NCBI GenBank assembly: GCA_009772935.1
Contig: WOUR01000014.1
Location: 62,001 to 126,000 of the forward strand
Reading direction: 5' to 3'
DNA: 64,000 nucleotides
Origin: Rhodospirillaceae bacterium
Lineage (GTDB): Bacteria; Pseudomonadota; Alphaproteobacteria; Reyranellales; Reyranellaceae
This document shows positions 1 through 64,000 of this stretch, in pieces. The stretch's first letter is position 1, and each line of letters opens with the position of its first letter. The notes under the pieces are model-generated. The model ran no database searches. It saw nothing but the letters and a program-made list of their open reading frames with translations, and was not told where the DNA came from. Made by a program: the position numbers and the translations under genes.

Positions 1-1
1 C

Positions 2-862
2 GCCTACACGATGCCGGGCTTCGGCACCTCCGACAAGACGTACACCAACGCCTGGCGGCTGATGAAGGCGCTCGGCGTCACGGCGGCCGAGATCGACATC
101 AAGCCGGCCGCGACGCAGATGCTGGCCGACATCGGCCATCCCTTCGGCAAGGGCGAGAAGGTCTACGATGTGACCTTCGAGAACGTGCAGGCGGGCCTGC
201 GGACCGACTATCTGTTCCGGCTGGCCAACCAGCGGCGCGGCATGGTGGTCGGCACCGGCGATCTTTCCGAACTGGGACTGGGCTGGTGCACCTATGGCGT
301 GGGCGATCACATGTCCCACTACAATCCCAACGGCTCGGTCTCGAAGACCTTGATCCAGCACCTGATCCGCTTCGTCGCCGCCTCGGGCGACGTCAGCGCG
401 GACACGGCGGAAATCCTGCTCGACATCCTGAACACCGAGATCTCGCCCGAGCTGATACCTGCCGGCGAGAAGGGCGTCGTGCAGGCCACGGAGAGCTTCG
501 TCGGTCCCTACGCGCTGCAGGATTTCAATCTCTTCTACCTGACGCGGCTTGGCTACCGGCCGTCGAAGATCGCCTTCCTCGCCTGGAACGCCTGGCACGA
601 CATCGAGAGGGGCGCCTGGCCGGCCAACCTGCCGGAAGGAACGCGGCGGGCCTACACGCTGGAGGAGATCCGCGGCTGGCTGGCGCTGTTCCTGCGCCGC
701 TTCTTCACCAACCAGTTCAAGCGCTCGGCCGTGCCCAACGGACCGAAGATCTCGTCCGGCGGTTCGCTGTCGCCGCGTGGCGACTGGCGGGCGCCGTCCG
801 ACGGCAGCCCGGATGTCTGGCTCGAGGAGATGAAGGCCATCCCGGAGACCGGTGGAAAATAG
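2..862 (+). CDS. nadE: Glutamine-dependent NAD+ synthetase, C-terminal part (5' end outside window)
   Basis: Makes NAD+ from nicotinate adenine dinucleotide with ATP and glutamine. The frame is open from the window edge, so about 286 C-terminal residues are present. Visible family features are the GFGTSDKT segment, the [16 protein letters not shown] stretch of the synthetase core and a C-terminal [19 protein letters not shown] segment typical of the long (about 680 aa) glutaminase-fused bacterial form. The N-terminal nitrilase-like amidase domain and the ATP P-loop would lie upstream and cannot be checked. A rhodanese gene follows 92 bp downstream on the same strand. Confidence 0.95.
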
Positions 863-954
863 CGGCCGCGATTTTCACGCGGCGAGTTGGCCGTCGTTTG
901 CGCGCTGCGCCCAAAATGCTACTGACGCTCGAAGGAAGCGCGTAGGAGGGTTCG

Positions 955-1362
955 ATGCCGCTCGAGATCAAGAAGACGGTCCAGCAGATGGTCGACGAGG
1001 CCAATAGCCAGATCGAGACGCTGTCGCTGGCCGAAGCGATGAAGATCCACGGCCAGCCGGACGTGACTTTCATCGACATCCGCGATCCGCGCGAGCTGTG
1101 GCGCGACGGCACCATTCCCGGCGCCATCAACGTGACGCGTGGCATGCTCGAAATGTGGATCGATCCGCACAGCCCGTACGCCAAGGATTACTTCCAGACC
1201 GGCAACAAGTTCGTGTTCTTCTGCGCCGGCGCCTGGCGCTCGGCCCTGTCGACCAAGACGGCGCAGGACATGGGCCTCACGCCGGTCGCCCATTTCGAGG
1301 GCGGCTTCGGCGCGTGGAAGAAGGCCGGCGGCCCGGTGGAGACGGTCGAGCCCAAGAAGTAG
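955..1362 (+). CDS. Rhodanese-like single-domain sulfurtransferase
   Basis: A 135-residue single rhodanese domain. The IDIRDPRE segment (about residues 40-47) and the active-site loop CAGAWR with candidate catalytic Cys90 are intact, so transfer of a sulfane sulfur is plausible; the acceptor is unknown. A strong ribosome binding site (GGAGG) lies 7 bp before the ATG. There is no signal peptide, so it should be cytoplasmic. The GTG start of an acyl-CoA ligase follows 9 bp after the stop, so the two are probably co-transcribed, which may only reflect genome packing. Confidence 0.9.
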   Translation: MPLEIKKTVQQMVDEANSQIETLSLAEAMKIHGQPDVTFIDIRDPRELWRDGTIPGAINVTRGMLEMWIDPHSPYAKDYFQTGNKFVFFCAGAWRSALSTKTAQDMGLTPVAHFEGGFGAWKKAGGPVETVEPKK

Positions 1363-1371
1363 GGCGCGGCC

Positions 1372-2973
1372 GTGAGCGCCGACCAGCCTGTCGTTCCGCA
1401 GCCGGTCATCGACGACATACCGGACTTCACGTCGATCCCGGCCTACATCGCGCGGCACGCGAAGGGCCATCCGGACAAGCCGGCCGTGAAGTGCGACGGG
1501 GTGGTGAGAAGCTGGAAGTCTTTCGACGGGCGCATCAACCGGATCGCCCGGCGGCTGTCGGAGATGGGACTGGGCCGTGGCGACAAGATCGCGATCCTCG
1601 CAGCCAACTCGATCGAATATCTCGAAACCTTCATGGGCGGGCTGCGCGCCGGCGTCTGCGTCGTGCCGCTCTCGACCATGGCCGCGGCCGATGCGCTCGA
1701 GAAGATGCTCGACGATTGCGACGCCAAGGTCCTGTTCCTGTCCGACCAGTATCGCGCGCTTGTCGAGCCTTACGAGGGACGCCTCTCCAAGCTGGTGGCC
1801 GGCGGCCGCATCGCCTACGACTTCGCGCGACCGGGCTGGCAGGATTTCGAGGCCTGGCTGGCGCCCGCGAGCGATGCGCCGTTCGAGACCGGAATCGGCC
1901 CGCTGGACGACTTCAACATCATCTACAGTTCCGGCACGACCGGCCTGCCCAAGGGCATCCTTCATTCGCATGCGCTGCGCAGCCAGCTGCCCGTGCGCTT
2001 CCCGGCCTTCGACTACGGGCCGGACACGATCTCGCTGGTCTCGACGCCGCTCTATTCGAACACCACGCTCGTCGCGTTGCTGGCCACCGTCGGCGTGGGC
2101 GGCACCTCCATCCTGATGCGCAAGTCGGATGTGGTGAAGTTCCTCGAACTGGCGCAGGCGGAGCGCGTCACGCATGCCATGCTGGTGCCGGTACAGTACC
2201 AGCGCATCCTGGCCCATCCCGATTTCGACAAGTACGACCTCGGCGCCTTCAAGGCCAAGCTCTCGACCAGTGCCCCGCTGCGCGCCCAGGTCAAGGCCGA
2301 CTGCCTCGCACGCTGGCCGGGGCGGCTGATCGAGATTTACGGCCTGACCGAGGGCGGGGGCAGCTGCATGCTCGAAGCCAATCTGCATCCCGACAAGCTC
2401 CACACGGTCGGCAAGCCGGGCTTCGGCGTCGAGCTCAGGATTCTCGACGAGCAGGGCCGGGAACTGCCCCAGGGCGAGGTCGGCGAGATCGCCGGTCGCG
2501 CCGAGATGATGATGAAGGGCTATTACAAGCAGGACGACAAGACGCGCGAACTCTTCTGGCACGACGCCGGCGGCCGGCTGTTCTTCAAGTCCGGTGACAT
2601 GGGCAAGCTCGACGAAGACGGGTTCCTGATCCTGCTCGATCGCAAGAAGGACATGATCATCTCGGGCGGCTTCAACGTCTATGCCGCCGACATCGAGGTG
2701 CTGCTGTTGAAGCATCCCGACGTGATCGACGTTGCCGTGATCGGCGTTCCGAGCGACCAGTGGGGCGAATCGCCGATGGCCCTGTGCGTGCGCCGCACCG
2801 GCGCGACGGTGAGCGAGGAGGCCGTGCGTGCGTGGGCGAACGACCAGCTCAGCAAGACGCAGCGCCTCGCCGCCGTCGAATTCCGCGACTCGCTTCCGCG
2901 CAGCACCATCGGCAAGATCATGAAGCGCGAGTTGCGCGCTCCCTACTGGGAAGGCCGGACGGCGAAGATCTGA
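1372..2973 (+). CDS. Acyl-CoA synthetase (AMP-dependent ligase, ANL superfamily)
   Basis: Activates a carboxylic acid to its acyl-adenylate and then to the CoA thioester. The 533-residue length is normal for the family. The ATP-binding loop YSSGTTGLPKG is at about 185-195, the IYGLTEGGG motif lies near 325, the hinge GDMGKLDEDGF follows, and the C-terminal adenylation lysine is in TIGKIMKREL. The start is GTG, 9 bp after the rhodanese stop. The substrate cannot be read from sequence; medium-chain or aromatic acids are both possible. A DUF3237 gene follows 22 bp downstream and probably belongs to the same unit. Confidence 0.9.
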   Translation: MSADQPVVPQPVIDDIPDFTSIPAYIARHAKGHPDKPAVKCDGVVRSWKSFDGRINRIARRLSEMGLGRGDKIAILAANSIEYLETFMGGLRAGVCVVPLSTMAAADALEKMLDDCDAKVLFLSDQYRALVEPYEGRLSKLVAGGRIAYDFARPGWQDFEAWLAPASDAPFETGIGPLDDFNIIYSSGTTGLPKGILHSHALRSQLPVRFPAFDYGPDTISLVSTPLYSNTTLVALLATVGVGGTSILMRKSDVVKFLELAQAERVTHAMLVPVQYQRILAHPDFDKYDLGAFKAKLSTSAPLRAQVKADCLARWPGRLIEIYGLTEGGGSCMLEANLHPDKLHTVGKPGFGVELRILDEQGRELPQGEVGEIAGRAEMMMKGYYKQDDKTRELFWHDAGGRLFFKSGDMGKLDEDGFLILLDRKKDMIISGGFNVYAADIEVLLLKHPDVIDVAVIGVPSDQWGESPMALCVRRTGATVSEEAVRAWANDQLSKTQRLAAVEFRDSLPRSTIGKIMKRELRAPYWEGRTAKI

Positions 2974-2995
2974 TGGCCAAGATTCGAGGATCAAG

Positions 2996-3466
2996 ATGAG
3001 CGACCCGACACTCCGTTCAACCCATCTCTTCACGCTCGCGCTCCAGGTTGATCCGAACTTCGTCGATGTCGGCGAGACGCCCTATGGCCGCCGGCGCATC
3101 GCGACCGTGACGGGGGGCACGTTCGAGGGCGAGGAATTGCGCGGCACCGTCCTGCCGGCGCCGGCCGGCGACTGGCTGCTGCAGCGACGCGACGGCATCC
3201 TGCAGCTTGACGTGCGGCTCACGCTCAAGACTGACGACGGGCACCTCGTCTACATGAGCTATCGCGGCATGCGCCATGGCCCGGCCTGGGTGATCGATCA
3301 GCTCAACAAGGGCGAGAAGGTCGATCCCAGCCAGTACTACTTCCGCGCCACGCCGTGGTTCGAGACGGCGTCGGAGAAGTATCGGTTTCTCAACCGCATC
3401 GTCTGTGTCTCGACCGGCCGCCGCGACCCCACCGGACCGGTCTACGAAGTCTTCCAGATCCTGTGA
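2996..3466 (+). CDS. DUF3237 (UPF0311) family protein
   Basis: A 156-residue protein whose RRIATVTGGTFEGEELRGTVLP segment (quoted here in two parts: RRIATVTGGTFEG and EELRGTVLP), DWLLQRRDG and YYFRATPWFET are typical of the DUF3237 beta-barrel family. The biochemical role is unknown; members often lie next to acyl-CoA metabolism genes, as here, directly after an acyl-CoA ligase. Its stop codon shares one base with the start of the LysE exporter gene (TGATG), indicating translational coupling. Confidence 0.85.
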   Translation: MSDPTLRSTHLFTLALQVDPNFVDVGETPYGRRRIATVTGGTFEGEELRGTVLPAPAGDWLLQRRDGILQLDVRLTLKTDDGHLVYMSYRGMRHGPAWVIDQLNKGEKVDPSQYYFRATPWFETASEKYRFLNRIVCVSTGRRDPTGPVYEVFQIL

Positions 3467-4101
3467 TGGTCGATCTCCCGACCCTTGCTCTTTTCGGGAT
3501 GGCGGCCCTCGCGCTCACGATGACGCCGGGCCCCGACATGCTCCTGATCGCCTCGCGTAGCGCAAGCCAGGGCAGGGCGGCGGGCTTCGCGACCCTGGCC
3601 GGCATCCAGGCCGGCACCTATTGCCACGCGCTGGCGGCAGCCTTCGGCCTGTCGCAGCTCTTCCTGATCGTGCCGCACGCCTACGATGCCGTGCGCTACG
3701 CAGGTGCTGCCTATCTGCTCTATCTGGCCTGGAAGACGGTCAGGTCCGGCGCCGCCACGATCGCGCCGGAGGTCGGCGGGAGTCGCTATCCCGTTGGCAT
3801 GATGTTCCGGCAGGGGCTGCTCACCAACCTGCTGAACCCCAAGATGGCGTTGTTCGTCCTCGCGCTGTTTCCGCAGTTCGTGCAGCCGGAAGCCGGTTCG
3901 GTGGCGTTGCAGATCCTCGTGCTCGCAACCGTGCTCAACGCGATCGGCCTGGTGGTCAACGGCGCCGTCATCCTGGGCGCGAGCCGCCTCGGCCGCATCT
4001 TCGCCGGACGAGGCAGCCGCTTCCGCCGCTTGCCGCACTATTTCCTCGGCGCCGTCTTCGCCGGCCTGGCCGCGAGGCTGGCGTTCGACGCGAGGCACTG
4101 A
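3466..4101 (+). CDS. LysE/RhtB family exporter
   Basis: A predicted inner-membrane efflux protein of the LysE/RhtB superfamily, 211 residues, with the N-terminal TMTPGPDMLLI signature and about six hydrophobic segments. The family exports amino acids or related small metabolites; the substrate here is unknown. The frame is open further upstream, but the ATG at 3466 overlaps the stop of the preceding gene and gives the usual LysE N-terminus (MVDLPTLALFG), so that start was chosen. It is the last gene of the rightward run that begins with nadE; a palindromic repeat follows 8 bp after its stop. Confidence 0.88.
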   Translation: MVDLPTLALFGMAALALTMTPGPDMLLIASRSASQGRAAGFATLAGIQAGTYCHALAAAFGLSQLFLIVPHAYDAVRYAGAAYLLYLAWKTVRSGAATIAPEVGGSRYPVGMMFRQGLLTNLLNPKMALFVLALFPQFVQPEAGSVALQILVLATVLNAIGLVVNGAVILGASRLGRIFAGRGSRFRRLPHYFLGAVFAGLAARLAFDARH

Positions 4102-4109
4102 CTATCAAT

Positions 4110-4183
4110 GGAGCGCGCCACTCCAGTTGCGCTCAAGCTTCGTCGACCAGCAAGACATGAGCGCCACTGGAGTGGCGCGCTCC
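4110..4183. repeat. Dispersed palindromic repeat, copy 1
   Basis: Two 25-nt arms (4110-4134 and 4159-4183) are inverted copies with one mismatch, separated by 24 nt. Each arm is itself close to palindromic around CTCCAG. It lies between the convergent ends of the LysE gene and the alpha/beta hydrolase gene. A closely related element is at 36045-36108, so this is a repeat family rather than a simple terminator; there is no T tract. Confidence 0.8.
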
Positions 4184-4191
4184 AATGACCG

Positions 4192-5046
4192 CTAACCTTT
4201 CGTTGCCGCGATCTTCTCCAGCACCGGCAGGATGTACTCCCGGAACCTGGCCGGGTTCTCGCTCATGGGGAAATGGCCCAGTTCGGTCATGACCTGCACC
4301 TGTGCGCCGGGGATCTGGGCGGCCGTGCGCAGCGTGTCCTCGGCGGTGCAGGAGAAGTCGTACTCGCCGGTCAGCAGGTAGAGCGGGCAGACGCTCGTGT
4401 CGATCGACTTCACCTTCTCGCGCAGGTCTCCGTCGACGCGGTAGAAATACAGGTCGCCTTTGAAGATGCCGGGGCCGCCCTGCATGTACATCCACAGCGT
4501 TTCGTGGCGGCTCACCGACGGACCTTGCGGCGCGATCAGGCCCGAGATCAGCGCGGCGCAGACTTCGCCGCCATGGACGTCGGGACGGTGCAGCCAGGCC
4601 GTGTCGTACCAGGGCTGCTGGAAGTCGGCGGCTTCGAGTGCCACGAGGGCACGGAATTCGGCGGCATGGGCGATCGCGAGATTGAGCACGATGCGGCCGC
4701 CGATGGAGCAGCCCATCACCACGGGCCGGTCGAGTTCCAGGGCCTGGCAGAAGGCGCGGATGGTGGCAGTGTAGGAGGCGGTGGTCAGGCGATACTCCGT
4801 CTTTTCCCAGCCGTCGGGCGGGGTCGACTTGCCGTGCCAGGGCATGTCGAACGCGATCACGCGGAAGCGGTTCGTGATCTCGGGATCGGCCAGGAGGTGA
4901 CGGAACTGGCGACCGTCGGCGCCCGCCGTATGCAGGCAGACCAGCGGAATGCCCTGTCCCGCCTCCTCGAAGTAGAGGCGATGCGGCGTGCCGTCGATGT
5001 CGAGCCGCACGTAGCGGCCCACCATAGGGTCGAGAACGGGCGCCAT
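4192..5046 (-). CDS. Alpha/beta hydrolase
   Basis: A 284-residue alpha/beta hydrolase fold enzyme. The nucleophile elbow GCSIGG carries the candidate catalytic Ser, a TGEYDF segment supplies the likely acid and ELGHFPM the histidine near the C-terminus. There is no signal peptide. The ATG at 5046 is preferred over an upstream in-frame ATG because the extra residues derive from the displaced end of the neighbouring gene and the element junction. Before the island inserted, this start lay one base after the stop of the SCP2-like gene, so it was the third gene of an operon now interrupted by about 6 kb. Substrate unknown; an esterase or meta-cleavage-type hydrolase is likely. Confidence 0.85.
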   Translation of the reverse strand: MAPVLDPMVGRYVRLDIDGTPHRLYFEEAGQGIPLVCLHTAGADGRQFRHLLADPEITNRFRVIAFDMPWHGKSTPPDGWEKTEYRLTTASYTATIRAFCQALELDRPVVMGCSIGGRIVLNLAIAHAAEFRALVALEAADFQQPWYDTAWLHRPDVHGGEVCAALISGLIAPQGPSVSRHETLWMYMQGGPGIFKGDLYFYRVDGDLREKVKSIDTSVCPLYLLTGEYDFSCTAEDTLRTAAQIPGAQVQVMTELGHFPMSENPARFREYILPVLEKIAATKG

Positions 5047-5047
5047 C

Positions 5048-5094
5048 TCAGCGGGCCTCCGGCAGGCGGCGCGGCTGCGCCAACAGGTCCTTGA
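5048..5094 (-). pseudogene. Displaced native 3' end of the SCP2-like gene
   Basis: Read on the minus strand this stretch encodes KDLLAQPRRLPEAR followed by TGA, one base before the hydrolase ATG. The SCP2-like gene on the far side of the island now ends in the similar tail KDLLALPRKLQ. Joining the two junctions at the shared GTCCTTGA restores an open reading frame, so this is the cut-off original 3' end of that gene. Confidence 0.8.
5087..5094. other. attL core (left island junction)
   Basis: GTCCTTGA, identical to the right junction at 11153-11160. To its left is chromosomal coding sequence; to its right is the integrase leader. On the minus strand it covers the Phe-Lys-Asp codons of the target gene. 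Confidence 0.75.
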
Positions 5095-5199
5095 TTTGTT
5101 GTAAGTGGCCTTTACGCAGCTTTCCATTGCTTTTCATAACCACACGCCTTTCAATTAAATCAATGCGTTAGTCGCCGTTTACATTTGTTGTAAGTTGCC
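5094..5199. promoter_or_regulatory. Two direct repeats next to attL, candidate integrase arm sites
   Basis: ATTTGTTGTAAGTGGCC at 5094-5110 is repeated as ATTTGTTGTAAGTTGCC at 5183-5199 (16 of 17 identical, 89 bp apart). Both lie between the attL core and the integrase start, the usual position for integrase arm-type binding sites. A weaker resemblance (TTTGTTATTAAGTG) occurs at 11102-11115 near attR. Confidence 0.55.
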
Positions 5200-5231
5200 G
5201 TAGCTTTAGCCCGCGTTGTTACGGGGTGTTT

Positions 5232-6431
5232 ATGCCAAAGCTGACAAAGAGCTTCGTTGATAAGGTTGCGGCGCCCACCAGCGGGGACGCATTCCACTGG
5301 GACTCGGATATCAAAGGTTTCGGTTTGCGGGTGAACGCGGCCGGGAAGAGCTTCGTGGTACAGGGGCGAATCGGCAGCGGTCGTAGCGCACCGGCGGCGC
5401 GGCTCACTATCGGCCCCTATGGGCCTTTTTCGCCCGACCAAGCCCGCGATGTTGCCCGCGAGCACCTGCGCAACATGCGCATGGGTATCGACCCCCGAGC
5501 CGCTTCTAGAGCATCTGCTGTGCAGCGGCGCACGCTCCGCGAGGTGGCGGACGACTATATGCGGGACATCCCCCTGAAGGCCACGAGCAAGCGAGCCATC
5601 ACGCAGGCCGTCAGCGCTACGTTCAGTGAAATTGGTTGGACGGACAAGCCCCTCGCCAACATCACAAGGGCCATGGTGGATGAGAGCTTCCTTAAGATGC
5701 GCGAGCGGGCGCCCGGTCATGCAAACCACGCTTTCGGTATCCTCCGAGCGTTGTTCAACTACGCGACTCGTCAGTACACCAACGACGACAAATCACCGAT
5801 CTTCACTGACAACCCGACCAAAATCCTCCACCGGAAGTGGGCAAAACTCAAGCCCCGCACCGGCCGCATAGATGACGAAAAGCTCGGCGCGGTATGGGCG
5901 CATCTAGTGGCCGCGCGTCAGACGGCCCACAACGGTCACACCCGGTCGTCTATCGATCTAGTCACCTTCCTGCTCCTCACCGGCGCGCGCATGTCGGAGG
6001 CGACAAAGCTTACTTGGGAGCGCGTGGACCTGGAGAAGGGGACATGGCACCTGCCGGACCTGAAGAACGGCAACAAGGTGTGGTTGCCCCTATCGAGCCA
6101 GGCGATTGAGCTGCTGCGTAGTCGCCAGCAGCTCGGCATCAACAGCCCCTATGTCTTTCCCTCCTGGGACGGGCACATCAAAGACCCGCGAGACGCGATG
6201 AAGAATCTTAGCGCAGTCGCGGGATGCAAGCTCACGCCACACGACCTGAGACGCACGTTTACCCATGTTGGCGCATGGCTCTGCCAGATCGATATTCAGC
6301 GCGTAGAGTTATTGACGAATCACATTCCGACCTCGGTGACCGCTCGCCACTACCTTGAGACTGAACGCCTCGAATATCTGAAGCCAGAAGTGCAGCGGAT
6401 TGCCGATCGGATAGTAGGAGATGCAGCATGA
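5232..6431 (+). CDS. Tyrosine-type site-specific integrase (P4-like, DUF4102 N-terminus)
   Basis: Catalyses integration and excision of the surrounding island. It has 399 residues. An N-terminal arm-DNA-binding domain (about 1-90, with FHWDSDIKGFGLRV) precedes the SAM-like core-binding domain and a C-terminal catalytic domain. The catalytic set is visible: Arg253 (TGARMSE), His337 and Arg340 (PHDLRRTF), His364 (LTNHIP) and nucleophile Tyr374 (ARHYLE). ATG 5232 was preferred over an in-frame GTG two codons upstream because MPKLTKSFVDK matches the family N-terminus. The stop overlaps the next gene by four bases (ATGA). Confidence 0.93.
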   Translation: MPKLTKSFVDKVAAPTSGDAFHWDSDIKGFGLRVNAAGKSFVVQGRIGSGRSAPAARLTIGPYGPFSPDQARDVAREHLRNMRMGIDPRAASRASAVQRRTLREVADDYMRDIPLKATSKRAITQAVSATFSEIGWTDKPLANITRAMVDESFLKMRERAPGHANHAFGILRALFNYATRQYTNDDKSPIFTDNPTKILHRKWAKLKPRTGRIDDEKLGAVWAHLVAARQTAHNGHTRSSIDLVTFLLLTGARMSEATKLTWERVDLEKGTWHLPDLKNGNKVWLPLSSQAIELLRSRQQLGINSPYVFPSWDGHIKDPRDAMKNLSAVAGCKLTPHDLRRTFTHVGAWLCQIDIQRVELLTNHIPTSVTARHYLETERLEYLKPEVQRIADRIVGDAA

Positions 6432-6628
6432 TTGGACGCGTCACTCTGGCTTGTATCGTTGTTATCCTGATGACCGCGCCCGCCAGCGCTAACAACCGCA
6501 AGGTTGTTCGAGATCAGTATGGCAGGCAGGTCGGGACTATCACGCGAGACCCGGTCCTCAAGGACCGCGAAGTCATTCGTGACAACTACGGTCGGCAGAA
6601 GGGTACCATCACGAAGGATAAGAGGTAG
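6428..6628 (+). CDS. Small predicted secreted protein with two YGR-x2-GTIT repeats
   Basis: A 66-residue protein of unknown function. Residues 1-21 form a signal peptide (hydrophobic core, then APASA). The mature part consists of two near-identical repeats, VVRDQYGRQVGTIT and VIRDNYGRQKGTIT, separated by a short linker, and ends in lysines and arginine. The start codon overlaps the integrase stop (ATGA), so it is probably translated together with the integrase. The repeats resemble the D-x2-G-R-x2-G units seen in many short phage or secreted proteins, but no function can be assigned. Confidence 0.7.
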   Translation: MIGRVTLACIVVILMTAPASANNRKVVRDQYGRQVGTITRDPVLKDREVIRDNYGRQKGTITKDKR

Positions 6629-6650
6629 GCACTTATCGATCGGTAAGTGC
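6629..6650 (+). terminator. Hairpin after the integrase unit
   Basis: GCACTTA (6629-6635) and TAAGTGC (6644-6650) form a perfect 7-bp stem starting right after the stop of the small secreted protein gene. The following GGTTTAG is a poor T tract, so termination may be weak. Confidence 0.4.
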
Positions 6651-6771
6651 GGTTTAGAAAGTGCTTGCTAGATGTACTGTTAGTTGCGTACAGTTATGCC
6701 ATCCCGCAATTGATGCGGAAACCCTCGGGCCGGATTGAGTGAAACGCGGCGTTAGCCGGAGTTTTACCGTA

Positions 6772-6999
6772 ATGGCCACATCAACCTCCGATGTGCTGAC
6801 AAGCGATCAAGTCGCCAGCATGCTTGGCATCAAGCGCAACACCCTCGAAATCTGGCGTTGCAAGGGCAGAGGCCCGTGCTTCGTCAAACTCGGTACTGCC
6901 AAGCAGGCCGGGGTCGTCTACGCACGCTCTGACGTCGAAGCGTGGGTTGCCGCGCGAAAATACCCCAGCACCTCCGCCTATTCCGCCAAAGGCAACTAA
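6772..6999 (+). CDS. AlpA/MerR-like helix-turn-helix protein (possible excisionase or regulator)
   Basis: A 75-residue protein with the DNA-binding pattern LTSDQVASMLGIKRNTLEIW followed by a KGRGPCFVKLG wing and a SDVEAWVAARKY helix, as in AlpA and excisionase-like HTH_17 proteins. In P4-type islands such proteins control integrase expression or excision. ATG 6772 was chosen over an upstream in-frame GTG because the protein then starts just before the HTH. It lies between the integrase and the RepA-like gene on the same strand; an ACTGT-N9-ACAGT inverted repeat sits about 80 bp upstream. Confidence 0.8.
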   Translation: MATSTSDVLTSDQVASMLGIKRNTLEIWRCKGRGPCFVKLGTAKQAGVVYARSDVEAWVAARKYPSTSAYSAKGN

Positions 7000-7111
7000 T
7001 ACGCCTTTGCAACGGCGGGCATTTCCCAATCAAGAAAAGCGGCCGGAGGTGGCTCTCCTCCGACCGCAAGTCGATGTCATTGCAAACAGTCAAAGACAGG
7101 AGAACCTCTCA

Positions 7112-8473
7112 GTGACCACACAACCTATACGGCGGTCCCTTGCGACATCACAACGGCTAATTGTGCCAGCCCTGTTTCTGTCAGGGCCAAGGCCGGTGGG
7201 TTTTGCTGGCGGTCCCGTACTACCCCCACCGCCGCCCGCAAATTCGCCCGCTGGGGCCGCTGCGGGGCCCGCTAGCACCGATTCCCAAGGTGGCCCCGGC
7301 AACGGTAGCACCGGGATCCCATCGTCCGGGATTCAGTGGCTAGCCTACGTGGACCTCCTCAAGAAACTCGAACAAACTGCCATACAGACCGACCCCCTTC
7401 GGAACCCGGTCCGAGCGGAAATAGCTTGGATGAAGACCAGAACGCTCGGTCGACCGTGTATCGTCGAAGGAATGTATTTTCGGGACGTGGGGCACATCGT
7501 TGCTCCGGGCGGGGTCGGCAAGACGACCCTGCTCCTCCATCACTGCATCCAGATCGTGACCGGCGGCAGCATTTTTGGCCGCGAGGTCCGGATGGCCGGT
7601 CCGGTCGTCTACATCAGCGCCGAGGACGATTCAGATTCGTTGGGCGCTCGCTTATGGCAGATGTGCAAGGATATCGATTCGAAGGACGATCTCGAGGCGA
7701 TTGAGAAAAACCTTCATATCATCGACACGGCGGGCCACAGCGTGAAGCTGACTACGGTCGAGAAGGAAGCGGTAGTCCCGAGCCGCCGACTCGACACCCT
7801 GATAGCCACGCTACAGCAGATCGATCCGGTGATGGTGTTCATCGATCCACTGGTATCATTCGGCATCGGCGAGAGCAGGGTTAACGACGCAGAACAGGGC
7901 ATGATTGAGGCTGGACGTCGCATTGTGAAGCAAGTCGGCTGCGGCGTGCTATTCGTTCATCACACTGGCAAGTCGAATGTTCGAGAAGGGGACGGCAAGC
8001 AATACTCTGGGCGCGGCGGCAGCGCCTTGGCAGACGGCTCCCGGATGGTCTTCACGCTTGAAAACGTGCCGCCCGACAAATGGCAGGAAGCAACAGGCGA
8101 TGCTCTAATAGATGGCGAGTCGGCTTTGCTGTTCTCCAGCCCCAAGCTGACATGGTGCTCGCCTCAGCCGCCGATCTATCTCAAGAGAACCGGCTTCGCG
8201 TTTCTCGAATTTCCCTATGTTGGTGGGACCGAAGGCGCACAGGATCGCGCCATTGCCGATGCCGAGAAGCTCCATGCATTCTTGAAAGCCGAACTGCTCG
8301 CCGGAAGGCACCACACAGGCAGGAGCCTTGAGGATATTGGCTTCATGAAACAGAAGTCGCTGCGTAGCGCCATCCATACCTTGAAAGACCAAGGCCGGAC
8401 CGTAGACGAGAAAGAGGAGGGCGGCGGTCGAGGTGGCGCGCGGACATGGTTGCGTCCCGTCGACCGGACGTAG
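7112..8473 (+). CDS. RepA-like AAA ATPase (AAA_25, hexameric helicase type)
   Basis: A predicted replicative helicase or ATPase, 453 residues. A Pro/Ala/Gly-rich N-terminal linker (about 25-70) is followed by Walker A APGGVGKTTLL (131-141), the ISAEDD motif (169-174), Walker B VMVFIDPLVSF (241-251) and a HHTGKSN...RGGSALADGSR segment (284-312) typical of RSF1010 RepA-like proteins. The C-terminus looks like a small winged-helix domain. The GTG at 7112 follows AGGAGA with good spacing and was chosen; the frame is open upstream but there overlaps the HTH gene. An iteron-like region follows directly, consistent with a role in element replication. Confidence 0.85.
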   Translation: MTTQPIRRSLATSQRLIVPALFLSGPRPVGFAGGPVLPPPPPANSPAGAAAGPASTDSQGGPGNGSTGIPSSGIQWLAYVDLLKKLEQTAIQTDPLRNPVRAEIAWMKTRTLGRPCIVEGMYFRDVGHIVAPGGVGKTTLLLHHCIQIVTGGSIFGREVRMAGPVVYISAEDDSDSLGARLWQMCKDIDSKDDLEAIEKNLHIIDTAGHSVKLTTVEKEAVVPSRRLDTLIATLQQIDPVMVFIDPLVSFGIGESRVNDAEQGMIEAGRRIVKQVGCGVLFVHHTGKSNVREGDGKQYSGRGGSALADGSRMVFTLENVPPDKWQEATGDALIDGESALLFSSPKLTWCSPQPPIYLKRTGFAFLEFPYVGGTEGAQDRAIADAEKLHAFLKAELLAGRHHTGRSLEDIGFMKQKSLRSAIHTLKDQGRTVDEKEEGGGRGGARTWLRPVDRT

Positions 8474-8824
8474 TGACCACAGTGTCTGAGGCCGTCCTGA
8501 ACTGTTTTGGTGCGTTGGTGCGTTTTGCTGCGTTTGTCTGCGTTAACGCACCAAGTATCAGATGCAGCTACACGCGGCGTTTTTGCCGCGTTGCTGCGTT
8601 ACTGCTTAGGGATACGCAGCAAAAGCAACGCACCAAACTCGTAGCTTAATTCAGCTAGGCTGGCGGTTTTGGTGCGTTGCCGCAGGTTGTCCAATCACTG
8701 TGGCCACAACCGGTCGAGACAGAATCGCCGTCGATGCTGACGGCAACTTTTTACAAATTTCGCTGGTGGACCTTCGCACTGATCACCCATGCTTTTCGGG
8801 TAAACAATTTACGAGATCAAACCC
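8474..8824. other. Non-coding iteron-like region, candidate replication origin of the island
   Basis: A 351-bp stretch without a convincing gene. The unit TGCGTT/AACGCA occurs at least eight times between 8511 and 8678, in both orientations. The longer form TTTTGGTGCGTTG is at 8505-8517 and 8667-8679, and its inverse is at 8625-8637 (GCAACGCACCAAA) and in part at 8545-8554. An outer imperfect inverted repeat TGACCACAGTG (8474-8484) / CACTGTGGCCA (8696-8706) flanks the block. AGTGACCACA also occurs at 7111-7120 over the RepA start. Clustered repeats beside a RepA-like helicase suggest an origin. Confidence 0.55.
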
Positions 8825-9529
8825 ATGCCCTCCGATATCGACACCCGCGTTACACCGTCTCTCCATCCTCTGAACGTTCAGGAGATCGACGGGTATGACA
8901 AATCGACCGCCCCATATCTGGCCGCCACTGATACGGCATTCAGTGCGGCCTACGAGGGACTTCTCGCAGTGCATGACGCGCGCACCGTGGCAAACAAAAA
9001 CCCCGCCTGGAATGAGGAGCAGCGCATCGTCCAGGTCAGTAAGTTTGCCGAGAAGAAGCTCGATCAGATCACGCGAGGACTGGACAAGGCGCGCGGCGAC
9101 CTGCTGAAGAACATCGAGCAGGTCGAAAGGGAACTCACGGCACCGATCGAGGCGAAGGCTGTGGGAAATCTGGCTGCCGAAATTCGCGCGCACGTGAAAG
9201 GGCTGCCTACGGCTGAGCGGCACGCCTTCGTGATGGAAGCGGTCAACGGGCTCGATAGCGTCACTGTGGGCGCGTTGCTTGGCGCACCGGCCTATCTGTC
9301 CGGTGTCAGCGTCGAGATGCAGAAGGTCTACCTGCGCCAGTACCGAGGCGTGATGGCGCCGGAATTGTCGCTCCGCCTCAAGGCGATGCAGAACGCCGTT
9401 GCGATGATCGACGAGCGTGGCCGTCTGGTCTTTGCGGAGATGGAAAAGGCGGTCGGCGCACCGCCGAATAGAGCCGCTGCTCTGAGGAAAGCTCACGAGG
9501 CCGCAAGCAAAGCGCTGGAGCTGACCTAA
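8825..9529 (+). CDS. Hypothetical alpha-helical protein of the island
   Basis: A 234-residue protein with no recognised domain. It is rich in Ala, Glu and Lys and predicted mainly helical, with a likely coiled-coil stretch around residues 65-115 (KFAEKKLDQITRGLDKARGD and following). No signal peptide or membrane segment. Its stop overlaps the start of the DUF5681 gene (TAATG), so the two are translationally coupled. Position after the presumed origin and before a DUF5681 gene suggests an element or phage-related function, but none can be named. Confidence 0.75.
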   Translation: MPSDIDTRVTPSLHPLNVQEIDGYDKSTAPYLAATDTAFSAAYEGLLAVHDARTVANKNPAWNEEQRIVQVSKFAEKKLDQITRGLDKARGDLLKNIEQVERELTAPIEAKAVGNLAAEIRAHVKGLPTAERHAFVMEAVNGLDSVTVGALLGAPAYLSGVSVEMQKVYLRQYRGVMAPELSLRLKAMQNAVAMIDERGRLVFAEMEKAVGAPPNRAAALRKAHEAASKALELT

Positions 9530-10071
9530 TGCTCGCCGAAAAACCTGAAAAAAGCATGATCGATCAGGATCGATCCGGCCACCTCCCGACAGAGTGCGAA
9601 TCCCCATCATACCCCCCGGAGGTATCTACCGCGGCTGTCACCATCGTAGAAGGAGCGGGCCCGGGCAATCCGAAGTGGGTCAAGGGGATGAAGAGCCCGA
9701 ACCCCGCAGGGCGTCCCCCAGGTATCAAGGAGCGCAAGGCTAAGATCCACGAGCGAATGCTAGATCAGGCCGGTGCCGTCATCGACGTCATGCTGCAGAA
9801 GGCACTGGAAGGTGATTCCGCTGCTGCCGCACTCGTGGTTAACCGCGTGCTGCCTGTCCTTCGCCCACAGTCAGAGAAGGTGTCCTTCACGCTCGACGTG
9901 GACCAGCCCATTTCGAAGCAGGTGGAGCAAGTTCTTGCGGCAGTCGCCAAGGGTGATGTCGCGCCGGACGTAGGGAAGAAGATCGTGGAGACGGTGCAGG
10001 CACTGGGCAACGTCCGCACCATTGAGGATCTGGAGCAACGTATCGCTGCACTGGAAGGGAAGCGGATATGA
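9529..10071 (+). CDS. DUF5681-containing protein
   Basis: A 180-residue protein. The NPKWVKGMKSPNPAGRPPG segment (about 46-64) carries the NPxGRPxG motif that defines DUF5681, found in proteins of phages and integrative elements, often near packaging genes. The rest is helical with a C-terminal coiled-coil-like end (TIEDLEQRIAALEGK). The ATG at 9529 overlaps the previous stop; an in-frame ATG at 9556 is an alternative. The next gene overlaps by four bases (ATGA). A DNA-binding, small-terminase-like role is possible but not shown. Confidence 0.75.
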   Translation: MLAEKPEKSMIDQDRSGHLPTECESPSYPPEVSTAAVTIVEGAGPGNPKWVKGMKSPNPAGRPPGIKERKAKIHERMLDQAGAVIDVMLQKALEGDSAAAALVVNRVLPVLRPQSEKVSFTLDVDQPISKQVEQVLAAVAKGDVAPDVGKKIVETVQALGNVRTIEDLEQRIAALEGKRI

Positions 10072-10265
10072 CAAGAGAAGAAGCCCGCCAGCTAATCGTC
10101 GGCAGCATGTTGGAGGTCATGCGTGATTGCATCGACCCGACCTATCGCGCCGCCGCTTATGAGGTGCTGGTATCAGTCTTGCCAAGCGAGTTGAAGCCCA
10201 GTTGCTGGTCGACCAGCGGATGGGACCGTCGCCATTTCATGCCCGGGCAATGGGAGACACAGTGA
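10068..10265 (+). CDS. Small hypothetical protein of the island
   Basis: A 65-residue protein without recognised domain. The N-terminal half (TREEARQLIVGSMLEVMRDC) is probably helical. It overlaps the DUF5681 gene by four bases and its stop overlaps the next ATG by one base (TGATG), so it is part of a tightly coupled string of small genes. This arrangement is the main evidence that it is translated. Confidence 0.55.
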   Translation: MTREEARQLIVGSMLEVMRDCIDPTYRAAAYEVLVSVLPSELKPSCWSTSGWDRRHFMPGQWETQ

Positions 10266-10492
10266 TGAACGCAGACGGAAACAACCTTCCCCTAGAAGAG
10301 CGACGCAGGCTCCGCATCGAGAAGGAACGTCGAGACTCTGCCGAGATGCGCGAGGGCGTGCAGCGCGCGACTCGGGATACGGCGCTGATGCGTAAGGCAG
10401 TGGACGAAGCGGCGTTCGTGGTGGCGCTCAATACGCTGCGTAGGGCCCAAGAGGAGGGCAAGCTGCCACCTGCAGTCGTTTCCGGGGCCTAG
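10265..10492 (+). CDS. Small hypothetical protein, charged helical N-terminus
   Basis: A 75-residue protein beginning MNADGNNLPLEERRRL, with a highly charged Arg/Glu-rich segment (about 10-35) that is likely a long helix or coiled coil. The frame is open from 10202, but the ATG at 10265 overlaps the preceding stop (TGATG) and avoids a large overlap. No family recognised. The next ATG follows two bases after its stop. Confidence 0.55.
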   Translation: MNADGNNLPLEERRRLRIEKERRDSAEMREGVQRATRDTALMRKAVDEAAFVVALNTLRRAQEEGKLPPAVVSGA

Positions 10493-10494
10493 AC

Positions 10495-10710
10495 ATGGGG
10501 ATCGGCGTCCTGCGTAACCGCCTTCGCGCACTCGAGGCCAAGATCACGGCGAGCCAGCACATTGCCGAGTTCGTAGATAGGTTTGAGGCCGAGGCGACAC
10601 TGGGAATAGTGGAGGGCCGCTACTGCCCGAGCGACATGCCCGACATTGTCACCTGCTTCCGCAAGTGGGTTCGCGACGGCGTCGTCTTCAAGGTGCAGAG
10701 AGGCACCTAG
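10495..10710 (+). CDS. Small hypothetical protein of the island
   Basis: A 71-residue protein starting MGIGVLRNRLRALEAKITAS, a likely coiled-coil helix. A central CPSDMPDIVTCF segment and a basic end follow. No family recognised. It is the last gene of the coupled rightward string 8825-10710 and converges with the leftward 93-residue gene. Confidence 0.55.
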   Translation: MGIGVLRNRLRALEAKITASQHIAEFVDRFEAEATLGIVEGRYCPSDMPDIVTCFRKWVRDGVVFKVQRGT

Positions 10711-10722
10711 TCGGCGTGATCG

Positions 10723-11004
10723 CTACTCAGTCGTCAGCGGAGAGCACTTCTTGCAGAGCTTGGAGAACGCTCTTGCGCCGGCCTTGCGCTCCAGCTCCGC
10801 AAGAAGCTCGTCTATCGAGTCCGAGCAGAATTTTGAGTAACTTGGCCCCGTGAAGGGGCGTTTGAGAAACTCGCAACTGACTTTGTGCAAAACGAGATAT
10901 TTTCGCCGAGGCTTGCTGTCAGCATTGACCACAAATCCGCGTTCGTGGGCCTTGCACCAATTCGTGTAGCCATCGTCGTCGTCTTTGAACCATATCGCGG
11001 TCAT
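10723..11004 (-). CDS. Small protein with conserved W-DY-GFVVN-LHxxxC-CxxC pattern (unnamed domain)
   Basis: A 93-residue protein, opposite in strand to the other island cargo and next to attR. It starts MTAIWFKDDDDGYTNWC, then GFVVN, then YLVLHKVSCEFL, then YSKFCSDSIDELL, and ends with CKKC. A W...GY..W...GfVlN...LHra.C...C..s...L...C..C layout recurs in small bacterial proteins, from my memory of such sequences, but I do not know a domain name or function. The His and Cys positions could bind zinc. A function as cargo, possibly defence or regulation, is speculation. Confidence 0.7.
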   Translation of the reverse strand: MTAIWFKDDDDGYTNWCKAHERGFVVNADSKPRRKYLVLHKVSCEFLKRPFTGPSYSKFCSDSIDELLAELERKAGARAFSKLCKKCSPLTTE

Positions 11005-11122
11005 GCGATGGATCTAGAGTGATCAGCAGGCTCGTTGGCAATCACTAGTTGGTGACGATACAAACGACCGTGCTTACGGGGTGCAATTTCGCCCCTAGCT
11101 CTTTGTTATTAAGTGATTGTTA

Positions 11123-11497
11123 TTATTGCAATTTTCTCGGTAAGGCAAGCAAGTCCTTGAAGTACTGCAGGTTCTGCAGCAGCGGACGCAGATCGCCTTC
11201 GAGCGACGCGGCGCCGCGCTTGGTCAGCGCGAACAGGTCGTGCCAGCCCGGCTCGGGCATCTTCTTCCAGTGCTGCTGCCATGCCTCATCTGTGCCGCGC
11301 ACGGTGAAGGCGGTGGAGCGCATCAATTTCGGGCCGCGGTCGAAGGCGGAGAGGGCGCCCTCGACGATCGTCAGGTGGAAGGGCTCGCCGCCGATGTCGA
11401 TCCTGCACTCGACGCTCACCCAGCGGCCGCGCCGCAGCAGGTCGGTATCGTCGGAGAGGAGGTCGGGCAGCTTCGCGAAACAATCTGCAGGGGTCAT
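11123..11497 (-). CDS. SCP2-like (sterol-carrier-fold) protein with island-encoded C-terminal tail
   Basis: A 124-residue protein resembling SCP2-type lipid-binding domains (GGEPFHLTIVEGALSAF, DEAWQQHWKKMPEPG, LEGDLRPLLQNLQYFKDLL); ligand unknown. The ATG at 11497 overlaps the stop of the upstream DUF6134 gene (ATGA), so the two form an operon. The last nine codons (LLALPRKLQ) lie inside the island: its insertion replaced the native tail LLAQPRRLPEAR, still present at 5048-5094, with a similar one. The protein therefore probably remains functional. The alpha/beta hydrolase at 4192-5046 was originally the next gene. Confidence 0.75.
   Translation of the reverse strand: MTPADCFAKLPDLLSDDTDLLRRGRWVSVECRIDIGGEPFHLTIVEGALSAFDRGPKLMRSTAFTVRGTDEAWQQHWKKMPEPGWHDLFALTKRGAASLEGDLRPLLQNLQYFKDLLALPRKLQ
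11153..11160. other. attR core (right island junction)
   Basis: GTCCTTGA, identical to the left core. To its right the chromosomal SCP2-like gene continues; to its left the island supplies nine codons plus a stop in the same reading frame. Confidence 0.75.
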
Positions 11498-12198
11498 TCC
11501 TGCAGTATGTACTCGATCGTCGACCCGTCGGAAGCCTTGAAAGCGGCCTTCACCCAGCGGCCGCGATCGTCGAACCACTGATCCATCTCGACGTCGCCGG
11601 TATAGGAATAGCGCGTCGCCTGCAGGGTGCCATTGGCCGTCTTGACCGTCTCTCGACCCCGCGGCGTGATCTGGATCTTGGCGAGCGCGCCGTTCTGGGT
11701 GTTGAGAATCGCCGACTGCTTCACCTGGTTCAGGTTCCAGTGGGTCGACGGTATGACCCCCGGGGGAAGGGTCTCCTGGCGGGTGCTGCCTTGCTGGAAG
11801 CCGACATCGTTGGCCGTGAGCTTGGGCGCGCTACCGCCATCGCGGACGACAGCGACGCCCCCAGGCTGCTGCCGGGCCTTCACGGCATACTTGGTGCCGT
11901 TGTCGTCGGTCTGGGTCGCAATCGACTCGAACGTGTTGCCGTTCCAGACCTCCTGGCCGCGATGCAGGTAGCGATACATGGTCAGGCCAAGCACCTTGAC
12001 CGAGAAGTCGATCGAGGTCGTCACGACCCGCTTGTCGCCATTCTGCTGGAAGGTGAGGGTGTGCGTGCCGATCCGTTCGCCGTTGCGGAACGCCGCAAAA
12101 ACGTGGCTTTGCCCATACGGTAGATCCTGTGCCGCCAGCGCTCCTGCCGAGCTGCAGCATCCCACCGTCATCAATATCAGCAGTAGACGTCGCATCAT
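11494..12198 (-). CDS. DUF6134-like periplasmic protein
   Basis: A 234-residue protein with a signal peptide (hydrophobic residues 5-22, ending near ALAAQ). The mature part is beta-rich (YGQSHVFAAFRNGERIGTHT, then alternating strands; QWFDDRGRWVKAAFKASDG near the end) and resembles DUF6134/DUF3108-type proteins of alphaproteobacteria, thought to lie in the periplasm; function unknown. It is the first gene of the operon that continues with the SCP2-like gene. A perfect -10 TATAAT lies 18 bp upstream of its start. Confidence 0.8.
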   Translation of the reverse strand: MMRRLLLILMTVGCCSSAGALAAQDLPYGQSHVFAAFRNGERIGTHTLTFQQNGDKRVVTTSIDFSVKVLGLTMYRYLHRGQEVWNGNTFESIATQTDDNGTKYAVKARQQPGGVAVVRDGGSAPKLTANDVGFQQGSTRQETLPPGVIPSTHWNLNQVKQSAILNTQNGALAKIQITPRGRETVKTANGTLQATRYSYTGDVEMDQWFDDRGRWVKAAFKASDGSTIEYILQE

Positions 12199-12215
12199 GT
12201 GTCGGCTCCTGACCC

Positions 12216-12244
12216 ATTATACGCCGGGAGGAGCCTCCGGATCA
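12216..12244 (-). promoter_or_regulatory. Candidate promoter of the DUF6134 operon
   Basis: On the minus strand TATAAT (12216-12221) is preceded after 17 bp by TGATCC (12239-12244), a poor -35. The predicted start site is about 10 bp before the ATG, so the 5' untranslated region would be very short. Confidence 0.4.
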
Positions 12245-12250
12245 GCCCCC

Positions 12251-13435
12251 CTAGACGACCCGGTCGGCCCGGAGCCTCGCGATGTCGTCAGCGCCATAGC
12301 CGAGTTCCTGCAGGATCTGGTCCGTATGCTCGCCCAGCGTCGGCGCGCGGCGCCGGATCGTGAGGGGGGTCCGGGAAAGCTTCACCGGTTCCTGCAGCAC
12401 CGGCACGGCCATCTTGGCGCCGGGATACTCCATCGAGTGGAAGAAGCCGGCTTCCTGTACGTGCCGGTCGTCGAGAGCCTGCTGCGGTGTGTAGACCGGG
12501 CCGGCCGGAATGCGATTGGCCTCGAGGCCTGCCAGTGCCTCCGCGACGGTGCGGCTGTCGCACCATTTCTGCATGATCGCCGATAGTGCCTCGCCATTGT
12601 CGCCACGGGCGAGATCGTCCTTGAAGCGCAGGTCGGCGGCCAGGCTCTCGTCGCCCATCAGCTTGCACCAGCGCACGAACAGCGGCTGCCCGATCGTCAT
12701 GGCGTAGATCCAGCCGTCCTTGCATTTGAAGGTGTCGGAGGGGCCAGCCGTGAAGCCGCGATTGAGCGTGGCGATGCGGTTGAGATTGAGCATCGCCTGC
12801 TCGATCAGGTGGCCGTTGGTGATGTTGATGGCGGTCCGCAGCAGGGCGGTCTCGACCTTCTGGCCCTTGCCGCTCTTCGTACGCTCCATGAGGGCCGCCA
12901 GTACGCCCACGGTGTTGAGCAACGCGGTGCCGAAATCGACGAACGGGGCGTTCATGCGGGTCGGCGTCTCGCCGTCGCCCGACAGGAACATGGCGCCGGA
13001 CATCGCCTGGCCGATCGTGTCGAAGCCGACTCGCGTCTTGTAGGGGCCTTCCGACCCGAAGGTCGAGGTGGTGGCAAGGATGATGCGGGGATTGATCGCG
13101 GAGAGGCTCTCGTAGTCGATGCCCATCTTCTGCAGGTCTTCGTAGGGCAGGTTGGCGATCACCACGTCGGAAGCCGCCACCAGCTTCTTCACGATCTCGC
13201 GGCCCTCGGGCTTCATCGGATTGAGGGTAAGGCCGAGCTTGTTGCGGCCCATCTGGAGGAACATCGAGCCTTCGCCGCCCTCGACGACCGGGGTCACCCA
13301 GCGGTCCTCGCTACCCTCGAGCTTCTCGACGCGGATCACCTCGGCGCCCAGATCGGCCAGCATCGTGCCGCAGAACGGACCGGCGATGTAGCGGCCGAAA
13401 TCGAGTACGCGAATGCCTTCCAGAACGCCTGACAT
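12251..13435 (-). CDS. CaiB/BaiF family CoA transferase (class III)
   Basis: Transfers CoA between an acyl-CoA donor and a free acid. The 394-residue length is typical. The N-terminal pattern GIRVLDFGRYIAGPFCGTMLADLGAEVIRVE (given in parts: GIRVLDFGRYIAGP, MLADLGAEVIRVE) is diagnostic, and Asp167 in FVDFG is the candidate catalytic aspartate that forms the aspartyl anhydride. A downstream cluster on the same strand (cupin, HMG-CoA-lyase-like, TctAB, all upstream in transcription order) suggests use in degradation of an imported carboxylic acid. The acid itself is not identifiable. Confidence 0.92.
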   Translation of the reverse strand: MSGVLEGIRVLDFGRYIAGPFCGTMLADLGAEVIRVEKLEGSEDRWVTPVVEGGEGSMFLQMGRNKLGLTLNPMKPEGREIVKKLVAASDVVIANLPYEDLQKMGIDYESLSAINPRIILATTSTFGSEGPYKTRVGFDTIGQAMSGAMFLSGDGETPTRMNAPFVDFGTALLNTVGVLAALMERTKSGKGQKVETALLRTAINITNGHLIEQAMLNLNRIATLNRGFTAGPSDTFKCKDGWIYAMTIGQPLFVRWCKLMGDESLAADLRFKDDLARGDNGEALSAIMQKWCDSRTVAEALAGLEANRIPAGPVYTPQQALDDRHVQEAGFFHSMEYPGAKMAVPVLQEPVKLSRTPLTIRRRAPTLGEHTDQILQELGYGADDIARLRADRVV

Positions 13436-13512
13436 GTACCTCTGCCTCCCTTGCGCCGGCCTCGAAAGGACCGGCTGCGATGGGAAGCATTAGCAGAGGT
13501 CGCGGACCGGTT

Positions 13513-13869
13513 CTAATCGAAGAAGGTGTTGGGCTTCAGGAACACCGCCAGCATGAGGCAGCCTTCGTCGGTCCAGGCCTCGTGCCGGCTTCCGGCGCGC
13601 CGCCAGACATAGTTACCGGCCCGGCAGACGCCGGCATGATCGGCAAAGGAGCCCTCCAGCACGTAGGTCTGCTCGATCGCCACATGCTCGTGTTTCGGCA
13701 GGCGGGCGCCGGGCGCCCAGCGCATCAGCACGGTCGAGAGGCCAGTCTCCTTTTGCTCCATCAGGATCTTCCACTCGACCCCGGGGAAGCGTGTCGGTTG
13801 CCACGGCACGTTCTTCACGTCGACATAGGTCGAATCGGGAGCGAGCCCGGCTGCCGTCCCGACGTTCAT
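13513..13869 (-). CDS. Cupin-domain protein
   Basis: A 118-residue single cupin. The metal-binding motif 1 is visible as PGARLPKHEHVAIEQTYVLEG and motif 2 as CRAGNYVWRRAGSRHEAW, giving His/Glu candidates for a metal (first part quoted as PGARLPKHEHVAIEQTY). The ATG at 13869 overlaps the stop of the HMG-CoA-lyase-like gene by four bases; the longer open frame is out-of-frame lyase sequence. Small cupins of this type are often ChrR-like or dioxygenase-like; the role here is unknown but linked to the lyase by coupling. Confidence 0.85.
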   Translation of the reverse strand: MNVGTAAGLAPDSTYVDVKNVPWQPTRFPGVEWKILMEQKETGLSTVLMRWAPGARLPKHEHVAIEQTYVLEGSFADHAGVCRAGNYVWRRAGSRHEAWTDEGCLMLAVFLKPNTFFD

Positions 13870-14822
13870 GCGGCGGCCCGGCGGCGCGCCGCTTTCAAGG
13901 TGCCGCCACGCATGACATGGCCGGGCAGGGGGCGGCCGACGATCTCCTCGGCAAGCTTCGCGACCTCGATCAGGCGCTCGATGTCGAGGCCGGTCTCCAC
14001 GCCCATCTCCTCGCACATGAAGGCGAAATCCTCGGTGCAGATGTTGCCGGCCGCGCCGTCGGTCGCGGCGAAGGGACAGCCGCCGAGGCCCGCGACAGAG
14101 GCATCGAACCGGGTGACCCCCAGGCGCAGGCCGGCATAGGCCGCCGCCGCGCCGGTGCCGCGCGTGTCGTGGAGGTGCAGCGCGATCTCGAGATCGGGCC
14201 ACTTCGAGCGCACCGCGCCGATCAGCCGCTCGACGGAGGTGGGTGTGGCCCAGCCCATCGCGTCGGTGAGCTTGATGCCCTTCAGCCTGAAGCCGGCCAT
14301 CTCGGCCTCGTCGAGCGCCAGCTGGACCCTCTGCAGGATCAGCTCGGTCGACAGCTCGCCTTCATAGTTGCAGCCGAAGGCGCCCAGGATGACGCCCCAT
14401 TCGACCGGCATGCCGCGGTCCTTGAAGGTCTTGAGCGACATCCGCTGCTCGACCATGGCGTCAGGTACCGATTTGCCGATGTTCTTTCGGGAGAACGTGT
14501 CGGAGGCGGTGACGCGGACGCCGCCGTCGACGTGCAAAGGGCCCCGAAGCGCGCGCTCGAGGCCCTGCTGGTTAAGCCACAGCGCGCTGTACTGCACGCC
14601 GGGCTTGCGATCGATCCTGGAGGCCACTTCCTCCGCGTCTGCCATGGTCGGCACGCGCTTGGGATTGACGTAGGAAACGCAGGCGATGCGCTTCAACCCA
14701 GTGTCCGCCAGCGCCTCAATGAGGCGAACCTTGTCGGCCACCGGGATCATTTTCTTCTCCGACTGGAAGCCCTCGCGAGGGCCCTCCTCGTCGATGGTCA
14801 CCCGCTTGGGCAAGTCGGACAT
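13866..14822 (-). CDS. Hydroxymethylglutaryl-CoA lyase family protein
   Basis: Cleaves 3-hydroxy-3-methylglutaryl-CoA or a related 3-hydroxyacyl-CoA by a retro-aldol/Claisen reaction. The 318 residues form one HMGL-like TIM barrel: EEGPREGFQ near the N-terminus, the metal motif LHLHDTRG, and the catalytic-Cys signature GLGGCPFA followed by GAAGNICTED. It lies 28 bp downstream of the TctA gene and overlaps the cupin gene, so transport, lyase and cupin look like one operon. A true HMG-CoA lyase is possible; a lyase for another imported branched acid is equally likely. Confidence 0.88.
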   Translation of the reverse strand: MSDLPKRVTIDEEGPREGFQSEKKMIPVADKVRLIEALADTGLKRIACVSYVNPKRVPTMADAEEVASRIDRKPGVQYSALWLNQQGLERALRGPLHVDGGVRVTASDTFSRKNIGKSVPDAMVEQRMSLKTFKDRGMPVEWGVILGAFGCNYEGELSTELILQRVQLALDEAEMAGFRLKGIKLTDAMGWATPTSVERLIGAVRSKWPDLEIALHLHDTRGTGAAAAYAGLRLGVTRFDASVAGLGGCPFAATDGAAGNICTEDFAFMCEEMGVETGLDIERLIEVAKLAEEIVGRPLPGHVMRGGTLKAARRRAAA

Positions 14823-14850
14823 CTCAACCTCCGGATACTGGAGGAGGGCG

Positions 14851-16308
14851 TCAGCCCTCCTCTTCCACGAATGCTTTCTCGCGCGCCTTCTTGAAGCTGG
14901 GCAAGGCCATCAAGATCAGCAACACGGCCGTCGTGATGAGCAGGCCCAGGCTGATCGGCCGCTGCAGGAAGACCATGGCGTCGCCGCGCGAGAGCAGCAT
15001 GGCGCGCCGGAAGTACTCCTCCATCTGCGGTCCGAGCACGAGGCCCAGCAGGAAGGGAGCGCCTTCGCAGCCCAGCTTGACGAATATGTACCCCAGGATC
15101 CCGAAGGCGGCGACCTGCATCACGTGGAACGTACTGTTCTGCAGGCTGTAGGCGCCGATGCAGCAGAACAGCAGGATCGCCGGTGCCAGGAAGCGGTACG
15201 GCACGGTCAGCAACTTCACCCAGATGCCGATCATCGGAAGGTTGATGATGACCAGCATGGCGTTGCCGATCCACATCGAGGCGATCATGCCCCAGAAGAG
15301 GTCGGGCTTCTTGGTCATGACCTCGGGCCCCGGCTGGATGCCCTGGATGATCATGGCGCCGACCATCAGCGCCATGACGGCGTTGGACGGGATGCCGAGG
15401 GTGAGCATCGGGATGAACGAGGTCTGGGCGGCGGCGTTGTTGGCCGCTTCCGGCGCCGCGACCCCTTCGACCGCGCCCTTGCCGAACTGGCCGGGGTTCT
15501 TGGAGAGTTTCTTCTCGAGCGTGTAGGCCGAGAAGGCGCCCAGCGTCGGACCGCCGCCCGGCAACACGCCGAGGGCGGCGCCGAGGAAGGTACCGCGCAG
15601 CGCTGCGGGGACCGCCCGCCGGACTTCTTCCAGGGTTGGCCACAGCGACGTGACCTTGATGGTGCCGCCGGTTCGCGTGAGATGCCTTTCGAGGTTCACC
15701 ACGATCTCGGCGATGCCGAACAGGCCCATCGCGATCGGCGCGAAGTCGATGCCGTCGCTCAGTTCCGGAAGATCGAAGGTGAAACGTTGCGCACCGGTGT
15801 TCACGTCGGTGCCGACAAGGCCGAACAGCAGGCCGAGGAAGATCATGGCGATCGCCTTGACGACCGAGCCGCTGGCCAGGATGACAGCGGCGACGAGGCC
15901 GAGCGCCATCAGCGAGCAGTAGTCCGCAGGGCCGAACTTCTGGGCCATGCGCGTCAGGGGTTCCGCGAACATCACGATGATGATCGTGCCGACGGTGCCG
16001 GCGAAGAACGAGCCGACGGCCGAGATCGACAGCGCGGCGCCGGCGCGGCCGTTGCGCGCCATCTGATAGCCATCGAGACAGGTCACCACCGAAGACGCCT
16101 CGCCTGGAAGATTGACCAGGATTGACGTCGTCGAACCGCCGTAGGCCGCACCGTAATAGATGCCCGCCAGCATGATCAGCGAGGCAGTCGGCGGCAGGTG
16201 GAAGGTGATGGGCAGCAGCATGGCGATCGTCGCCACGGGGCCGATGGTCAGGTTCTGGAAGGAAAGGGCGACGCTGAAGCCCAGCGTGAGATTGTCGAGC
16301 AGATCCAT
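14851..16308 (-). CDS. tctA: TctA-type large permease of tripartite tricarboxylate transporter
   Basis: The 12-TM channel subunit of a TTT transporter, 485 residues. It begins with the usual LDNLTLGFSVALSFQNL and has the conserved IYYGAAYGGSTTSILVNLPG and GVLPGGGPTLGAFSAY motifs. It follows the TctB gene with no gap, and is followed by an HMG-CoA-lyase-like gene. No TctC receptor gene is next to this pair, so it must use a receptor encoded elsewhere; two orphan tctC genes are present in the window (25481 and 61817). Confidence 0.93.
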   Translation of the reverse strand: MDLLDNLTLGFSVALSFQNLTIGPVATIAMLLPITFHLPPTASLIMLAGIYYGAAYGGSTTSILVNLPGEASSVVTCLDGYQMARNGRAGAALSISAVGSFFAGTVGTIIIVMFAEPLTRMAQKFGPADYCSLMALGLVAAVILASGSVVKAIAMIFLGLLFGLVGTDVNTGAQRFTFDLPELSDGIDFAPIAMGLFGIAEIVVNLERHLTRTGGTIKVTSLWPTLEEVRRAVPAALRGTFLGAALGVLPGGGPTLGAFSAYTLEKKLSKNPGQFGKGAVEGVAAPEAANNAAAQTSFIPMLTLGIPSNAVMALMVGAMIIQGIQPGPEVMTKKPDLFWGMIASMWIGNAMLVIINLPMIGIWVKLLTVPYRFLAPAILLFCCIGAYSLQNSTFHVMQVAAFGILGYIFVKLGCEGAPFLLGLVLGPQMEEYFRRAMLLSRGDAMVFLQRPISLGLLITTAVLLILMALPSFKKAREKAFVEEEG

Positions 16309-16309
16309 C

Positions 16310-16759
16310 TCACCAGACTCCGCGCAGGATGTAGATATTCATGCCCAGCCCGACCTTGAAGACGAGGGTGCAGAGGACGGAGAGAACGATGATGTTGCCG
16401 ATCACCTCCGTGAGCTTGAATTCCTCACCGGCGAGCGAGGCGATCATGATGAGCACGACCAGTGCAGGGATCAGCCCGGCGCGTTCGAATAGCAGCCCGA
16501 AGCAGACGATGCCGATGGTCACCAACGTGATCGGCTTCAGTTTAATCCGTTCGACAGGGTCGCTCCCGCCGACGAGGGCGATGATGCAAACCAGAGCTCC
16601 AAGCCCCAGCAGTGTAAGAGACAGCATCCGCGGGACGTAGCCCGGCCCCATGCGCACAGGCGTGCCGAGCGCCAGCTTCTGGCCGAAATAAAGAGCGATC
16701 AGCCCGAAGCCAATGAACATCAGCCCGGACAAGAAGTCCTTGCTTAGGAATCGATTCAA
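16310..16759 (-). CDS. tctB: TctB-type small permease of tripartite tricarboxylate transporter
   Basis: The small membrane subunit, 149 residues with four hydrophobic segments (about 10-28, 42-62, 78-112 as two, 118-140). LALGTPVRMGPGYVPRML is the typical TctB loop. It is the first gene of the tctBA-lyase-cupin run; a 125-bp leader with AAGTGC repeats lies upstream. Confidence 0.85.
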   Translation of the reverse strand: MNRFLSKDFLSGLMFIGFGLIALYFGQKLALGTPVRMGPGYVPRMLSLTLLGLGALVCIIALVGGSDPVERIKLKPITLVTIGIVCFGLLFERAGLIPALVVLIMIASLAGEEFKLTEVIGNIIVLSVLCTLVFKVGLGMNIYILRGVW

Positions 16760-16852
16760 CGATGCCTCCCCAGAAACGCGTAGTCTTCAATGTGCTGTTG
16801 GGTCCGAACCCCCGAACCGCCAACAGCTAAACACAATTCGGCCGCTTTGCCC

Positions 16853-16883
16853 AAGTGCCAAGTGCAATACAAGTGCTAAGTGC
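16853..16883. promoter_or_regulatory. Four AAGTGC direct repeats upstream of tctB
   Basis: AAGTGC occurs at 16853, 16860, 16871 and 16878, that is two pairs with 7-bp spacing set 18 bp apart, about one helical turn and a half. They lie just beyond the end of the TauE gene and 94-124 bp upstream of the tctB start. A regulator site is plausible but the protein is unknown. Confidence 0.35.
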
Positions 16884-16884
16884 A

Positions 16885-17700
16885 CTATCTCAGCAGCAGA
16901 CGGGCTGCGATTACGGCCAGACAGAGCGCAAACAAGCGCCGCAGCACAGACACAGGGGCGCGTGAAGACCATCGCGCGGCGATCGGCGCGACAAAGAGCG
17001 CGGGAAGCGAGAGGGTCGCGACGCAGAACAGGGCGACATCGCCTAGCGCATCGGCGGGCCGGCCTGGCGTATGCAGATCCATCGACAGGAAGACGAGGGT
17101 CGCAGGCACGGCGATCACGAGATTGAACAGCGCGCCCGCACCGATGGCGCGCTTGATGGAGAACGAGAACAGCGTCAGCACGGGGGTGCTCAGTGTCCCG
17201 CCACCTACCCCGACCGCTGCGGCCAGCCCGCCGACCAGGGTCGGAGGCATGAGAGCGAGCGCTCCCTTAGGCTGGCGGTGCCCAATAATGAGGCGATCAC
17301 CTGCCGCCATCTTCACGGCCAGGGCGGCGGCAACCACCGCGAAGAGGGTGGTGAGGACGTGTGACGGCGCCAGGGGCGCCAGGGCCAGGCCGATGATGGC
17401 CCCGACCATCAGGGCCGGCAGCCAGGATCGGACGAGCTCGCGGTCGATCGTGCCGGCCCGCCAGTGGGCCGTGGCGGCCGTGGTCGAGGCGATGAGGATG
17501 CTGGCCTGGGCCGTGCCGACCGCCAGCGACACCGCAAGCGAGCTGGAAATGCCCATGAATTCGAAGATTTCCAGCAGAATCGGGACGGCCACGATGCCGC
17601 CGCCGACCCCCAGGAGCCCGGCCAGCAGGCCAATGAGAATGCCCGTTGCCAGCAGTGCCGCCCAGGCAGCGGGCGGATAGGCCGCAATCAGAGATTCCAC
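16885..17700 (-). CDS. TauE/SafE family sulfite/anion exporter-like membrane protein
   Basis: A 271-residue integral membrane protein with about eight TM segments and the twin glycine-rich motifs GLLAGLLGVGGGIVAVP (about 24-40) and GGLAAAVGVGGGTLSTPVLT (about 155-174) that define the TauE/SafE (TSUP) family. Members export sulfite, sulfoacetate or other organosulfur anions. It starts with GTG; the weak ribosome site leaves the exact start uncertain. It is divergent from the phosphotransferase gene and upstream of, but probably not in, the tctBA operon. Confidence 0.88.
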   Translation of the reverse strand: MESLIAAYPPAAWAALLATGILIGLLAGLLGVGGGIVAVPILLEIFEFMGISSSLAVSLAVGTAQASILIASTTAATAHWRAGTIDRELVRSWLPALMVGAIIGLALAPLAPSHVLTTLFAVVAAALAVKMAAGDRLIIGHRQPKGALALMPPTLVGGLAAAVGVGGGTLSTPVLTLFSFSIKRAIGAGALFNLVIAVPATLVFLSMDLHTPGRPADALGDVALFCVATLSLPALFVAPIAARWSSRAPVSVLRRLFALCLAVIAARLLLR

Positions 17701-17824
17701 GCGTCAATGTCCCCGTTGGTCGATATTGCATGCGCCCCGGTGGACGAGCAAACTCAAGGCCAATGTGAATGGTCGTTCAGGAGGCTTTCGGGTGTCACGG
17801 CGGGGTGAAGACTATACCGGCACG

Positions 17825-18871
17825 ATGGCGGTGCAGGAAAAGCATCGGTTCGACGAGCAGTCGCTCGGCCGGTTCATGTCCGCCAACGTGGAGGGCTTCA
17901 CGCCGCCGGTTCGTGTGGAGCAGTTCAAGGGCGGCCAATCCAACCCGACCTACCGCCTGACCGATGGGGCCGGCCGCCGCTACGTCCTGCGCCGCAAGCC
18001 GCCGGGCAAGCTGCTGCCGTCGGCCCATGCGGTCGACCGCGAGTTCCGGGTGATTTCGGCCCTCAATCGCACCGATGTGCCGACGCCACGGGCCTACGCG
18101 CTCAGCGAGGACGAGAGCGTCGTGGGCACGCCCTTCTACATAATGGAATACTGCGACGGCCGCGTGCTGTGGGATCCACTTCTGCCGGACGTCCCGAAAG
18201 AGGGTCGGCGGGATATCTACCGGGCCAAGTTCGAGGCGCTCGCCCGGCTTCACCGGGTCGACTATGCGGCCCTCGGCCTAGCCGATTTCGGGCGTCCCGG
18301 CAGCTACGTCGCCCGCCAGATTTCACGCTGGGGCAAGCAGTACAAGGCCTCCGAGACCGAGAAGATCGAGTCGATGGATCGGCTGTTCGACTGGCTGCCG
18401 GCCAACCTGCCGACGAATGACGAGACGGTGCTGGTCCACGGCGACTACCGCCTCGACAACATGATCTTCCACGCCGCCGAGCCGCGCGTGCTGGGCATCA
18501 TCGACTGGGAGATTTCGACCCTGGGCGATCCGCTGGCCGAGCTTTCCTATCTCTGCATGCTGTGGCGCACGCCCAAGGACTGGGGCGGCCTGCTGGGACA
18601 CGATCTCGACGATCTCGACCTGCCGACCGAGCCTGAAATGGTCGACTACTACAGCGCTCTGTCGAAGCGGAGCGTCCCGGAGCCCGCGCTCTGGGAATTC
18701 TACATGGCCTACAACCTGTTCCGGGTGTCCTGCATCCGCCAGGGCGTCTATGCGCGGTCGCTCGACGGCACGGCCTCGAACGTGCGTGCCGCCGATTCCG
18801 GCAAGCTGGTGAAGCCTGCGGCCGATCTCGCCTGGGAGATCGTCGCCAACATGTCCGGAGCCTCGCGATGA
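17825..18871 (+). CDS. Phosphotransferase family protein (APH/choline-kinase fold, ACAD10-like)
   Basis: A 348-residue kinase-fold protein. Catalytic HGDYRLDNMIFH (Brenner-type motif) and metal-binding GIIDWEISTLGDPLAEL are intact. The N-terminal FKGGQSNPTYRL and YVLRRKP segments supply the nucleotide loop and lysine. The subgroup with IDWE-STLGDPLAEL usually lies near acyl-CoA dehydrogenases and may phosphorylate hydroxyacyl-CoA substrates. ATG 17825 gives the usual family N-terminus; the frame is open upstream. It overlaps the TetR gene by four bases, so the regulator is co-transcribed. Confidence 0.88.
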   Translation: MAVQEKHRFDEQSLGRFMSANVEGFTPPVRVEQFKGGQSNPTYRLTDGAGRRYVLRRKPPGKLLPSAHAVDREFRVISALNRTDVPTPRAYALSEDESVVGTPFYIMEYCDGRVLWDPLLPDVPKEGRRDIYRAKFEALARLHRVDYAALGLADFGRPGSYVARQISRWGKQYKASETEKIESMDRLFDWLPANLPTNDETVLVHGDYRLDNMIFHAAEPRVLGIIDWEISTLGDPLAELSYLCMLWRTPKDWGGLLGHDLDDLDLPTEPEMVDYYSALSKRSVPEPALWEFYMAYNLFRVSCIRQGVYARSLDGTASNVRAADSGKLVKPAADLAWEIVANMSGASR

Positions 18872-19533
18872 GCAAGCGCAAGACCGTCGTCGCCGACGAC
18901 GAGGCGACCGTGACGGCGGCGGAGCGCGAAGCGCGGCCGCCGGTCGAGGCGATCCGCGCCGCGGCCTTCGCCCAGTTCGCCGAGCGCGGCTATCCGGTCG
19001 TCACGGTGCGCGACATCATGAAGGCCTGCGGCCTGACCCAGGGCGCGCTCTACAACCACTTCAAGTCGAAGGACGAGCTGCTGCACGACATCATCGCCTC
19101 GACCCAGGGCGAGCTGGAGCGGCAATGTCAGCAGGCCGTGGCGGGGGCGGGCGGCGATCCACGCGCCGAACTCGCGGCCTTCGTGCGGGTCTATGTCATG
19201 CGGCACTGTCGGCTGCGCATCGAGGCGCTGGTCGCCAACCGGGAAATCGGCTGGCTGGATGCGGCGCGCGTCGCCGACATCCGGCGCAGCCGGCGCGCGA
19301 TTCGCGACATCGTCGTCACGATCCTCAGGCACGGCGTCGAAAAAGGCGTTTTCGATCCGCCGCGCGTCGACGGACGGCACGATCTCAAGGCGATGGCCAT
19401 GGCCTTGCTCGACCAGTGCACCCATGTCTCGATGTGGTACGGTCCGGGTGGCGATCTCACCGAGGAGCAGATGGCGAAGCTCTATACCGATATGGCCTTG
19501 CGCATGGTCGGCGCCACGCCGCAGTCCGTATAG
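18868..19533 (+). CDS. TetR/AcrR family transcriptional regulator
   Basis: A 221-residue regulator. The N-terminal HTH domain is clear (AAFAQFAERGYPVVTVRDIM, then GLTQGALYNHFKSKDELLHD). A larger C-terminal ligand domain follows. The start overlaps the phosphotransferase stop (ATGA), which suggests autoregulation of that unit. The ligand may be an acyl-CoA, as with many TetR proteins linked to lipid or acid degradation, but nothing in the sequence proves this. Confidence 0.9.
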   Translation: MSKRKTVVADDEATVTAAEREARPPVEAIRAAAFAQFAERGYPVVTVRDIMKACGLTQGALYNHFKSKDELLHDIIASTQGELERQCQQAVAGAGGDPRAELAAFVRVYVMRHCRLRIEALVANREIGWLDAARVADIRRSRRAIRDIVVTILRHGVEKGVFDPPRVDGRHDLKAMAMALLDQCTHVSMWYGPGGDLTEEQMAKLYTDMALRMVGATPQSV

Positions 19534-19554
19534 TAGTATCTGGAGCAGCAGAGC

Positions 19555-20322
19555 ATGTTGATTCGTGTCGCGGCCCTGGTTGCGTTGCTGACGTCACTGA
19601 TCGGCTGCACGCCGGACTCCGATGCACCGCCACCGTCCGGTCGCAGCACCGCGATGGCAGCCATGCCCGGCGACGTGCCGGCGGCGGGCTGGCATGCCGT
19701 GCTGATCGCCGGCGACAACAACAGCCCGTCCTTCGACAACGGCATCGATGCACTGCGCGACAAGCTGTCGGCCCGCGGCGTACGGGACATCCGCCTGCTC
19801 ACCTCCGATCCCCGGCGCAATCCGTCGGCCGAGGTCGCCAGCGCCTCCAACGTCTCCAGCGCATTGCGCAATGCGGGCGGAGCGGGGGCCTGCCTTGCCT
19901 TCATCACCAGCCACGGCACCGAGGCCGGCGTCGTTCTGCGACAGGCCAACGGCGTCGTCCGGCCGAACGCGCTCGACAATGCCCTGGACGCCGGTTGCGG
20001 CACGCTGCCGACGGTCGTCGTCCTCTCTGCCTGCCACAGCGGCGTCTTCCTGACGCCGGCGATGCGTCAGCCCAACCGGGTGGTGCTGACGGCGGCGGCG
20101 GCCGACCGGGTCAGCTTCGGTTGCGGCGCGGGCGACCGCTTCACCTACTACGACCAGTGCCTGCTGCAGCAGTTCGACGCCGCGTCTACCTGGGGCCAGC
20201 TTGCCCAGGCCACGCGGGCCTGCGTGCAGAACCTCGAGAAGAGCATGGGCATCCGCACGCCCTCGCAACCGCAGATCTTCGTCGGATCGGCGGTCACGAA
20301 CCTCAGGATTCCTGGACGGTAA
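19555..20322 (+). CDS. Predicted lipoprotein with C13/caspase-like peptidase fold
   Basis: A 255-residue protein with a lipoprotein signal peptide ending in LIGC (lipidated Cys18), so it should be anchored in a membrane facing the periplasm. The mature domain has the clan CD arrangement: AVLIAGDNNSP at the first strand, His120 in FITSHGTEAG and Cys160 in VVVLSACHSGVF, as in peptidase C13 (legumain/GPI8-like) and caspase-like proteins. Both catalytic positions are present. Substrate unknown. It follows the TetR gene by 21 bp and may be transcribed with it, although no functional link is obvious. Confidence 0.8.
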   Translation: MLIRVAALVALLTSLIGCTPDSDAPPPSGRSTAMAAMPGDVPAAGWHAVLIAGDNNSPSFDNGIDALRDKLSARGVRDIRLLTSDPRRNPSAEVASASNVSSALRNAGGAGACLAFITSHGTEAGVVLRQANGVVRPNALDNALDAGCGTLPTVVVLSACHSGVFLTPAMRQPNRVVLTAAAADRVSFGCGAGDRFTYYDQCLLQQFDAASTWGQLAQATRACVQNLEKSMGIRTPSQPQIFVGSAVTNLRIPGR

Positions 20323-20712
20323 CTAGCCGCCGATGACGGCAGTGAAGTCACACGTGACCTGGTGCGGGCTGTCGCCGGAGAGCTGAAGCGTGTGCCGGGC
20401 GGGGCGCGACGCCTCGTCGGGAAACATTTTCATCCATTCCTCGTTCAGCGCGGCGCGTCCGGTCGACGGCTGCTTCATCCAGAAATTGATCTTGATGATG
20501 TCGTCAGGCGTGCCGCCGGCCGCTTCGATGCAGAGCCTGATGTGCCGGAAGACGTTCGTCACCTGAGCGGCCAGGTCGGGCGGGACGTTTCGTGTGCCGG
20601 GCTCGGTGCCGTTCATGATGCTCGACATCACGATGTTCCCGATCCGGCTGGCATTGGGAATGGGGTTCTGGTGGCTGTAGCCCGGATAATTGATGCTTCT
20701 ACGCTTGGCCAT
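20323..20712 (-). CDS. RidA family protein (YjgF/YER057c/UK114)
   Basis: A 129-residue single-domain RidA-fold protein. Family features include GTRNVPPDLAAQVTNVFRHI and the RPARHTLQL segment carrying the conserved arginine that binds the carboxylate of imine substrates in true RidA enzymes. It probably hydrolyses reactive enamines/imines or a related small molecule. Its stop abuts the end of the convergent C13-like gene, and it lies 15 bp downstream of an acyl-CoA ligase on the same strand. Confidence 0.88.
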   Translation of the reverse strand: MAKRRSINYPGYSHQNPIPNASRIGNIVMSSIMNGTEPGTRNVPPDLAAQVTNVFRHIRLCIEAAGGTPDDIIKINFWMKQPSTGRAALNEEWMKMFPDEASRPARHTLQLSGDSPHQVTCDFTAVIGG

Positions 20713-20727
20713 TGTTGCTCTCCCTGG

Positions 20728-22323
20728 CTAAAGCCGTTCCGTTGCCATGTCCCGCAGTCGGGCGCGCTGGATCTTGAAGCCGTTGGGCGAGGGCGTCTTC
20801 GGGAAATCGTCGAGCGCGAAGATCCGCACCGGCACCTTGTAGTTGGCCAGACCGTGCTTGCAGTGCGCGACGGCGACCGCCTCGTCGAGCGTTGCGCCAG
20901 GCGCGAGGATCACGAAAGCGACCGCGCGCACCCCGTCCGGGCGAGGCACGGCAACGGCCTGGCAACCGACGATTCCGGGCAGCCTCTGCAGGTGGGTCTC
21001 GATCTCCAGCGGATTCACGAGAAAGCCCGAGAGCCGCAGCACGTCGCCCATGCGGCTGAGGAAGGTGAAGCCGCCATGCCCGTCGAGTTCCGCTAGATCG
21101 CCGGTGCGGACATAGCCGTCGGCCGTCACGGTCTCCGCGGTAGCTTTGTCGTCGCCGTAATAGCCGACCATCAGCGACGGGCCGGCACATTCGAGCGCGC
21201 CGGGCCGGCCGACCCCCAGCAGTTCACCGGTCTCCGGATCGCGGACGCGCACATGGGCGAGCGGCGAGGTGGGAACGCCGCCGCCCTTCTTGCGGCGCGC
21301 CACCTCCGACTCGATCGGCTGCAGGGAATAGAGAGCCTGCACCTCGCTCATGCCGTACAGGCCGCAAAGGAACAGGCCGCGCCGCTCGGCTGACTCGGCG
21401 ATATCGTCCAATGAAGTATTGAAGGCGGCATAGCCGGCCCATTTCACCGAGGGGAAAGGGCGGTCGCCCGGTACCTTGTCGAGCAGGCGGGCGTACATGT
21501 CGTCGCTGCCGAACAGGGTTGTCGGCCGGTGGCGTTGGATCAGCCGGGCGATCTCGTCGATCTCGGAGGAGTCGACCAGCACGCACGGCCTGCCGGCCGC
21601 CAGCGTCGCCATCGTCTGGTCGAAGCCGTAGACACCGCAGAGCGGCAAGATCGAAAGCGACAGCGTGTCGGGCGCCGTGAAGCCGAAGGCACGCGCGACC
21701 TGCTGGGCGTGCCCGGCGATGGCGCCCTGGCGATGCAGGACGAACTTGGGCGCGCTCGTCGTCCCTGAGGTCGTGAAGATGTTGCAGGGCGCGCTCGCCT
21801 TCGCATTGTTCAGGCCGAGCCTGGGCCGCGAGAGCAGACGTTCGAAGGGCACCCGGCGCAGCCGTTCGATGGCGGGCGGCACCGATGCCGGCTCGTCGCC
21901 CACGGTGACGATGGCCGAGAGCCTGTCGAGCGCCTCGGGCTCGATGTCGGCCAGGATCGACAGGAAATCGATGCGCCGGAACCCGGGGGCGCACGCCAGC
22001 ACCTTCGCGCCGGACCGGCCCACGATGTCGGCGATCTCGACGGCGCGATAGCGGGTATTCACCGCGACCGCGATGGCGCCGAGGCGTATGCACGCAAGAT
22101 AGAGGATCGGATAGGCCGGCACGTTGGGCAGCCACAGTGCCACCCGGTCGCCCGGACCGATGCCCAGGTCGGCAAGGCCCTGCGCCGCGCGCCGCGCGCT
22201 TTCGGTCAGTTCGAGAAAGGAGATCGTCCGGTCGCCGTGGAGGAAGGCCGGGGCGTCGGGTGTTTGCTCTGCGATGTCGGCGACGAGCGTCCAGACATCG
22301 GCGGCGGGTTGGGCGATGGGCAT
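20728..22323 (-). CDS. AMP-dependent acyl-CoA synthetase/ligase
   Basis: A 531-residue ANL-superfamily ligase. The ATP loop is IFTTSGTTSAPKFVLH, a YGMSEVQAL motif follows, the hinge is VRTGDLAELDGHGGFTFLSR, and a C-terminal lysine lies in PSPNGFKIQRARLR. The second Thr/Ser-rich loop residue pattern (SAPK rather than xxPKG) is a mild deviation from consensus. Substrate unknown. It is followed by a RidA gene 15 bp away and preceded by the tctBAC set on the same strand, so it could activate the acid imported by that transporter. Confidence 0.9.
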   Translation of the reverse strand: MPIAQPAADVWTLVADIAEQTPDAPAFLHGDRTISFLELTESARRAAQGLADLGIGPGDRVALWLPNVPAYPILYLACIRLGAIAVAVNTRYRAVEIADIVGRSGAKVLACAPGFRRIDFLSILADIEPEALDRLSAIVTVGDEPASVPPAIERLRRVPFERLLSRPRLGLNNAKASAPCNIFTTSGTTSAPKFVLHRQGAIAGHAQQVARAFGFTAPDTLSLSILPLCGVYGFDQTMATLAAGRPCVLVDSSEIDEIARLIQRHRPTTLFGSDDMYARLLDKVPGDRPFPSVKWAGYAAFNTSLDDIAESAERRGLFLCGLYGMSEVQALYSLQPIESEVARRKKGGGVPTSPLAHVRVRDPETGELLGVGRPGALECAGPSLMVGYYGDDKATAETVTADGYVRTGDLAELDGHGGFTFLSRMGDVLRLSGFLVNPLEIETHLQRLPGIVGCQAVAVPRPDGVRAVAFVILAPGATLDEAVAVAHCKHGLANYKVPVRIFALDDFPKTPSPNGFKIQRARLRDMATERL

Positions 22324-22356
22324 GCGGGGCGGAGACTACCCGAAGACAATCTCTTC

Positions 22357-23850
22357 TCAAGCCGGCCGTTTGCGCACCAGCAGCCTCGCCAGGGTGGGTA
22401 TCACGATCAGCGCGATCATCGTCGCCGCGAGCGTGCCGGCGATCGGGCGGTCGAAGAAAGCCAGCGGATTGCCGTCGGACTTGATCATCGAGGTGATGAA
22501 GTGCTCCTCGAGCAGCGTGCCCAGCACCATGCCGAGGATCGCCGGAGCGACAGGAATGCCGTTCTCCTCCATCAGCCAGGCGAGGATGCCGAAGGCGAGC
22601 ATCATGGCTATGCCGACGACGGAATTGTTGATTGCGAACGCGCCGAGAATGCAAAACACGAGGATGCAGGGCAGCAGCGCCTTGCGTGGCAGGCGCAGCA
22701 CCTGCTTGAAGCTCTTGATCGCGGCCCAGCCGAACGGCAGCATCAGCAGGTTGGCCAGGATGAACAGCAGGAAGACTGCGTAGACGCTGGCGGCATTGTT
22801 CACGAAGAGCGTGGGGCCCGGGTTCAGGTTCTTCATGTAGAGGACGCCGATCACGATGGCCGTGATCGAGTCGCCCGGAATGCCGAACACCATGGCCGGG
22901 ATCCAGGCGCCGGCCAGCGCGCTGTTGTTGGCGGCCCCCGATTCGACGATGCCCTCGATATGGCCGGTGCCGAACTTCTCCGGCTCCTTCGAGAATTTCT
23001 TGCTCATCGCGTAGGACATCCACGCGGCGATGTCGGCGCCGGCGCCGGGCAGGGCGCCGACCAGCGTGCCGAGCACGCTGCCACGCAGGGTCTGCAGCGG
23101 ATACTTCTTCAGAAGTCCCCACATGCCCCTGAAGACGTTGCCGATCGCGGTCTGAGCCGTCTCCAGTGGGGCGGCCACGGAGATCGACGACCGCATCACC
23201 TCCGATACGGCGAACATGCCGACCATGATCGGGATCAGCTCGGCACCGCCCATCAGCTCGGGCAGACCGAACGTGAAGCGGGGATGCCCGGCCGGATTGT
23301 CGAGGCCGACCGTCGCCACCAGCAGTCCGATCAGCAGCGAGATCACGCCCTTCAGCTTGTCGCCCGACGCGATGAAGACGGCGCAGGAAAGGCCCAGGAG
23401 GGTGAGCCAGAAATACTCGAAAGAGCTGAATCGCAGCGCGAACTCGGCGAGGAGCGGCGCGCAGAGGATGAGGATGAACGTGCCGAACAGGCCGCCGATG
23501 ACGGAAAACACCAGGCCGGCGCCGAGCGACAGTTCGCCTTGTCCCTTCTTGGTCAGTGCATAGGCCTCGTCGGTGTAGGCGGCCGATGCGGGGGTGCCAG
23601 GCATGCGCAGCAGGCAGCTCGGAATGTCGCCGGCGAAGATCGCCATCGCGGTTGCCGTCACCATCGACGCAATGGCCGGGATCGGCGGCATGAAGAAGGT
23701 GGCGGGGACCAGCAGGGCCGTCGCCATCGTGGCGCTGAGCCCCGGGATGGCGCCGACGAACAGGCCGAACAGGGCCGAGCCCGCAACCACCCAGAGGACG
23801 TAGGGGTCGAAGACGAGACCGAACGCCGGCGACAGGATTTCAGGAGTCAT
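22357..23850 (-). CDS. tctA: TctA-type large permease of tripartite tricarboxylate transporter
   Basis: The multi-TM channel subunit, 497 residues. Conserved segments are AIPGLSATMATALLVPATF, SCLLRMPGTPASA and LGTLVGALPGAGADIAAWMSY (last quoted as LVGALPGAGADIAAWMSY). The frame stays open upstream, but the ATG at 23850 overlaps the TctB stop by four bases and gives a normal N-terminus. It is the last transporter gene of a complete tctC-tctB-tctA operon and precedes an acyl-CoA ligase by 33 bp. Confidence 0.93.
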   Translation of the reverse strand: MTPEILSPAFGLVFDPYVLWVVAGSALFGLFVGAIPGLSATMATALLVPATFFMPPIPAIASMVTATAMAIFAGDIPSCLLRMPGTPASAAYTDEAYALTKKGQGELSLGAGLVFSVIGGLFGTFILILCAPLLAEFALRFSSFEYFWLTLLGLSCAVFIASGDKLKGVISLLIGLLVATVGLDNPAGHPRFTFGLPELMGGAELIPIMVGMFAVSEVMRSSISVAAPLETAQTAIGNVFRGMWGLLKKYPLQTLRGSVLGTLVGALPGAGADIAAWMSYAMSKKFSKEPEKFGTGHIEGIVESGAANNSALAGAWIPAMVFGIPGDSITAIVIGVLYMKNLNPGPTLFVNNAASVYAVFLLFILANLLMLPFGWAAIKSFKQVLRLPRKALLPCILVFCILGAFAINNSVVGIAMMLAFGILAWLMEENGIPVAPAILGMVLGTLLEEHFITSMIKSDGNPLAFFDRPIAGTLAATMIALIVIPTLARLLVRKRPA

Positions 23851-24329
23851 GATGGGAAGACCACCTTCTCGAGCAGCCCCCAGGGCAGGGGCACGCGCAG
23901 GAGCTTGTAGAAGGCGAGGTGCATGAGCGCGGGGAAGCAGATGGCGAGCGCGACCGCTGGCAGCAGGCGCACGCCGAACACCAGCAGCCATCCGAGCATC
24001 GCAACCGACGCCGCGATGTGGAAGCCAAGGAAGTTGCTGGTCAGGATGTAGAAGAGCAGGCCGGCGGGGACGCTCAGGAAGCGGACGACGACGACGGGAT
24101 CGCGCGCCCATTCGTCGAAGGCGATGGTACGACCGCCTCCGTCCGCCTGGCGCAGCCCGCGCACCGACAGGAGGATCCCGCAGACCACCAGGCCCGCGGC
24201 AATGACCCCGGGGAAGAGGGCTGCGCCGAACTTCTGGCCGGGAATGACCGGAAACGTCCGGACGTGCCAGAGCACGATCGCACCCAGGAGCGCGAACAGC
24301 GCCCCCAGGACCGTGTCGCCGATCTTCAT
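23847..24329 (-). CDS. tctB: TctB-type small permease of tripartite tricarboxylate transporter
   Basis: A 160-residue protein with four hydrophobic segments and the TctB-like opening DTVLGALFALLGAIVLWHV followed by PGQKFGAALFPGVIAAGL. It sits between tctC (4 bp upstream) and tctA (4-bp overlap). Confidence 0.85.
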   Translation of the reverse strand: MKIGDTVLGALFALLGAIVLWHVRTFPVIPGQKFGAALFPGVIAAGLVVCGILLSVRGLRQADGGGRTIAFDEWARDPVVVVRFLSVPAGLLFYILTSNFLGFHIAASVAMLGWLLVFGVRLLPAVALAICFPALMHLAFYKLLRVPLPWGLLEKVVFPS

Positions 24330-24333
24330 CGCG

Positions 24334-25308
24334 TCACTTGACGATGCCGACGGCCTTCATCACCGCGCCGAGGTCGTTGCTCGACTTCTCCATGAAGGCG
24401 GCGAACTCGACGGGCGGCATCCACGTCACACCGAAGCCGCGCTGCTTCATGAAGTCGTTGAACTCGGCGCTCTTGTGCACCTTCTCCAGCGCCGCGAGCA
24501 ACCTGTCGGAGACGTCCTTGGGCAAGCCCTTCGGGGCTACGATTCCGCGCCAGGCCGCCAGCGTCCAGTCGCTGCCGGTCGCTGCCTTCAGCGTCGGGAC
24601 ATTGGGGTAGAGCGCGGCCGGCTTGGCGTCCATGACGGCGAGGCTGCGCACCTTGCCGGCGTCGATGAGCGAACGCGCCTCGGGCAGCGAGCAGGGCACG
24701 ATCTCGATGCCGCCGGCGACGAGATCCTGCAGGCCGGGGGCTGCGCCGTTCGACGGCACCCAGGGCGACGCAGCGGGATCGACGGCCAGCGAGCGCAACA
24801 TGCCGGCGATCGCGAGGTGCCAGATGCCGCCCTGGCCGGTGCCGCTCGACTTCAGCTTGCCGGGATTGGCCTTGATCGCGTCGACGAGGTCCCTGGCGGA
24901 CTTGTAGGAGGAGTCGGCGCGCACCTGCAGGCCGGCGGGATCGGCGTTCACCAGCGCGATCGGCGTGTAGGACGATCCCTTCAGCGCGGTCAGACCCTGC
25001 CAGTGCATCATGCCGATCTCGACCGTGGCCATGCCGATCGTGTAGCCGTCGGGTGCGGCGCTCGCGATCGCCTGGTGGCCGACGACACCCGATCCGCCGG
25101 TCCGATTGACGACGTTGACCGGTTGCTTGAGCTCCTTCTCGAGCAGGCTGCCGATGATCCGTGCCGTGGCGTCGGTGCCGCCGCCTGCCCCCCAGGGCAC
25201 GATCAGCGTGATCGGGCGCTCCGGCCAGGCTGCGTGGGCTGTGCCCGCGGCGGCGAGCGTGAAACCCGCCGCGAGTCCTGCGAGATGGCGTCGCTTGATG
25301 GCCGTCAT
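24334..25308 (-). CDS. tctC: TctC-type periplasmic carboxylate receptor
   Basis: The solute receptor of the TTT transporter encoded by the next two genes, 324 residues. It has an N-terminal signal peptide (MTAIKRRHLAGLAAG, ending near GTAHAA) and the Bug/TctC fold starting WPERPITLIVPWGAGGGTDA; VNRTGGSGVVG follows, where the ligand carboxylate is bound in this family. ATG 25308 was preferred over an in-frame GTG three codons upstream because GGGAG then lies at a suitable distance. It is transcribed divergently from another tctC gene. Confidence 0.92.
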   Translation of the reverse strand: MTAIKRRHLAGLAAGFTLAAAGTAHAAWPERPITLIVPWGAGGGTDATARIIGSLLEKELKQPVNVVNRTGGSGVVGHQAIASAAPDGYTIGMATVEIGMMHWQGLTALKGSSYTPIALVNADPAGLQVRADSSYKSARDLVDAIKANPGKLKSSGTGQGGIWHLAIAGMLRSLAVDPAASPWVPSNGAAPGLQDLVAGGIEIVPCSLPEARSLIDAGKVRSLAVMDAKPAALYPNVPTLKAATGSDWTLAAWRGIVAPKGLPKDVSDRLLAALEKVHKSAEFNDFMKQRGFGVTWMPPVEFAAFMEKSSNDLGAVMKAVGIVK

Positions 25309-25336
25309 GTACTTCACTCCCGGAATTGCGTTTCGC

Positions 25337-25348
25337 TTCGCATGCGAA
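25337..25348. promoter_or_regulatory. Palindrome TTCGCATGCGAA between divergent tctC genes
   Basis: A perfect 12-bp palindrome, 29 bp upstream of the leftward tctC start and 133 bp upstream of the rightward one. Its position and form fit an operator for a regulator of the tctCBA unit, for example of the IclR or GntR type. No regulator gene lies nearby. Confidence 0.45.
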
Positions 25349-25480
25349 ACTTGTCAGACTATTTCGCGAGCATGGCACGGCTCGGGAGTGCGATGCTAGA
25401 CCCGTTGGGGGGCGATCGTTCGCCGTGTGGCACAGTGCTTGCGGCAGTGGGGGCCGTCGCCAAGGGAAGGGGAATGAACC

Positions 25481-26449
25481 ATGTTCCGTCGAAGCCTGCT
25501 TGCCGCTCCGCTCATCATTGCCGCCGCGTCGGCGCGCGCCCAGCAATGGATACCGAAGCAGCCGATCAAGATCCTGGTGGGCTACGCGCCCGGCGGCACC
25601 GCGGACATGGCCGCCCGCATTGCGGCCGAGACGATGCAGCGTCAGCACGGCTACACGGTGATCGTCGACAACAAGACCGGGGCTGGCGGCTTCATCGCGC
25701 TCAAGGCCGTGGCCCAGGCACCGGCCGATGGCTACACGGTCGGCATCGGAATCATGGGGCAGCTCGCCGTCGGCCCCGTCGTGCCGGGATCGCAGATTCC
25801 GCTCGATCTGGACAAGGAGCTGACGCCGATCTGCAATCTCGTGGGAGTGCCGATGGCCCTGATCGTGCGCATGGATGCTCCCTTCAAGACCATTCCGGAA
25901 TTCGTGGCCTATGCAAAGGCCAATCCCGGCAAGGTGAGCTATGCCTCGACGGGTCTCGGCTCGACAAACCAGCTCGGCGCGGAGTTCCTCGCGGCCGAAG
26001 CCGGTGGCCTGAAGCTGATCCACGTTCCCTATCGCGGCGGCGCGCCGGCCATCGCCGACGTCGCGGCCGGCAATGTCGACATGTTCTTCGGCAACGTGTC
26101 CGAACTGATCGGTCAGGCACGCGGTGGCAAGGTGCGGGTGTTAGCACTCGCCTCCACGAAGCCGACGCCGCTCGCGCCTGAACTGCCGCTGCTCACGAAG
26201 GACATTCCAGTACTCGACATCAACAACTGGTTCGGCCTGATGGGGCCGGCGGCCCTGCCGGCCGACATCAAGGCCGCGCTCTCCAAGCTGTTCATCGATG
26301 CGATTGCGGACCCGAAGAATGCCGAAACCCTGGCCAAGCAGGGGCTCGAGCCCATCGGCCAGGGACCCGAGGCCTTCGCCGCCTACATCGTGAAGGACCG
26401 CGAGCGTTGGGCGAGGGTCGCCAAGCAGGGCAATGTGAAGGCCCAATAG
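25481..26449 (+). CDS. TctC-type periplasmic carboxylate receptor linked to hyuAB
   Basis: A 322-residue Bug/TctC receptor with signal peptide (MFRRSLLAAPLIIAAASARA). IKILVGYAPGGTADMAAR and VIVDNKTGAGGFIALK are the expected ligand-binding loops. There is no TctAB pair with it; the next genes, 13 bp downstream, are hyuA and hyuB, which suggests that the receptor captures a cyclic amide or its hydrolysis product and uses permeases encoded elsewhere, such as the divergent tctBA set. Confidence 0.92.
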   Translation: MFRRSLLAAPLIIAAASARAQQWIPKQPIKILVGYAPGGTADMAARIAAETMQRQHGYTVIVDNKTGAGGFIALKAVAQAPADGYTVGIGIMGQLAVGPVVPGSQIPLDLDKELTPICNLVGVPMALIVRMDAPFKTIPEFVAYAKANPGKVSYASTGLGSTNQLGAEFLAAEAGGLKLIHVPYRGGAPAIADVAAGNVDMFFGNVSELIGQARGGKVRVLALASTKPTPLAPELPLLTKDIPVLDINNWFGLMGPAALPADIKAALSKLFIDAIADPKNAETLAKQGLEPIGQGPEAFAAYIVKDRERWARVAKQGNVKAQ

Positions 26450-26462
26450 CAAAGGAAGAGTA

Positions 26463-28532
26463 ATGAGTGCGCCGCTTTCCCTCGGGATCGACATCGGGGG
26501 AACTTTCACCGACCTCGTCATCCATGATCCGCGCACCGGGCGGGCCGTCATCTGGAAGGAGAGCACCACACCCGACGATCCCGCCCGTGGGGCGCTCGAA
26601 GGCACGCGGCGCGTGCTGGAGAAGGCCGGCGCCCGGCCGCAGGAGATCGGCCGTGTGGTTCATGCCACGACGCTGTTCACCAATGCGCTGATCGAGCGCA
26701 AGGGCGCGAAGACCGGCCTGCTCACCACGGCGGGCTTCGGCGATGTGCTGGAGATCGCGCGCGAGCGCAAGTACGAGCTGTACGACTTGTTCATCGAAAT
26801 GCCGAAGCCGTTGGTGCCGAGGCCGTGGCGGCGCGAGGCGAAGGAACGGCTGGCGCCCGACGGCTCTGTCGAGATCGCCCTCGATGTCGAGGCGGCGCTG
26901 GCCGAAGTGGCCGATCTGGTGGAGCAGGGCGTGGGAAGCCTCGCCATCTGCTTCCTGCACTCCTACGCCAATGCCGTGCACGAACGCGCAATCGGCGCGG
27001 CCGTTGCCGAGCGCTTCCGGAACCTGTCGATCTCGCTGTCGTCGGATATCGCGCCGGAGATACGCGAGTATCTGCGTGCGAGCACGACAGTGGCCAACGC
27101 GTACGTGCGGCCGCTGGCAGAGGTCTATCTGGAGCGGCTCGAGCAGGCGCTGCGCGACGAGGGGATCCCGGGCGGCCTGTTCCTCATGCTGTCCAATGGC
27201 GGCCTCACCCATGTGAGCGAGGCCAAGCGGGCGCCGGTGCAGCTTCTGGAGAGCGGGCCCGCGGCCGGTGCGCTGGCCGGCGCCTGGTTCGGCCGCAACG
27301 CCGGGCTGGAGCGCGTGCTGGCCTTCGACATGGGCGGCACGACCGCCAAGCTCGCTCTGGTCGACGACGGCGAGCCGTTGGTCGCCTGGGGCTTCGAGGC
27401 GGCACGCGAAAAGCGCTTCCTGCGCGGCTCGGGGCTGCCGATGCAGATCGCCACCGTGGAGCTGATCGAGATCGGTGCCGGCGGCGGTTCCATCGCCCAC
27501 AAGAGTGACCTCGGCACCCTGAATGTCGGACCGGAGAGCAGTGGCGCCCAACCGGGCCCGGCCTGCTACGGCCGCGGCGGCATCGAGGCGACGGTGACCG
27601 ACGCCGACCTGACCCTGGGCTACCTCAACGCCGACTTTTTCCTGGGCGGCGCGATGAAGATCGACTCGGTGGCGACCAGCGCAGCCTTCGGTAAGCTGGC
27701 CGGCGCGCTGGGCGTCGAGCCGGGCCGAGCTGCCTTCGGCGTGCATGACGTGGTGAACGAGAACATGGCCGGCGCGGCGAGGGTCGCCATCGCCGAGCGC
27801 GGCCGGGTGCCCTCCGAGTATGCGCTGCTGGCGACGGGCGGAGCGGGCCCTGTCCATGCCTGGCACGTGGCGCGCAAGCTCGGCGTCAGTCGCGTCGTCT
27901 GTCCGCCGGGCGCGGGGGCGGGCAGCACGATCGGCATGCTGATGGCCCCGGCGCGCGTCGATCGTGTGACGAGCTTTACGACGCCCTTGGCGGGGGCCGA
28001 TCTCGCCGCGGCCGGGCGCATCTTCGCCGGTCTCGAAAAGGAGGCGCTCGACGTGCTGCGCCTGACCGGCGCCGACATCGAGGACCGCACCGTCCGTCAT
28101 CTCGCCGACATGCGCTACATCGGGCAGGGCAGCGAGATCACCGTCGTGCTGCCGCAGGCCCTGGGCGAGGCGGAGGTAAAGGCCGCGTTCGAAGCGGCGT
28201 ACAGGGCCCTGTTCGCCCGCACGCCGCCCGGCGCGGCGATCCAGTTCGTGGCCCTTCGGCTCTCGGTCAGCGCGCCGATGCCCGGCACCGGCAGCAGGCT
28301 CGAACTCCCGCGGCACGCTTCGGCGACCGCGCTCAAGGGCACGCGGCCGGTGTTCTTCCCCGACGAGGGCAAGACGCTCCCAACCCGGGTCTGGGACCGC
28401 TACGCGCTCGAACCCGGTGTGAGTATCGAAGGCCCTGCGGTCTTCGAGGAGAACGAAAGCACCTTCATCGTCGGGCCGAATTCCACCGCCCGGCTGCTGG
28501 TCGACGGCTCCATCCTGGCGGAGGCGAACTGA
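26463..28532 (+). CDS. hyuA: Hydantoinase/oxoprolinase subunit A
   Basis: The ATP-binding subunit of an ATP-dependent lactamase (hydantoinase A, 5-oxoprolinase N-terminal type), 689 residues. It starts SLGIDIGGTFTDLVIHDP, the actin-like phosphate loop, then HATTLFTNALIERKG and, in the central part, LAFDMGGTTAKLALVDDG, the second ATPase motif. Works with HyuB, whose start codon overlaps its stop (TGATG). Substrate could be a hydantoin, 5-oxoproline or N-methylhydantoin; sequence does not decide. Confidence 0.93.
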   Translation: MSAPLSLGIDIGGTFTDLVIHDPRTGRAVIWKESTTPDDPARGALEGTRRVLEKAGARPQEIGRVVHATTLFTNALIERKGAKTGLLTTAGFGDVLEIARERKYELYDLFIEMPKPLVPRPWRREAKERLAPDGSVEIALDVEAALAEVADLVEQGVGSLAICFLHSYANAVHERAIGAAVAERFRNLSISLSSDIAPEIREYLRASTTVANAYVRPLAEVYLERLEQALRDEGIPGGLFLMLSNGGLTHVSEAKRAPVQLLESGPAAGALAGAWFGRNAGLERVLAFDMGGTTAKLALVDDGEPLVAWGFEAAREKRFLRGSGLPMQIATVELIEIGAGGGSIAHKSDLGTLNVGPESSGAQPGPACYGRGGIEATVTDADLTLGYLNADFFLGGAMKIDSVATSAAFGKLAGALGVEPGRAAFGVHDVVNENMAGAARVAIAERGRVPSEYALLATGGAGPVHAWHVARKLGVSRVVCPPGAGAGSTIGMLMAPARVDRVTSFTTPLAGADLAAAGRIFAGLEKEALDVLRLTGADIEDRTVRHLADMRYIGQGSEITVVLPQALGEAEVKAAFEAAYRALFARTPPGAAIQFVALRLSVSAPMPGTGSRLELPRHASATALKGTRPVFFPDEGKTLPTRVWDRYALEPGVSIEGPAVFEENESTFIVGPNSTARLLVDGSILAEAN

Positions 28533-30163
28533 TGTCGCGCACTTTCGATGCCATCGAACTGGAATTGCTGTGGCGACGGCTGATCTCGCTGGTCGACGAG
28601 GCGGCGGCGGCCATGGTGCGCACCTCCTTCTCGACTCTGGTGCGTGAAAGCTACGACTTCTCCTGCGTCGTGACGGATGCTTCGGGCCAGTCGCTGGTGC
28701 AGGCGAGCGAGAGCATCCCGAGCTTCATCGGGACGCTGCCCGAGACCGTGAAGCACTTCCTGCGTCACTTTCCGGAGGACCAGCTCTCGCCGGGCGACGT
28801 GCTGATCACCAACGATATCTGGCTGGGCACCGGCCATCTGCCCGACGTCACCCTGGCCAAGCCGATCTTCCGCAATGGCAGGCTGATCGCTTTCAGCGCC
28901 ACTACGGCGCATGTGCCCGACATCGGCGGCAAGATCAGGAGCCCGGAACCGCGCGAGGTCTTCGAGGAGGGGCTGCAAATCCCGCCGATGAAGATGATGG
29001 CGGCCGGGAAGACGGACGAGACGCTGGTCGCGCTGATTCGCAAGAACGTGCGCACGCCCGACCAGACGATGGGCGATCTCTACGCACAGATCGTGGCGCT
29101 CGATCTCATGGAAGACCGTCTGCTGGTCCTGATGGAGAATTACGGCCTGCCCGATCTCACCGATCTCGCCAGCGAGATCCAGGGCCGCTGCGAGGGGGCG
29201 ATGCGGACAGCGATCCGCGAGCTGCCGGATGGGACCTATCGCAGCGAGCTCAAGACCGACGGCCTCCTGGACAAGCCCATCACGATCAGGATGGCGCTCA
29301 CCATCAAGGGCGACGAGATCCTGATCGACTTCGCCGGCACCGACGCCCAGGTCGACCGGGCGATCAACTGCGCCATGTGCTACACGAACGCGATGTGCAT
29401 GTATGGGGTGAAGGTCTGCACCAACTCCAACCTGCCCAACAATGAGGGCGCGTGGCGGCCGATCACGCTCACCGCGCCGCCGGGCTGCATCGTCAACCCG
29501 CAGTTCCCAGCGCCGGGCGGCTCGCGCATGCTGATTGGCCATTACATCCCGATGCTGGTGTTCGGCTGCCTGGGCCAGATCGTGCCCGAGCGCGTGATGG
29601 CTGCCTGCGGTTCGCCGATGTGGGGCATGAACCAGTCCGGTGTGCGGGAAGGCGGCAAGCCCTACGCCAACATGTTCTTCTACAATGGCGGCATGGGCGG
29701 CAACACGCAGAGGGACGGAGTCACTTGCCTCTCGTGGCCGTCCAACGTCAGCTCGACCTCGATCGAGATCAGTGAGCACATCGCGCCGCTGCGCTTCCAT
29801 CACAAGAAGCTGCGCCCCGATTCCGGCGGCGCCGGCCGTCATCGCGGCGGGTTGGGGCAGGAGATCCTGATCGAGAGCCGCAGCGAGACACCCATCGCCG
29901 TTTCGTTCCTTGCCGAGCGCACGATCTTCCCCGCCTTCGGCATCGAGGGCGGCCGGGACGGCGCACCAGGCGAGCTGCGCATCAACGGCGAAAAGACCGA
30001 TCCCAAGCGGCAGTACGTGCTGAACAAGGGCGACACGGTCTCGCTGGGCACACCGGGCGGCGGCGGCCATGGCGATCCGAAGCTGCGTTCGGCGGCTGCG
30101 CTCGCGGCCGACGTGGCGGCGGGCTATGTCACCCAGCTGTCGGACTATCAGGGCGACGACTGA
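28532..30163 (+). CDS. hyuB: Hydantoinase/oxoprolinase subunit B
   Basis: The second subunit of the ATP-dependent lactamase, 543 residues. Family segments include FDAIELELLWRRLISLVDEA, DVLITNDIWLGTGHLPDV and the glycine-rich C-terminal SLGTPGGGGHGDP. It is translationally coupled to hyuA. An 8-bp inverted repeat (TCGCGCCG-CCC-CGGCGCGA, 30192-30210) lies 29 bp after the stop but has no T tract. Confidence 0.93.
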   Translation: MSRTFDAIELELLWRRLISLVDEAAAAMVRTSFSTLVRESYDFSCVVTDASGQSLVQASESIPSFIGTLPETVKHFLRHFPEDQLSPGDVLITNDIWLGTGHLPDVTLAKPIFRNGRLIAFSATTAHVPDIGGKIRSPEPREVFEEGLQIPPMKMMAAGKTDETLVALIRKNVRTPDQTMGDLYAQIVALDLMEDRLLVLMENYGLPDLTDLASEIQGRCEGAMRTAIRELPDGTYRSELKTDGLLDKPITIRMALTIKGDEILIDFAGTDAQVDRAINCAMCYTNAMCMYGVKVCTNSNLPNNEGAWRPITLTAPPGCIVNPQFPAPGGSRMLIGHYIPMLVFGCLGQIVPERVMAACGSPMWGMNQSGVREGGKPYANMFFYNGGMGGNTQRDGVTCLSWPSNVSSTSIEISEHIAPLRFHHKKLRPDSGGAGRHRGGLGQEILIESRSETPIAVSFLAERTIFPAFGIEGGRDGAPGELRINGEKTDPKRQYVLNKGDTVSLGTPGGGGHGDPKLRSAAALAADVAAGYVTQLSDYQGDD

Positions 30164-30250
30164 TCGGGGGCGCCGGGTAATATTCATGGCGTCGCGCCGC
30201 CCCGGCGCGATAACGTGCGCGGCCGCTTCGACGACGCCTAAGGAAACGCC

Positions 30251-30847
30251 ATGAAGATCGCCTATTCCGCTGCCAGCCCCTATGTCCGCAAGGTGCTGGC
30301 CTGCGCCATCGCGCGCGGGCTCAACGACAGGATCGAGCGCTGGAAGGTCGGCACGACCGATCCGGCGCTGCTGCCGGTCAATCCCCTGTCCAAGGTGCCG
30401 AGCCTGATCACCGACGACGGCATGTCGCTCTACGACAGCCCGGTGATCTGCGAGTATCTCGACAGCCAGGGCAGTGCGCCCAAGCTGTTTCCCGCGCCCG
30501 GCCCGGCGCGCTGGAAGGCGCTTACCCAACAGGCCTTGGGCGACGGCATTCTCGACGCCACGCAGCCCCGCCGCCGCGAGATCGCGTTACCCCAGGACGA
30601 GGGCCGCCAGAGCTACATCGCCCTGCAGCAGGGCAAGGTCACGCGCTCGCTCGACGTGCTGGAGAAGGAGGCCGATTCGCTCGGCGACCTGACGACGATC
30701 GGCGAGATCGCGATCGGCTGCGCGCTCGGCTATCTCGACTTCCGCTACGCCAACGAGCCGTGGCGCCCGGGCCATCCCAAGCTGGCCGCCTGGTACGACA
30801 GGGTCGTCAAACTGCCGCCCCTTGCCGAGACGATGCCGGTGGGGTGA
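30251..30847 (+). CDS. Glutathione S-transferase family protein
   Basis: A 198-residue cytosolic GST. The N-terminal thioredoxin-like domain has YSAASPYVRKVLACAI (candidate catalytic Ser) and the cis-Pro/glutathione motif KVPSLI with SLYDSPVICEYLD. An all-helical C-terminal domain follows. A good AAGGA site lies ahead of the ATG. It precedes an HpaB-type flavin hydroxylase by 25 bp, a pairing that suggests processing of an aromatic compound, though the co-occurrence may be incidental. Confidence 0.88.
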   Translation: MKIAYSAASPYVRKVLACAIARGLNDRIERWKVGTTDPALLPVNPLSKVPSLITDDGMSLYDSPVICEYLDSQGSAPKLFPAPGPARWKALTQQALGDGILDATQPRRREIALPQDEGRQSYIALQQGKVTRSLDVLEKEADSLGDLTTIGEIAIGCALGYLDFRYANEPWRPGHPKLAAWYDRVVKLPPLAETMPVG

Positions 30848-30872
30848 CAGTCCTCGTCCGGGGAGGGCTGCA

Positions 30873-32315
30873 ATGTCGGCACGGACGGGTGAACAGTTCC
30901 TGAAAGGACTTCGCGGCCCGCGCGACGTCTGGGTCGATGGCGAGAAGATCGCCGATGTCGTCGACCATCCCAGGTTGCGCGGCGCGGCCCATGCGCTGGC
31001 AGAGGTCTACGATCTCCACCACGCACACGCTGCGTCCTGCCTTGGGCCCGATCCTGAGACCGGCGAGCCGATCCCGGTCAGCCACCTGATCCCGCGGTCG
31101 CGGGAAGACCTGGCGCGTCGCCACGCGGCGCTGCGAGAGGTGGCGGAATACTCGGTCGGCCTGATGGGCCGGACTCCCGACTACATGAACGTCACCTATG
31201 CGGGCTTCGCCGGTCGGCCCGACGAATGGGGCGCGCACGGCAACGAAGCGGGCGCGGAGCGGCTGGTCGCCTACCAGAAGTTCCTGCGGCGCAGCGACGT
31301 GGCACTCACCCACACGATCGTCCAGCCCACCGTCGACAAGGCCATGGGCGATGCACCCTCGTCCGGCAACCAGCATGCCTTGCGCAAGGTCGGCGACACC
31401 GACCACGGCATCGTCGTGCGCGGCGCGCGGGTGCTGGCGACCCTGGCGCCCTTCGCCGACGAGATCGCGGTCTATCCCGGCGCGCCGCTGCCCTCGGGCT
31501 CCGACGACTATGCGCTCGCTTTCTGCATACCTATCGAAACGCCGGGACTGAAATTCCTCTGTCGCGATTCGATGTCGGCACCGGACAACCGCTTCGACTT
31601 CCCCCTCTCGGGCCGCTTCGACGAGCAGGACGCCTTCGTGATCTTCGACGACGTGGAGGTGCCGCGCGATCGGCTGTTCATTGACGGCAACCTCGCCGCC
31701 TACAACACGGTCATGACGTCGAGCTGGCAGCCCAACATCATGCAGCAGACGATGATCCGGGCCTGGACGAAACTCGACTTCGCCTGGGGGCTCGCGCTGC
31801 GCATGGCGGCGTCGATCAACGCTGTCGACCCCGAGACGCAGCGCATGATCGGCGAGATCTGGACCTACGCGGAGTTCACGCGTGCCGCCATCGTCGCCGC
31901 CGAGGCGGAGGCTCGCGAATGGCCGTCGGGACTGTGGACCTGCGGCATCCGCCCGTTGCACGCGCTCCGCGCCACGCTGCCGCTCTGGTTCCCGAGGGTG
32001 AACGAGATACTGCGCCTGATCGGCTCGCATAATCTCCTGGCCGCGCCGACCGCCGCGCAGCTCGCCGATCCCGACCTGCGGCCGCTGATCGACCGCTACC
32101 TGCCAGGTGCGAAGGGCATGGCGGCCGAGGAGCGAATCCGCGTCTTCCGCCTCGCCTGGGACTTCGCCGGCAGTGCGCTCGCCAGCCGTAACGAGCAGTA
32201 CGAGCGCTTCTATCTGGCTTCGTCGGCCCGCAACCTGGCGCGTCATTTGCAGTTCACCGACCGCAGCCGGGCCGACCGGCTTGTGCAGAAGTTCCTGGAC
32301 GAGGAGTATCGGTAG
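30873..32315 (+). CDS. 4-hydroxyphenylacetate 3-hydroxylase family (HpaB-like) oxygenase component
   Basis: A 480-residue FADH2-dependent monooxygenase-type protein. It begins RTGEQFLKGLRGPRDVWVDG, the standard HpaB opening, and has the conserved DYMNVTYAGFAG and HTIVQPTVDKA segments (the latter at the FAD site of the family). ATG 30873 follows GGGAGGG with good spacing. No HpaC-type flavin reductase gene is adjacent, so reduced flavin must come from another gene. The substrate is probably a phenol, but some family members are 4-hydroxybutyryl-CoA dehydratase-like. Confidence 0.88.
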   Translation: MSARTGEQFLKGLRGPRDVWVDGEKIADVVDHPRLRGAAHALAEVYDLHHAHAASCLGPDPETGEPIPVSHLIPRSREDLARRHAALREVAEYSVGLMGRTPDYMNVTYAGFAGRPDEWGAHGNEAGAERLVAYQKFLRRSDVALTHTIVQPTVDKAMGDAPSSGNQHALRKVGDTDHGIVVRGARVLATLAPFADEIAVYPGAPLPSGSDDYALAFCIPIETPGLKFLCRDSMSAPDNRFDFPLSGRFDEQDAFVIFDDVEVPRDRLFIDGNLAAYNTVMTSSWQPNIMQQTMIRAWTKLDFAWGLALRMAASINAVDPETQRMIGEIWTYAEFTRAAIVAAEAEAREWPSGLWTCGIRPLHALRATLPLWFPRVNEILRLIGSHNLLAAPTAAQLADPDLRPLIDRYLPGAKGMAAEERIRVFRLAWDFAGSALASRNEQYERFYLASSARNLARHLQFTDRSRADRLVQKFLDEEYR

Positions 32316-32334
32316 GAAGAGCGAGGAGGGGCCG

Positions 32335-32640
32335 ATGAGCGATATCGACACCAAGCCGCAGGCGATCGAGCGGACCAGGACCAAGCAGCCGCCGCTCTAC
32401 AAGGTGATCCTTCTGAACGACGACTACACGCCGCGTGAATTCGTCGTCGTCGTGCTGAAGGCCGTCTTCCGCATGACCGAGGAGCAGTCCTATCGAGTCA
32501 TGATGACGGCCCACCAGCGCGGTGCCCGTGTGGTCGCGACCTACACACGCGACATCGCCGAATCCAAGGCGAGCGAAGCCAATGACATGGGACGTAGTTC
32601 CGGCCATCCGCTCGAGTTCAGCACGGAACCCGAGGAATAG
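32335..32640 (+). CDS. clpS: ATP-dependent Clp protease adaptor ClpS
   Basis: A 101-residue N-degron adaptor that delivers substrates to ClpAP. YKVILLNDDYTPREFVV and the VLKAVFRMTEEQSYRVM helix carry the substrate-pocket residues, and MTAHQRGARVVATYTRDIAE binds the ClpA N-domain. Start ATG 32335 follows GGAGGGG. clpA is not adjacent, so this may be the second, stand-alone ClpS found in many alphaproteobacteria. The frame is open far upstream inside the hydroxylase gene, which is a shadow. Confidence 0.92.
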   Translation: MSDIDTKPQAIERTRTKQPPLYKVILLNDDYTPREFVVVVLKAVFRMTEEQSYRVMMTAHQRGARVVATYTRDIAESKASEANDMGRSSGHPLEFSTEPEE

Positions 32641-32674
32641 GGCAACCGCCGCCAGCCCGACCCGTTTGCGCGGC

Positions 32675-33547
32675 ATGGCGAGGCGGTCGCAGGTCCATAT
32701 CGGCGTGTCGGGATGGCGCTACAAGCCATGGCGCAGGCAATTCTATCCAGAAGGCCTGCCGCAGAAGGACGAACTCGTCCATCTCGCCTCGGTCTTCTCG
32801 ACGGTCGAGATCAACGGCACTTTCTACAGCATGCAGACGCCCGACGCGTTCGCGCGCTGGGCCGACGAGACGCCCGAAGGCTTTGTCTTCGCGGTGAAGG
32901 GGCCACGCTTTCTTACGCACATGAAGCGCCTGCGTGATCCCGAGGCGCCCTTGGCCAACTTCATGGCGTCGGGTCTTCTGAGGCTTGGCCCGAAACTTGG
33001 CCCTGTCCTTTGGCAGTTGCCGCCGAACTTCCAGTTCGATCCGGAGCGTCTCGAAGCCTTCTTCGAACTCCTGCCGCGCGACACGGAGCAGGCGGTGCGG
33101 CTTGGTCGTCGCCACGACCACCGCCTGAAGTCGCGGGCTTGGCTGCGCGTGGAAAGCCGTCGGCCGATACGTCACGCGATCGAGATCCGGCACGAGAGCT
33201 TCCGCGATCCGGCCTTCATCGCCCTGTTGCGCAAGCATCGGATCGCGCTGGTCTGCGCCGACACGGTGGAGTGGCCGCTGCTCATGGATCTCACGGCGGA
33301 CTTCGTTTACTGCCGCCTGCACGGCGCGAGTGAACTCTACCGCAGCGCCTATAGCGCGGCGGAGCTTTCAAGGTGGGCCAAGCGGGTGCGCGCGTGGCGC
33401 GACGGCAGGCCCATGACCGACGGCACTTTTGCGGGGCCGCCGTTGAAGCGTCGGCAACGGCGCGACGTCTACGTCTACTTCGACAATACCGACAAGCTGC
33501 ATGCGCCCCAGGATGCGCGCGCCTTGATGCAGAAGCTGGAACGCTAG
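32675..33547 (+). CDS. DUF72 family protein
   Basis: A 290-residue TIM-barrel-like protein of the DUF72 (YecE) family. Signatures: VHIGVSGWRYKPWRRQFYP at the N-terminus, VEINGTFYSMQTP, FAVKGPRFLTH, EIRHESF and the C-terminal VYVYFDNTDK. The biochemical activity of the family is not established, although links to DNA repair and cell-cycle genes are often seen. Here it lies directly before a UdgX-type DNA glycosylase, two bases apart. Confidence 0.88.
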   Translation: MARRSQVHIGVSGWRYKPWRRQFYPEGLPQKDELVHLASVFSTVEINGTFYSMQTPDAFARWADETPEGFVFAVKGPRFLTHMKRLRDPEAPLANFMASGLLRLGPKLGPVLWQLPPNFQFDPERLEAFFELLPRDTEQAVRLGRRHDHRLKSRAWLRVESRRPIRHAIEIRHESFRDPAFIALLRKHRIALVCADTVEWPLLMDLTADFVYCRLHGASELYRSAYSAAELSRWAKRVRAWRDGRPMTDGTFAGPPLKRRQRRDVYVYFDNTDKLHAPQDARALMQKLER

Positions 33548-33549
33548 CA

Positions 33550-34155
33550 ATGGCGCGCGCGGCCGCGGAGCTGAAAAGCGTTGCCGAGGAGGCGAGGGCC
33601 TGCACGCGCTGCCCGCTTTATCGCAACGCCACACAGACCGTATTCGGCGAAGGCCCCGTCCACGCGAAGCTCATGCTGGTGGGCGAGCAGCCGGGCGACC
33701 AGGAGGACCTCGCGGGGCGGCCCTTCGTCGGCCCAGCCGGCAAGCTGCTGGACCGGGCGCTGGCCGAAGCCGGCATCGATCGCGGCAAGATCTACCTCAC
33801 CAACGCGGTGAAGCACTTCAAAAACGAGCCGCGCGGCAAGAAGCGGCTGCACAAGCGGCCGAACCGCTACGAGACCGAGGTCTGCAAGGTCTGGATCGAC
33901 AAGGAGATCTCGCTGGTCCGGCCGGTGATCATCCTAGCGCTGGGCGTCACCGCGGCGCAGAGCCTGACCGGGCGGCGCACCATTGTGCTGTCGCGCGAAC
34001 GTGGTCGGGTCCTGGAACTGCCCGGCGGGCATCGCGGCATGATGACGATCCACCCCTCGGCGCTGCTGCGGATGCCCGACGAGAGCGCACGCCGCGCGGG
34101 ATTCTTGGCCCTGGTGGCCGACCTTGGAGCGGCAGCGCGACTGGCCGAGGCATGA
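33550..34155 (+). CDS. udgX: UdgX-type uracil-DNA glycosylase
   Basis: A 201-residue uracil-DNA glycosylase superfamily protein. It has N-terminal Cys18 and Cys21 (CTRCPLYR) of the Fe-S cluster, motif GEQPGDQEDL (45-54), and the loop GKKRLHKRPN, which matches the UdgX-specific KRRIH signature. His101 would be the residue that forms a covalent bond to the abasic site in UdgX of Mycobacterium smegmatis. HPSALLR supplies the second catalytic motif. Start ATG 33550 follows the DUF72 stop by two bases; expected role is uracil capture or repair in DNA. Confidence 0.88.
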   Translation: MARAAAELKSVAEEARACTRCPLYRNATQTVFGEGPVHAKLMLVGEQPGDQEDLAGRPFVGPAGKLLDRALAEAGIDRGKIYLTNAVKHFKNEPRGKKRLHKRPNRYETEVCKVWIDKEISLVRPVIILALGVTAAQSLTGRRTIVLSRERGRVLELPGGHRGMMTIHPSALLRMPDESARRAGFLALVADLGAAARLAEA

Positions 34156-34241
34156 TGCGTTACTCAAGTGGTTGCGATCATTGACGAATCGGGCGTTACG
34201 CGCCAAAAGGGCGCGCGAAACTTGGGTGGAAAATCAATGGG

Positions 34242-34270
34242 TTGACGGGAGCGTTCGCGGTCCGTATTTT
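34242..34270 (+). promoter_or_regulatory. Candidate sigma-70-type promoter of rpmJ
   Basis: TTGACG (34242-34247), a 17-bp spacer and TATTTT (34265-34270). The predicted start site near 34277 gives a leader of about 50 nt before the L36 gene. It lies 86 bp after the UdgX stop. Confidence 0.6.
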
Positions 34271-34290
34271 CCGCCCGCTTTCGGAATTCA

Positions 34291-34313
34291 CCCCGGCCCG
34301 GCCGGGGCTTTTT
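34291..34313 (+). terminator. GC-rich hairpin with T tract in the rpmJ leader
   Basis: CCCCGGC (34291-34297), CCG loop, GCCGGGG (34301-34307), then CTTTTT. It looks like an intrinsic terminator but lies downstream of the rpmJ promoter and 14 bp before the rpmJ start, so it may act as a leader attenuator as well as ending readthrough from udgX. Confidence 0.6.
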
Positions 34314-34327
34314 GTTGAGTTAGGGCC

Positions 34328-34453
34328 ATGAAGATCCGTCATTCTCTCAAGTCGGTGAAGCTCCGTCACAAGGACTGCCGCATCGTGCGCCGCAAGGGCC
34401 GCGTCTACGTGATCAACAAGACCAACCCGCGCTTCAAGGCCCGCCAGGGCTGA
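34328..34453 (+). CDS. rpmJ: 50S ribosomal protein L36
   Basis: A 41-residue protein, [20 protein letters not shown] followed by [21 protein letters not shown] (quoted in parts), the alphaproteobacterial type of L36. Of the four zinc ligands of classical L36 only Cys17 remains, as in the zinc-independent form. It binds 23S rRNA in the large subunit. It stands alone between a promoter-plus-hairpin leader and a strong terminator, so it is a one-gene unit, not part of a ribosomal operon. Confidence 0.97.
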
Positions 34454-34475
34454 GGACGGCGTCGGCGTCTTGCTG

Positions 34476-34513
34476 AAAAAAGCGGCGGAGGCTTCGGCTT
34501 CCGCCGCTTTTTC
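34476..34513 (+). terminator. Intrinsic terminator after rpmJ
   Basis: AGCGGCGGA (34481-34489) pairs with TCCGCCGCT (34500-34508), with an inner GGCTTCGGCT loop, preceded by six A and followed by TTTTT. The symmetric A and T runs make it bidirectional in principle. Confidence 0.85.
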
Positions 34514-34533
34514 ATTTGGCGTATGAGCGAAGC

Positions 34534-36021
34534 ATGGAGATGCCGCCGCTCGATCCCGCCATTCTCGCCCGCCGATCGGAGATCGTCGCCGCGCTGCGCG
34601 CCATTGTTCCCGGCGAGGGTGTCATCGACGATCTCGACGGCATGCGCCCCTTCGAATGCGACGCGCTGTCGGCCTATCGGCAGATGCCGCTGGTCGTGGT
34701 GTTGCCCGAGACGGTCGCCCAGGTGGCCGCCATCCTGCGCTACTGCCAGGACAACAAGGTGAAGGTCGTGCCGCGCGGCGGCGGCACCTCGCTGTCGGGC
34801 GGCTCGATGCCTGTGGGCGACGCGATCCTGCTGGCCATGGGCAAGTTCAACCGCGTGCTCGAGATCGACTACGCCAACCGTTGCGCGAGAGTGCAGCCCG
34901 GCGTCACAAACCTCGGCGTCACCAAGGCGGTCGAGCACGAGGGCTTCTACTACGCGCCCGATCCCAGCTCGCAGATCGCCTGCTCGATCGGCGGCAACGT
35001 GGCGGAGAACTCCGGCGGCGTGCACTGCCTGAAGTACGGGCTCACCACCAACAACCTGCTCGGCATCGAGATGGTGCTGATGAACGGCGAGGTGGTGCGG
35101 CTGGGTGGCAAGCATCTCGATTCCGGCGGCTACGACCTGCTCGGCCTGATGACCGGCTCGGAAGGTCTCTTAGGCGTGGTCACCGAAGTGACGGTCCGGC
35201 TGCTGCGCAAGCCCTCGACCGCCCGCGCCGTGCTGCTGGGCTTCCCGACCGAGGCCGGCGCCGCCGACTGCGTCGCTGCCGTCATCGCCTCGGGCATCAT
35301 CCCCGGCGGCATGGAGATGATGGACAAGGAGGCGACCAAGTGCGCCGAGGCCTATGTCGGCGCGGGGTACCCGCTCGATGCCGAGGGGCTGTTGATCGTC
35401 GAGCTCGACGGCCCGCCGGTCGAGGTCGACTACCTGGTTGAGCGGGTGGCCGAGATCGCCAAAGGCCGCGGCGCCACGACCATCAGGGTCAGCCACGACG
35501 AGCAGGAGCGGGTGCTGTTCTGGGCCGGTCGCAAGGCCGCATTCCCCGCCGTCGGCCAGATCTCGCCCGACTACATGTGCCTCGATGGCTCGGTGCCGCG
35601 CGGAAAACTGGTCGAGGTGCTGGCCGAGATGCGGCGCCTCTCGAAGCAGTATGGTTTGCGGGTCGTGAACGTCTTCCATGCCGGCGACGGCAATCTCCAT
35701 CCGCTGATCCTGTTCGACGCCAACGATCCCGACGAGCTCAGGCGCTGCGAGGAGTTGGGCGCCGACATCCTGCGGCTCTGCGTGCGGGTCGGTGGCGTGC
35801 TGACCGGCGAGCACGGCGTCGGCATCGAGAAGCGCGACCTGATGGGCGTGCAGTTCACCGAGATCGACCTCGACCAGCAGATGCGCGTGAAATGCGCCTT
35901 CGATCCCGATCACCTGCTCAACCCCGGCAAGGTGTTCCCCAAGCTGCGCCGCTGCGCCGAACTTGGCCGCCTCGTCGTGACGCAGAACAACATCCCGTTC
36001 CCCGACATCCCGCGGTTTTGA
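34534..36021 (+). CDS. glcD: Glycolate oxidase subunit GlcD (FAD-linked oxidase)
   Basis: The flavin subunit of glycolate oxidase, which oxidises glycolate to glyoxylate. It has 495 residues. FAD-binding PCMH domain: VVPRGGGTSLSGGSMP and PDPSSQIACSIGGNVAENSG; C-terminal substrate domain: NVFHAGDGNLHPLI and LTGEHGVGIEKRD with conserved His residues. The length is normal. ATG 34534 is preferred; a TTG six codons upstream is in frame. It is the first gene of glcDEF; a palindromic repeat separates it from glcE. No glcC regulator is adjacent. Confidence 0.93.
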   Translation: MEMPPLDPAILARRSEIVAALRAIVPGEGVIDDLDGMRPFECDALSAYRQMPLVVVLPETVAQVAAILRYCQDNKVKVVPRGGGTSLSGGSMPVGDAILLAMGKFNRVLEIDYANRCARVQPGVTNLGVTKAVEHEGFYYAPDPSSQIACSIGGNVAENSGGVHCLKYGLTTNNLLGIEMVLMNGEVVRLGGKHLDSGGYDLLGLMTGSEGLLGVVTEVTVRLLRKPSTARAVLLGFPTEAGAADCVAAVIASGIIPGGMEMMDKEATKCAEAYVGAGYPLDAEGLLIVELDGPPVEVDYLVERVAEIAKGRGATTIRVSHDEQERVLFWAGRKAAFPAVGQISPDYMCLDGSVPRGKLVEVLAEMRRLSKQYGLRVVNVFHAGDGNLHPLILFDANDPDELRRCEELGADILRLCVRVGGVLTGEHGVGIEKRDLMGVQFTEIDLDQQMRVKCAFDPDHLLNPGKVFPKLRRCAELGRLVVTQNNIPFPDIPRF

Positions 36022-36044
36022 GAGTGTTGCATCTCGCCTTCATC

Positions 36045-36108
36045 GGAGCGCGCAACTCCAGTTGCGCTCATGCTCATGAAAGAATGCGCAACTGGAGTTG
36101 CGCGCTCC
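36045..36108. repeat. Dispersed palindromic repeat, copy 2
   Basis: Left arm 36045-36069 and right arm 36086-36108 pair over 23 bp without mismatch around a 16-nt loop. Each arm (GCGCAACTCCAGTTGCGC core) is itself an inverted repeat. It is closely related to 4110-4183. Its right end stops one base before the glcE ATG, so the right arm also provides the GGAG-like upstream context of that gene and would be transcribed within the glc operon. Confidence 0.85.
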
Positions 36109-36109
36109 C

Positions 36110-37279
36110 ATGACGAACACGATCAAGCCGCGCGACGCCAAGGAGCTGCGGCAGGCGGTGGAGTGGGCCCTGGGCGAGGGTGTTACGCTCGACGTGCGGG
36201 GCGAGGGCAGCAAGCTCGCGCTCGGGCAGCCGATGCAGTGTGCCCAGGTCCTCGACCTGTCGGGCCTTTCAGGCATCGTCGACTATGCGCCCGAGGAGCT
36301 GGTTGTCACCCTGCGCGCCGGCACGGCGATGCGCGAGGTCGAGGCGCTGCTGGCTCAGCGCAACCAGATGCTGGCCTTCGAGCCGCCGGACCTCGGCCCT
36401 CTGCTCGGCCGGGCACCGGGGCAGGGCACGCTGGTGGGCGCCGTGATGGGCAATCTTGCGGGCTCACGCCGCCTCTCGGCCGGGGCGGCGCGCGATCACC
36501 TGCTGGGCTTCAGCGGCGTCAACGGACGCGGCGAGGCCTTCAAGTCCGGCGGCCGTGTGATGAAGAACGTCACCGGCTACGATCTCTCCAAGGTGCTTGC
36601 GGGCTCCTGGGGAACGCTCGCCGTGCTGGACGAGGTGTCGGTGAAGGTTCTGCCGGCGCCCGACCAGACGGCGACGCTGATGCTGCTCGGCCTCGATGAC
36701 GCGGCGGCCGTGCGCGCGATGTGCGCGGCGATGGGCAGCCCGCACGAAGTCTCGGGCGCGGCGCACCTGCCGGGCCGCACGGCGCTGCGCCTCGAAGGCG
36801 TGGCGCCCTCGGTCGAGGCGCGGCTCAAGGGCCTGCGCGACCTAATGGCCGATGCCGGTGCGAAGATGGAGGAACTAGGCACGCTGGAGAGCCGGACCTT
36901 CTGGCGCGAGGTCCGGGACGTGGCGCCGCTGAACGCGACGCCCGAAGAAATCGTCTGGAAGATTTCCTGTCCGCCGACCGAAGGCCCCGCGATCCTGGCG
37001 CGCATCAAGACGCAGCGTCCCGCCGCTCGGGCTTTCTACGACTGGTCGGGCGGCCTGATCTGGCTCGCGCTGCCGCCTACGGCAGATGCCGATCACGCGA
37101 TCGTTCGCGGCGCGCTCGGCGCGACCGGCGGTCACGCGACGCTGATCCGCGCCCCGGAGGCCATGCGTGCCGCGGTGCCGGTGTTCCAGCCACAGTCGCC
37201 CGCGCTCGCGGCCCTGGCTGCGCGGGTGAAGGAAAGCTTCGACCCCAAGGGTCTCTTCAATCCGGACCGGATGGGCTGA
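36110..37279 (+). CDS. glcE: Glycolate oxidase subunit GlcE
   Basis: The second FAD-binding subunit of glycolate oxidase, 389 residues. It opens IKPRDAKELRQAVEWALGEG and has a PCMH-type FAD domain (LDVRGEGSKLALGQPM; GQGTLVGAVMGNLAGSRR; KNVTGYDLSKVLAGSWGTL). The C-terminal FDPKGLFNPDRM matches the end of the GlcD/GlcE family. ATG 36110 was chosen over an in-frame ATG four codons upstream because that start would be inside the palindromic repeat. glcF begins one base after its stop. Confidence 0.92.
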   Translation: MTNTIKPRDAKELRQAVEWALGEGVTLDVRGEGSKLALGQPMQCAQVLDLSGLSGIVDYAPEELVVTLRAGTAMREVEALLAQRNQMLAFEPPDLGPLLGRAPGQGTLVGAVMGNLAGSRRLSAGAARDHLLGFSGVNGRGEAFKSGGRVMKNVTGYDLSKVLAGSWGTLAVLDEVSVKVLPAPDQTATLMLLGLDDAAAVRAMCAAMGSPHEVSGAAHLPGRTALRLEGVAPSVEARLKGLRDLMADAGAKMEELGTLESRTFWREVRDVAPLNATPEEIVWKISCPPTEGPAILARIKTQRPAARAFYDWSGGLIWLALPPTADADHAIVRGALGATGGHATLIRAPEAMRAAVPVFQPQSPALAALAARVKESFDPKGLFNPDRMG

Positions 37280-37280
37280 C

Positions 37281-38600
37281 GTGCAAACCAACTTCACCCT
37301 GGCCCAGCTTGCCGATCCCGAGAACGCGCGCAGCGAGCATATCCTGCGCAAGTGCGTGCATTGCGGCTTCTGCACCGCCACCTGTCCGACCTTCGTGCTG
37401 CTTGGCGACGAGCGCGACAGTCCGCGCGGGCGCATCTACCTCATCAAGGCGATGCTCGAGGGCGACCGCGCGCCCACGATGCAGGAGGTCCGGCACGTTG
37501 ACCGCTGCCTGTCGTGCCTCTCCTGCATGACGACCTGCCCGTCGGGCGTGAATTACATGCACTTGGTCGATCACGGCCGCCATCGCATCGAGGAGACCTA
37601 TACGCGGGCGCCGGCCGATCGCTTCATGCGCGGCTTGCTTGCCTGGCTGATGCCGCGGCCCACGGCGTTCCGCTGGGCCATGGTGCTGGGACGGCTCGCC
37701 AAGCCGCTGGCGCCGCTGCTGCCGGCGACAAGCACCGATCCCGGCGGCGCCACCTTCCTGCGCCGCCTGCGCGCCATGCTCGACGCGGTGCCGGCACGCG
37801 TCCACGGTCCGTCGCCGGTCGACCGGCCGCAGACTTTTCCGGCGAAGGGCCTGCGCCGCAAGCGCGTGGCGCTGATGCCGGGCTGCGGCCAGCAGGTGCT
37901 GGCGCCCGAAGTGAACGAGGCGACGGTACGGCTGCTGACGCGCCACGACATCGAGGTGGTGAACGTCGCCGGCTCGGGCTGCTGCGGCTCCTCCGTGCTC
38001 CATGTCGGGCGCAACGAGCAGGCGATTGCGCTGGCCAAGGCCAACATCACCGCCTGGCTACGCGAGATGGACGGTGCCGGTCTCGATGCCATCGTGATCA
38101 ACGCCTCGGGTTGCGGCACGACGGTCAAGGACTATGGCAACATGCTGGCCGCTGAGCCGGAATGGCACGAGAAGGCTCTACAGGTGGCGAGCCTCGCCAG
38201 GGACGTGAGCGAAGTGATGGCCGAGGTCGGCCTCGTGAACGTCGAGCCCAAGGGCCTCACCGTTGCTTATCATTCGGCCTGCTCGATGCAGCACGGCCAG
38301 AAGGTGATCGAACAGCCCAAGCGGCTGCTGCGCGATGCCGGCTTCGTCGTGAAGGATGTGCCCGAGGGTCATCTCTGCTGCGGCTGGGCCGGCACCTACC
38401 AGGTGCTGCAACCCGAACTGTCGCGCCGCCTGCGTGATCGGAAGGTGGCCAACATCGAGAGCATGAGGCCTGACGTGATCGCGGCCGGCAACTTCGGCTG
38501 CATCGGCAACATCGCCTCGGGCACCGGCATACCGATTGCACATACGGTCGAGCTGCTTGACTGGGCGACCGGCGGGCCCAAGCCGGCAGCGCTCGGCTAG
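37281..38600 (+). CDS. glcF: Glycolate oxidase iron-sulfur subunit GlcF
   Basis: The electron-transfer subunit, 439 residues. Two 4Fe-4S ferredoxin motifs are at CVHCGFCTATCPTF and CLSCLSCMTTCPSG. Two C-terminal cysteine-rich CCG domains contain GSGCCGSS and HLCCGWAGTY. Start is GTG. Its TAG stop overlaps the convergent MarR stop: the four bases CTAG (38597-38600) hold both stops. Confidence 0.94.
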   Translation: MQTNFTLAQLADPENARSEHILRKCVHCGFCTATCPTFVLLGDERDSPRGRIYLIKAMLEGDRAPTMQEVRHVDRCLSCLSCMTTCPSGVNYMHLVDHGRHRIEETYTRAPADRFMRGLLAWLMPRPTAFRWAMVLGRLAKPLAPLLPATSTDPGGATFLRRLRAMLDAVPARVHGPSPVDRPQTFPAKGLRRKRVALMPGCGQQVLAPEVNEATVRLLTRHDIEVVNVAGSGCCGSSVLHVGRNEQAIALAKANITAWLREMDGAGLDAIVINASGCGTTVKDYGNMLAAEPEWHEKALQVASLARDVSEVMAEVGLVNVEPKGLTVAYHSACSMQHGQKVIEQPKRLLRDAGFVVKDVPEGHLCCGWAGTYQVLQPELSRRLRDRKVANIESMRPDVIAAGNFGCIGNIASGTGIPIAHTVELLDWATGGPKPAALG

Positions 38601-39109
38601 TCGCGCTGCTCGAGATCGCCCAGCAGTCGGGCGAGCAATGTTGCCAGTTGCCGCCGCTCGTCATCGCCGAGCGCGCTGAGCAGTTCGGCTTCGAGGTTCA
38701 TGTCCTCGGCGAACGCGGTGTCGATGGTCTTCACGCCGGCCGCGGTGAGCTGCACCAACGCGCTCCGCCGATCGGTCTCGGACACGACCCGCTCGATGAA
38801 GCCCTTCTTTTCCAGCCGGTTGAGGCGATCGGTCAGGCCTCCCGAGGTGATCATTAGCGACTGGTAGAGTTCAGTCGGCCGCTGGCGGTAGGGGGCACCC
38901 GATCGGCGCAGCGTCGCCAGGACGTCGAATTCACCGGTATCGAGGTTGTGCCGCGTGAAGACGGGTTCGATCCATTTCCGGCTGAGGCGAACCAGTCGGT
39001 TGGCTCGCGACAGGATCTCCATGCCGTCGAGCGGGACGTCGGGCGTCTCGCGCCGTCGGCGTGCGACCAACCGGCCGGTCCGATCCGACTGTTCAGGAAA
39101 ATTCGTCAT
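38597..39109 (-). CDS. MarR family transcriptional regulator
   Basis: A 170-residue winged-helix regulator. FTRHNLDTGEFDVLATLRRSG, then SLMITSGGLTDRLNRLEKKG (recognition helix) and the wing ERVVSETDRRSALVQLT are the standard MarR elements (first quoted as FTRHNLDTGEFDVLATL). It is divergent from a cupin gene; two TATCTT-type palindromes lie in the 80-bp gap, so it probably represses itself and the cupin gene. Confidence 0.92.
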   Translation of the reverse strand: MTNFPEQSDRTGRLVARRRRETPDVPLDGMEILSRANRLVRLSRKWIEPVFTRHNLDTGEFDVLATLRRSGAPYRQRPTELYQSLMITSGGLTDRLNRLEKKGFIERVVSETDRRSALVQLTAAGVKTIDTAFAEDMNLEAELLSALGDDERRQLATLLARLLGDLEQRD

Positions 39110-39130
39110 CAGGAGATTCTAGAGGGCCGG

Positions 39131-39174
39131 TATCTTGACATCAAGACAAATGGCTATATCTTAACGTCAAGATA
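39131..39174. promoter_or_regulatory. Two MarR-type operators overlapping the cupin promoter
   Basis: TATCTTGACATCAAGACA (39131-39148) and TATCTTAACGTCAAGATA (39157-39174), near-perfect palindromes with centres 26 bp apart. On the plus strand TTGACA (39135-39140) and TATCTT (39157-39162), 16 bp apart, could be the -35 and -10 of the cupin gene, so bound repressor would block polymerase. Confidence 0.75.
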
Positions 39175-39189
39175 AATGGAGGACTTCTC

Positions 39190-39636
39190 ATGACTGCTGC
39201 CAACATCACCGAATCTCCGATCCAGACCACGGACTTGCCATGGATGCCGCTGGGGCAGGGCGTATCGGCTCGACCGCTCCACTTCCGCGGCGAGGAGCGC
39301 ACCCTGCAGCTCCGCGTGGAGCCCGGAGTCCGCATTCCGCTTCATCGCCACGACGGCCATGTTCATGCGTTGGGCCTGTCCGGTCGCCGCCGGCTGGGCG
39401 ACGGCAGCGTTGCGGGACCGGGCGACTACGTATTCGAGCCCGCCGGTAACGTCGACAGCTGGGGGTGCGAGGGCGACGAGCCGTGCATCGTGCAGATCAC
39501 CATGACCGGCCGACTGACCTATCTCGATGCCGATGGCGGCGACGGTGTCTGGACCGACACGCCGAAGCTTCGTCAGCAGTATCTGCAATGGTGCGGAGAT
39601 CGCGGTATCGCGCCCTGGGTCCGCGGAGCAGACTGA
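39190..39636 (+). CDS. Cupin protein (2,4'-dihydroxyacetophenone dioxygenase-like)
   Basis: A 148-residue cupin. Metal motif VRIPLHRHDGHVHALGLSG, with His residues, and motif 2 GPGDYVFEPAGNVDSWGCEG (first quoted as IPLHRHDGHVHALGL) are present. The layout resembles cupins related to 2,4'-dihydroxyacetophenone dioxygenase and acetylacetone-cleaving enzymes. It is divergent from, and probably repressed by, the neighbouring MarR protein, which suggests induction by a phenolic or similar small compound. Enzyme activity is an inference. Confidence 0.85.
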   Translation: MTAANITESPIQTTDLPWMPLGQGVSARPLHFRGEERTLQLRVEPGVRIPLHRHDGHVHALGLSGRRRLGDGSVAGPGDYVFEPAGNVDSWGCEGDEPCIVQITMTGRLTYLDADGGDGVWTDTPKLRQQYLQWCGDRGIAPWVRGAD

Positions 39637-39671
39637 CCGGCGCTGCCTTCGGGATTGCCTCGGGTTCATCG

Positions 39672-40268
39672 ATGACGCTCCTTCGCGCTTGCCTTGTCGT
39701 CCTTCTCGGCCTGATGCTCGGGGCCAACGTGCAGGCGCAGAGCGCCGGGAGCGGCACCATGCTCGACACCCTGTTCATCAAGCTGCAGAGCGCCACCGAT
39801 CCGTCTGCCATCAAATCGCTGGAGGCGGCGATCTGGGAGCAGTGGGTGATGGTCCCCGACATGAGCCAGCGCGCGCTGATGGTGCGCGGCATCGCTGAGA
39901 TGCAGCAGCAGGAGCTGAAGGCCTCGATCGAGACCTTCACCCGCCTGATCGACATTGCGCCCGATCTTTCGGAGGCCTGGAACAAGCGCGCGACGGCGCA
40001 CTGGCTGATGGGCAACTTCCCGGCATCGCTGGCCGACATCTGCGAGACGGTGAAGCGCGAGCCGCGTCATTTCGGTGCCTATTCCGGGCTCGGCATGATC
40101 CGCGCGGAAATGGGCGAGAATGCGCGCGCCGTCGCCGCCTTCGAAATGGCGCGCCGATGGAATCCGCACATCGCGGGAATCGACGGCGAGATCGAGCGGT
40201 TGAAGGCTTTGGGCGGAGGCGAGGGGAGCGATGCCGATCCGCTGGGTTGCGGCCGGCCCTCGACGTAG
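39672..40268 (+). CDS. Secreted TPR-domain protein
   Basis: A 198-residue protein with a signal peptide (MTLLRACLVVLLGLMLGAN, ending at VQAQ) followed by tetratricopeptide-like repeats in about residues 75-185 (IETFTRLIDIAPDLSEAWNK; FPASLADICETVKREPRHFG; ARAVAAFEMARRWNPH). Likely periplasmic, with a protein-protein binding role. It lies 35 bp downstream of the cupin gene. The frame is open from 39465, but that segment overlaps the cupin gene and lacks a signal sequence. Confidence 0.82.
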   Translation: MTLLRACLVVLLGLMLGANVQAQSAGSGTMLDTLFIKLQSATDPSAIKSLEAAIWEQWVMVPDMSQRALMVRGIAEMQQQELKASIETFTRLIDIAPDLSEAWNKRATAHWLMGNFPASLADICETVKREPRHFGAYSGLGMIRAEMGENARAVAAFEMARRWNPHIAGIDGEIERLKALGGGEGSDADPLGCGRPST

Positions 40269-40306
40269 GTCAAAGTCACCGCACGTTCAGATTCGGGAGT
40301 TGGTGA

Positions 40307-41542
40307 ATGGCCACGTTGTATGTCGGCGGTCGTCTGTTCGACGGCGAGAAGGTGCAGGACGGGCAGGCGGTGCTGGAAGAGGGCGGTCGCATCAAGCGGG
40401 TCGCCCCGGTCGGCGAGTTCAAGGGATTTGCCGGCGAGACGGTCGATACGTCGGGGGCTACGCTGATTCCCGGCATCATCGATTGCCACGTCCACTCGCT
40501 GTCGGGCGCCGAGGGCAATCCCGGCGCCGTCCAGGATCGCCTGAGCGCCGCCCAGCTCACCGTGCGTGGCATGGAGTTCATGCGCCAGACGCTGGAAGGC
40601 GGAGTCACCGCGGTGCGCGACTGCGGCGGCAAGGACTATATCGAGTTCGCGATTCGCGACGCCTACAATGCCGGCCGTTTCCTGGGGCCGACGATGCGCT
40701 GCGCCGGCCGCATGATCTGCATGACCGGCGGCCACGGCAATCGCGTCGGGCGCGTCGCCGACGGTGTCGACGAGGTGGTGAAGGCGGTGCGCGAGCAGGT
40801 CCATGCCGGCTCCGACCTGGTGAAGATCATGGCCACCGGCGGCGTGATGACCCAGGGCGTCAATCCCGAAGACGCCCACTACAGCGCTGAGGAGATGAAG
40901 GCAGGGATCTCGGAGGCGCATCGCTTCCACAAATGCTGCGCGAGCCACGCGCAGGGCGCGCTCGGTATCCTCAATGCCGTGCGCGGCGGCATCGATTCCA
41001 TCGAGCACGGCATCTTCATGGACGAGGAGTGCTGCCGCGAAATGAAGGAGCGCGGCGTCTGGCTGGTGCCGACGCTCGCGGCCGTGAAGAACATCCTCAA
41101 GGGCTACGACGAAGGCGACCGCTCGATCCCCGACTATGTGATCGAGAAGAGCCGACGCGTGTTCGACCGCCATATCGCCGCGACCAAGATGTACTACTCG
41201 GCGGGCGGCCGCATCGCGATGGGCACCGACGCCGGCACGCCGCACAACCGCCACGGCGAGAATGCGCGCGAGCTCGAGTTCATGTGCGATATCGGCATTT
41301 CGAGCCGAGACTCGCTGTTCTTCGCGACAGCGAGTGCGGCCGACCTGATGCGCCTCAGCGATCACGGCCGCATCCAGGAAGGCAACATCGCCGACTTCGT
41401 GGTCTGCGACGGCGACGCGCTGGCCGACATCAAGCGCGCGGCCCGCAAGGAGAATCACCGTATGGTGGTCAAGCGCGGCCTCGTCGCCCGCGACAACCGC
41501 GCGGCCTTCTCGCGCGAAGCCGTCCGCGTCGCGGCGGAATAG
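40307..41542 (+). CDS. Metal-dependent amidohydrolase (imidazolonepropionase/prolidase-like subgroup)
   Basis: A 411-residue amidohydrolase-superfamily enzyme. The metal motif is IIDCHVHSLSG (HxH), with further candidate ligands in CCASHAQGALG and SIEHGIFMD and the terminal Asp in MGTDAGTPHN. The N-terminal GGRLFDG and C-terminal GNIADFVVCDGDAL belong to the composite beta-sandwich. This subgroup hydrolyses aryl dipeptides, imides or organophosphate-like substrates; the substrate here is unknown. It is 38 bp after the TPR gene. Confidence 0.9.
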   Translation: MATLYVGGRLFDGEKVQDGQAVLEEGGRIKRVAPVGEFKGFAGETVDTSGATLIPGIIDCHVHSLSGAEGNPGAVQDRLSAAQLTVRGMEFMRQTLEGGVTAVRDCGGKDYIEFAIRDAYNAGRFLGPTMRCAGRMICMTGGHGNRVGRVADGVDEVVKAVREQVHAGSDLVKIMATGGVMTQGVNPEDAHYSAEEMKAGISEAHRFHKCCASHAQGALGILNAVRGGIDSIEHGIFMDEECCREMKERGVWLVPTLAAVKNILKGYDEGDRSIPDYVIEKSRRVFDRHIAATKMYYSAGGRIAMGTDAGTPHNRHGENARELEFMCDIGISSRDSLFFATASAADLMRLSDHGRIQEGNIADFVVCDGDALADIKRAARKENHRMVVKRGLVARDNRAAFSREAVRVAAE

Positions 41543-41572
41543 AGAGCAGGGCAGGGCGATCCCGGAGCCTTC

Positions 41573-44206
41573 GTGGAAGAAATCTTCCTCATCCTGGTCG
41601 GGATCGCCTGGGCGCTCGGCACACCGCTGATCGCCATCATGGCGCTGGTCCGCACCTCGGGCCTGCGTCGCCAGAACGATCGGCTCGCATCGGAACTGGC
41701 GGTGCTGCGGCGCCAGATCGCCGCCACAGGCGCTCCGCCGCTTCCGTCATCCGTCGAAGCGGTTCCGCTGCCGGTGGCACCGGTCGACGCCGTCGTGCCG
41801 CCGCCACCTCCGGTGCCGCCCTTTGTTCCCGAACCCCAGGGCGAGCCTGAGGCGATCGTCATCGGTGCGGATCTGCCGGCATCCCCGGCGGCGCCCGTAC
41901 CACCACCTGTGAGTCCGGCCATCGAGCCGATGAAGGGCGGCTGGGAGCAGCGGCTCGGGGCCCGCGCCTTCCTCTGGGTCGGCGCGATTACCCTGGCCTT
42001 GGCGGCCGTCTTCCTCGTCCGCTACTCGATCGAGGAGGGCTACCTCTCGCCCGAGGTGCGCGTCATCCTCGCGGCCCTGTTCGGCTTCGGCCTGATCGCG
42101 GGCGCCGAGCGGATGCGGTCGCGCGACGATCGTGTGTCGCAGGCGCTTGCGGCCGCGGGCGTCGCGGCGCTCTACGGTTCGCTGCTCTCGGCCGTGGCAC
42201 TCTACGACATGATCTCGAAGGTCGCCGCCGGCGGCGGTGCGGCGGCCCTTACGGCCTTCGCGATCACCCTCTCGCTGCGGCATGGGATCTTCGTGGCGGC
42301 GCTGGCCTTCGTCGGCGGCTTCCTGAGCCCCGCGATCATCGGCAGCGAGCAACCCAATACGCCCGTCCTGTTCGGCTACCTGCTGGCCATTGCCGCCGGC
42401 ACCCTTACGGTGATTCGAATCCGCGGCTGGTGGATGCTGGGCTGGGGCGTCCTGGCCGGCTCGGCGCTGTGGACCTGCATCTGGATGCTGGCCGATCCAG
42501 ATCTGCCCGAACTGCATTGGGTCGGGCTCTTCCTGGTGGTCCTCGCCGGGCTCTTCGTGTGGGCGTCCTGGCGGCGCCTGCAGGAGAGCGAGAACCCGGC
42601 GAAGGACGTGCTGGCCCTGGTCTGGGCTTCGCTGGCTGTCACCGGCGGCCTGCTCGTGCTGGCAATTGCTCAGGACGGCGGCGCGCAGACGGCCGGCTGG
42701 CTGGCCCTCGCGGTGCACGGCATCGGCATCTTCGCCTTTGCGCGCCAGGCACCCCGTTTCCAGTTTGCCGCCGGCCTCGCCCCGGCCCTGTCGCTGGCCG
42801 CGCTGGCGCTCTGGTGGTGGACGTCGAATGGGGCGCCGGCCGAGTGGAACGATGGCCGCTTCGGCTGGATGGTGACGATGTTCGGGGGCCTGTATGCCGC
42901 GGCGGCTTTCGCACTCTTGTGGAACGCCGGCCGGCCGGGCTTCTGGGCGGCGCTGTCGGTGTCGGCGGCGCTGTCGCACTTCCTGTTCGCCTGGTACGTG
43001 CTGCGTGGAACGGCGGGCATTCCCTGGGGCCTGATCAGCGTCGGCCTTGCCGCACCGTTCCTCGTGGGCGCCGAGCGTCTTACCCGCTGGCGCGGGACCA
43101 TGCCCGGCGCCACCGAGGCGCTCGGCTTCCTGGCCGCCGGCGTGACCTTCTTCGTCGGCGCCGCGATCCCGCTCGAGCTCAATCGCGAATGGATCACCGT
43201 CGCCTATGCGGTCGAACTGGCGGCGGTCGCCGCCATCTCGGCCCAACTCGGCCTAGTGACCCTGCGCCGGCTCTGCTGGCCGCTGCTCGCCGTCGTCGTC
43301 GTGCGCTTCGTCGTCAACCCGGAGGTCCTCAAGTATCCGATCGGTCTCACGCCGGTCCTCAACTGGATGCTCTGGGGGTATGGAATATCGATCGCCGCGC
43401 TGATCGTGGCGCTGCGCTTCCTGCGGCCAACCGGCGATGTCCGGCTCGTTCGCGCGGTCGAGGCCGCCGCCGCCTTGCTCGGCTTCGTCCTGGTGACGCT
43501 TGAGGTGCGCAGTCTCTTCCAGCCGACCACCATGATGAGGCCCGACGCGAGCTTCATGGAGCGGGCCTGCTACGTGCTGGTCTGGGGCGCCTTTGCCCTC
43601 GCGGCCCTGTGGAAGGCGCGACTCGACGGTGACCTCGTGGCGCTGTGGGCGTGGCGTCTGAGCGGCGGCGTGGCTGTCGCTGCAGTGCTGGTCGTGCAGG
43701 TGCTGGTCGCCAATCCGGTGTTCGAGCCGGCGGATGTCGGCCGGCTGCCGATCCTCAACGGATTGCTGCTGGCCTATGCGGTGCCGGCGGCGATGGCGGC
43801 CCTGGTGCGCCGCTGGATCGACATCGAGCCGGACCGGCGGGTCGATCTCCTCGTCGAGGCGGCAGCGTCGATCCTGGCCTTCGCCTATGTCTCATTCGAG
43901 GTTCGCCACTTCTTCGATCCCGGCTTCGAGCGGCGTGGCTTCGACGCGCATGGGCTGGAGCTTTACGCCTACTCGATCGCCTGGCTGCTGTTCGGCGTCG
44001 CCCTGCTGGCGCTGGGCTTCCTGCGGCAGGCGGCGGCGTTGCGGCATGCCGGCATGGTGCTCGTCTGCATCGTGGTCGCCAAGGTCTTCCTGATCGATAT
44101 GGCGGGGCTGCAGGGGCTGCTGCGAGTCTTCTCGTTCCTCGGCCTGGGAGCGGCGCTGATTGGCCTGGGTTACGCCTATCGGCGCTTCGGCTTCGACAGC
44201 AAATGA
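41573..44206 (+). CDS. DUF2339 large multi-pass membrane protein
   Basis: An 877-residue inner-membrane protein. A short N-terminal TM and coiled stretch (ASELAVLRRQIAATG) is followed by a Pro/Val-rich linker (about 60-120), then the WEQRLGARAFLWVGAITLALAAVF segment (quoted as WEQRLGARAFLWVGAITL) that marks DUF2339, and about 25 hydrophobic helices. Function of the family is unknown. Start is GTG. It overlaps the PaaK-like gene by four bases (ATGA). Confidence 0.88.
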   Translation: MEEIFLILVGIAWALGTPLIAIMALVRTSGLRRQNDRLASELAVLRRQIAATGAPPLPSSVEAVPLPVAPVDAVVPPPPPVPPFVPEPQGEPEAIVIGADLPASPAAPVPPPVSPAIEPMKGGWEQRLGARAFLWVGAITLALAAVFLVRYSIEEGYLSPEVRVILAALFGFGLIAGAERMRSRDDRVSQALAAAGVAALYGSLLSAVALYDMISKVAAGGGAAALTAFAITLSLRHGIFVAALAFVGGFLSPAIIGSEQPNTPVLFGYLLAIAAGTLTVIRIRGWWMLGWGVLAGSALWTCIWMLADPDLPELHWVGLFLVVLAGLFVWASWRRLQESENPAKDVLALVWASLAVTGGLLVLAIAQDGGAQTAGWLALAVHGIGIFAFARQAPRFQFAAGLAPALSLAALALWWWTSNGAPAEWNDGRFGWMVTMFGGLYAAAAFALLWNAGRPGFWAALSVSAALSHFLFAWYVLRGTAGIPWGLISVGLAAPFLVGAERLTRWRGTMPGATEALGFLAAGVTFFVGAAIPLELNREWITVAYAVELAAVAAISAQLGLVTLRRLCWPLLAVVVVRFVVNPEVLKYPIGLTPVLNWMLWGYGISIAALIVALRFLRPTGDVRLVRAVEAAAALLGFVLVTLEVRSLFQPTTMMRPDASFMERACYVLVWGAFALAALWKARLDGDLVALWAWRLSGGVAVAAVLVVQVLVANPVFEPADVGRLPILNGLLLAYAVPAAMAALVRRWIDIEPDRRVDLLVEAAASILAFAYVSFEVRHFFDPGFERRGFDAHGLELYAYSIAWLLFGVALLALGFLRQAAALRHAGMVLVCIVVAKVFLIDMAGLQGLLRVFSFLGLGAALIGLGYAYRRFGFDSK

Positions 44207-45492
44207 CCGGGGCGCTGTTTCCCGAGCTTGGCCTGCCGCTCGATGCCTTGCGGGCGCTGCAGCTCGACCGGCTGCGCACGACGCTGCGGCATGCCTACGA
44301 CAACCAGGCGCCGTACCGCGCCAAGTGCGAGGCCGCGGGCGTCCACCCGGACCAGCTTACCGGTCTAGATGATCTGGCGCGCTTTCCCTTCACGGAGAAG
44401 GGTGACCTGCGTGACGCCTATCCCTACGGCATGCTGGCGGTCCCGCGCGAGCGCTGCGTGCGTCTGCACGCCTCCAGCGGCACGACGGGCCGCCCGACGG
44501 TGGTTGGCTACTCGGCACGGGACATCGCGACCTGGGGCGACCTGATGGCGCGTTCGCTGTTCGCGGGCGGCGCCCGGCCCGGCGACGTCATCCACAATGC
44601 CTACGGCTACGGCCTTTTCACGGGCGGGCTGGGGGCGCACTACGGCGCCGAGCGGCTGGGCTGTACCGTGGTGCCGATGTCGGGCGGCTTCGGCGAGCGG
44701 CAGGTCCAGCTCATCCGCGAGTTCGGTGCCCGGATCGTGCTGATGACACCGTCCTACATGCTGGCGATCGCCGACGAGTTCGAACGCCAGGGCGTCGATC
44801 CGCGCGACACGGCGATGCGCATCGGCATCCTCGGCGCCGAACCCTGGACCGAGGGCATGCGCGCGGAGATCGAGCGCCGACTCGGCATCGATGCCGTCGA
44901 CATTTACGGCTTGAGCGAGGTGATGGGGCCGGGGGTCGCGTGCGAGTTCGTCGAGACGAAGGACGGGCCGACGATCTGGGAGGATCATTTCTATCCGGAG
45001 ATCGTCGATCCCGTGACCGGCCGGCCGGTGGCCGAGGGCGAGCCGGGCGAGCTGGTGTTCACGACGCTCTCCAAGGAAGCGATGCCCGTCGTGCGCTATC
45101 GCACGCGCGACCTCACGCGCCTGATGCCGGGCTCGGTCACCGCCATGCGGCGCATGGCCAAGATCACGGGCCGCAGCGACGACATGCTGATCGTGCGCGG
45201 CGTCAATCTCTTCCCGAGCCAGGTCGAGGAACAGATCCTGCGCGATCCGGCGCTGAGCGGCCACTATGTCATCGAGTTGACGAGGACGGGCGCGCTCGAC
45301 GATCTGCTGGTGCGCGTCGAGGCGCGGCAGGTTCAGGAGCAGGGGGCTCGGATTCAATCCGCCGCCGAGCTGTCTCGCAGGCTCAAGGGAATGTGCGGCC
45401 TCACGGCTGATGTCGAGGTTGCCCGGCCGGGCACGATCGAGCGGTCGTTGGGCAAGGCGCGCCGCGTCATCGATAAGCGCCCGAAAGACTAG
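44203..45492 (+). CDS. Phenylacetate-CoA ligase family protein (PaaK-like)
   Basis: A 429-residue aryl-CoA ligase. The ATP loop is HASSGTTGRPTVVGYS; DIYGLSEVMGPGVACE, RTRDLTRLMPG and GRSDDMLIVRGVNLFPSQVE are the further ANL motifs of the PaaK type. It would activate phenylacetate or a related aromatic acid. No paaABCDE epoxidase genes are adjacent, so this is not a standard paa cluster. The ATG overlaps the DUF2339 stop. The open frame upstream is a shadow inside DUF2339. Confidence 0.9.
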   Translation: MTGALFPELGLPLDALRALQLDRLRTTLRHAYDNQAPYRAKCEAAGVHPDQLTGLDDLARFPFTEKGDLRDAYPYGMLAVPRERCVRLHASSGTTGRPTVVGYSARDIATWGDLMARSLFAGGARPGDVIHNAYGYGLFTGGLGAHYGAERLGCTVVPMSGGFGERQVQLIREFGARIVLMTPSYMLAIADEFERQGVDPRDTAMRIGILGAEPWTEGMRAEIERRLGIDAVDIYGLSEVMGPGVACEFVETKDGPTIWEDHFYPEIVDPVTGRPVAEGEPGELVFTTLSKEAMPVVRYRTRDLTRLMPGSVTAMRRMAKITGRSDDMLIVRGVNLFPSQVEEQILRDPALSGHYVIELTRTGALDDLLVRVEARQVQEQGARIQSAAELSRRLKGMCGLTADVEVARPGTIERSLGKARRVIDKRPKD

Positions 45493-45668
45493 AATTCCGA
45501 CGCCAACCCGGATTTGGTCGACGAGGGCTACCGGCCGCCGGCCCCGGAAACCATCTTGTCGCCGGCTGCTCTCCTGCCTACGCTCCGGTCGGCCCACGGG
45601 CTGGCCAGAGCGACCGGACTCTCACTCGCGGACTGCATTGTGAGCTGGGGCAGACCACTTTGGGACGA

Positions 45669-47177
45669 ATGTTCGACTTTCTGCGGCGACCTCGATATCG
45701 CGGGAACATCGATGCGTTGAGCGATGGACTCGTGCATGGTTGGGTGCAAGACGGTAGTCGGCCCCGCGAGCGGCTCTCCATTGAAGTCTATGCTGGTGGC
45801 GTCCCTGTCGGTGTTGTACGGGCCGATAGGTTTCGCTCGGATTTGGCTGCTGCCGGCATCGGCGACGGCAAACATGCCTTTTCTTCCGCCCTTCCCGCAG
45901 GGGTGGGCGACGAAGGTCCCGTCGCTGCCCGGGTGGCAGGGACCGAGTACTGGCTCGCCAACAGCAACCGGCATGGCACCGCCAACTCGCCGAGGCCCGG
46001 CCGAGGAGGAAGTATCTCGCCCCACTGGGCGCGCGCCCTTACCGGCGATAGGGAGTTCAGGGAAGAGCAGGCCATGCTTGGACATTGCTGGACGCTTCTC
46101 GGGATTACTCCGGACCTGAAGAAGGATGGAGACTGGTTTCGCACGACCCTGGGCGGCCGGTCGGTCTTCGTGCAGAGATTCGGCGACGCGATCAGAGGAT
46201 TTGAGAATCGCTGCGCGCATCGGTTCTATCCCTTGCGAACGTCCGACAAGGGTAACGGACCGATAGTCTGTGGCTTTCACCATTGGCACTACAATCAAAA
46301 CGGCCACGCGGTCGGAATCCCCAACTGTCTGGAACTGTTCGGCACCCATCCACTCAACGTCGGCGCCAAACTGGTCACCTTGGACATTGCCACCTGCGGA
46401 TCTCTCATCTTCGGCCGGTTTCCAGGGGGGAGGAGTTCGGAATGCCTTGAGGAGTATCTCGGTGAAGGCTTCCCCATCCTAAACGCAATGTGCGCGATGC
46501 CCGGACGCCCACAGCGTTTGAACGACCGGATTGCCGCCAACTGGAAACTGTCGATGGAAATCACGCTGGACGACTACCACAACGTCGCGATCCATCACCG
46601 AGAGCGCTACGCCAGGAATAGCGAGATTGGGTACTTCCGCTTCGGACTGCATAGCGCACACTTTACGGGCCACGCTGACACGCTCGCCTCGATGTCGATG
46701 GCATGCCGGGAGAATCGCTATAGTCCGAGCGATTATCGCATCTTCAATATCTTTCCCAATCTTGCTGTTTCCATCTTCAACGCTCGTCCTTACTGGTTCT
46801 GTCATGTCCAGCTGTTTGCGCCCACATCTCCAGGTCAAACACACCACAGGGGATGGCTTTTCCAGACGGGGCTCCCAGCGAAAGAGCGCGTACTCGATCG
46901 CTGGACACGTCCCTTCTCGGACGTGAGCCGCGCATATCTCGTGAGGCACTTCACCAAGAAGATCGGCGATGAAGATCATCGAGCCTGCGAGCAGATGCAG
47001 ACGATCGCCCATCAGTTCGAGGGCTCTCCGATACTCGGCGCACATGAGAAGCGTATCGAGTGGTTCGAGGAGTCCTATGAGGCTGCCATGTCGAGAGGCG
47101 AAGCGATAAGCGACACTCGCAGACAGGAGAGGGCGAAAGGCTCTACAGTCCTGACGCCAACCGGATCCGGGCCCTGA
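45669..47177 (+). CDS. Rieske-type ring-hydroxylating oxygenase with extra N-terminal domain
   Basis: A 502-residue protein. Residues about 11-95 form an extra domain (GLVHGWVQD; SIEVYAGGVPVGVVRADRFR; AAGIGDGKHAFSSALP) of a type I know from N-terminal regions of glycosyltransferases and other alphaproteobacterial surface proteins. Then a Rieske domain: C182-x-H184 (CAHR) and C201-x2-H204 (CGFHHW). The mononuclear iron site is DDYHNVAIHH (301-310). No ferredoxin or reductase gene is near. ATG 45669 was chosen over an in-frame TTG. The coding sequence looks less GC-rich than its neighbours, suggesting transfer. Substrate unknown. Confidence 0.85.
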   Translation: MFDFLRRPRYRGNIDALSDGLVHGWVQDGSRPRERLSIEVYAGGVPVGVVRADRFRSDLAAAGIGDGKHAFSSALPAGVGDEGPVAARVAGTEYWLANSNRHGTANSPRPGRGGSISPHWARALTGDREFREEQAMLGHCWTLLGITPDLKKDGDWFRTTLGGRSVFVQRFGDAIRGFENRCAHRFYPLRTSDKGNGPIVCGFHHWHYNQNGHAVGIPNCLELFGTHPLNVGAKLVTLDIATCGSLIFGRFPGGRSSECLEEYLGEGFPILNAMCAMPGRPQRLNDRIAANWKLSMEITLDDYHNVAIHHRERYARNSEIGYFRFGLHSAHFTGHADTLASMSMACRENRYSPSDYRIFNIFPNLAVSIFNARPYWFCHVQLFAPTSPGQTHHRGWLFQTGLPAKERVLDRWTRPFSDVSRAYLVRHFTKKIGDEDHRACEQMQTIAHQFEGSPILGAHEKRIEWFEESYEAAMSRGEAISDTRRQERAKGSTVLTPTGSGP

Positions 47178-47397
47178 GCAGCCCGGGATCGTCGGGCAGC
47201 TGACTGACCTCAGGCGTAATGAGGTTCGCCTGCGTCACGGGCGCCGCCGCCTTTGCGCGGCCCATCGAGGCGTCGATGACGACCGCGAGCGTGATCAGCG
47301 CGGCGGTGATCACGAGCAGGTCGATCCACGAAAAGCGCGACTTGCGAAGCTCATAGGGGACGGCGATCGCCCGCTTCTTCTTCTGGCCGTGGTTCAT
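47143..47397 (-). CDS. Small single-pass membrane protein
   Basis: An 84-residue protein. A basic N-terminus (KKKRAIAVPYELRKSRF) is followed by one TM segment (WIDLLVITAALITLAVVIDA) and a periplasm-side tail. It overlaps the end of the convergent Rieske gene by 35 bp. The segment SWIDLLVITAA resembles GWIDFLVIAAS in the tiny protein at 47504-47608, so the two are probably paralogues. No function known. Confidence 0.6.
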   Translation of the reverse strand: MNHGQKKKRAIAVPYELRKSRFSWIDLLVITAALITLAVVIDASMGRAKAAAPVTQANLITPEVSQLPDDPGLLRARIRLASGL

Positions 47398-47503
47398 GTT
47401 GGCCCCTGGGAACGAGGTTTCGGCTGGGCTGGAATGGTTGCTTTATGAATCCGATTTCCGTCCGACCCGCGACCGCACTGAGGCGATACCAAGGTCGATT
47501 GTG

Positions 47504-47608
47504 TCAGCCATGTCCGATCGTGGCGCCGGCCACAGCGGCAAAGGTGAGAATCGATGCCGCGATCACGAGGAAATCGATCCAGCCGAGCGAGAGCCGGCGG
47601 CGCTTCAC
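47504..47608 (-). CDS. Tiny membrane protein (34 aa)
   Basis: GTG-started reading frame of 34 codons: basic start (KRRRLSLG), one TM segment (WIDFLVIAASILTFAAVAGA) and a short end. It overlaps the preceding tiny gene by four bases (GTGA). The resemblance to the 84-residue neighbour (R-x-S/L-x-WID-LVI-AA) supports it being a real gene. Confidence 0.5.
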   Translation of the reverse strand: MKRRRLSLGWIDFLVIAASILTFAAVAGATIGHG

Positions 47609-47751
47609 GGCTTGTCTCCCATGCTTACGGTAGTCGGAGGCACGCTTGCGCTGCCTGTCCGGACGGTCTGCGCCAGCACGCCGCCGGCAAAAATGACGAC
47701 GCAGATCAAAATGAGAAGGGCATCGACGGTGGCGAAATTGCGGCGGGCCAT
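47605..47751 (-). CDS. Tiny membrane protein (48 aa)
   Basis: ATG-started frame of 48 codons: MARRNFATVDALLILICVVI, then a TM segment to about residue 26, then a short polar tail. It is preceded by AGAGGTTCC and is 84 bp downstream of the pyruvate kinase gene on the same strand. It lacks the WID pattern of the other two but has the same design. Confidence 0.5.
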   Translation of the reverse strand: MARRNFATVDALLILICVVIFAGGVLAQTVRTGSASVPPTTVSMGDKP

Positions 47752-47835
47752 GGAACCTCTCGTTGTGTTCGTACGAACCATTACGGAGAGGGGACGGCCA
47801 TCATCCCTTACGGAAAATCATGCGCGCATAGCGCG

Positions 47836-49248
47836 TCAGACGTAGGCGATGCGCAGGATGTTGGTCGCACCCGGCGTGCCGAACGGGACGCCTGCCGTGA
47901 TGACGAGGCGCTCGCCTTCCCTCGCGATCTCTTCCTGGCGCGCCACGCGCACGGCGCGCTGGACCATGTCCGCGAAGTTGTGCGCGTCCTCGGTCTGGAC
48001 AGGATGGACACCCCAGGTCAGCGTCATGCGCCGTGCCGTGTTGAGGTTGGGCGTCAGGCAGAGAATTCTCACGTCGGGCCGTTCGCGCGCCGCCCGCAGG
48101 GTCGTCGAGCCGGTGTTGGTGTAGGTGACGATGGCGGCGGCGGACAGCGTGTGGGCACATTGGCGGGCGGCGGCGCTGATCGCGTCGGCGGTCGTGGCCT
48201 CGGGCTCGCGTCGGCTCGCGTCCATGAGGCGACGATACAGCGGGTCGCCTTCGACGCTCTTCAGGATGCGGTCCATGATCGTGACCGCTTCGATGGGGTA
48301 ATCGCCCGACGCGGATTCCGCGGACAGCATGACCGCGTCGGTGCCGTCATAGACCGCGGTGGCCACGTCGGAGACTTCGGCGCGCGTCGGCGTCGGCGAG
48401 TGGATCATCGACTCCAGCATCTGCGTCGCGACGATCGTCGGTTTGCCGGCGACGCGGCAGGCGCCCAGAATGCGCTTCTGAAGCGGCGGCACAGCCTCGG
48501 GCGGCATCTCGACGCCGAGATCGCCGCGGGCGACCATGATGCCGTCGCTCTGCTCGATGATTTCGTCGAGATGCTCGATCGCCTGTGGCTTTTCGAGCTT
48601 GGCCATCACGGCCGCGCGGCCGGCCACCAGTTTCTTCAGCTCGGCGATGTCGTGGGCGTGTTGGACGAAGGACAGCGCCACCCAGTCGACGCCGAGCGAC
48701 AGGCCGAACACCAGGTCCTTGTGATCCTTCGGCGTCATCGGCGACACCGGCAGGACGAGGTTCGGTAGGTTGACGCCCTTGCGATCGCTGATCGTGCCGG
48801 CGACCTCGACCACCGTGTCGATGGTCTCCGCATCATGCTCGACGATGCGCAGGCGCACCTTGCCGTCGTCGATCAGCAGCAGGCCATCCGGCTTCGCCGC
48901 CTTGAAGATCTCGGGATGGAGCAGGGGGATGCGCTTGGCCGTGCCCGGCGTCGACTCCATGTCGAAGCGCAGCTTCTGGCCCTTCTTCAGCTCCATCGGT
49001 CCCTTGGCAAAGGTGCCGAGGCGCAGCTTGGGGCCCTGCAGGTCCATCAGGATGGCGATCGGGTGCTTGTATTCCTTCTCGAGCGCGCGCAGCTGGTCGA
49101 CCCGCTGGCGATGATCCTCCTGCTGGCCGTGGCTGAAGTTCAGTCTGAAGACGTCGGCCCCGGCTTCGAACAGGGTTCGCAGGCGCTCCGGCGTCGAGGA
49201 AGCTGGGCCAAGCGTGGCGACGATCTTGGTGAATCGATTGCGGTGCAT
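47836..49248 (-). CDS. pyk: Pyruvate kinase
   Basis: Converts phosphoenolpyruvate and ADP to pyruvate and ATP; cytoplasmic. The 470-residue length is normal. N-terminal TKIVATLGPASSTPERL and RLNFSHG, the active-site signature in MVARGDLGVEMPPEAVPPLQ, and KPTIVATQMLESMI are all intact. It lies 9 bp downstream of the ltnD gene on the same strand, at the end of a sugar-acid operon, so triose phosphate from that pathway could be drained through it. Confidence 0.96.
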   Translation of the reverse strand: MHRNRFTKIVATLGPASSTPERLRTLFEAGADVFRLNFSHGQQEDHRQRVDQLRALEKEYKHPIAILMDLQGPKLRLGTFAKGPMELKKGQKLRFDMESTPGTAKRIPLLHPEIFKAAKPDGLLLIDDGKVRLRIVEHDAETIDTVVEVAGTISDRKGVNLPNLVLPVSPMTPKDHKDLVFGLSLGVDWVALSFVQHAHDIAELKKLVAGRAAVMAKLEKPQAIEHLDEIIEQSDGIMVARGDLGVEMPPEAVPPLQKRILGACRVAGKPTIVATQMLESMIHSPTPTRAEVSDVATAVYDGTDAVMLSAESASGDYPIEAVTIMDRILKSVEGDPLYRRLMDASRREPEATTADAISAAARQCAHTLSAAAIVTYTNTGSTTLRAARERPDVRILCLTPNLNTARRMTLTWGVHPVQTEDAHNFADMVQRAVRVARQEEIAREGERLVITAGVPFGTPGATNILRIAYV

Positions 49249-49257
49249 GGGACCAGT

Positions 49258-50172
49258 CTACCTGGAGGGCGACGACACTTTGAAGTCGCCGGCCGCCTCG
49301 TAGACCTTGACGACGGCGGCGTCATCCAGCTTGCCGTGACCGGCGCCCGCCGCCGCGATGAAGAGCTGGTGGGCCGCGGCTGCCAGCGGCAGCGGCAGGC
49401 GCAGCTCGTGGCCCGTATCGAGCACCAGGCCTAGATCCTTCACGAAGATCTCGACGGCCGACAGCGGCGTGTAGTCGTCGTCGAGCATGTGCGGCACCCT
49501 GTTGCCGAACATCCAGGAATTTCCCGCGCTCGCCGAAATCACTTCATAGACTGCGCGGGTATCGGCACCGGCCTTGGCGGCGAGCGCCATCGCTTCCGCC
49601 GCCGTGGCGATATGCACGCCGGCCAGGAGCTGGTTCACCGTTTTCACCAGAGAACCGATACCGGCCTTGTCACCCAGGCGAAAGACTTTCGCCGACGTCG
49701 CGGACAGGATCGACTCGGCCGCAGCGAAGGCTCCCGCATTCCCGGAGGACATGAAGGTGAGTTCACCAGATTCGGCGCGCGCCCGTCCGCCCGACATCGG
49801 CGCATCCAGCAGCGAATGGCCGGTTGCCGCGAGACGCTCGTCGAGCTCGCGGACGAAGGTGGCCGGGCAGGTGGCGCACTGCATGACGAGGCCGCCCTTG
49901 CGAAGCGTGCCGACGGCACCGCCTTCGCCATAGAGGACCGTCTGGACTTGCTGGGCGTTGACGACGGCCACGACCACGACGTCGGCGACCTTCGCGGCTT
50001 CGGCCGGCGAGGCGGCTGTCGTACCGCCGGCCGTCACGAAGGCCTCGCGCGCGGTGGCGCTCGGGTCGACGCCGATCACCTTGTGGCCGTGCTTCAGCAG
50101 GTTCTTGGCCATGCCGAGGCCCATCGAGCCCAGGCCGACGAAGGCGACGACGGGTGTGTTCTTGTCGGTCAT
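49258..50172 (-). CDS. ltnD: L-threonate dehydrogenase-like NAD-dependent oxidoreductase
   Basis: A 304-residue beta-hydroxyacid dehydrogenase. The dinucleotide motif is VAFVGLGSMGLGMAKNLLK, the substrate motif DAPMSGGRARAESG, and the catalytic Lys lies in LVKTVNQLLAG. Within this operon the best match in role is LtnD, which oxidises L-threonate or D-erythronate/D-threonate at C2 or C3 before kinase and aldolase act. Other possibilities are 3-hydroxyisobutyrate or tartronate semialdehyde reductase. The otnI gene ends 3 bp upstream. Confidence 0.88.
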   Translation of the reverse strand: MTDKNTPVVAFVGLGSMGLGMAKNLLKHGHKVIGVDPSATAREAFVTAGGTTAASPAEAAKVADVVVVAVVNAQQVQTVLYGEGGAVGTLRKGGLVMQCATCPATFVRELDERLAATGHSLLDAPMSGGRARAESGELTFMSSGNAGAFAAAESILSATSAKVFRLGDKAGIGSLVKTVNQLLAGVHIATAAEAMALAAKAGADTRAVYEVISASAGNSWMFGNRVPHMLDDDYTPLSAVEIFVKDLGLVLDTGHELRLPLPLAAAAHQLFIAAAGAGHGKLDDAAVVKVYEAAGDFKVSSPSR

Positions 50173-50175
50173 GGA

Positions 50176-50961
50176 TCAGGCCTTGATTCCGTACTTGGCG
50201 GCCCAGCCGAGGCCGGCGCCGGTGGTCGTCTTCGGCTTGTATTCAAGGCCGACGTATCCGTCGTAGCCCAGCCGGTCGAGCACATCGAGCAGGTAGAGGT
50301 GGTTTACCTCGCCGATGTCGGGCTCGTTGCGATCGGGATTGCCCGCGATCTGCACGTGCGAGGTGATGGGGAACAGGCGCTCCATGCGCTTCTGCAGATC
50401 GCCCTCGGTGACCTGCAGGTGATAGAGATCGAGCTGCAGGCGAAGATGCGGCGCGCCGACCTCGTCAATGATCGCCTTCACCTGGTCGGTTGTGTTGGTG
50501 AAGTAGCCAGGAATGTCGCGGTGGTTGATCGGCTCCAGCACGATGGTGATTCCCGCCTTGGCCGTGCGGTCGCAGATCTTCTTCAGGTTCGAGATGAAGG
50601 TGCGGTGCATCGCCTTCACGTCGGCACCGGGCGCGATCATGCCGGACATGACGTGCAGGGTTCGGCACTCCAGCGCCTGCGCATAGTCCAGCGCCTTGTC
50701 GATGGCGGCGGCGAATTCGGCCTCGCGGCCCGGCAGGGCGGCAAGTCCGCGCTCGCCCTTGCTCGCATCGCCCGGCGGCAGGTTGAACAGCGCCTGGGTG
50801 AGCTTGTACTTCTTTAGTTCAGCGGCGATCTCGGCGGCCGGCGCTTCATAGGGGAACAGGATTTCGACGGCCTCGAAGCCGTGCGCGGCCGCTGCACCGA
50901 AGCGCTGCAGGAACGGCACTTCCTGGTAGATCCAGGAAAGATTGGCGGCGAGTTTGGGCAT
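50176..50961 (-). CDS. otnI: 2-oxo-tetronate isomerase / hydroxypyruvate isomerase family
   Basis: A 261-residue TIM-barrel protein of the xylose-isomerase-like family. It begins MPKLAANLSWIYQEVPFLQR, the usual hydroxypyruvate isomerase opening, with likely metal residues in VLEPINHRDIPGYF, QLDLYHLQ and HVQIAGNPDR. In the oxidised-tetronate route OtnI converts 2-oxo-tetronate to 3-oxo-tetronate. It lies between the aldolase and ltnD genes, in a compact operon. Confidence 0.88.
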   Translation of the reverse strand: MPKLAANLSWIYQEVPFLQRFGAAAAHGFEAVEILFPYEAPAAEIAAELKKYKLTQALFNLPPGDASKGERGLAALPGREAEFAAAIDKALDYAQALECRTLHVMSGMIAPGADVKAMHRTFISNLKKICDRTAKAGITIVLEPINHRDIPGYFTNTTDQVKAIIDEVGAPHLRLQLDLYHLQVTEGDLQKRMERLFPITSHVQIAGNPDRNEPDIGEVNHLYLLDVLDRLGYDGYVGLEYKPKTTTGAGLGWAAKYGIKA

Positions 50962-50973
50962 TCTTCGGTCCGA

Positions 50974-51621
50974 TCAGGAAGGGAAGGCTTCTTCGACGTC
51001 GCGCACCTGGGCGTCCGAGAGCGTGCGCAGCTTGAAGCCCTGCAGCAGCAGGTGGAGCTTGGCCGTCTCCTCCAGCTCCTCGATCGAGGCGGAGGCGGCC
51101 GACAGCGAGGTCCCCGCGACGACGGGCCCGTGATTGGCCAGCAGCACGGCGCGATGGCCCTTGGCATAGTCGCGAATGGCGTCGGCCAGTTTGGGATCGC
51201 CAGGCTTGAAGTAGGGCACCAGCGGCAGCTTGCCGACACGCATCACGAAGTAGGGCGTGATCGGCGGCAGGGTGGTCTCGGCATTGTGGTGGCAGGACGG
51301 ATCGAGGCAGGAGATCGCCACCGCATGCGTGCAATGGAGATGCACGATGGCGCCGTCCTTGGGCCGCACGTCGTAGACCGAGCGATGCAGCAGGGCTTCC
51401 TTGGTCGGTGGGTCGCCCGCGACATGCTTGCCCGAGAGGTCGATCCTGGAGAGTTGGCCGGGCTCGAGCTCGCCCAGGGAAGAGTTAGTCGGCGTCATCA
51501 GCCAGCCGTCGGCGATCCTCGCGCTGATGTTGCCGGAGGTGCCGGGGCAAAGGCCGCGCGCGGCGAGCTTGGCGCCCAGCGCGCAGATCTGCTCGCGAAT
51601 CCTGGTTTCTTCGGTGCTCAT
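50974..51621 (-). CDS. otnC: Class II aldolase/decarboxylase for 3-oxo-tetronate 4-phosphate
   Basis: A 215-residue class II aldolase/adducin-family protein. GLCPGTSGNISARI, TPTNSSLGEL, the zinc motif VHLHCTHA and the further metal histidine in LLANHGPVVAG are present. In this context it should be OtnC, which decarboxylates 3-oxo-tetronate 4-phosphate to dihydroxyacetone phosphate. ATG 51621 overlaps the OtnK stop (ATGA); the open frame upstream is a shadow. Confidence 0.9.
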   Translation of the reverse strand: MSTEETRIREQICALGAKLAARGLCPGTSGNISARIADGWLMTPTNSSLGELEPGQLSRIDLSGKHVAGDPPTKEALLHRSVYDVRPKDGAIVHLHCTHAVAISCLDPSCHHNAETTLPPITPYFVMRVGKLPLVPYFKPGDPKLADAIRDYAKGHRAVLLANHGPVVAGTSLSAASASIEELEETAKLHLLLQGFKLRTLSDAQVRDVEEAFPS

Positions 51622-52874
51622 ATCTTGTCGAATGCCTTGGTGAAGAAATCGGGAGCGCCGAAGTTGCCGGACTTCAACGCCAGCAGGAGCGGTCTGGCGC
51701 CCACGGATGCCGTCCACGGCACGCCGGGATCGATCTCGGGGCCGATGCGCAGCGCCGCCACGTCAAGGGCGCTCACGACGGCGCCGGAGGTCTCCCCGCC
51801 TGCCACTACAAGGCGGCCGATGCCGGCATCCACCAGGCCACGTGCCAGCGCCGCCATGGTCTTCTCGATCGCCCGGCTCGATTGTTCGATGCCGTACTTG
51901 GCTTGCAATGCCTTCACCGCCTCGGGCGTGTCGCTGGCCGACAGCAGGATCGGTTCGTTGCCAAGTCTCCCCCTGGCCCAGTCGAGCGCCTTGCCGGCGA
52001 CATCCTCGCCGCGGCAGATCGCATCTGTATCGAGCGCCAGATGAGCGCCCTTGAAGGCTCTGATCTGGCCGAGGGTGGCGGCCGAGCAGGAGCCGGCGAG
52101 CACCGCCGCGGCGCCCTCGATCTTCGGCAGCGTGTCGGCGCCGGATCGATGAGCCATCAAGCCGCGGCGGCGATAGGCGGCCGGCAAGCCGAGCGCGACA
52201 CCCGAGCCGCCGGTGACCAGCACGTCGTCGCCGATCGCTTCGCCGATGATGCCGAGATCGGTGTCGGCCACCGCATCGACCACGACGTGCCGCACGCCGT
52301 CGGCCGCGAGCCTGTCGAGCGACTCGCGCAGCACGGCCGATCCCGACTGCACCTGCTTCAGCGCCACGAGGCCCACCTTGTGCGGCGTCTGCCGCGCCAG
52401 CACGCGCACCAGGCTGGCATCCGTCATCGGCGTCAGCGGATGGTGTCTCATGTGCGAGTCCGAGAGCAGCACGTCGCCCACGAACAGGTGGCCGAAGAAG
52501 ATCGTACGGCCGTTCACCGGAAAGGCCGGGCAGTAGATCGCCTGCCGGACCTTCAGCGCGTCGAGCAGTGCGTCGCCGACCGGCCCGATGTTGCCGGCGT
52601 CGGTCGAATCGAAGGTCGAGCAATACTTGAAGAAGAAGCGCATGCAGCCCGCGGCCTGCAACGCCTTCAGCGCGTCGAGCGATTGCGCAACCGCCTCGGC
52701 TGCGGCGATCGAGCGTGTCTTGAGCGCGACGACGACGGCATCGACATCGTCGGGAATCGTGCCCTTTGCCGGCACGCCGATCGTCTGGATGGTGCGCATG
52801 CCGCCCTTGACGAGCATGCCTGCGATGTCGGTCGCGCCGGTGAAGTCGTCGGCGATCACTCCAAGAATGGCCAT
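51618..52874 (-). CDS. otnK: 3-oxo-tetronate kinase (four-carbon acid sugar kinase, DUF1537)
   Basis: A 418-residue kinase of the DUF1537 family. It opens ILGVIADDFTGATDIAGML with the diagnostic DDFTGATD, has YCPAFPVNGRTIFFGHLFVG, and a C-terminal nucleotide-binding half with VAGGETSGAVVSAL. It phosphorylates 3-oxo-tetronate. It is the first gene of the otnK-otnC-otnI-ltnD-pyk run; a GFA gene lies 8 bp upstream on the same strand. Confidence 0.92.
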   Translation of the reverse strand: MAILGVIADDFTGATDIAGMLVKGGMRTIQTIGVPAKGTIPDDVDAVVVALKTRSIAAAEAVAQSLDALKALQAAGCMRFFFKYCSTFDSTDAGNIGPVGDALLDALKVRQAIYCPAFPVNGRTIFFGHLFVGDVLLSDSHMRHHPLTPMTDASLVRVLARQTPHKVGLVALKQVQSGSAVLRESLDRLAADGVRHVVVDAVADTDLGIIGEAIGDDVLVTGGSGVALGLPAAYRRRGLMAHRSGADTLPKIEGAAAVLAGSCSAATLGQIRAFKGAHLALDTDAICRGEDVAGKALDWARGRLGNEPILLSASDTPEAVKALQAKYGIEQSSRAIEKTMAALARGLVDAGIGRLVVAGGETSGAVVSALDVAALRIGPEIDPGVPWTASVGARPLLLALKSGNFGAPDFFTKAFDKI

Positions 52875-52882
52875 GTGCGACC

Positions 52883-53302
52883 CTAGGCGATCACGGTTGC
52901 GGGCATCCAGAACTTTCGGCGCCGGGAACGCCGTCGAACCTCGTCCTCGCCATCATAGTGGTGCAACGGCGGTGCAGCATCGAAGGCGTCGCGGATGTCG
53001 AGGGAGTTGACGTTGACGATGCCTATGGCGCCGTTCTCCTCGGGCATCACGGCACCGACATAAGTGCCGCAACGGGCACAAAGCAGATAATCGGTGATGC
53101 CGAGGCCGAAGCGGTAGCGTGACAGGGCATTTGGTGCGCTGCGAAATGCAACAGTACCACCCGGATCGCCCATCGTGCGGGCGCCGTGGCGGCGGCAGAA
53201 GCTGCAGGCGCAGCGGCCGACCCGCATTTCCTCGGGCTTCTTGTCGGTGGTGAGCGCGATCCTGATCGCGCCGCAGTGGCAGGAGCCGGGATAGGTCGTC
53301 AT
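52883..53302 (-). CDS. GFA-domain (glutathione-dependent formaldehyde-activating-like) protein
   Basis: A 139-residue zinc-binding protein. The Cys motifs SCHCGAI, CACSFCRRHG and LCARCGTYVG match the GFA/CENP-V fold, with two zinc sites. The family binds glutathione adducts or other small thiols; activity unproven here. It overlaps the end of glycerate kinase by four bases (ATGA) and precedes otnK, so it looks like part of the same operon. Confidence 0.88.
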   Translation of the reverse strand: MTTYPGSCHCGAIRIALTTDKKPEEMRVGRCACSFCRRHGARTMGDPGGTVAFRSAPNALSRYRFGLGITDYLLCARCGTYVGAVMPEENGAIGIVNVNSLDIRDAFDAAPPLHHYDGEDEVRRRSRRRKFWMPATVIA

Positions 53303-54576
53303 GGCGCGATCAGGGTGACCCTGAAATCGTTGACGTTGGTCCGCGTCGGCCCGGTGATCAGGCTATCGCCCAGCAGCTCGAAGAAGCCGTGCCCGTCATT
53401 GTCGTCGAGCATGGCCTGCGGATCGCGGCCGTTCGCACGCGCGCGCGCCAGCGTGTCGGGCGTGAAGACTGCGCCGGCAATATCCTCCGCACCATCGACG
53501 CCATCGGTGTCGGCCGACAGGCCCCAGATGCCGGGCGCGCCGCCGGCGGCGATGGCCTGTGCGAGCAGATATTCGACGTTGCGGCCGCCGCGGCCCTTGC
53601 CGCGCACCGTGACGGTGGTCTCGCCGCCGGAGAGGATCGCCACCGGCTTGCCACCGCGCTTCGCGATCTCGATGGCCCGCCGCGCATGCTTGGCGCCCAG
53701 CTCGCGCGCCTCGCCCTCGAGATTGTCGCCCAGCAAGACCACCTCGACGCCATGTTCCTTCGCGACGGCGGCGGCGGCTTCGAGCGAGCGCCTGGGCGTG
53801 GCCACCATGATCGTCTCGACCTTGGCGAGGCGTGGATCACCGGGCTTCGGTGTCTCCTCGATACGGCCGGCGGCGCCTTCCTGGAGATGCTTGAGCACGG
53901 AGGCCGGCGGATCGATCCGGTATTTCGCGAGCACGGCCAGGGCATCAGCGAAGGTCGTCTTGTCTGCGACAGTGGGGCCGGAGCCGATGACGCCGGGGTC
54001 ATCATTCGGTACGTCGGAGATCAGCCACGACAGGACACGCGCCGGCTGGGATGCGATCGCGAGCCGGCCGCCCTTGATCGCAGAGAGATGCTTCCGCACC
54101 ATGTTCATCTCGACGATGTTGGCGCCCGACTTCAGCAGCGCGCGGTTGACGTCCTGCTTGTCGTTCAGGGTGAGGCCGGGGGCCGGCAGGGCGAGCAGCG
54201 CCGAGGCGCCGCCGGAGATCAGGCAAAGCACAAGGTCGTCCGCGCTCAGTCCCTGGACTCGCTCGTAGATGCGACCGGCGGCCTCTCGGCCCTTGTCGTC
54301 AGGCACGGGATGCGCGGCCTCGACGATCTCGATCCGCTTGCAGGTCTCGCCGTAGCCGTAGCGCGTCACCACCAGCCCTTCGAGCGGATGCGGCCACTGG
54401 TCCTCGACGGCACGCGCCATGGCGGCACTCGCCTTGCCGGCGCCGATCACGATGGTGCGACCCTTCCGGGGCTGGAGCTTCGCGATATAGGGAGCAAGGC
54501 AGGTGGCGGGGCGAGCGGCGGCGAGGGCGGCATCGAAGAGGGCGCGGAGCAGGGCGCGGGCGTCGGCATCTTTCAT
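53299..54576 (-). CDS. Glycerate 2-kinase (DUF4147/MOFRL)
   Basis: A 425-residue glycerate kinase of the GckA/TtuD type, making 2-phosphoglycerate from glycerate and ATP. IVIGAGKASAAMARAVE at about 36-52, LCLISGGASALLALP and VAILSGGETTVTVRGKGRGG (MOFRL motif region) are diagnostic. Product enters lower glycolysis and is turned over by pyruvate kinase of the same region. It starts the long leftward operon glycerate kinase-GFA-otnK-otnC-otnI-ltnD-pyk and is divergent from the N-formylglutamate amidohydrolase gene. Confidence 0.92.
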   Translation of the reverse strand: MKDADARALLRALFDAALAAARPATCLAPYIAKLQPRKGRTIVIGAGKASAAMARAVEDQWPHPLEGLVVTRYGYGETCKRIEIVEAAHPVPDDKGREAAGRIYERVQGLSADDLVLCLISGGASALLALPAPGLTLNDKQDVNRALLKSGANIVEMNMVRKHLSAIKGGRLAIASQPARVLSWLISDVPNDDPGVIGSGPTVADKTTFADALAVLAKYRIDPPASVLKHLQEGAAGRIEETPKPGDPRLAKVETIMVATPRRSLEAAAAVAKEHGVEVVLLGDNLEGEARELGAKHARRAIEIAKRGGKPVAILSGGETTVTVRGKGRGGRNVEYLLAQAIAAGGAPGIWGLSADTDGVDGAEDIAGAVFTPDTLARARANGRDPQAMLDDNDGHGFFELLGDSLITGPTRTNVNDFRVTLIAP

Positions 54577-54605
54577 TTGCCCGATCTTCGCACTATAGGG
54601 GCGCG

Positions 54606-55379
54606 ATGCAACCGTTGCTCCGGCCGGGTGATCCGCCGCCGTTCTCCGTCTTCAACGAACAGGGGCGGGCGCCGCTGTTGCTGCTCTGCGATCACGCGAG
54701 CAAGGCGGTGCCGCAGGCGCTGGGCGATCTCGGCATTCCCGAGAGCGAACTGGCGCGGCACATCGGCTGGGACATTGGCGGCCTCGATGCGGCGATCGAA
54801 CTGGCCACGGTGCTCGACGCGCCGCTGGTCGCCTCCGGCTATTCGCGTCTGGTCATCGACTGCAACCGCTGGCCGGGCGGCGAGGGCTCGACGCCGGAGA
54901 TCAGCGACGAGACGGTCATCCCGGTCAACAAGGATCTGACCAAAGAGCAGGTCGATGCCAGGGCCGAGGCCTGCTTCTGGCCCTATCACCGCGAGGTCGA
55001 CCGGCTGCTCGATGCGATGACCGACGGCGGGCGCACGGTCTGCCTGCTCGTGGTGCACAGCTTCACGCCGGTAATGAAGGGCTTCGTGCGTCCCTGGCAT
55101 GTCGGCGTTCTGTGGAACGACGATTCACGTCTGCCCGAGCCGCTGCTGGAAGAGCTGCGCCGCGATCCCTCGCTCGTGGTCGGCGACAACAAACCCTATT
55201 CGGCGCGCGCATCTTACGAATACACGCTGACTGCCCATGCGCGACCGCGCGCGCTGCCGCATTGTTCGCTCGAGGTGAGACAGGACCTGATGGGTATGCC
55301 GGACGATGCCCGCGCCTGGGGCCGGCGGCTCGCGCCCGCGATCTCTGCCTCCATCAAAAAGGCCCTCGCGTCTGGTTAA
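54606..55379 (+). CDS. N-formylglutamate amidohydrolase
   Basis: A 257-residue FGase (HutG-type family). LLLCDHASKAVPQALGDLG, with the metal-binding Asp/His, HIGWDIGG, SRLVIDCNR and VVHSFTPVM are the family motifs. It hydrolyses N-formylglutamate or a similar N-formyl compound. No hut genes are near, so a role outside histidine degradation is possible. Transcribed divergently from glycerate kinase across 29 bp. Confidence 0.88.
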   Translation: MQPLLRPGDPPPFSVFNEQGRAPLLLLCDHASKAVPQALGDLGIPESELARHIGWDIGGLDAAIELATVLDAPLVASGYSRLVIDCNRWPGGEGSTPEISDETVIPVNKDLTKEQVDARAEACFWPYHREVDRLLDAMTDGGRTVCLLVVHSFTPVMKGFVRPWHVGVLWNDDSRLPEPLLEELRRDPSLVVGDNKPYSARASYEYTLTAHARPRALPHCSLEVRQDLMGMPDDARAWGRRLAPAISASIKKALASG

Positions 55380-55436
55380 TCGGGACGCCCGGGCCTATAT
55401 CCGCACCTGGAATTCAGTCCTCACTTCCGGGAGCCG

Positions 55437-55736
55437 ATGATGGACGACAAGACCCGCACGGAACTCGAAGCCGCCGCCTTCCGGCGTCTGGTGTCGCACC
55501 TTCAGGAGCGGACCGACGTCCAGAACATCGACCTGATGAACCTGGCCGGCTTTTGCCGCAACTGCCTGTCGCGCTGGTATCGCGAGGAAGCCGGCAAGCA
55601 GGGCATCGAGATCGCCGATCCCAAGGCCCGCGAGATCGTCTACGGCATGCCCTACGACGAGTGGAAGACGAAGTTCCAGAAGGACGCCTCGGCCGACCAG
55701 AAGAAGGCCTTCGACAAGGCCCACAAGCACGGCTGA
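55437..55736 (+). CDS. DUF1244 family protein
   Basis: A 99-residue protein of the alphaproteobacterial DUF1244 family, mainly helical. AFRRLVSHLQERTDVQNIDL and AGFCRNCLSRWYREEA (with a conserved Cys pair) mark the family. Function unknown. The start could be either of the two consecutive ATG codons. The MarR gene converges, its stop lying 5 bp away. Confidence 0.88.
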   Translation: MMDDKTRTELEAAAFRRLVSHLQERTDVQNIDLMNLAGFCRNCLSRWYREEAGKQGIEIADPKAREIVYGMPYDEWKTKFQKDASADQKKAFDKAHKHG

Positions 55737-55741
55737 AGGGC

Positions 55742-56335
55742 CTAGCCGGGCCAGGTGTCGATCGCTTCGGCGAAGCGGGAGAGTTCTTCCAGAAGGCGCT
55801 TCTGGCCGTCGTCGCCCAGCTTCTGCAGGCGGCTCCGCTGGACGTCGAAGACGCGGGGGATGGCCTCGTTGATGACGGCTTCGCCCGACGCCGTGAGCTG
55901 GACCCGGAGGGTCCGGCGGTCGCTCGGCTCGGCGAGTCGGGCGATCAGGTTCTGTGATTCCAACTTGTTCAACCTGCTGGTCAATCCCGCGCCACTGAGA
56001 AGCAGCGACTGCACGAGCTGCTTGGGCGTGAGGCAGTAGGGTGAGCCGGCGCGCCGCAGGGCGGTCAGCACGTCGAACGTGCCGCGGTTCAGCCCGAACG
56101 GAACCAGCGCTTCCTCGATGAAGGCGGTGCACTGGATCTGGATCCGCGCGATCAGGCCGTAGATCTGCACCGGACTGGTGTCGATGTCCGGCCGCTCGGC
56201 GCGCCACTGCGAGAAGATGGCATCGACCTGGTCGCGCGCCGCCCGGGCCTGGGCCGTCGGTCGCCGGCCCGGTCTCTGCGGCTTCCCGATTGCGGTCTCC
56301 GGGTGGCCTTCGATTGCCGGCTTGCCGCTGCCCAT
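55742..56335 (-). CDS. MarR family regulator of the ABC/monooxygenase locus
   Basis: A 197-residue winged-helix protein with a 60-residue extended N-terminus. LNRGTFDVLTALRRAGSPYC, the recognition helix SLLLSGAGLTSRLNKLESQN and wing ARLAEPSDRRTLRVQLTASG are MarR-type. ATG 56335 is preceded by GGAGG and is preferred over two upstream in-frame starts. It is the last gene of the ABC operon, 37 bp after the permease. The matching operators are probably the TCATTC-GATATC-GAATGA palindromes at 59017 and 59178, so it likely controls both divergent units. Confidence 0.88.
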   Translation of the reverse strand: MGSGKPAIEGHPETAIGKPQRPGRRPTAQARAARDQVDAIFSQWRAERPDIDTSPVQIYGLIARIQIQCTAFIEEALVPFGLNRGTFDVLTALRRAGSPYCLTPKQLVQSLLLSGAGLTSRLNKLESQNLIARLAEPSDRRTLRVQLTASGEAVINEAIPRVFDVQRSRLQKLGDDGQKRLLEELSRFAEAIDTWPG

Positions 56336-56372
56336 CGTTCCTCCGTTGAAGACCGTCATTGCACGCGCGGGT

Positions 56373-57134
56373 TCAGGGCGTCCAGTCGACGACCCGGCGC
56401 TCGATCCACTCGATGCCATGGAAGAGGGCGATGCTGAGCAGGGTCAACAGAGCGATGGCAGCGAAGGCGAGCGGGGTTTGCGACTGCGACGTCGAGATCA
56501 GGATGAGATAACCGAGCCCCTCCTGCGCCGCCACGAACTCGCCGATGACCGAGCCGATGACGGCGAAGGTCACGGCCACCTTGCAGCCGGTGAAGAAGTG
56601 CGGCAGCGCTACGGGGATCCGAAGGCGCCGGAAGATCATGTGCTGCGACGCGCCGAGCGAGCGCATCAGGTCGAGCATCGTGCGTGGGGCGGCTTCCAGG
56701 CCGGCGATCAGGTTGACCAGGATCGGGAAGAAGCAGACCAGGATGACGATCACGATCTTCGGCCATTCGGACAGACCGAGCCACAGGATGATCAGCGGAG
56801 CCACGGCGACCTTGGGCACCGACTGGAGGCCGAGCAGGATCGGATAGAGCAGCCTGCGGGCGGTCGCGTTCAGGGCGATGAGCACCGCCAGCGGCAGGGA
56901 GAGCGCGATGGCGAGCCCGAAGCCTACGAGGGTTTCACGCAAGGTCACGAGGCTGTTGAAGCCGAGCTCCGGCGCCCATTTCAGCGCCGTCCTGCCGATC
57001 TCGGTCGGGGCCGGCAGAATCCAGGCGGGAATGGCGAAGACGCGGACGGACACTTCCCAGGCGACCAGCAGCGCCAGATAGACCGCCGGGATGGTGGCGC
57101 GGTCGGCGAAGCGCGAGGAGGAAGACGACTTCAT
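56373..57134 (-). CDS. ABC transporter permease (SsuC/TauC/ThiX type)
   Basis: A 253-residue inner-membrane subunit with six TM segments. The EAA-type loop is visible as DLMRSLGASQHMIFRRLRIP (about 163-182) and the segment ILVCFFPILVNLIAGLEAAP is typical of the SsuC family. It pairs with the ATPase 3 bp upstream and the SBP gene before that. Confidence 0.9.
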   Translation of the reverse strand: MKSSSSSRFADRATIPAVYLALLVAWEVSVRVFAIPAWILPAPTEIGRTALKWAPELGFNSLVTLRETLVGFGLAIALSLPLAVLIALNATARRLLYPILLGLQSVPKVAVAPLIILWLGLSEWPKIVIVILVCFFPILVNLIAGLEAAPRTMLDLMRSLGASQHMIFRRLRIPVALPHFFTGCKVAVTFAVIGSVIGEFVAAQEGLGYLILISTSQSQTPLAFAAIALLTLLSIALFHGIEWIERRVVDWTP

Positions 57135-57137
57135 CGT

Positions 57138-57952
<815 letters not shown>

Positions 57953-57956
<4 letters not shown>

Positions 57957-58930
57957 TCGACGAAGCCCGGCGCGTAGAGCTGCGACGGCTGCACCGGTGA
58001 CTTCAGGGTGAAGTTAGCCGACATGACCTCGACGGTTCCCGCGATGCTCTTGGCGTCGATGCGGCCCAGCGGCTGACCGGGAACGGTCGCGAGCTCGCCG
58101 ACGAGCTTCGTCTCGCCCTCGATGATCGCCGGCGCCAGTTCCTTCTGGTACTTGGCCATGATGGCGGCAGCCTCGGCCGGGTTGGCGAAGGCGTCCTTCA
58201 TGCCCTTGATCGTTGCCTTGACGAAGGCCCGCACCAGTTCGGGCTGCTTGGCGATCGTCTCTTCCGAGGCGATCAATCCGTTGCCGTAATAGTCCAGGCC
58301 CGAATCCTTGTAGGCGATGCGGACCGTTTCCTTCGGTGCGATCGCCGCCGCGATCAGCGGCTCGCCCACCGAGAACTGGCCGATCGCATCGACCCGGCCG
58401 TTGGCGAGCAGGGAGGGCAGGGCGGAGCCTTCCGCGACGACCCACTTCACCTTGTTGGCGTCGATGCCGGCTGCCTTGGCGAAGGCGGGGAAAAGCAGGC
58501 GGACGGAGCTCGATGCGGTATCGGCGATGGTCTTGCCTTCGAGATCCTTGGGTGAGGCGATGCCCGATCCCTTGACGCCGAAGATGGCCTGCGGCGGCCT
58601 GGCATAGACGATCGAGACCAGCTTCACCGGCACACCGTCATTGCCGCGGGCCAGCACCAGCGAGCCCGCGTCGGCAAAGCCGATGGTCGCGAGGCCGGCG
58701 GCCACCTTCTTGATCGCATCGGCCGAGCCCTGTCCGCGCAGGAACGTTACGTCGAGGCCGGCTTCCTTGTAGTAGCCCTTCTCGCGGGCGACGTAGAAGT
58801 AGGCGTGCCGCCCGTTGAAGCCGAAGTCGGTGATGAAGTTCACATCGGTCGCGCGAGCCGGTGCCGCACTGGCGCCGGCCATGCCGGCGACGAGGCCGAG
58901 TGCCGCGGCGAGACGTCCAAGCAATTTCAT
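57953..58930 (-). CDS. ABC transporter substrate-binding protein (NMT1/THI5-like)
   Basis: A 325-residue periplasmic receptor with signal peptide (MKLLGRLAAALGLVAGMAG, cleavage near ARA-TD). FGFNGRHAYFYVAREKGYYK, GLDVTFLRGQGSADAIK and FADAGSLVLARG belong to the NMT1/THI5 fold, which binds pyrimidines, sulfonates, nitrates or aromatic acids. It is the first gene of the importer operon; an operator palindrome lies 86 bp upstream. Ligand unknown, but the divergent monooxygenase suggests an aromatic or N-heterocyclic compound. Confidence 0.9.
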
Positions 58931-59235
58931 AGATCACATCCTCGGTTCGAACTGGGAAGGCCCCCGGCAGGCTGCGGCGCCATCGCCGCCATTGAGCGTC
59001 CCGATACCCTTGCATATTTCATTCCATATCGAATGAAAAGTAGGGATCGGTTTGGGCCAAGTTCCTTTGGGGATGCTCATCTATTGGTCAGAATGCCAAT
59101 GGTGCGGCATTTATTAAGGCAAATTGCATTTTTGGAGATCTGGCGGCCTCCTGCGAGGGAGGCGCTGGCGCCTCTATTCATTCGATATCGAATGATTTAG
59201 GAATGGGCATCGGAGATGGTGGCGAGGTGAGGCGG
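58931..59235. promoter_or_regulatory. Divergent control region between ABC importer and FAD monooxygenase, with two palindromes
   Basis: This 305-bp gap holds no gene I can support. Palindrome 1 is TTTCATTC-CATATC-GAATGAAA (59017-59038); palindrome 2 is TCATTCGATATCGAATGA (59178-59195), a perfect 18-bp repeat. They share the half site TCATTC and are 159 bp apart centre to centre, one near each divergent gene. Operators of the MarR protein encoded at 55742-56335 are the simplest reading. Confidence 0.75.
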
Positions 59236-60366
59236 ATGGATCGGCAGACGCGAATAGCCGTTGTCGGGGGCGGGCTGGCGGGGCTGACGGTGGCGGCTCT
59301 GCTGCAGCGCGACGGGTATCCCGTTGCCGTCTATGAGCAGACGCCGAATTTTTCCAGGATCGGGGCGGGCATCATCCTCGGTGCCAATGTCGCCAAGGTC
59401 CTGCGGTCCCTCGGTCTCGAGCGCAACTTCACCGAAACCGGCATACGCCCGGATGCCTTCGTCAGCCGGGCGTGGGACAGCGGGGAGACGCTCTACGAAC
59501 TGGTCTTCGACGCCGCCTGCGAAGCCCGGTTCGACGGGCCCTTCGTCAACATTCATCGGGCCGACCTGCATCGCATTCTCCAGACCCCGCTTGCACCGGG
59601 AACGATCCGGTTCGGTCATCGCCTGGCGGGCCTCGGCGAGACGCCGGGCGGCATCAGGCTCGCCTTCGACAACGGGGCCAGCGCCGAGGTCGATATCGTG
59701 ATCGGCGCCGACGGCATTCGCTCGCGGGTGCGCGACGAAATCCTCGGGCATGAAGAGCCGCGCTTCATCGGACGCATTGCACCAAGAGCTGTGTTTCCGG
59801 CGGAGCGTCTCGGCGACCTCGCCATCCGCGATTGCACCAAGTGGTGGGGACCGGATCGCCACGTGCTCGTCTATTACATGACGGCGCGACGGGATGAGGT
59901 CTATGTCATGGCCGCCATCCCGGCCGATCGCTGGGACGGCGATGGCACGCCGATCCCCGGCACGCGCGACGATTTCGTCTCGGCGCTGGAAGGCTTCCAT
60001 CCCGAGATGCTGCGTGCGGCCGAGGCGGCGACGGACGTGACCGTCTGGCCGATCATGGACCGGCCACGCAATGACACGTGGCACAAGGGCCGCGTCGTCC
60101 TGATGGGCGATGCCTGCCACGCCGTGCGACCGTTCATGGCCGCTGGCGGCTCGATGGCGATCGAGGATGCCGCCATCCTCCATCGCTGCATCGTCCAGGC
60201 GACGGACACGGAGACGGCCTTCCGCCGCTATGCCGCCAACCGGATACCGCGGGTGGCTGAGGTGCAGCGCATTTCGATCGCCAATACCTGGATGCACGGG
60301 CCGACCGAGGTCGACTGGTTCTTCGCCTACGACCCCTGCAATGCTCCCCTCGACACCGTCCCTTGA
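59236..60366 (+). CDS. FAD-dependent monooxygenase (salicylate/6-hydroxynicotinate hydroxylase type)
   Basis: A 376-residue class A flavoprotein monooxygenase. FAD motifs: RIAVVGGGLAGLTVAALL at the N-terminus, VIGADGIRSRVR in the middle and VLMGDACHAVRPFMAAGG near the C-terminus. It would use NADH/NADPH and O2 to hydroxylate an aromatic ring. ATG 59236 is preferred, with AGGTGAGGCGG upstream; an ATG 11 codons earlier is in frame. The next gene, a PuuE-like amidohydrolase, starts 13 bp after it. Confidence 0.9.
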   Translation: MDRQTRIAVVGGGLAGLTVAALLQRDGYPVAVYEQTPNFSRIGAGIILGANVAKVLRSLGLERNFTETGIRPDAFVSRAWDSGETLYELVFDAACEARFDGPFVNIHRADLHRILQTPLAPGTIRFGHRLAGLGETPGGIRLAFDNGASAEVDIVIGADGIRSRVRDEILGHEEPRFIGRIAPRAVFPAERLGDLAIRDCTKWWGPDRHVLVYYMTARRDEVYVMAAIPADRWDGDGTPIPGTRDDFVSALEGFHPEMLRAAEAATDVTVWPIMDRPRNDTWHKGRVVLMGDACHAVRPFMAAGGSMAIEDAAILHRCIVQATDTETAFRRYAANRIPRVAEVQRISIANTWMHGPTEVDWFFAYDPCNAPLDTVP

Positions 60367-60379
60367 TCCGGAGCCTTCA

Positions 60380-61330
60380 ATGTCCGTCCTCGATCCCGCT
60401 GCCGCCGGCGACATCCGCCCCGACCCGATGAAGGTCCGCGATCTCGTGGGGTATGGCGAGACTCCGCCCCATCCCCACTGGCCGGGCAATGCCCGAATTG
60501 CCATCAACTTCAACCTCAACGTCGAGGGCGGCGGCGAATCGACCTTGGCCAATGGCGATGCGGTGTCGGAGGGGATGCTGAACGACATCGGCGTCCACAC
60601 CAAGGCCGGACTCCGGGTGCCGCTCGTCGAATCGGTGTTCGAGTATGGCAGCCGCCGCGGTGCGTGGCGGCTCCTCGACATCTTCGCGCGCTTCTCGGTC
60701 CCGGTGAGCGTGCTGGGCGTTGCCCGCGCTCTCGAACAGAATCCGATGCTCGCGCGCGCCTGCGTGGAGCGTGGCCACGAGATGGTGAGCCACGGCTATC
60801 GCTGGATCGACTATGGCGAGGTCGACGAGGCGACCGAGCGCCGGCATGTCCGCCAGGCGGTGGAGATCCTGACGCGTCTCACGGGAAGCCGCCCGCTGGG
60901 ATGGATGACAGGACGCCCTGGCGAGAACACGCGGCGGCTGGTGGCCGAGGAGGGCGGCTTTCTCTACGATCGCGATTCGCTGGCCGACGAGTTGCCCTAC
61001 TGGGTCGAGACCGCGCACGGCCCCCATCTGGTGATTCCCTATTCCTACGAGGCAAACGACAATCGCTTCGATGCGAATTCAGGCTTCTCGACCGGTCAGG
61101 ACTTCTTCGAGTACATGCGCGACGCCTTCGACCTCCTCTACGAGGAGGGGACGGCCGGTGCGCCGAAGCTGTTGTCGGTCGGCCTGCATGACCGGCTTAT
61201 CGGACGACCGGGCCGCGCGGGTGGCCTCGTCAAGTTCCTGCAGCATGCGACAGCCCGCGAAGGGGTGTGGTTCTGCCGCGGAATCGACATCGCGCAGCAT
61301 TGGCGAACACGCTTCCCGGCCCGTGCATGA
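60380..61330 (+). CDS. Polysaccharide-deacetylase-fold amidohydrolase (PuuE allantoinase-like)
   Basis: A 316-residue NodB-homology protein. The opening RDLVGYGETPPHPHWPGNARIAINFNLN, quoted here as RDLVGYGETPPHPHWPG and ARIAINFNLNVEGGGE, closely resembles PuuE-type allantoinases that act on ureide amides rather than on chitin. HEMVSHGYRWIDY supplies candidate His ligands and GWMTGRPGENTRRLV the substrate loop. In this locus it could open a ring made by the monooxygenase or hydrolyse a formamide/ureide intermediate. The true substrate is unknown. Confidence 0.85.
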   Translation: MSVLDPAAAGDIRPDPMKVRDLVGYGETPPHPHWPGNARIAINFNLNVEGGGESTLANGDAVSEGMLNDIGVHTKAGLRVPLVESVFEYGSRRGAWRLLDIFARFSVPVSVLGVARALEQNPMLARACVERGHEMVSHGYRWIDYGEVDEATERRHVRQAVEILTRLTGSRPLGWMTGRPGENTRRLVAEEGGFLYDRDSLADELPYWVETAHGPHLVIPYSYEANDNRFDANSGFSTGQDFFEYMRDAFDLLYEEGTAGAPKLLSVGLHDRLIGRPGRAGGLVKFLQHATAREGVWFCRGIDIAQHWRTRFPARA

Positions 61331-61436
61331 TCGGGTGCCGTCCCCGTTATCCCCACGTTTCAGGACGTCGATGTAATTGAGTGGACATGGTGGTCGCTTC
61401 TATGGTCTTGCCGGTCGGACCATGGAGTAGTTGGAC

Positions 61437-61709
61437 ATGCCGGACGGAAGCTCGATTTCTAAGAAGACCAAAGCGGGCCCGATCTCGGCCGACCGCCTGA
61501 AGAGTTTCATCGAGCGGATCGAGAAGCTCGAGGAAGAGCGCAAGGCGATCGGCGGCGACATCAAGGACGTCTACAGCGAGGCCAAGGGCGTCGGCTACGA
61601 CGTGAAGACCATGCGCAAGATCGTGTCGCTGCGCTCCATGGACGCCGCCGACCGGGCGGAAGCGGAGACGCTCCTCGACGTCTACAAGCATGCCCTTGGA
61701 ATGGTCTGA
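61437..61709 (+). CDS. gapR: GapR family DNA-binding protein (DUF2312)
   Basis: A 90-residue nucleoid-associated protein. ISADRLKSFIERIEKLEEER, then DIKDVYSEAKGVGYDVKTMR and KIVSLRSMDAADRAEAETLL match GapR of Caulobacter, which clamps overtwisted AT-rich DNA. ATG 61437 is preferred over a TTG two codons upstream. It sits alone between a PuuE-like gene and an orphan tctC. Whether another gapR copy exists elsewhere cannot be known from this window. Confidence 0.88.
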   Translation: MPDGSSISKKTKAGPISADRLKSFIERIEKLEEERKAIGGDIKDVYSEAKGVGYDVKTMRKIVSLRSMDAADRAEAETLLDVYKHALGMV

Positions 61710-61816
61710 GCGAAGTCTGACGGGTACGGAATTCTGATTTAACAGGGGGCTGGCGGTCGCTAGGCTCCTTCTCGGCGAATGCTCCGGCAAACGGGAGCAG
61801 GCCGTGGAGGAATGCC

Positions 61817-62818
61817 ATGCGGAAATCCGCCCGTCAGTCGACACTCTCGAGGCGCCACGTGCTGCGCCTGCCTGCTGCGGCCGCCCTCGCGGCGGCCGGC
61901 CTGCCGGCCTGGGCCCAGACCTTTCCATCGCAGCCCGTGCATATCGTCGTGCCGTTCCCGCCCGGAGGCGGCACGGATGCGCTGGCGCGGGCGGTCCAGG
62001 TGCCGATGCAGAAGGCCCTCGGGAGCGGCACCGTGATCGTCGACAACAAGGGCGGCGGCGGGGGCAGCATCGCCCATGAGTTCGTGGCCAAGCAGCCGGC
62101 GGATGGCCATTGGCTGGTGGTGAGCGCCAACAACCTGCCGCTCTATCCCCACATCGTGGCCAAGCTCGGCTTCGATGCGAAGACGGCGTTCGTGCCGATC
62201 GGTTTCATCGCCAAGCAGGAGTCCGTGCTCGTGGGCAGCCTCGATGCGCCGTGGCCGGACCTCAAGGCGATCATCGCCGCGGCGAAGGCGGCACCCGGTT
62301 CGGTGCAGTACGGCACGGCGGGCCTGACCACGCCGATGCACCTGTCGACCGAGCAGTTCGCGATGCTGAACGGCATCAAGCTCACGCACGTGCCATTCCG
62401 CGGGACAGGCCCCTTGGTCACCGACCTGCTGGGCGGCCACATCAAGCTCGGCATGTCGAGCATCACCAGCGTGGCGCCGCAGATCGCGGCCGGCAAGCTC
62501 AAGCCCTACGCGATGGCGTCCCTGGAGCGCTCATCGGTCGCCCCGACCATCCCGACCTTCAAGGAACTGGGCGCCGGCGACGTCGACGGCACGATCGTCT
62601 ACACGCTGCTGGCGCCCGCCGGCACGCCGCCGGCGGTCGTCGCCAAGCTGAACCAGGCACTGAACGCCGCAGTGGCGACGCCGGCGCAGAAGCAGGATCT
62701 GGCAAAGCGCGGCTTCGTCGCGATGGGCGGCACGCCGGAGCAGTTGGCCGACTGGCTCAAGGTGCAGGAACCTATCTGGGTGCCGGTGCTCAAGGCCGCC
62801 GGCGTCAAGCCGGAATAG
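61817..62818 (+). CDS. Orphan TctC-type periplasmic receptor
   Basis: A 333-residue Bug/TctC receptor. The signal region LSRRHVLRLPAAAALAAAGL has a twin-Arg pair, so Tat export is possible, and cleavage is near AWAQ. VHIVVPFPPGGGTDALAR and VIVDNKGGGGGSIAHE are the ligand loops. No TctA or TctB gene is adjacent; the nearest permeases are about 38 kb away. A role as a receptor for a shared permease or as a sensor ligand protein is possible. Confidence 0.9.
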   Translation: MRKSARQSTLSRRHVLRLPAAAALAAAGLPAWAQTFPSQPVHIVVPFPPGGGTDALARAVQVPMQKALGSGTVIVDNKGGGGGSIAHEFVAKQPADGHWLVVSANNLPLYPHIVAKLGFDAKTAFVPIGFIAKQESVLVGSLDAPWPDLKAIIAAAKAAPGSVQYGTAGLTTPMHLSTEQFAMLNGIKLTHVPFRGTGPLVTDLLGGHIKLGMSSITSVAPQIAAGKLKPYAMASLERSSVAPTIPTFKELGAGDVDGTIVYTLLAPAGTPPAVVAKLNQALNAAVATPAQKQDLAKRGFVAMGGTPEQLADWLKVQEPIWVPVLKAAGVKPE

Positions 62819-62853
62819 CCTGGCGACATTTCGATCCTGCCGCTGGCGCCCCG

Positions 62854-62867
62854 TTGACGCAGGTCAA
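62854..62867 (+). promoter_or_regulatory. FNR/FixK-like box upstream of a universal stress protein gene
   Basis: TTGACGCAGGTCAA, a perfect TTGAC-N4-GTCAA palindrome, 52-65 bp before the ATG of the USP gene. A TAATAT at 62899-62904 could be a -10. CRP/FNR-family activation under low oxygen is likely. Confidence 0.6.
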
Positions 62868-62918
62868 CGCCGGGAACCGACGTTCTCTTTACGCTGGGTA
62901 ATATTGAAGGGGAGGCGC

Positions 62919-63758
62919 ATGCGTTCGATTCTCGTCACTGTCGATGACACACCGTCCGCCGTCGCCGCGAGGGGGCTTGCTGCAGCGCTCGCTCGCCAAT
63001 GCGGCGCCCGGGTGAGGGGCGTGACAGCGCTCGATGTCAGCGATCTCGATCGCGCCGAGCCGGTGCCGATTGGCGGCGTGCAATACGCCTACGACCGCTT
63101 GCAGCATCGCAAGCAGCTCGCGGACGAGCGGCGCGCAAGAATCGCCGAACTGCCGGACGTGTTCCGGCGATGCCTGGCGGACGAAGGCATGGATGCCGAA
63201 TGCGCCACGATGGAAGCGAACGTGCGCGATGGATTGCTTCGGATGATCGAGACGTGCGACCTGGTCGTGACCGGCCGGGATGCCGAGTTTCATCTCGAGG
63301 CAGTCGAAGGAGTCACACCGCTCGTCCACCACATCATCTCCAAGGGGTGTCGTCCCGTCGTGGTGACGGGGCCCGAGTGGGTCGAGAAGGGGGCCGTCCT
63401 GGTGGCCTACGATGGAAGCGCGCCGGCCGCGAAGGCATTGCAGGTCGCGGCACTGATGGGGATTTTCGGAACCTCCAGGGCGCGTATCCTGTCGATCGGG
63501 CGGGAGCAGTCCGCCGCCCTGTCGGTTGCCGAACGAGCCGGTTCGTTCCTGGCACTGCATGGGGTCGATGCGGACCTCGAGGCGGTTGCAACGAGCGAGA
63601 GCCCAGCCGATGTCCTGCTGCGGCGCGCTTCGGAAACGGGTGCGCGACTGCTGGTCATGGGAGCCTTCGGTCATCGTGGAGTCCGGGAAATTCTCTTCGG
63701 CTCGACCACACGGCACCTGTTCGACAGCGCTCCGGTTCCACTTTTCATCTACCACTGA
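62919..63758 (+). CDS. Universal stress protein (tandem UspA-like)
   Basis: A 279-residue protein with two UspA-like halves. The N-terminal half starts SILVTVDDTPSAVAARGLAA. The C-terminal half has VLVAYDGSAPAAKALQ and the ATP-binding pattern GAFGHRGVREILFGSTTRHL. Such proteins aid survival under stress, often anaerobiosis. AAGGGGAGG lies at the best distance before ATG 62919. It precedes another, partial USP gene with the same kind of upstream box, so they form a small FNR-type regulon. Confidence 0.88.
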   Translation: MRSILVTVDDTPSAVAARGLAAALARQCGARVRGVTALDVSDLDRAEPVPIGGVQYAYDRLQHRKQLADERRARIAELPDVFRRCLADEGMDAECATMEANVRDGLLRMIETCDLVVTGRDAEFHLEAVEGVTPLVHHIISKGCRPVVVTGPEWVEKGAVLVAYDGSAPAAKALQVAALMGIFGTSRARILSIGREQSAALSVAERAGSFLALHGVDADLEAVATSESPADVLLRRASETGARLLVMGAFGHRGVREILFGSTTRHLFDSAPVPLFIYH

Positions 63759-63768
63759 GCGATTGAGC

Positions 63769-63798
63769 CTTGATCTGGGTCGGTTGACCCAGATCAAG
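63769..63798. promoter_or_regulatory. Perfect inverted repeat containing an FNR/FixK-like box
   Basis: CTTGATCTGGGTC (63769-63781) and GACCCAGATCAAG (63786-63798) are perfect inverted copies around GGTT. The right part contains TTGACCCAGATCAA (63784-63797), a TTGAY-N4-RTCAA FNR-type box. The hairpin could also end the upstream USP transcript, but there is no T tract. Confidence 0.6.
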
Positions 63799-63892
63799 GG
63801 CAGGTGCGCGAGCATTCTCCAGAATTGCACAGCATGTGAAATGGACCGGTCGACGGTTCTTCACGCTGGGTTCAATCAACGGGAGAAGCGAT

Positions 63893-64000
63893 ATGATCAC
63901 GACCCGCAGGATCTACATGCCGCTGGCGACCTATCCGGAGGCGGTCGACGATGAGGCCGTCCTGGCGGCTGCCGGCTTCGCCGTGTCGCTGGGAGGGACG
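63893..64000 (+). CDS. Start of a second, probable universal stress protein gene (3' end outside window)
   Basis: An open frame from ATG 63893 to the window end, 36 codons, beginning MITTRRIYMPLATYPEAV. GGGAGAAG precedes the ATG. The sequence fits the opening of a Usp-like domain, and the gene follows another USP gene with related upstream sequence (CGCTGGGT about 24-30 bp before each start). The fragment is too short for a firm call. Confidence 0.6.
   Translation, partial: MITTRRIYMPLATYPEAVDDEAVLAAAGFAVSLGGT

Follow-up and report, generated by a model that had tools for sequence, protein, structure and literature searches.

In the window, the whole 64-kb stretch of DNA analysed here, a 6,066-bp integrative island (5088..11153, without strand) lies within the 3′ end of a protein gene and carries genes for a tyrosine integrase and an AlpA/Xis-like protein; its distal end encodes a replacement tail that completes the interrupted gene. 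A preliminary description of this DNA had proposed such an arrangement, and it is borne out by empty sites in relatives, by islands at the same codon elsewhere, and by the synonymous-only divergence of the tail. We consider it highly probable that the integrase inserted the island, that the distal half of its attachment site became the tail, and that the integrase half placed an ATG before the displaced native end. Mechanistically, the island's own tyrosine integrase would have inserted the 6.07-kb element at TTC-AAG-GA^C, among the final codons of a conserved gene in an operon (DUF6134/‘SCP2-like’/hydrolase), with an attP whose integrase half, core and distal half are contained in a single short ORF, MKSNGKLRKGHLQQIK.DLLALPRKLQ-stop. 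Upon integration, the target would receive the distal half as its replacement C-terminus, and the integrase half would set an in-frame ATG before the displaced native end, which stops one base before the hydrolase ATG; the circle junction after excision would read ..HLQQIKDLLALPRKLQ.. We infer that the chimeric proteins are made and working, that the leader is translated, and that the island is still able to excise.

Target gene and empty sites

The interrupted gene (11123..11497, minus strand) is uncharacterised and encodes 124 aa, with host sequence at 11497-11154 and island sequence at 11153-11123; read on the minus strand from 11497 to 11123, it ends ..YFKDLLALPRKLQ-stop. Beside it lies the first gene of the operon, a DUF6134 gene (11494..12198, minus strand; Pfam DUF6134, E 2.6e-51), and beyond the island the last, an alpha/beta hydrolase gene (4192..5046, minus strand; Pfam Abhydrolase_1, E 1.3e-18). 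The name ‘SCP2-like’, given to the target earlier and kept here in quotation marks, found no support: the protein does not match the SCP2 (sterol carrier) sequence profile, its search against Pfam and NCBIfam returned 0 matches, nine homologues yielded only weak VinK_C matches in three (best E 0.0082), a PDB profile search gave nothing convincing (best E 1.3), and the single-sequence structural model was too poor to use (pLDDT 48).

Evolutionarily, the island-free state is well represented. A complete or almost complete orthologue of the target is present in 60 of 65 genomes of the genus (the window's among them), and in 54 of these the hydrolase follows directly, its start lying 11-21 nt past the matched region, which supplies the empty sites that the preliminary description had called for. 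All 54 uninterrupted orthologues read KD[LV]LALPR, and the six interrupted ones are those of the window, G051, G018, G060, G036 and G057. The operon proposed at the outset is confirmed by these counts on its hydrolase side and only partly on the other, DUF6134 being immediately upstream of the target in 21 of 29 loci tested. When the window's flanks are joined at the core, they form a single open frame, ..YFKDLLAQPRRLPEAR-stop, as had been predicted.

Ends and genes of the island

The core lies at both ends, as GTCCTTGA at 5087-5094 and 11153-11160, and each boundary is ambiguous within its 7-8 bp, TCAAGGA[C]; in our reading of the ends, the junctions seen in the window, G022 and G051 are consistent with a crossover immediately 3′ of TCAAGGA. 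By itself this 8-mer proves nothing, because it occurs seven times in the window (1.35 expected), and we dropped the repeat alone as evidence; the proof of an island lies in the comparison with relatives, not in the 8-mer. Adjoining the core is a 17-nt direct repeat, ATTTGTTGTAAGTGGCC (5094..5110, plus strand), with a second copy at 5183-5199 (94%), whose first 13 nt are found twice in the window against 0.00 expected.

Next to one attachment site lies the tyrosine integrase (5232..6431, plus strand, 399 aa), which has both an arm-binding and a catalytic domain (Arm-DNA-bind_3, E 8.8e-13; Phage_integrase, E 6.8e-15) and whose R253, H337, R340, H364 and Y374, which we take to be the catalytic set, are invariant across four homologues. 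The 75-aa AlpA/Xis-like HTH protein (6772..6999, plus strand; HTH_17, E 7.7e-10) matches phrog_66, ‘excisionase and transcriptional regulator’ (E 2.3e-9), and is a candidate excisionase by homology only. It is followed by an AAA_25 or DnaB- or primase-like ATPase (7112..8473, start uncertain, plus strand; AAA_25, E 3.6e-31, with matches to primase/helicase PHROGs) and a DUF5681 protein (9529..10071, plus strand; E 2.1e-7). ARAGORN found no tRNA in six short loci.

Related islands and site specificity

Insertions at the same codon, with similar tails, were found in other genomes, where the preliminary description had suggested looking: a 33-kb island in G051 (integrase 69% identical, tail ..LLALPRKLQ-stop), a 3.2-kb insert in G018 (..LLALPRKVQ-stop) and a 2.1-kb insert in G060 (..LLALPRKATLQ-stop). 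In G036 and G057 the same spot is interrupted by one ORF each, presumably a Rieske oxygenase and a PlsY-like protein, respectively, without a mimic tail, and we did not count them in the family. The integrase matches in G018 lie on contigs other than that of the insert, and the search of the genus genomes found no integrase match in G060 or G036; therefore, the inserts of G018, G060 and G036 may be remnants or other events.

An integrase 89% identical to the window's marks an island of the same family inside ppk2, after codon 27, in G022, a genome whose home (‘SCP2-like’) gene is uninterrupted. Both junctions were recovered, on two contigs, as ..EHQIK|NLLALPRKIQQ-stop and MATSIKLNIGHLQQIK|ELQDRL.., and the host flanks are colinear with uninterrupted ppk2 loci. 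This island still carries the SCP2-style tail NLLALPRKIQQ-stop, and from its integrase end ppk2 acquires 16 new codons that begin in frame, for a predicted Ppk2 of 260 aa beginning MATSIKL. A third target is the HTH-protein gene of G038, which holds a 59%-identical integrase; here the split gene is unrepaired, the distal end reading ..ICDVGSGPQFM-stop and only a GTG being available to restart the remainder.

The integrase tree pairs G000 (the window's genome) with G022 (94/96) and G051 with G038 (96/95), and leaves outside them a relative in G087 (44.6% identity), whose island lies at a tRNA-Lys gene. A closely related integrase (E up to 1e-40) is present in four of 76 genomes of the order, window's included, so the family rests on few cases; some match (E up to 0.001) occurs in 49 of 65 genus genomes, mostly distant, with four close, again counting the window's. 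With at most four candidates scored per genome, 385 genomes sampled from the class yielded, at E up to 1e-50, the window's integrase and three more distant ones. The 33 pattern matches in viral contigs included no relative, and of 72,556 plasmid records 208 matched, none of them reaching 60% identity. In G087 the full tRNA-Lys was located at a greater distance, and G122 and G240 showed, when read by eye, only 3′ tRNA-like fragments. We discarded the resemblance of GTCCTTG to the G087 tRNA-Lys T-arm, since the strand, taken relative to the integrase, is the opposite one.

The sites in the ‘SCP2-like’ gene of the window, ppk2 and the HTH gene all fit [AT]TC-NNN-[GA]A in the same codon phase, and for this reason the specificity of the integrase looks like that of a short motif, not of the ‘SCP2-like’ gene alone. 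The preliminary description, which had the integrase recognise a conserved coding site in that gene, was right as far as it went and incomplete, since the 89%- and 59%-identical integrases lie in other genes, at sites that fit the motif.

Candidate arm-type integrase sites were found as CACCCCGTAA, of which exactly two copies exist in the 64 kb (0.01 expected), one per island end: at 5219..5228 (minus strand) at the integrase end and at 11074..11083 (minus strand) at the distal end, 70 bp from the crossover. In five of the six islands examined, the best match to this motif is found at a distance of exactly 70 bp from the crossover. For a 14-nt form, the best distal-end matches at 70 bp are 14 (G000), 14 (G018), 13 (G022), 11 (G038) and 10 (G051) of 14, and on one strand of five loci none of 86,360 background positions reaches 11 and 0.03% reach 10. 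The exception is G060, which has the tail and no arm match at 70 bp (3/14). We infer that the paired motifs are the arm sites of the integrase.

The integrase end and its outward leader

At the integrase end lies the displaced native 3′ end, DLLAQPRRLPEAR-stop (5048..5087, minus strand), whose stop falls one base before the hydrolase ATG (5046) and which carries an L to Q change absent from 54/54 native genes. An outward leader ORF, MKSNGKLRKGHLQQIK|DLLAQPRRLPEAR-stop (5048..5137, minus strand), starts at an ATG of the island (5137) and continues in frame through the core into this end, with GAAAGG at 5152-5147, 9 nt upstream of the ATG. The hydrolase coding sequence is whole (4192..5046), and the earlier expectation that the second gene is kept intact agrees with this at the level of sequence. 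Scanning 5000-5400 for promoters and terminators returned nothing, including no sigma-70-like promoter. The outward in-frame start codon and the paired arm motifs were absent from the preliminary description.

Functionally, the leader can be read in two ways. The first, which we give an even chance, is ordinary 3′-end integration in which only the tail matters: the ATG leader would be a by-product of the repeat beside the core, neither translated nor selected, and the ppk2 island a secondary-site accident in frame by chance. The leader's GHLQQI codons do coincide with one copy of the 17-nt direct repeat, an in-frame match by itself is a one-in-three chance, G038 has no in-frame ATG, and the leader ATG of G051 is one base out of frame, so that the home site does not require a leader in frame. 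However, ATG, GAAAGG spacing and frame are common to the window and G022 although 6 of 16 leader residues differ, and in all three host genes the cut falls on the same strand and in the same codon phase, for which the odds, reckoned only once the data had been seen, are about 1 in 36 given the first gene. The second reading, which we put forward tentatively and regard as the less probable, is that attP is a selected two-way translational adaptor, a mini-gene of 26-27 codons with its own start and stop that the integrase cuts mid-way. If so, one island could give a new C-terminus to a gene cut at its 3′ end or a new N-terminus to one cut near its 5′ end, the integrase could shift between protein genes without killing them, and a split operon would stay translated on both sides.

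The distal end and its replacement tail

At the other end, the island encodes LLALPRKLQ-stop (11123..11153, minus strand; (GA)C TTG CTT GCC TTA CCG AGA AAA TTG CAA TAA), which restores the coding end of the target in its nucleotide sequence. Plain duplication of the target end at insertion, with drift afterwards, would explain why the 8-bp core is common to both ends and in frame, yet it is very improbable: identity ends at the core, and over LLALPR the tail departs from the commonest native codons at 7 of 18 bases, every change silent; of 400,000 random variants with seven differences, only 19 keep LLALPR. The tail codons TTG, CTT and TTA occur at those positions in 0/54 native genes (AGA in 1/54), and a similar tail travels with the island in ppk2, where the distal junction of G022 argues strongly against duplication. 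By its codons, then, the tail is a protein-level mimic of the native gene end, and the earlier view of it as a diverged mimic rather than a simple copy is upheld. An assembly artefact or unrelated rearrangement without any island, which the draft state of G000 (124 contigs) might invite, is just as hard to believe, given that a single contig spans both junctions, that other genomes have insertions at this site with a similar tail, that the arm motifs are paired, and that both halves of the ppk2 split were recovered.

Comparison with known systems

Replacement sequences in attP, which keep the recombinant gene functional, are described as usual for protein-gene islands such as those in icd (PMC10111431), and the window island resembles the icd type in its target-derived attP sequence, tyrosine integrase and short identity core. 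It differs from these islands, as that source presents them, in its target and in an identical block of only 7-8 bp, with a synonymous-codon mimic in place of a long identity block. The dusA-specific islands replace the 5′ end of their target, and relatives in the non-cognate dusB, rluA and abgT are reported, with a potential alternative 5′ end given for dusB (PMC4482086); the targets seen here are the ‘SCP2-like’ gene, ppk2 and an HTH gene, and, in contrast, it is the 3′ end of the home gene that is repaired, the shifted site, ppk2, getting a new 5′ end from the same cassette. SGI1, which IncA/IncC plasmids mobilise (PMC8409611), has the 3′ end of thdF (trmE) as primary site plus a secondary site (PMC2297512), and is like the window's family in using the 3′ end of a protein gene first and a second site elsewhere; its secondary site is described as intergenic (PMC2297512), whereas that of the window's family is ppk2. 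The G087 island, with its related integrase (44.6%), likewise has the 3′ part of its target at both ends, but its target is a tRNA gene and its repeat at least 45 bp, against a protein gene and a 7-8 bp core.

Replacement sequences in attP are already known for either gene end. What appears new is one att cassette that provides the tail of one gene and the start of a different one, its expression side being predicted; titles and abstract beginnings in open-licence PubMed Central yielded neither an island in this target gene nor one attP serving opposite gene ends, which is not proof of absence. How an integrase shifts between targets without disabling host genes is a question on which this close pair bears (89% integrase identity, two protein genes, the second island keeping the first gene's tail), and the same cassette at opposite ends of two genes makes it directly testable.

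The island may also be of the kind of PICI-like phage satellites, small helper-phage-mobilised elements with integrase, AlpA and a primase/replication gene: in gene content, it has an integrase, an AlpA-like HTH protein and an AAA_25/primase-like ATPase. The target site also houses defence-type cargo, the Hma defence system in the 33-kb island of G051 and a methyltransferase in the insert of G018, and is a spot in which to look for more.

Insertion site and target gene

In relatives, a DUF6134 gene, an uncharacterised 124-aa gene (hereafter the target gene) and an alpha/beta hydrolase gene form a tight operon, and in the window these lie on the minus strand at 12198-11494, 11497-11123 and 5046-4192, respectively. 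Between the second and third genes is an integrative block of 6,066 bp (5088-11153) that encodes a tyrosine integrase, an AlpA/Xis-like HTH protein, an AAA_25 ATPase, a DUF5681 protein and small ORFs (6.0-Mb draft genome G000, contig C104). A PADLOC scan of five of its proteins returned zero matches. Among the ORFs, one of 234 aa (8825-9529) lacked PHROG and PADLOC matches and had only a sub-threshold Pfam match (E 0.047), and one of 93 aa (10723-11004), which adjoins the distal, tail-bearing att end, had no PHROG, PADLOC or above-cut-off Pfam match; judged by eye, the latter has an apparent homologue at the equivalent place in congener G022 (locus L141).

The preliminary description had placed an 8-bp repeat at both island ends and given two reading ends for the target gene, all of which we confirmed in the window sequence, though the repeat, with 7 copies in the window versus 1.35 expected, is not significant alone. 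It is the comparison with relatives, rather than the repeat itself, that we regard as decisive for the insertion. A full or nearly full target-gene orthologue was found in 60 of 65 genus genomes (window's genome counted); in 54 of these the hydrolase starts 11-21 nt past the end of the match, and KD[LV]LALPR is present in all 54 uninterrupted orthologues. The six interrupted orthologues are those of the window, G051 (~33 kb), G018 (3.2 kb), G060 (2.1 kb), G036 (1.6 kb) and G057 (0.64 kb). When the window flanks were fused at the core shared by both island ends (TCAAGGA[C]), they gave a single open frame ending LLAQPRRLPEAR and a stop; a lack of such a frame, which would have counted against the preliminary description, was not seen. 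The operon proposed for relatives held for hydrolase adjacency, whereas DUF6134 was directly upstream in only 21 of 29 loci tested, and the family name "SCP2-like" was unsupported by Pfam, NCBIfam, PDB or a (poor) structure model.

A replacement tail that mimics the native protein end

After the core, the island codons TTG CTT GCC TTA CCG AGA differ from the commonest native codons at 7 of 18 bases, with every change silent, and only 19 of 400,000 random sequences carrying 7 differences retained LLALPR. At those codons TTG, CTT and TTA occur in none of the 54 native genes, and AGA in one; the same stretch in G051 and G018 has 4 and 5 differences, respectively, all silent. From the sequences, we firmly infer that the island replaces the tail of the target gene. 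The window's displaced native end reads LLAQPRR, versus LALPR in 54/54 native genes, a drift that fits a fragment freed from selection; displaced ends in G018 and G036 are also altered, and that of G051 is still LLALPRRL.

Site shift to ppk2, and relatives at other targets

The closest integrase (89% identity) is in G022, adjoining ppk2, and marks an island of the same family. We read 30 ppk2 loci; apart from that of G022, all 29 retain a start of the native type, which in close relatives is MGKWPRLDKIEMIDGPIDKQSYERQIK followed by KLQ. In G022, ppk2 instead begins MATSIKLNIGHLQQIK followed by ELQ, with the island end contributing the first 16 residues, and the cut-off ppk2 start, on another G022 contig, reads MGKWPRLDKIEMIDGPIDKQSYEHQIK followed by NLLALPRKIQQ, a stop and then island sequence. 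On both sides of the island the gene order matches that of uninterrupted ppk2 loci, and the home target gene in G022 is uninterrupted (L011). Thus, the mimic tail occurs in ppk2, which has no need of it, and the opposite island end supplies this gene with a new start.

A more distant relative, in G038 (integrase 59%), interrupts an HTH-protein gene at ATC-TGC-GA without repairing it. The integrase relative in G087 (44.6%) belongs to an 8-kb block that has tRNA-Lys(CTT) on one side and, on the other, a repeat of the tRNA's 3' part at least 45 bp long. Evolutionarily, the integrase tree pairs G000 with G022 (supports 94/96) and G051 with G038 (96/95), with the tRNA-Lys relative outside; on the simplest reading, the target-gene site would be ancestral to these four islands, few for such a claim, and abandoned twice.

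Published accounts present attP replacement sequences as the normal case at both tRNA and protein targets (PMC10111431), dusA islands replace the 5' end of their target and have also entered non-cognate genes (PMC4482086), and SGI1 has a secondary integration site (PMC2297512). Apparently new, and new to us, are the target gene itself, the mimicry at protein level next to a core of only 7-8 bp, and one att cassette found to provide an end for one gene and a start for another.

The attP junction and outward leader

Joined at the crossover, the window attP reads MKSNGKLRKGHLQQIK then DLLALPRKLQ and a stop, and that of G022 reads MATSIKLNIGHLQQIK then DLLALPRKIQQ and a stop. The two leaders, the outward in-frame stretches from an ATG at the integrase end, differ at 6 of 16 residues, and both have GAAAGG 9 nt upstream of the ATG; the window leader crosses the core and, read on through the displaced native end, terminates a single base ahead of the hydrolase ATG. 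Conceivably, attP is a two-way adaptor able to serve either gene end, although we think this rather unlikely. Of the 54 native 3' ends, 41 contain a sequence resembling GGAG, GAGG or AGGA. This may be the ribosome site of the hydrolase itself, which would then have no need of the leader. The leader ATG misses the frame by one base in G051, G038 has no in-frame leader ATG, and a scan of the leader region found no sigma-70-like promoter, all of which count against selection on the leader and keep the adaptor reading bold and tentative.

Candidate arm sites

The 10-nt motif CACCCCGTAA has exactly two copies in the whole 64 kb, both on one strand and one near each island end (0.01 expected). At the distal ends, the distance between the crossover and the single best match to its 14-nt form is exactly 70 bp in G000, G018, G022, G038 and G051 (14, 14, 13, 11 and 10 of 14, respectively); G060 has no match there (3/14). 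At the integrase ends, at nearly one offset, scores were 12 (G000), 12 (G022), 11 (G038) and 13 (G051), and the motif was absent in G018, where the search gave no related integrase. As background, none of 86,360 positions (one strand, five loci) reached 11/14, and 0.03% reached 10. A 17-nt direct repeat has one copy beside the core and the other 89 bp inward. Together, the paired motifs and this repeat are candidate integrase arm and accessory sites.

Cargo and other insertions at the home site

The ~33-kb G051 island (L164, G051:C45:4500-18000) carries Hma defence system genes, with bit scores of 1,569.6 for HmaA, 1,128.2 for HmaB and 803.7 for HmaC. The G018 insert (L036:15380-18061) encodes a methyltransferase of the type I/II kind and a second ORF, without a PADLOC match, that we take to be a specificity subunit; with a distal arm motif, a mimic tail and no related integrase found in it, this insert may be a remnant, or may have been mobilised in trans. 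In G036 (L038) and G057 (L132), a single metabolic-looking ORF, presumably a Rieske oxygenase and a PlsY-like protein, respectively, lies between target gene and hydrolase without a mimic tail. The gap between these two genes seems to accept several kinds of insertion. Separately, G047 has, at a contig edge (L039:1-101), a second, partial copy of the target-gene 3' end, after which comes a hydrolase of 68% identity, and also keeps an intact operon.
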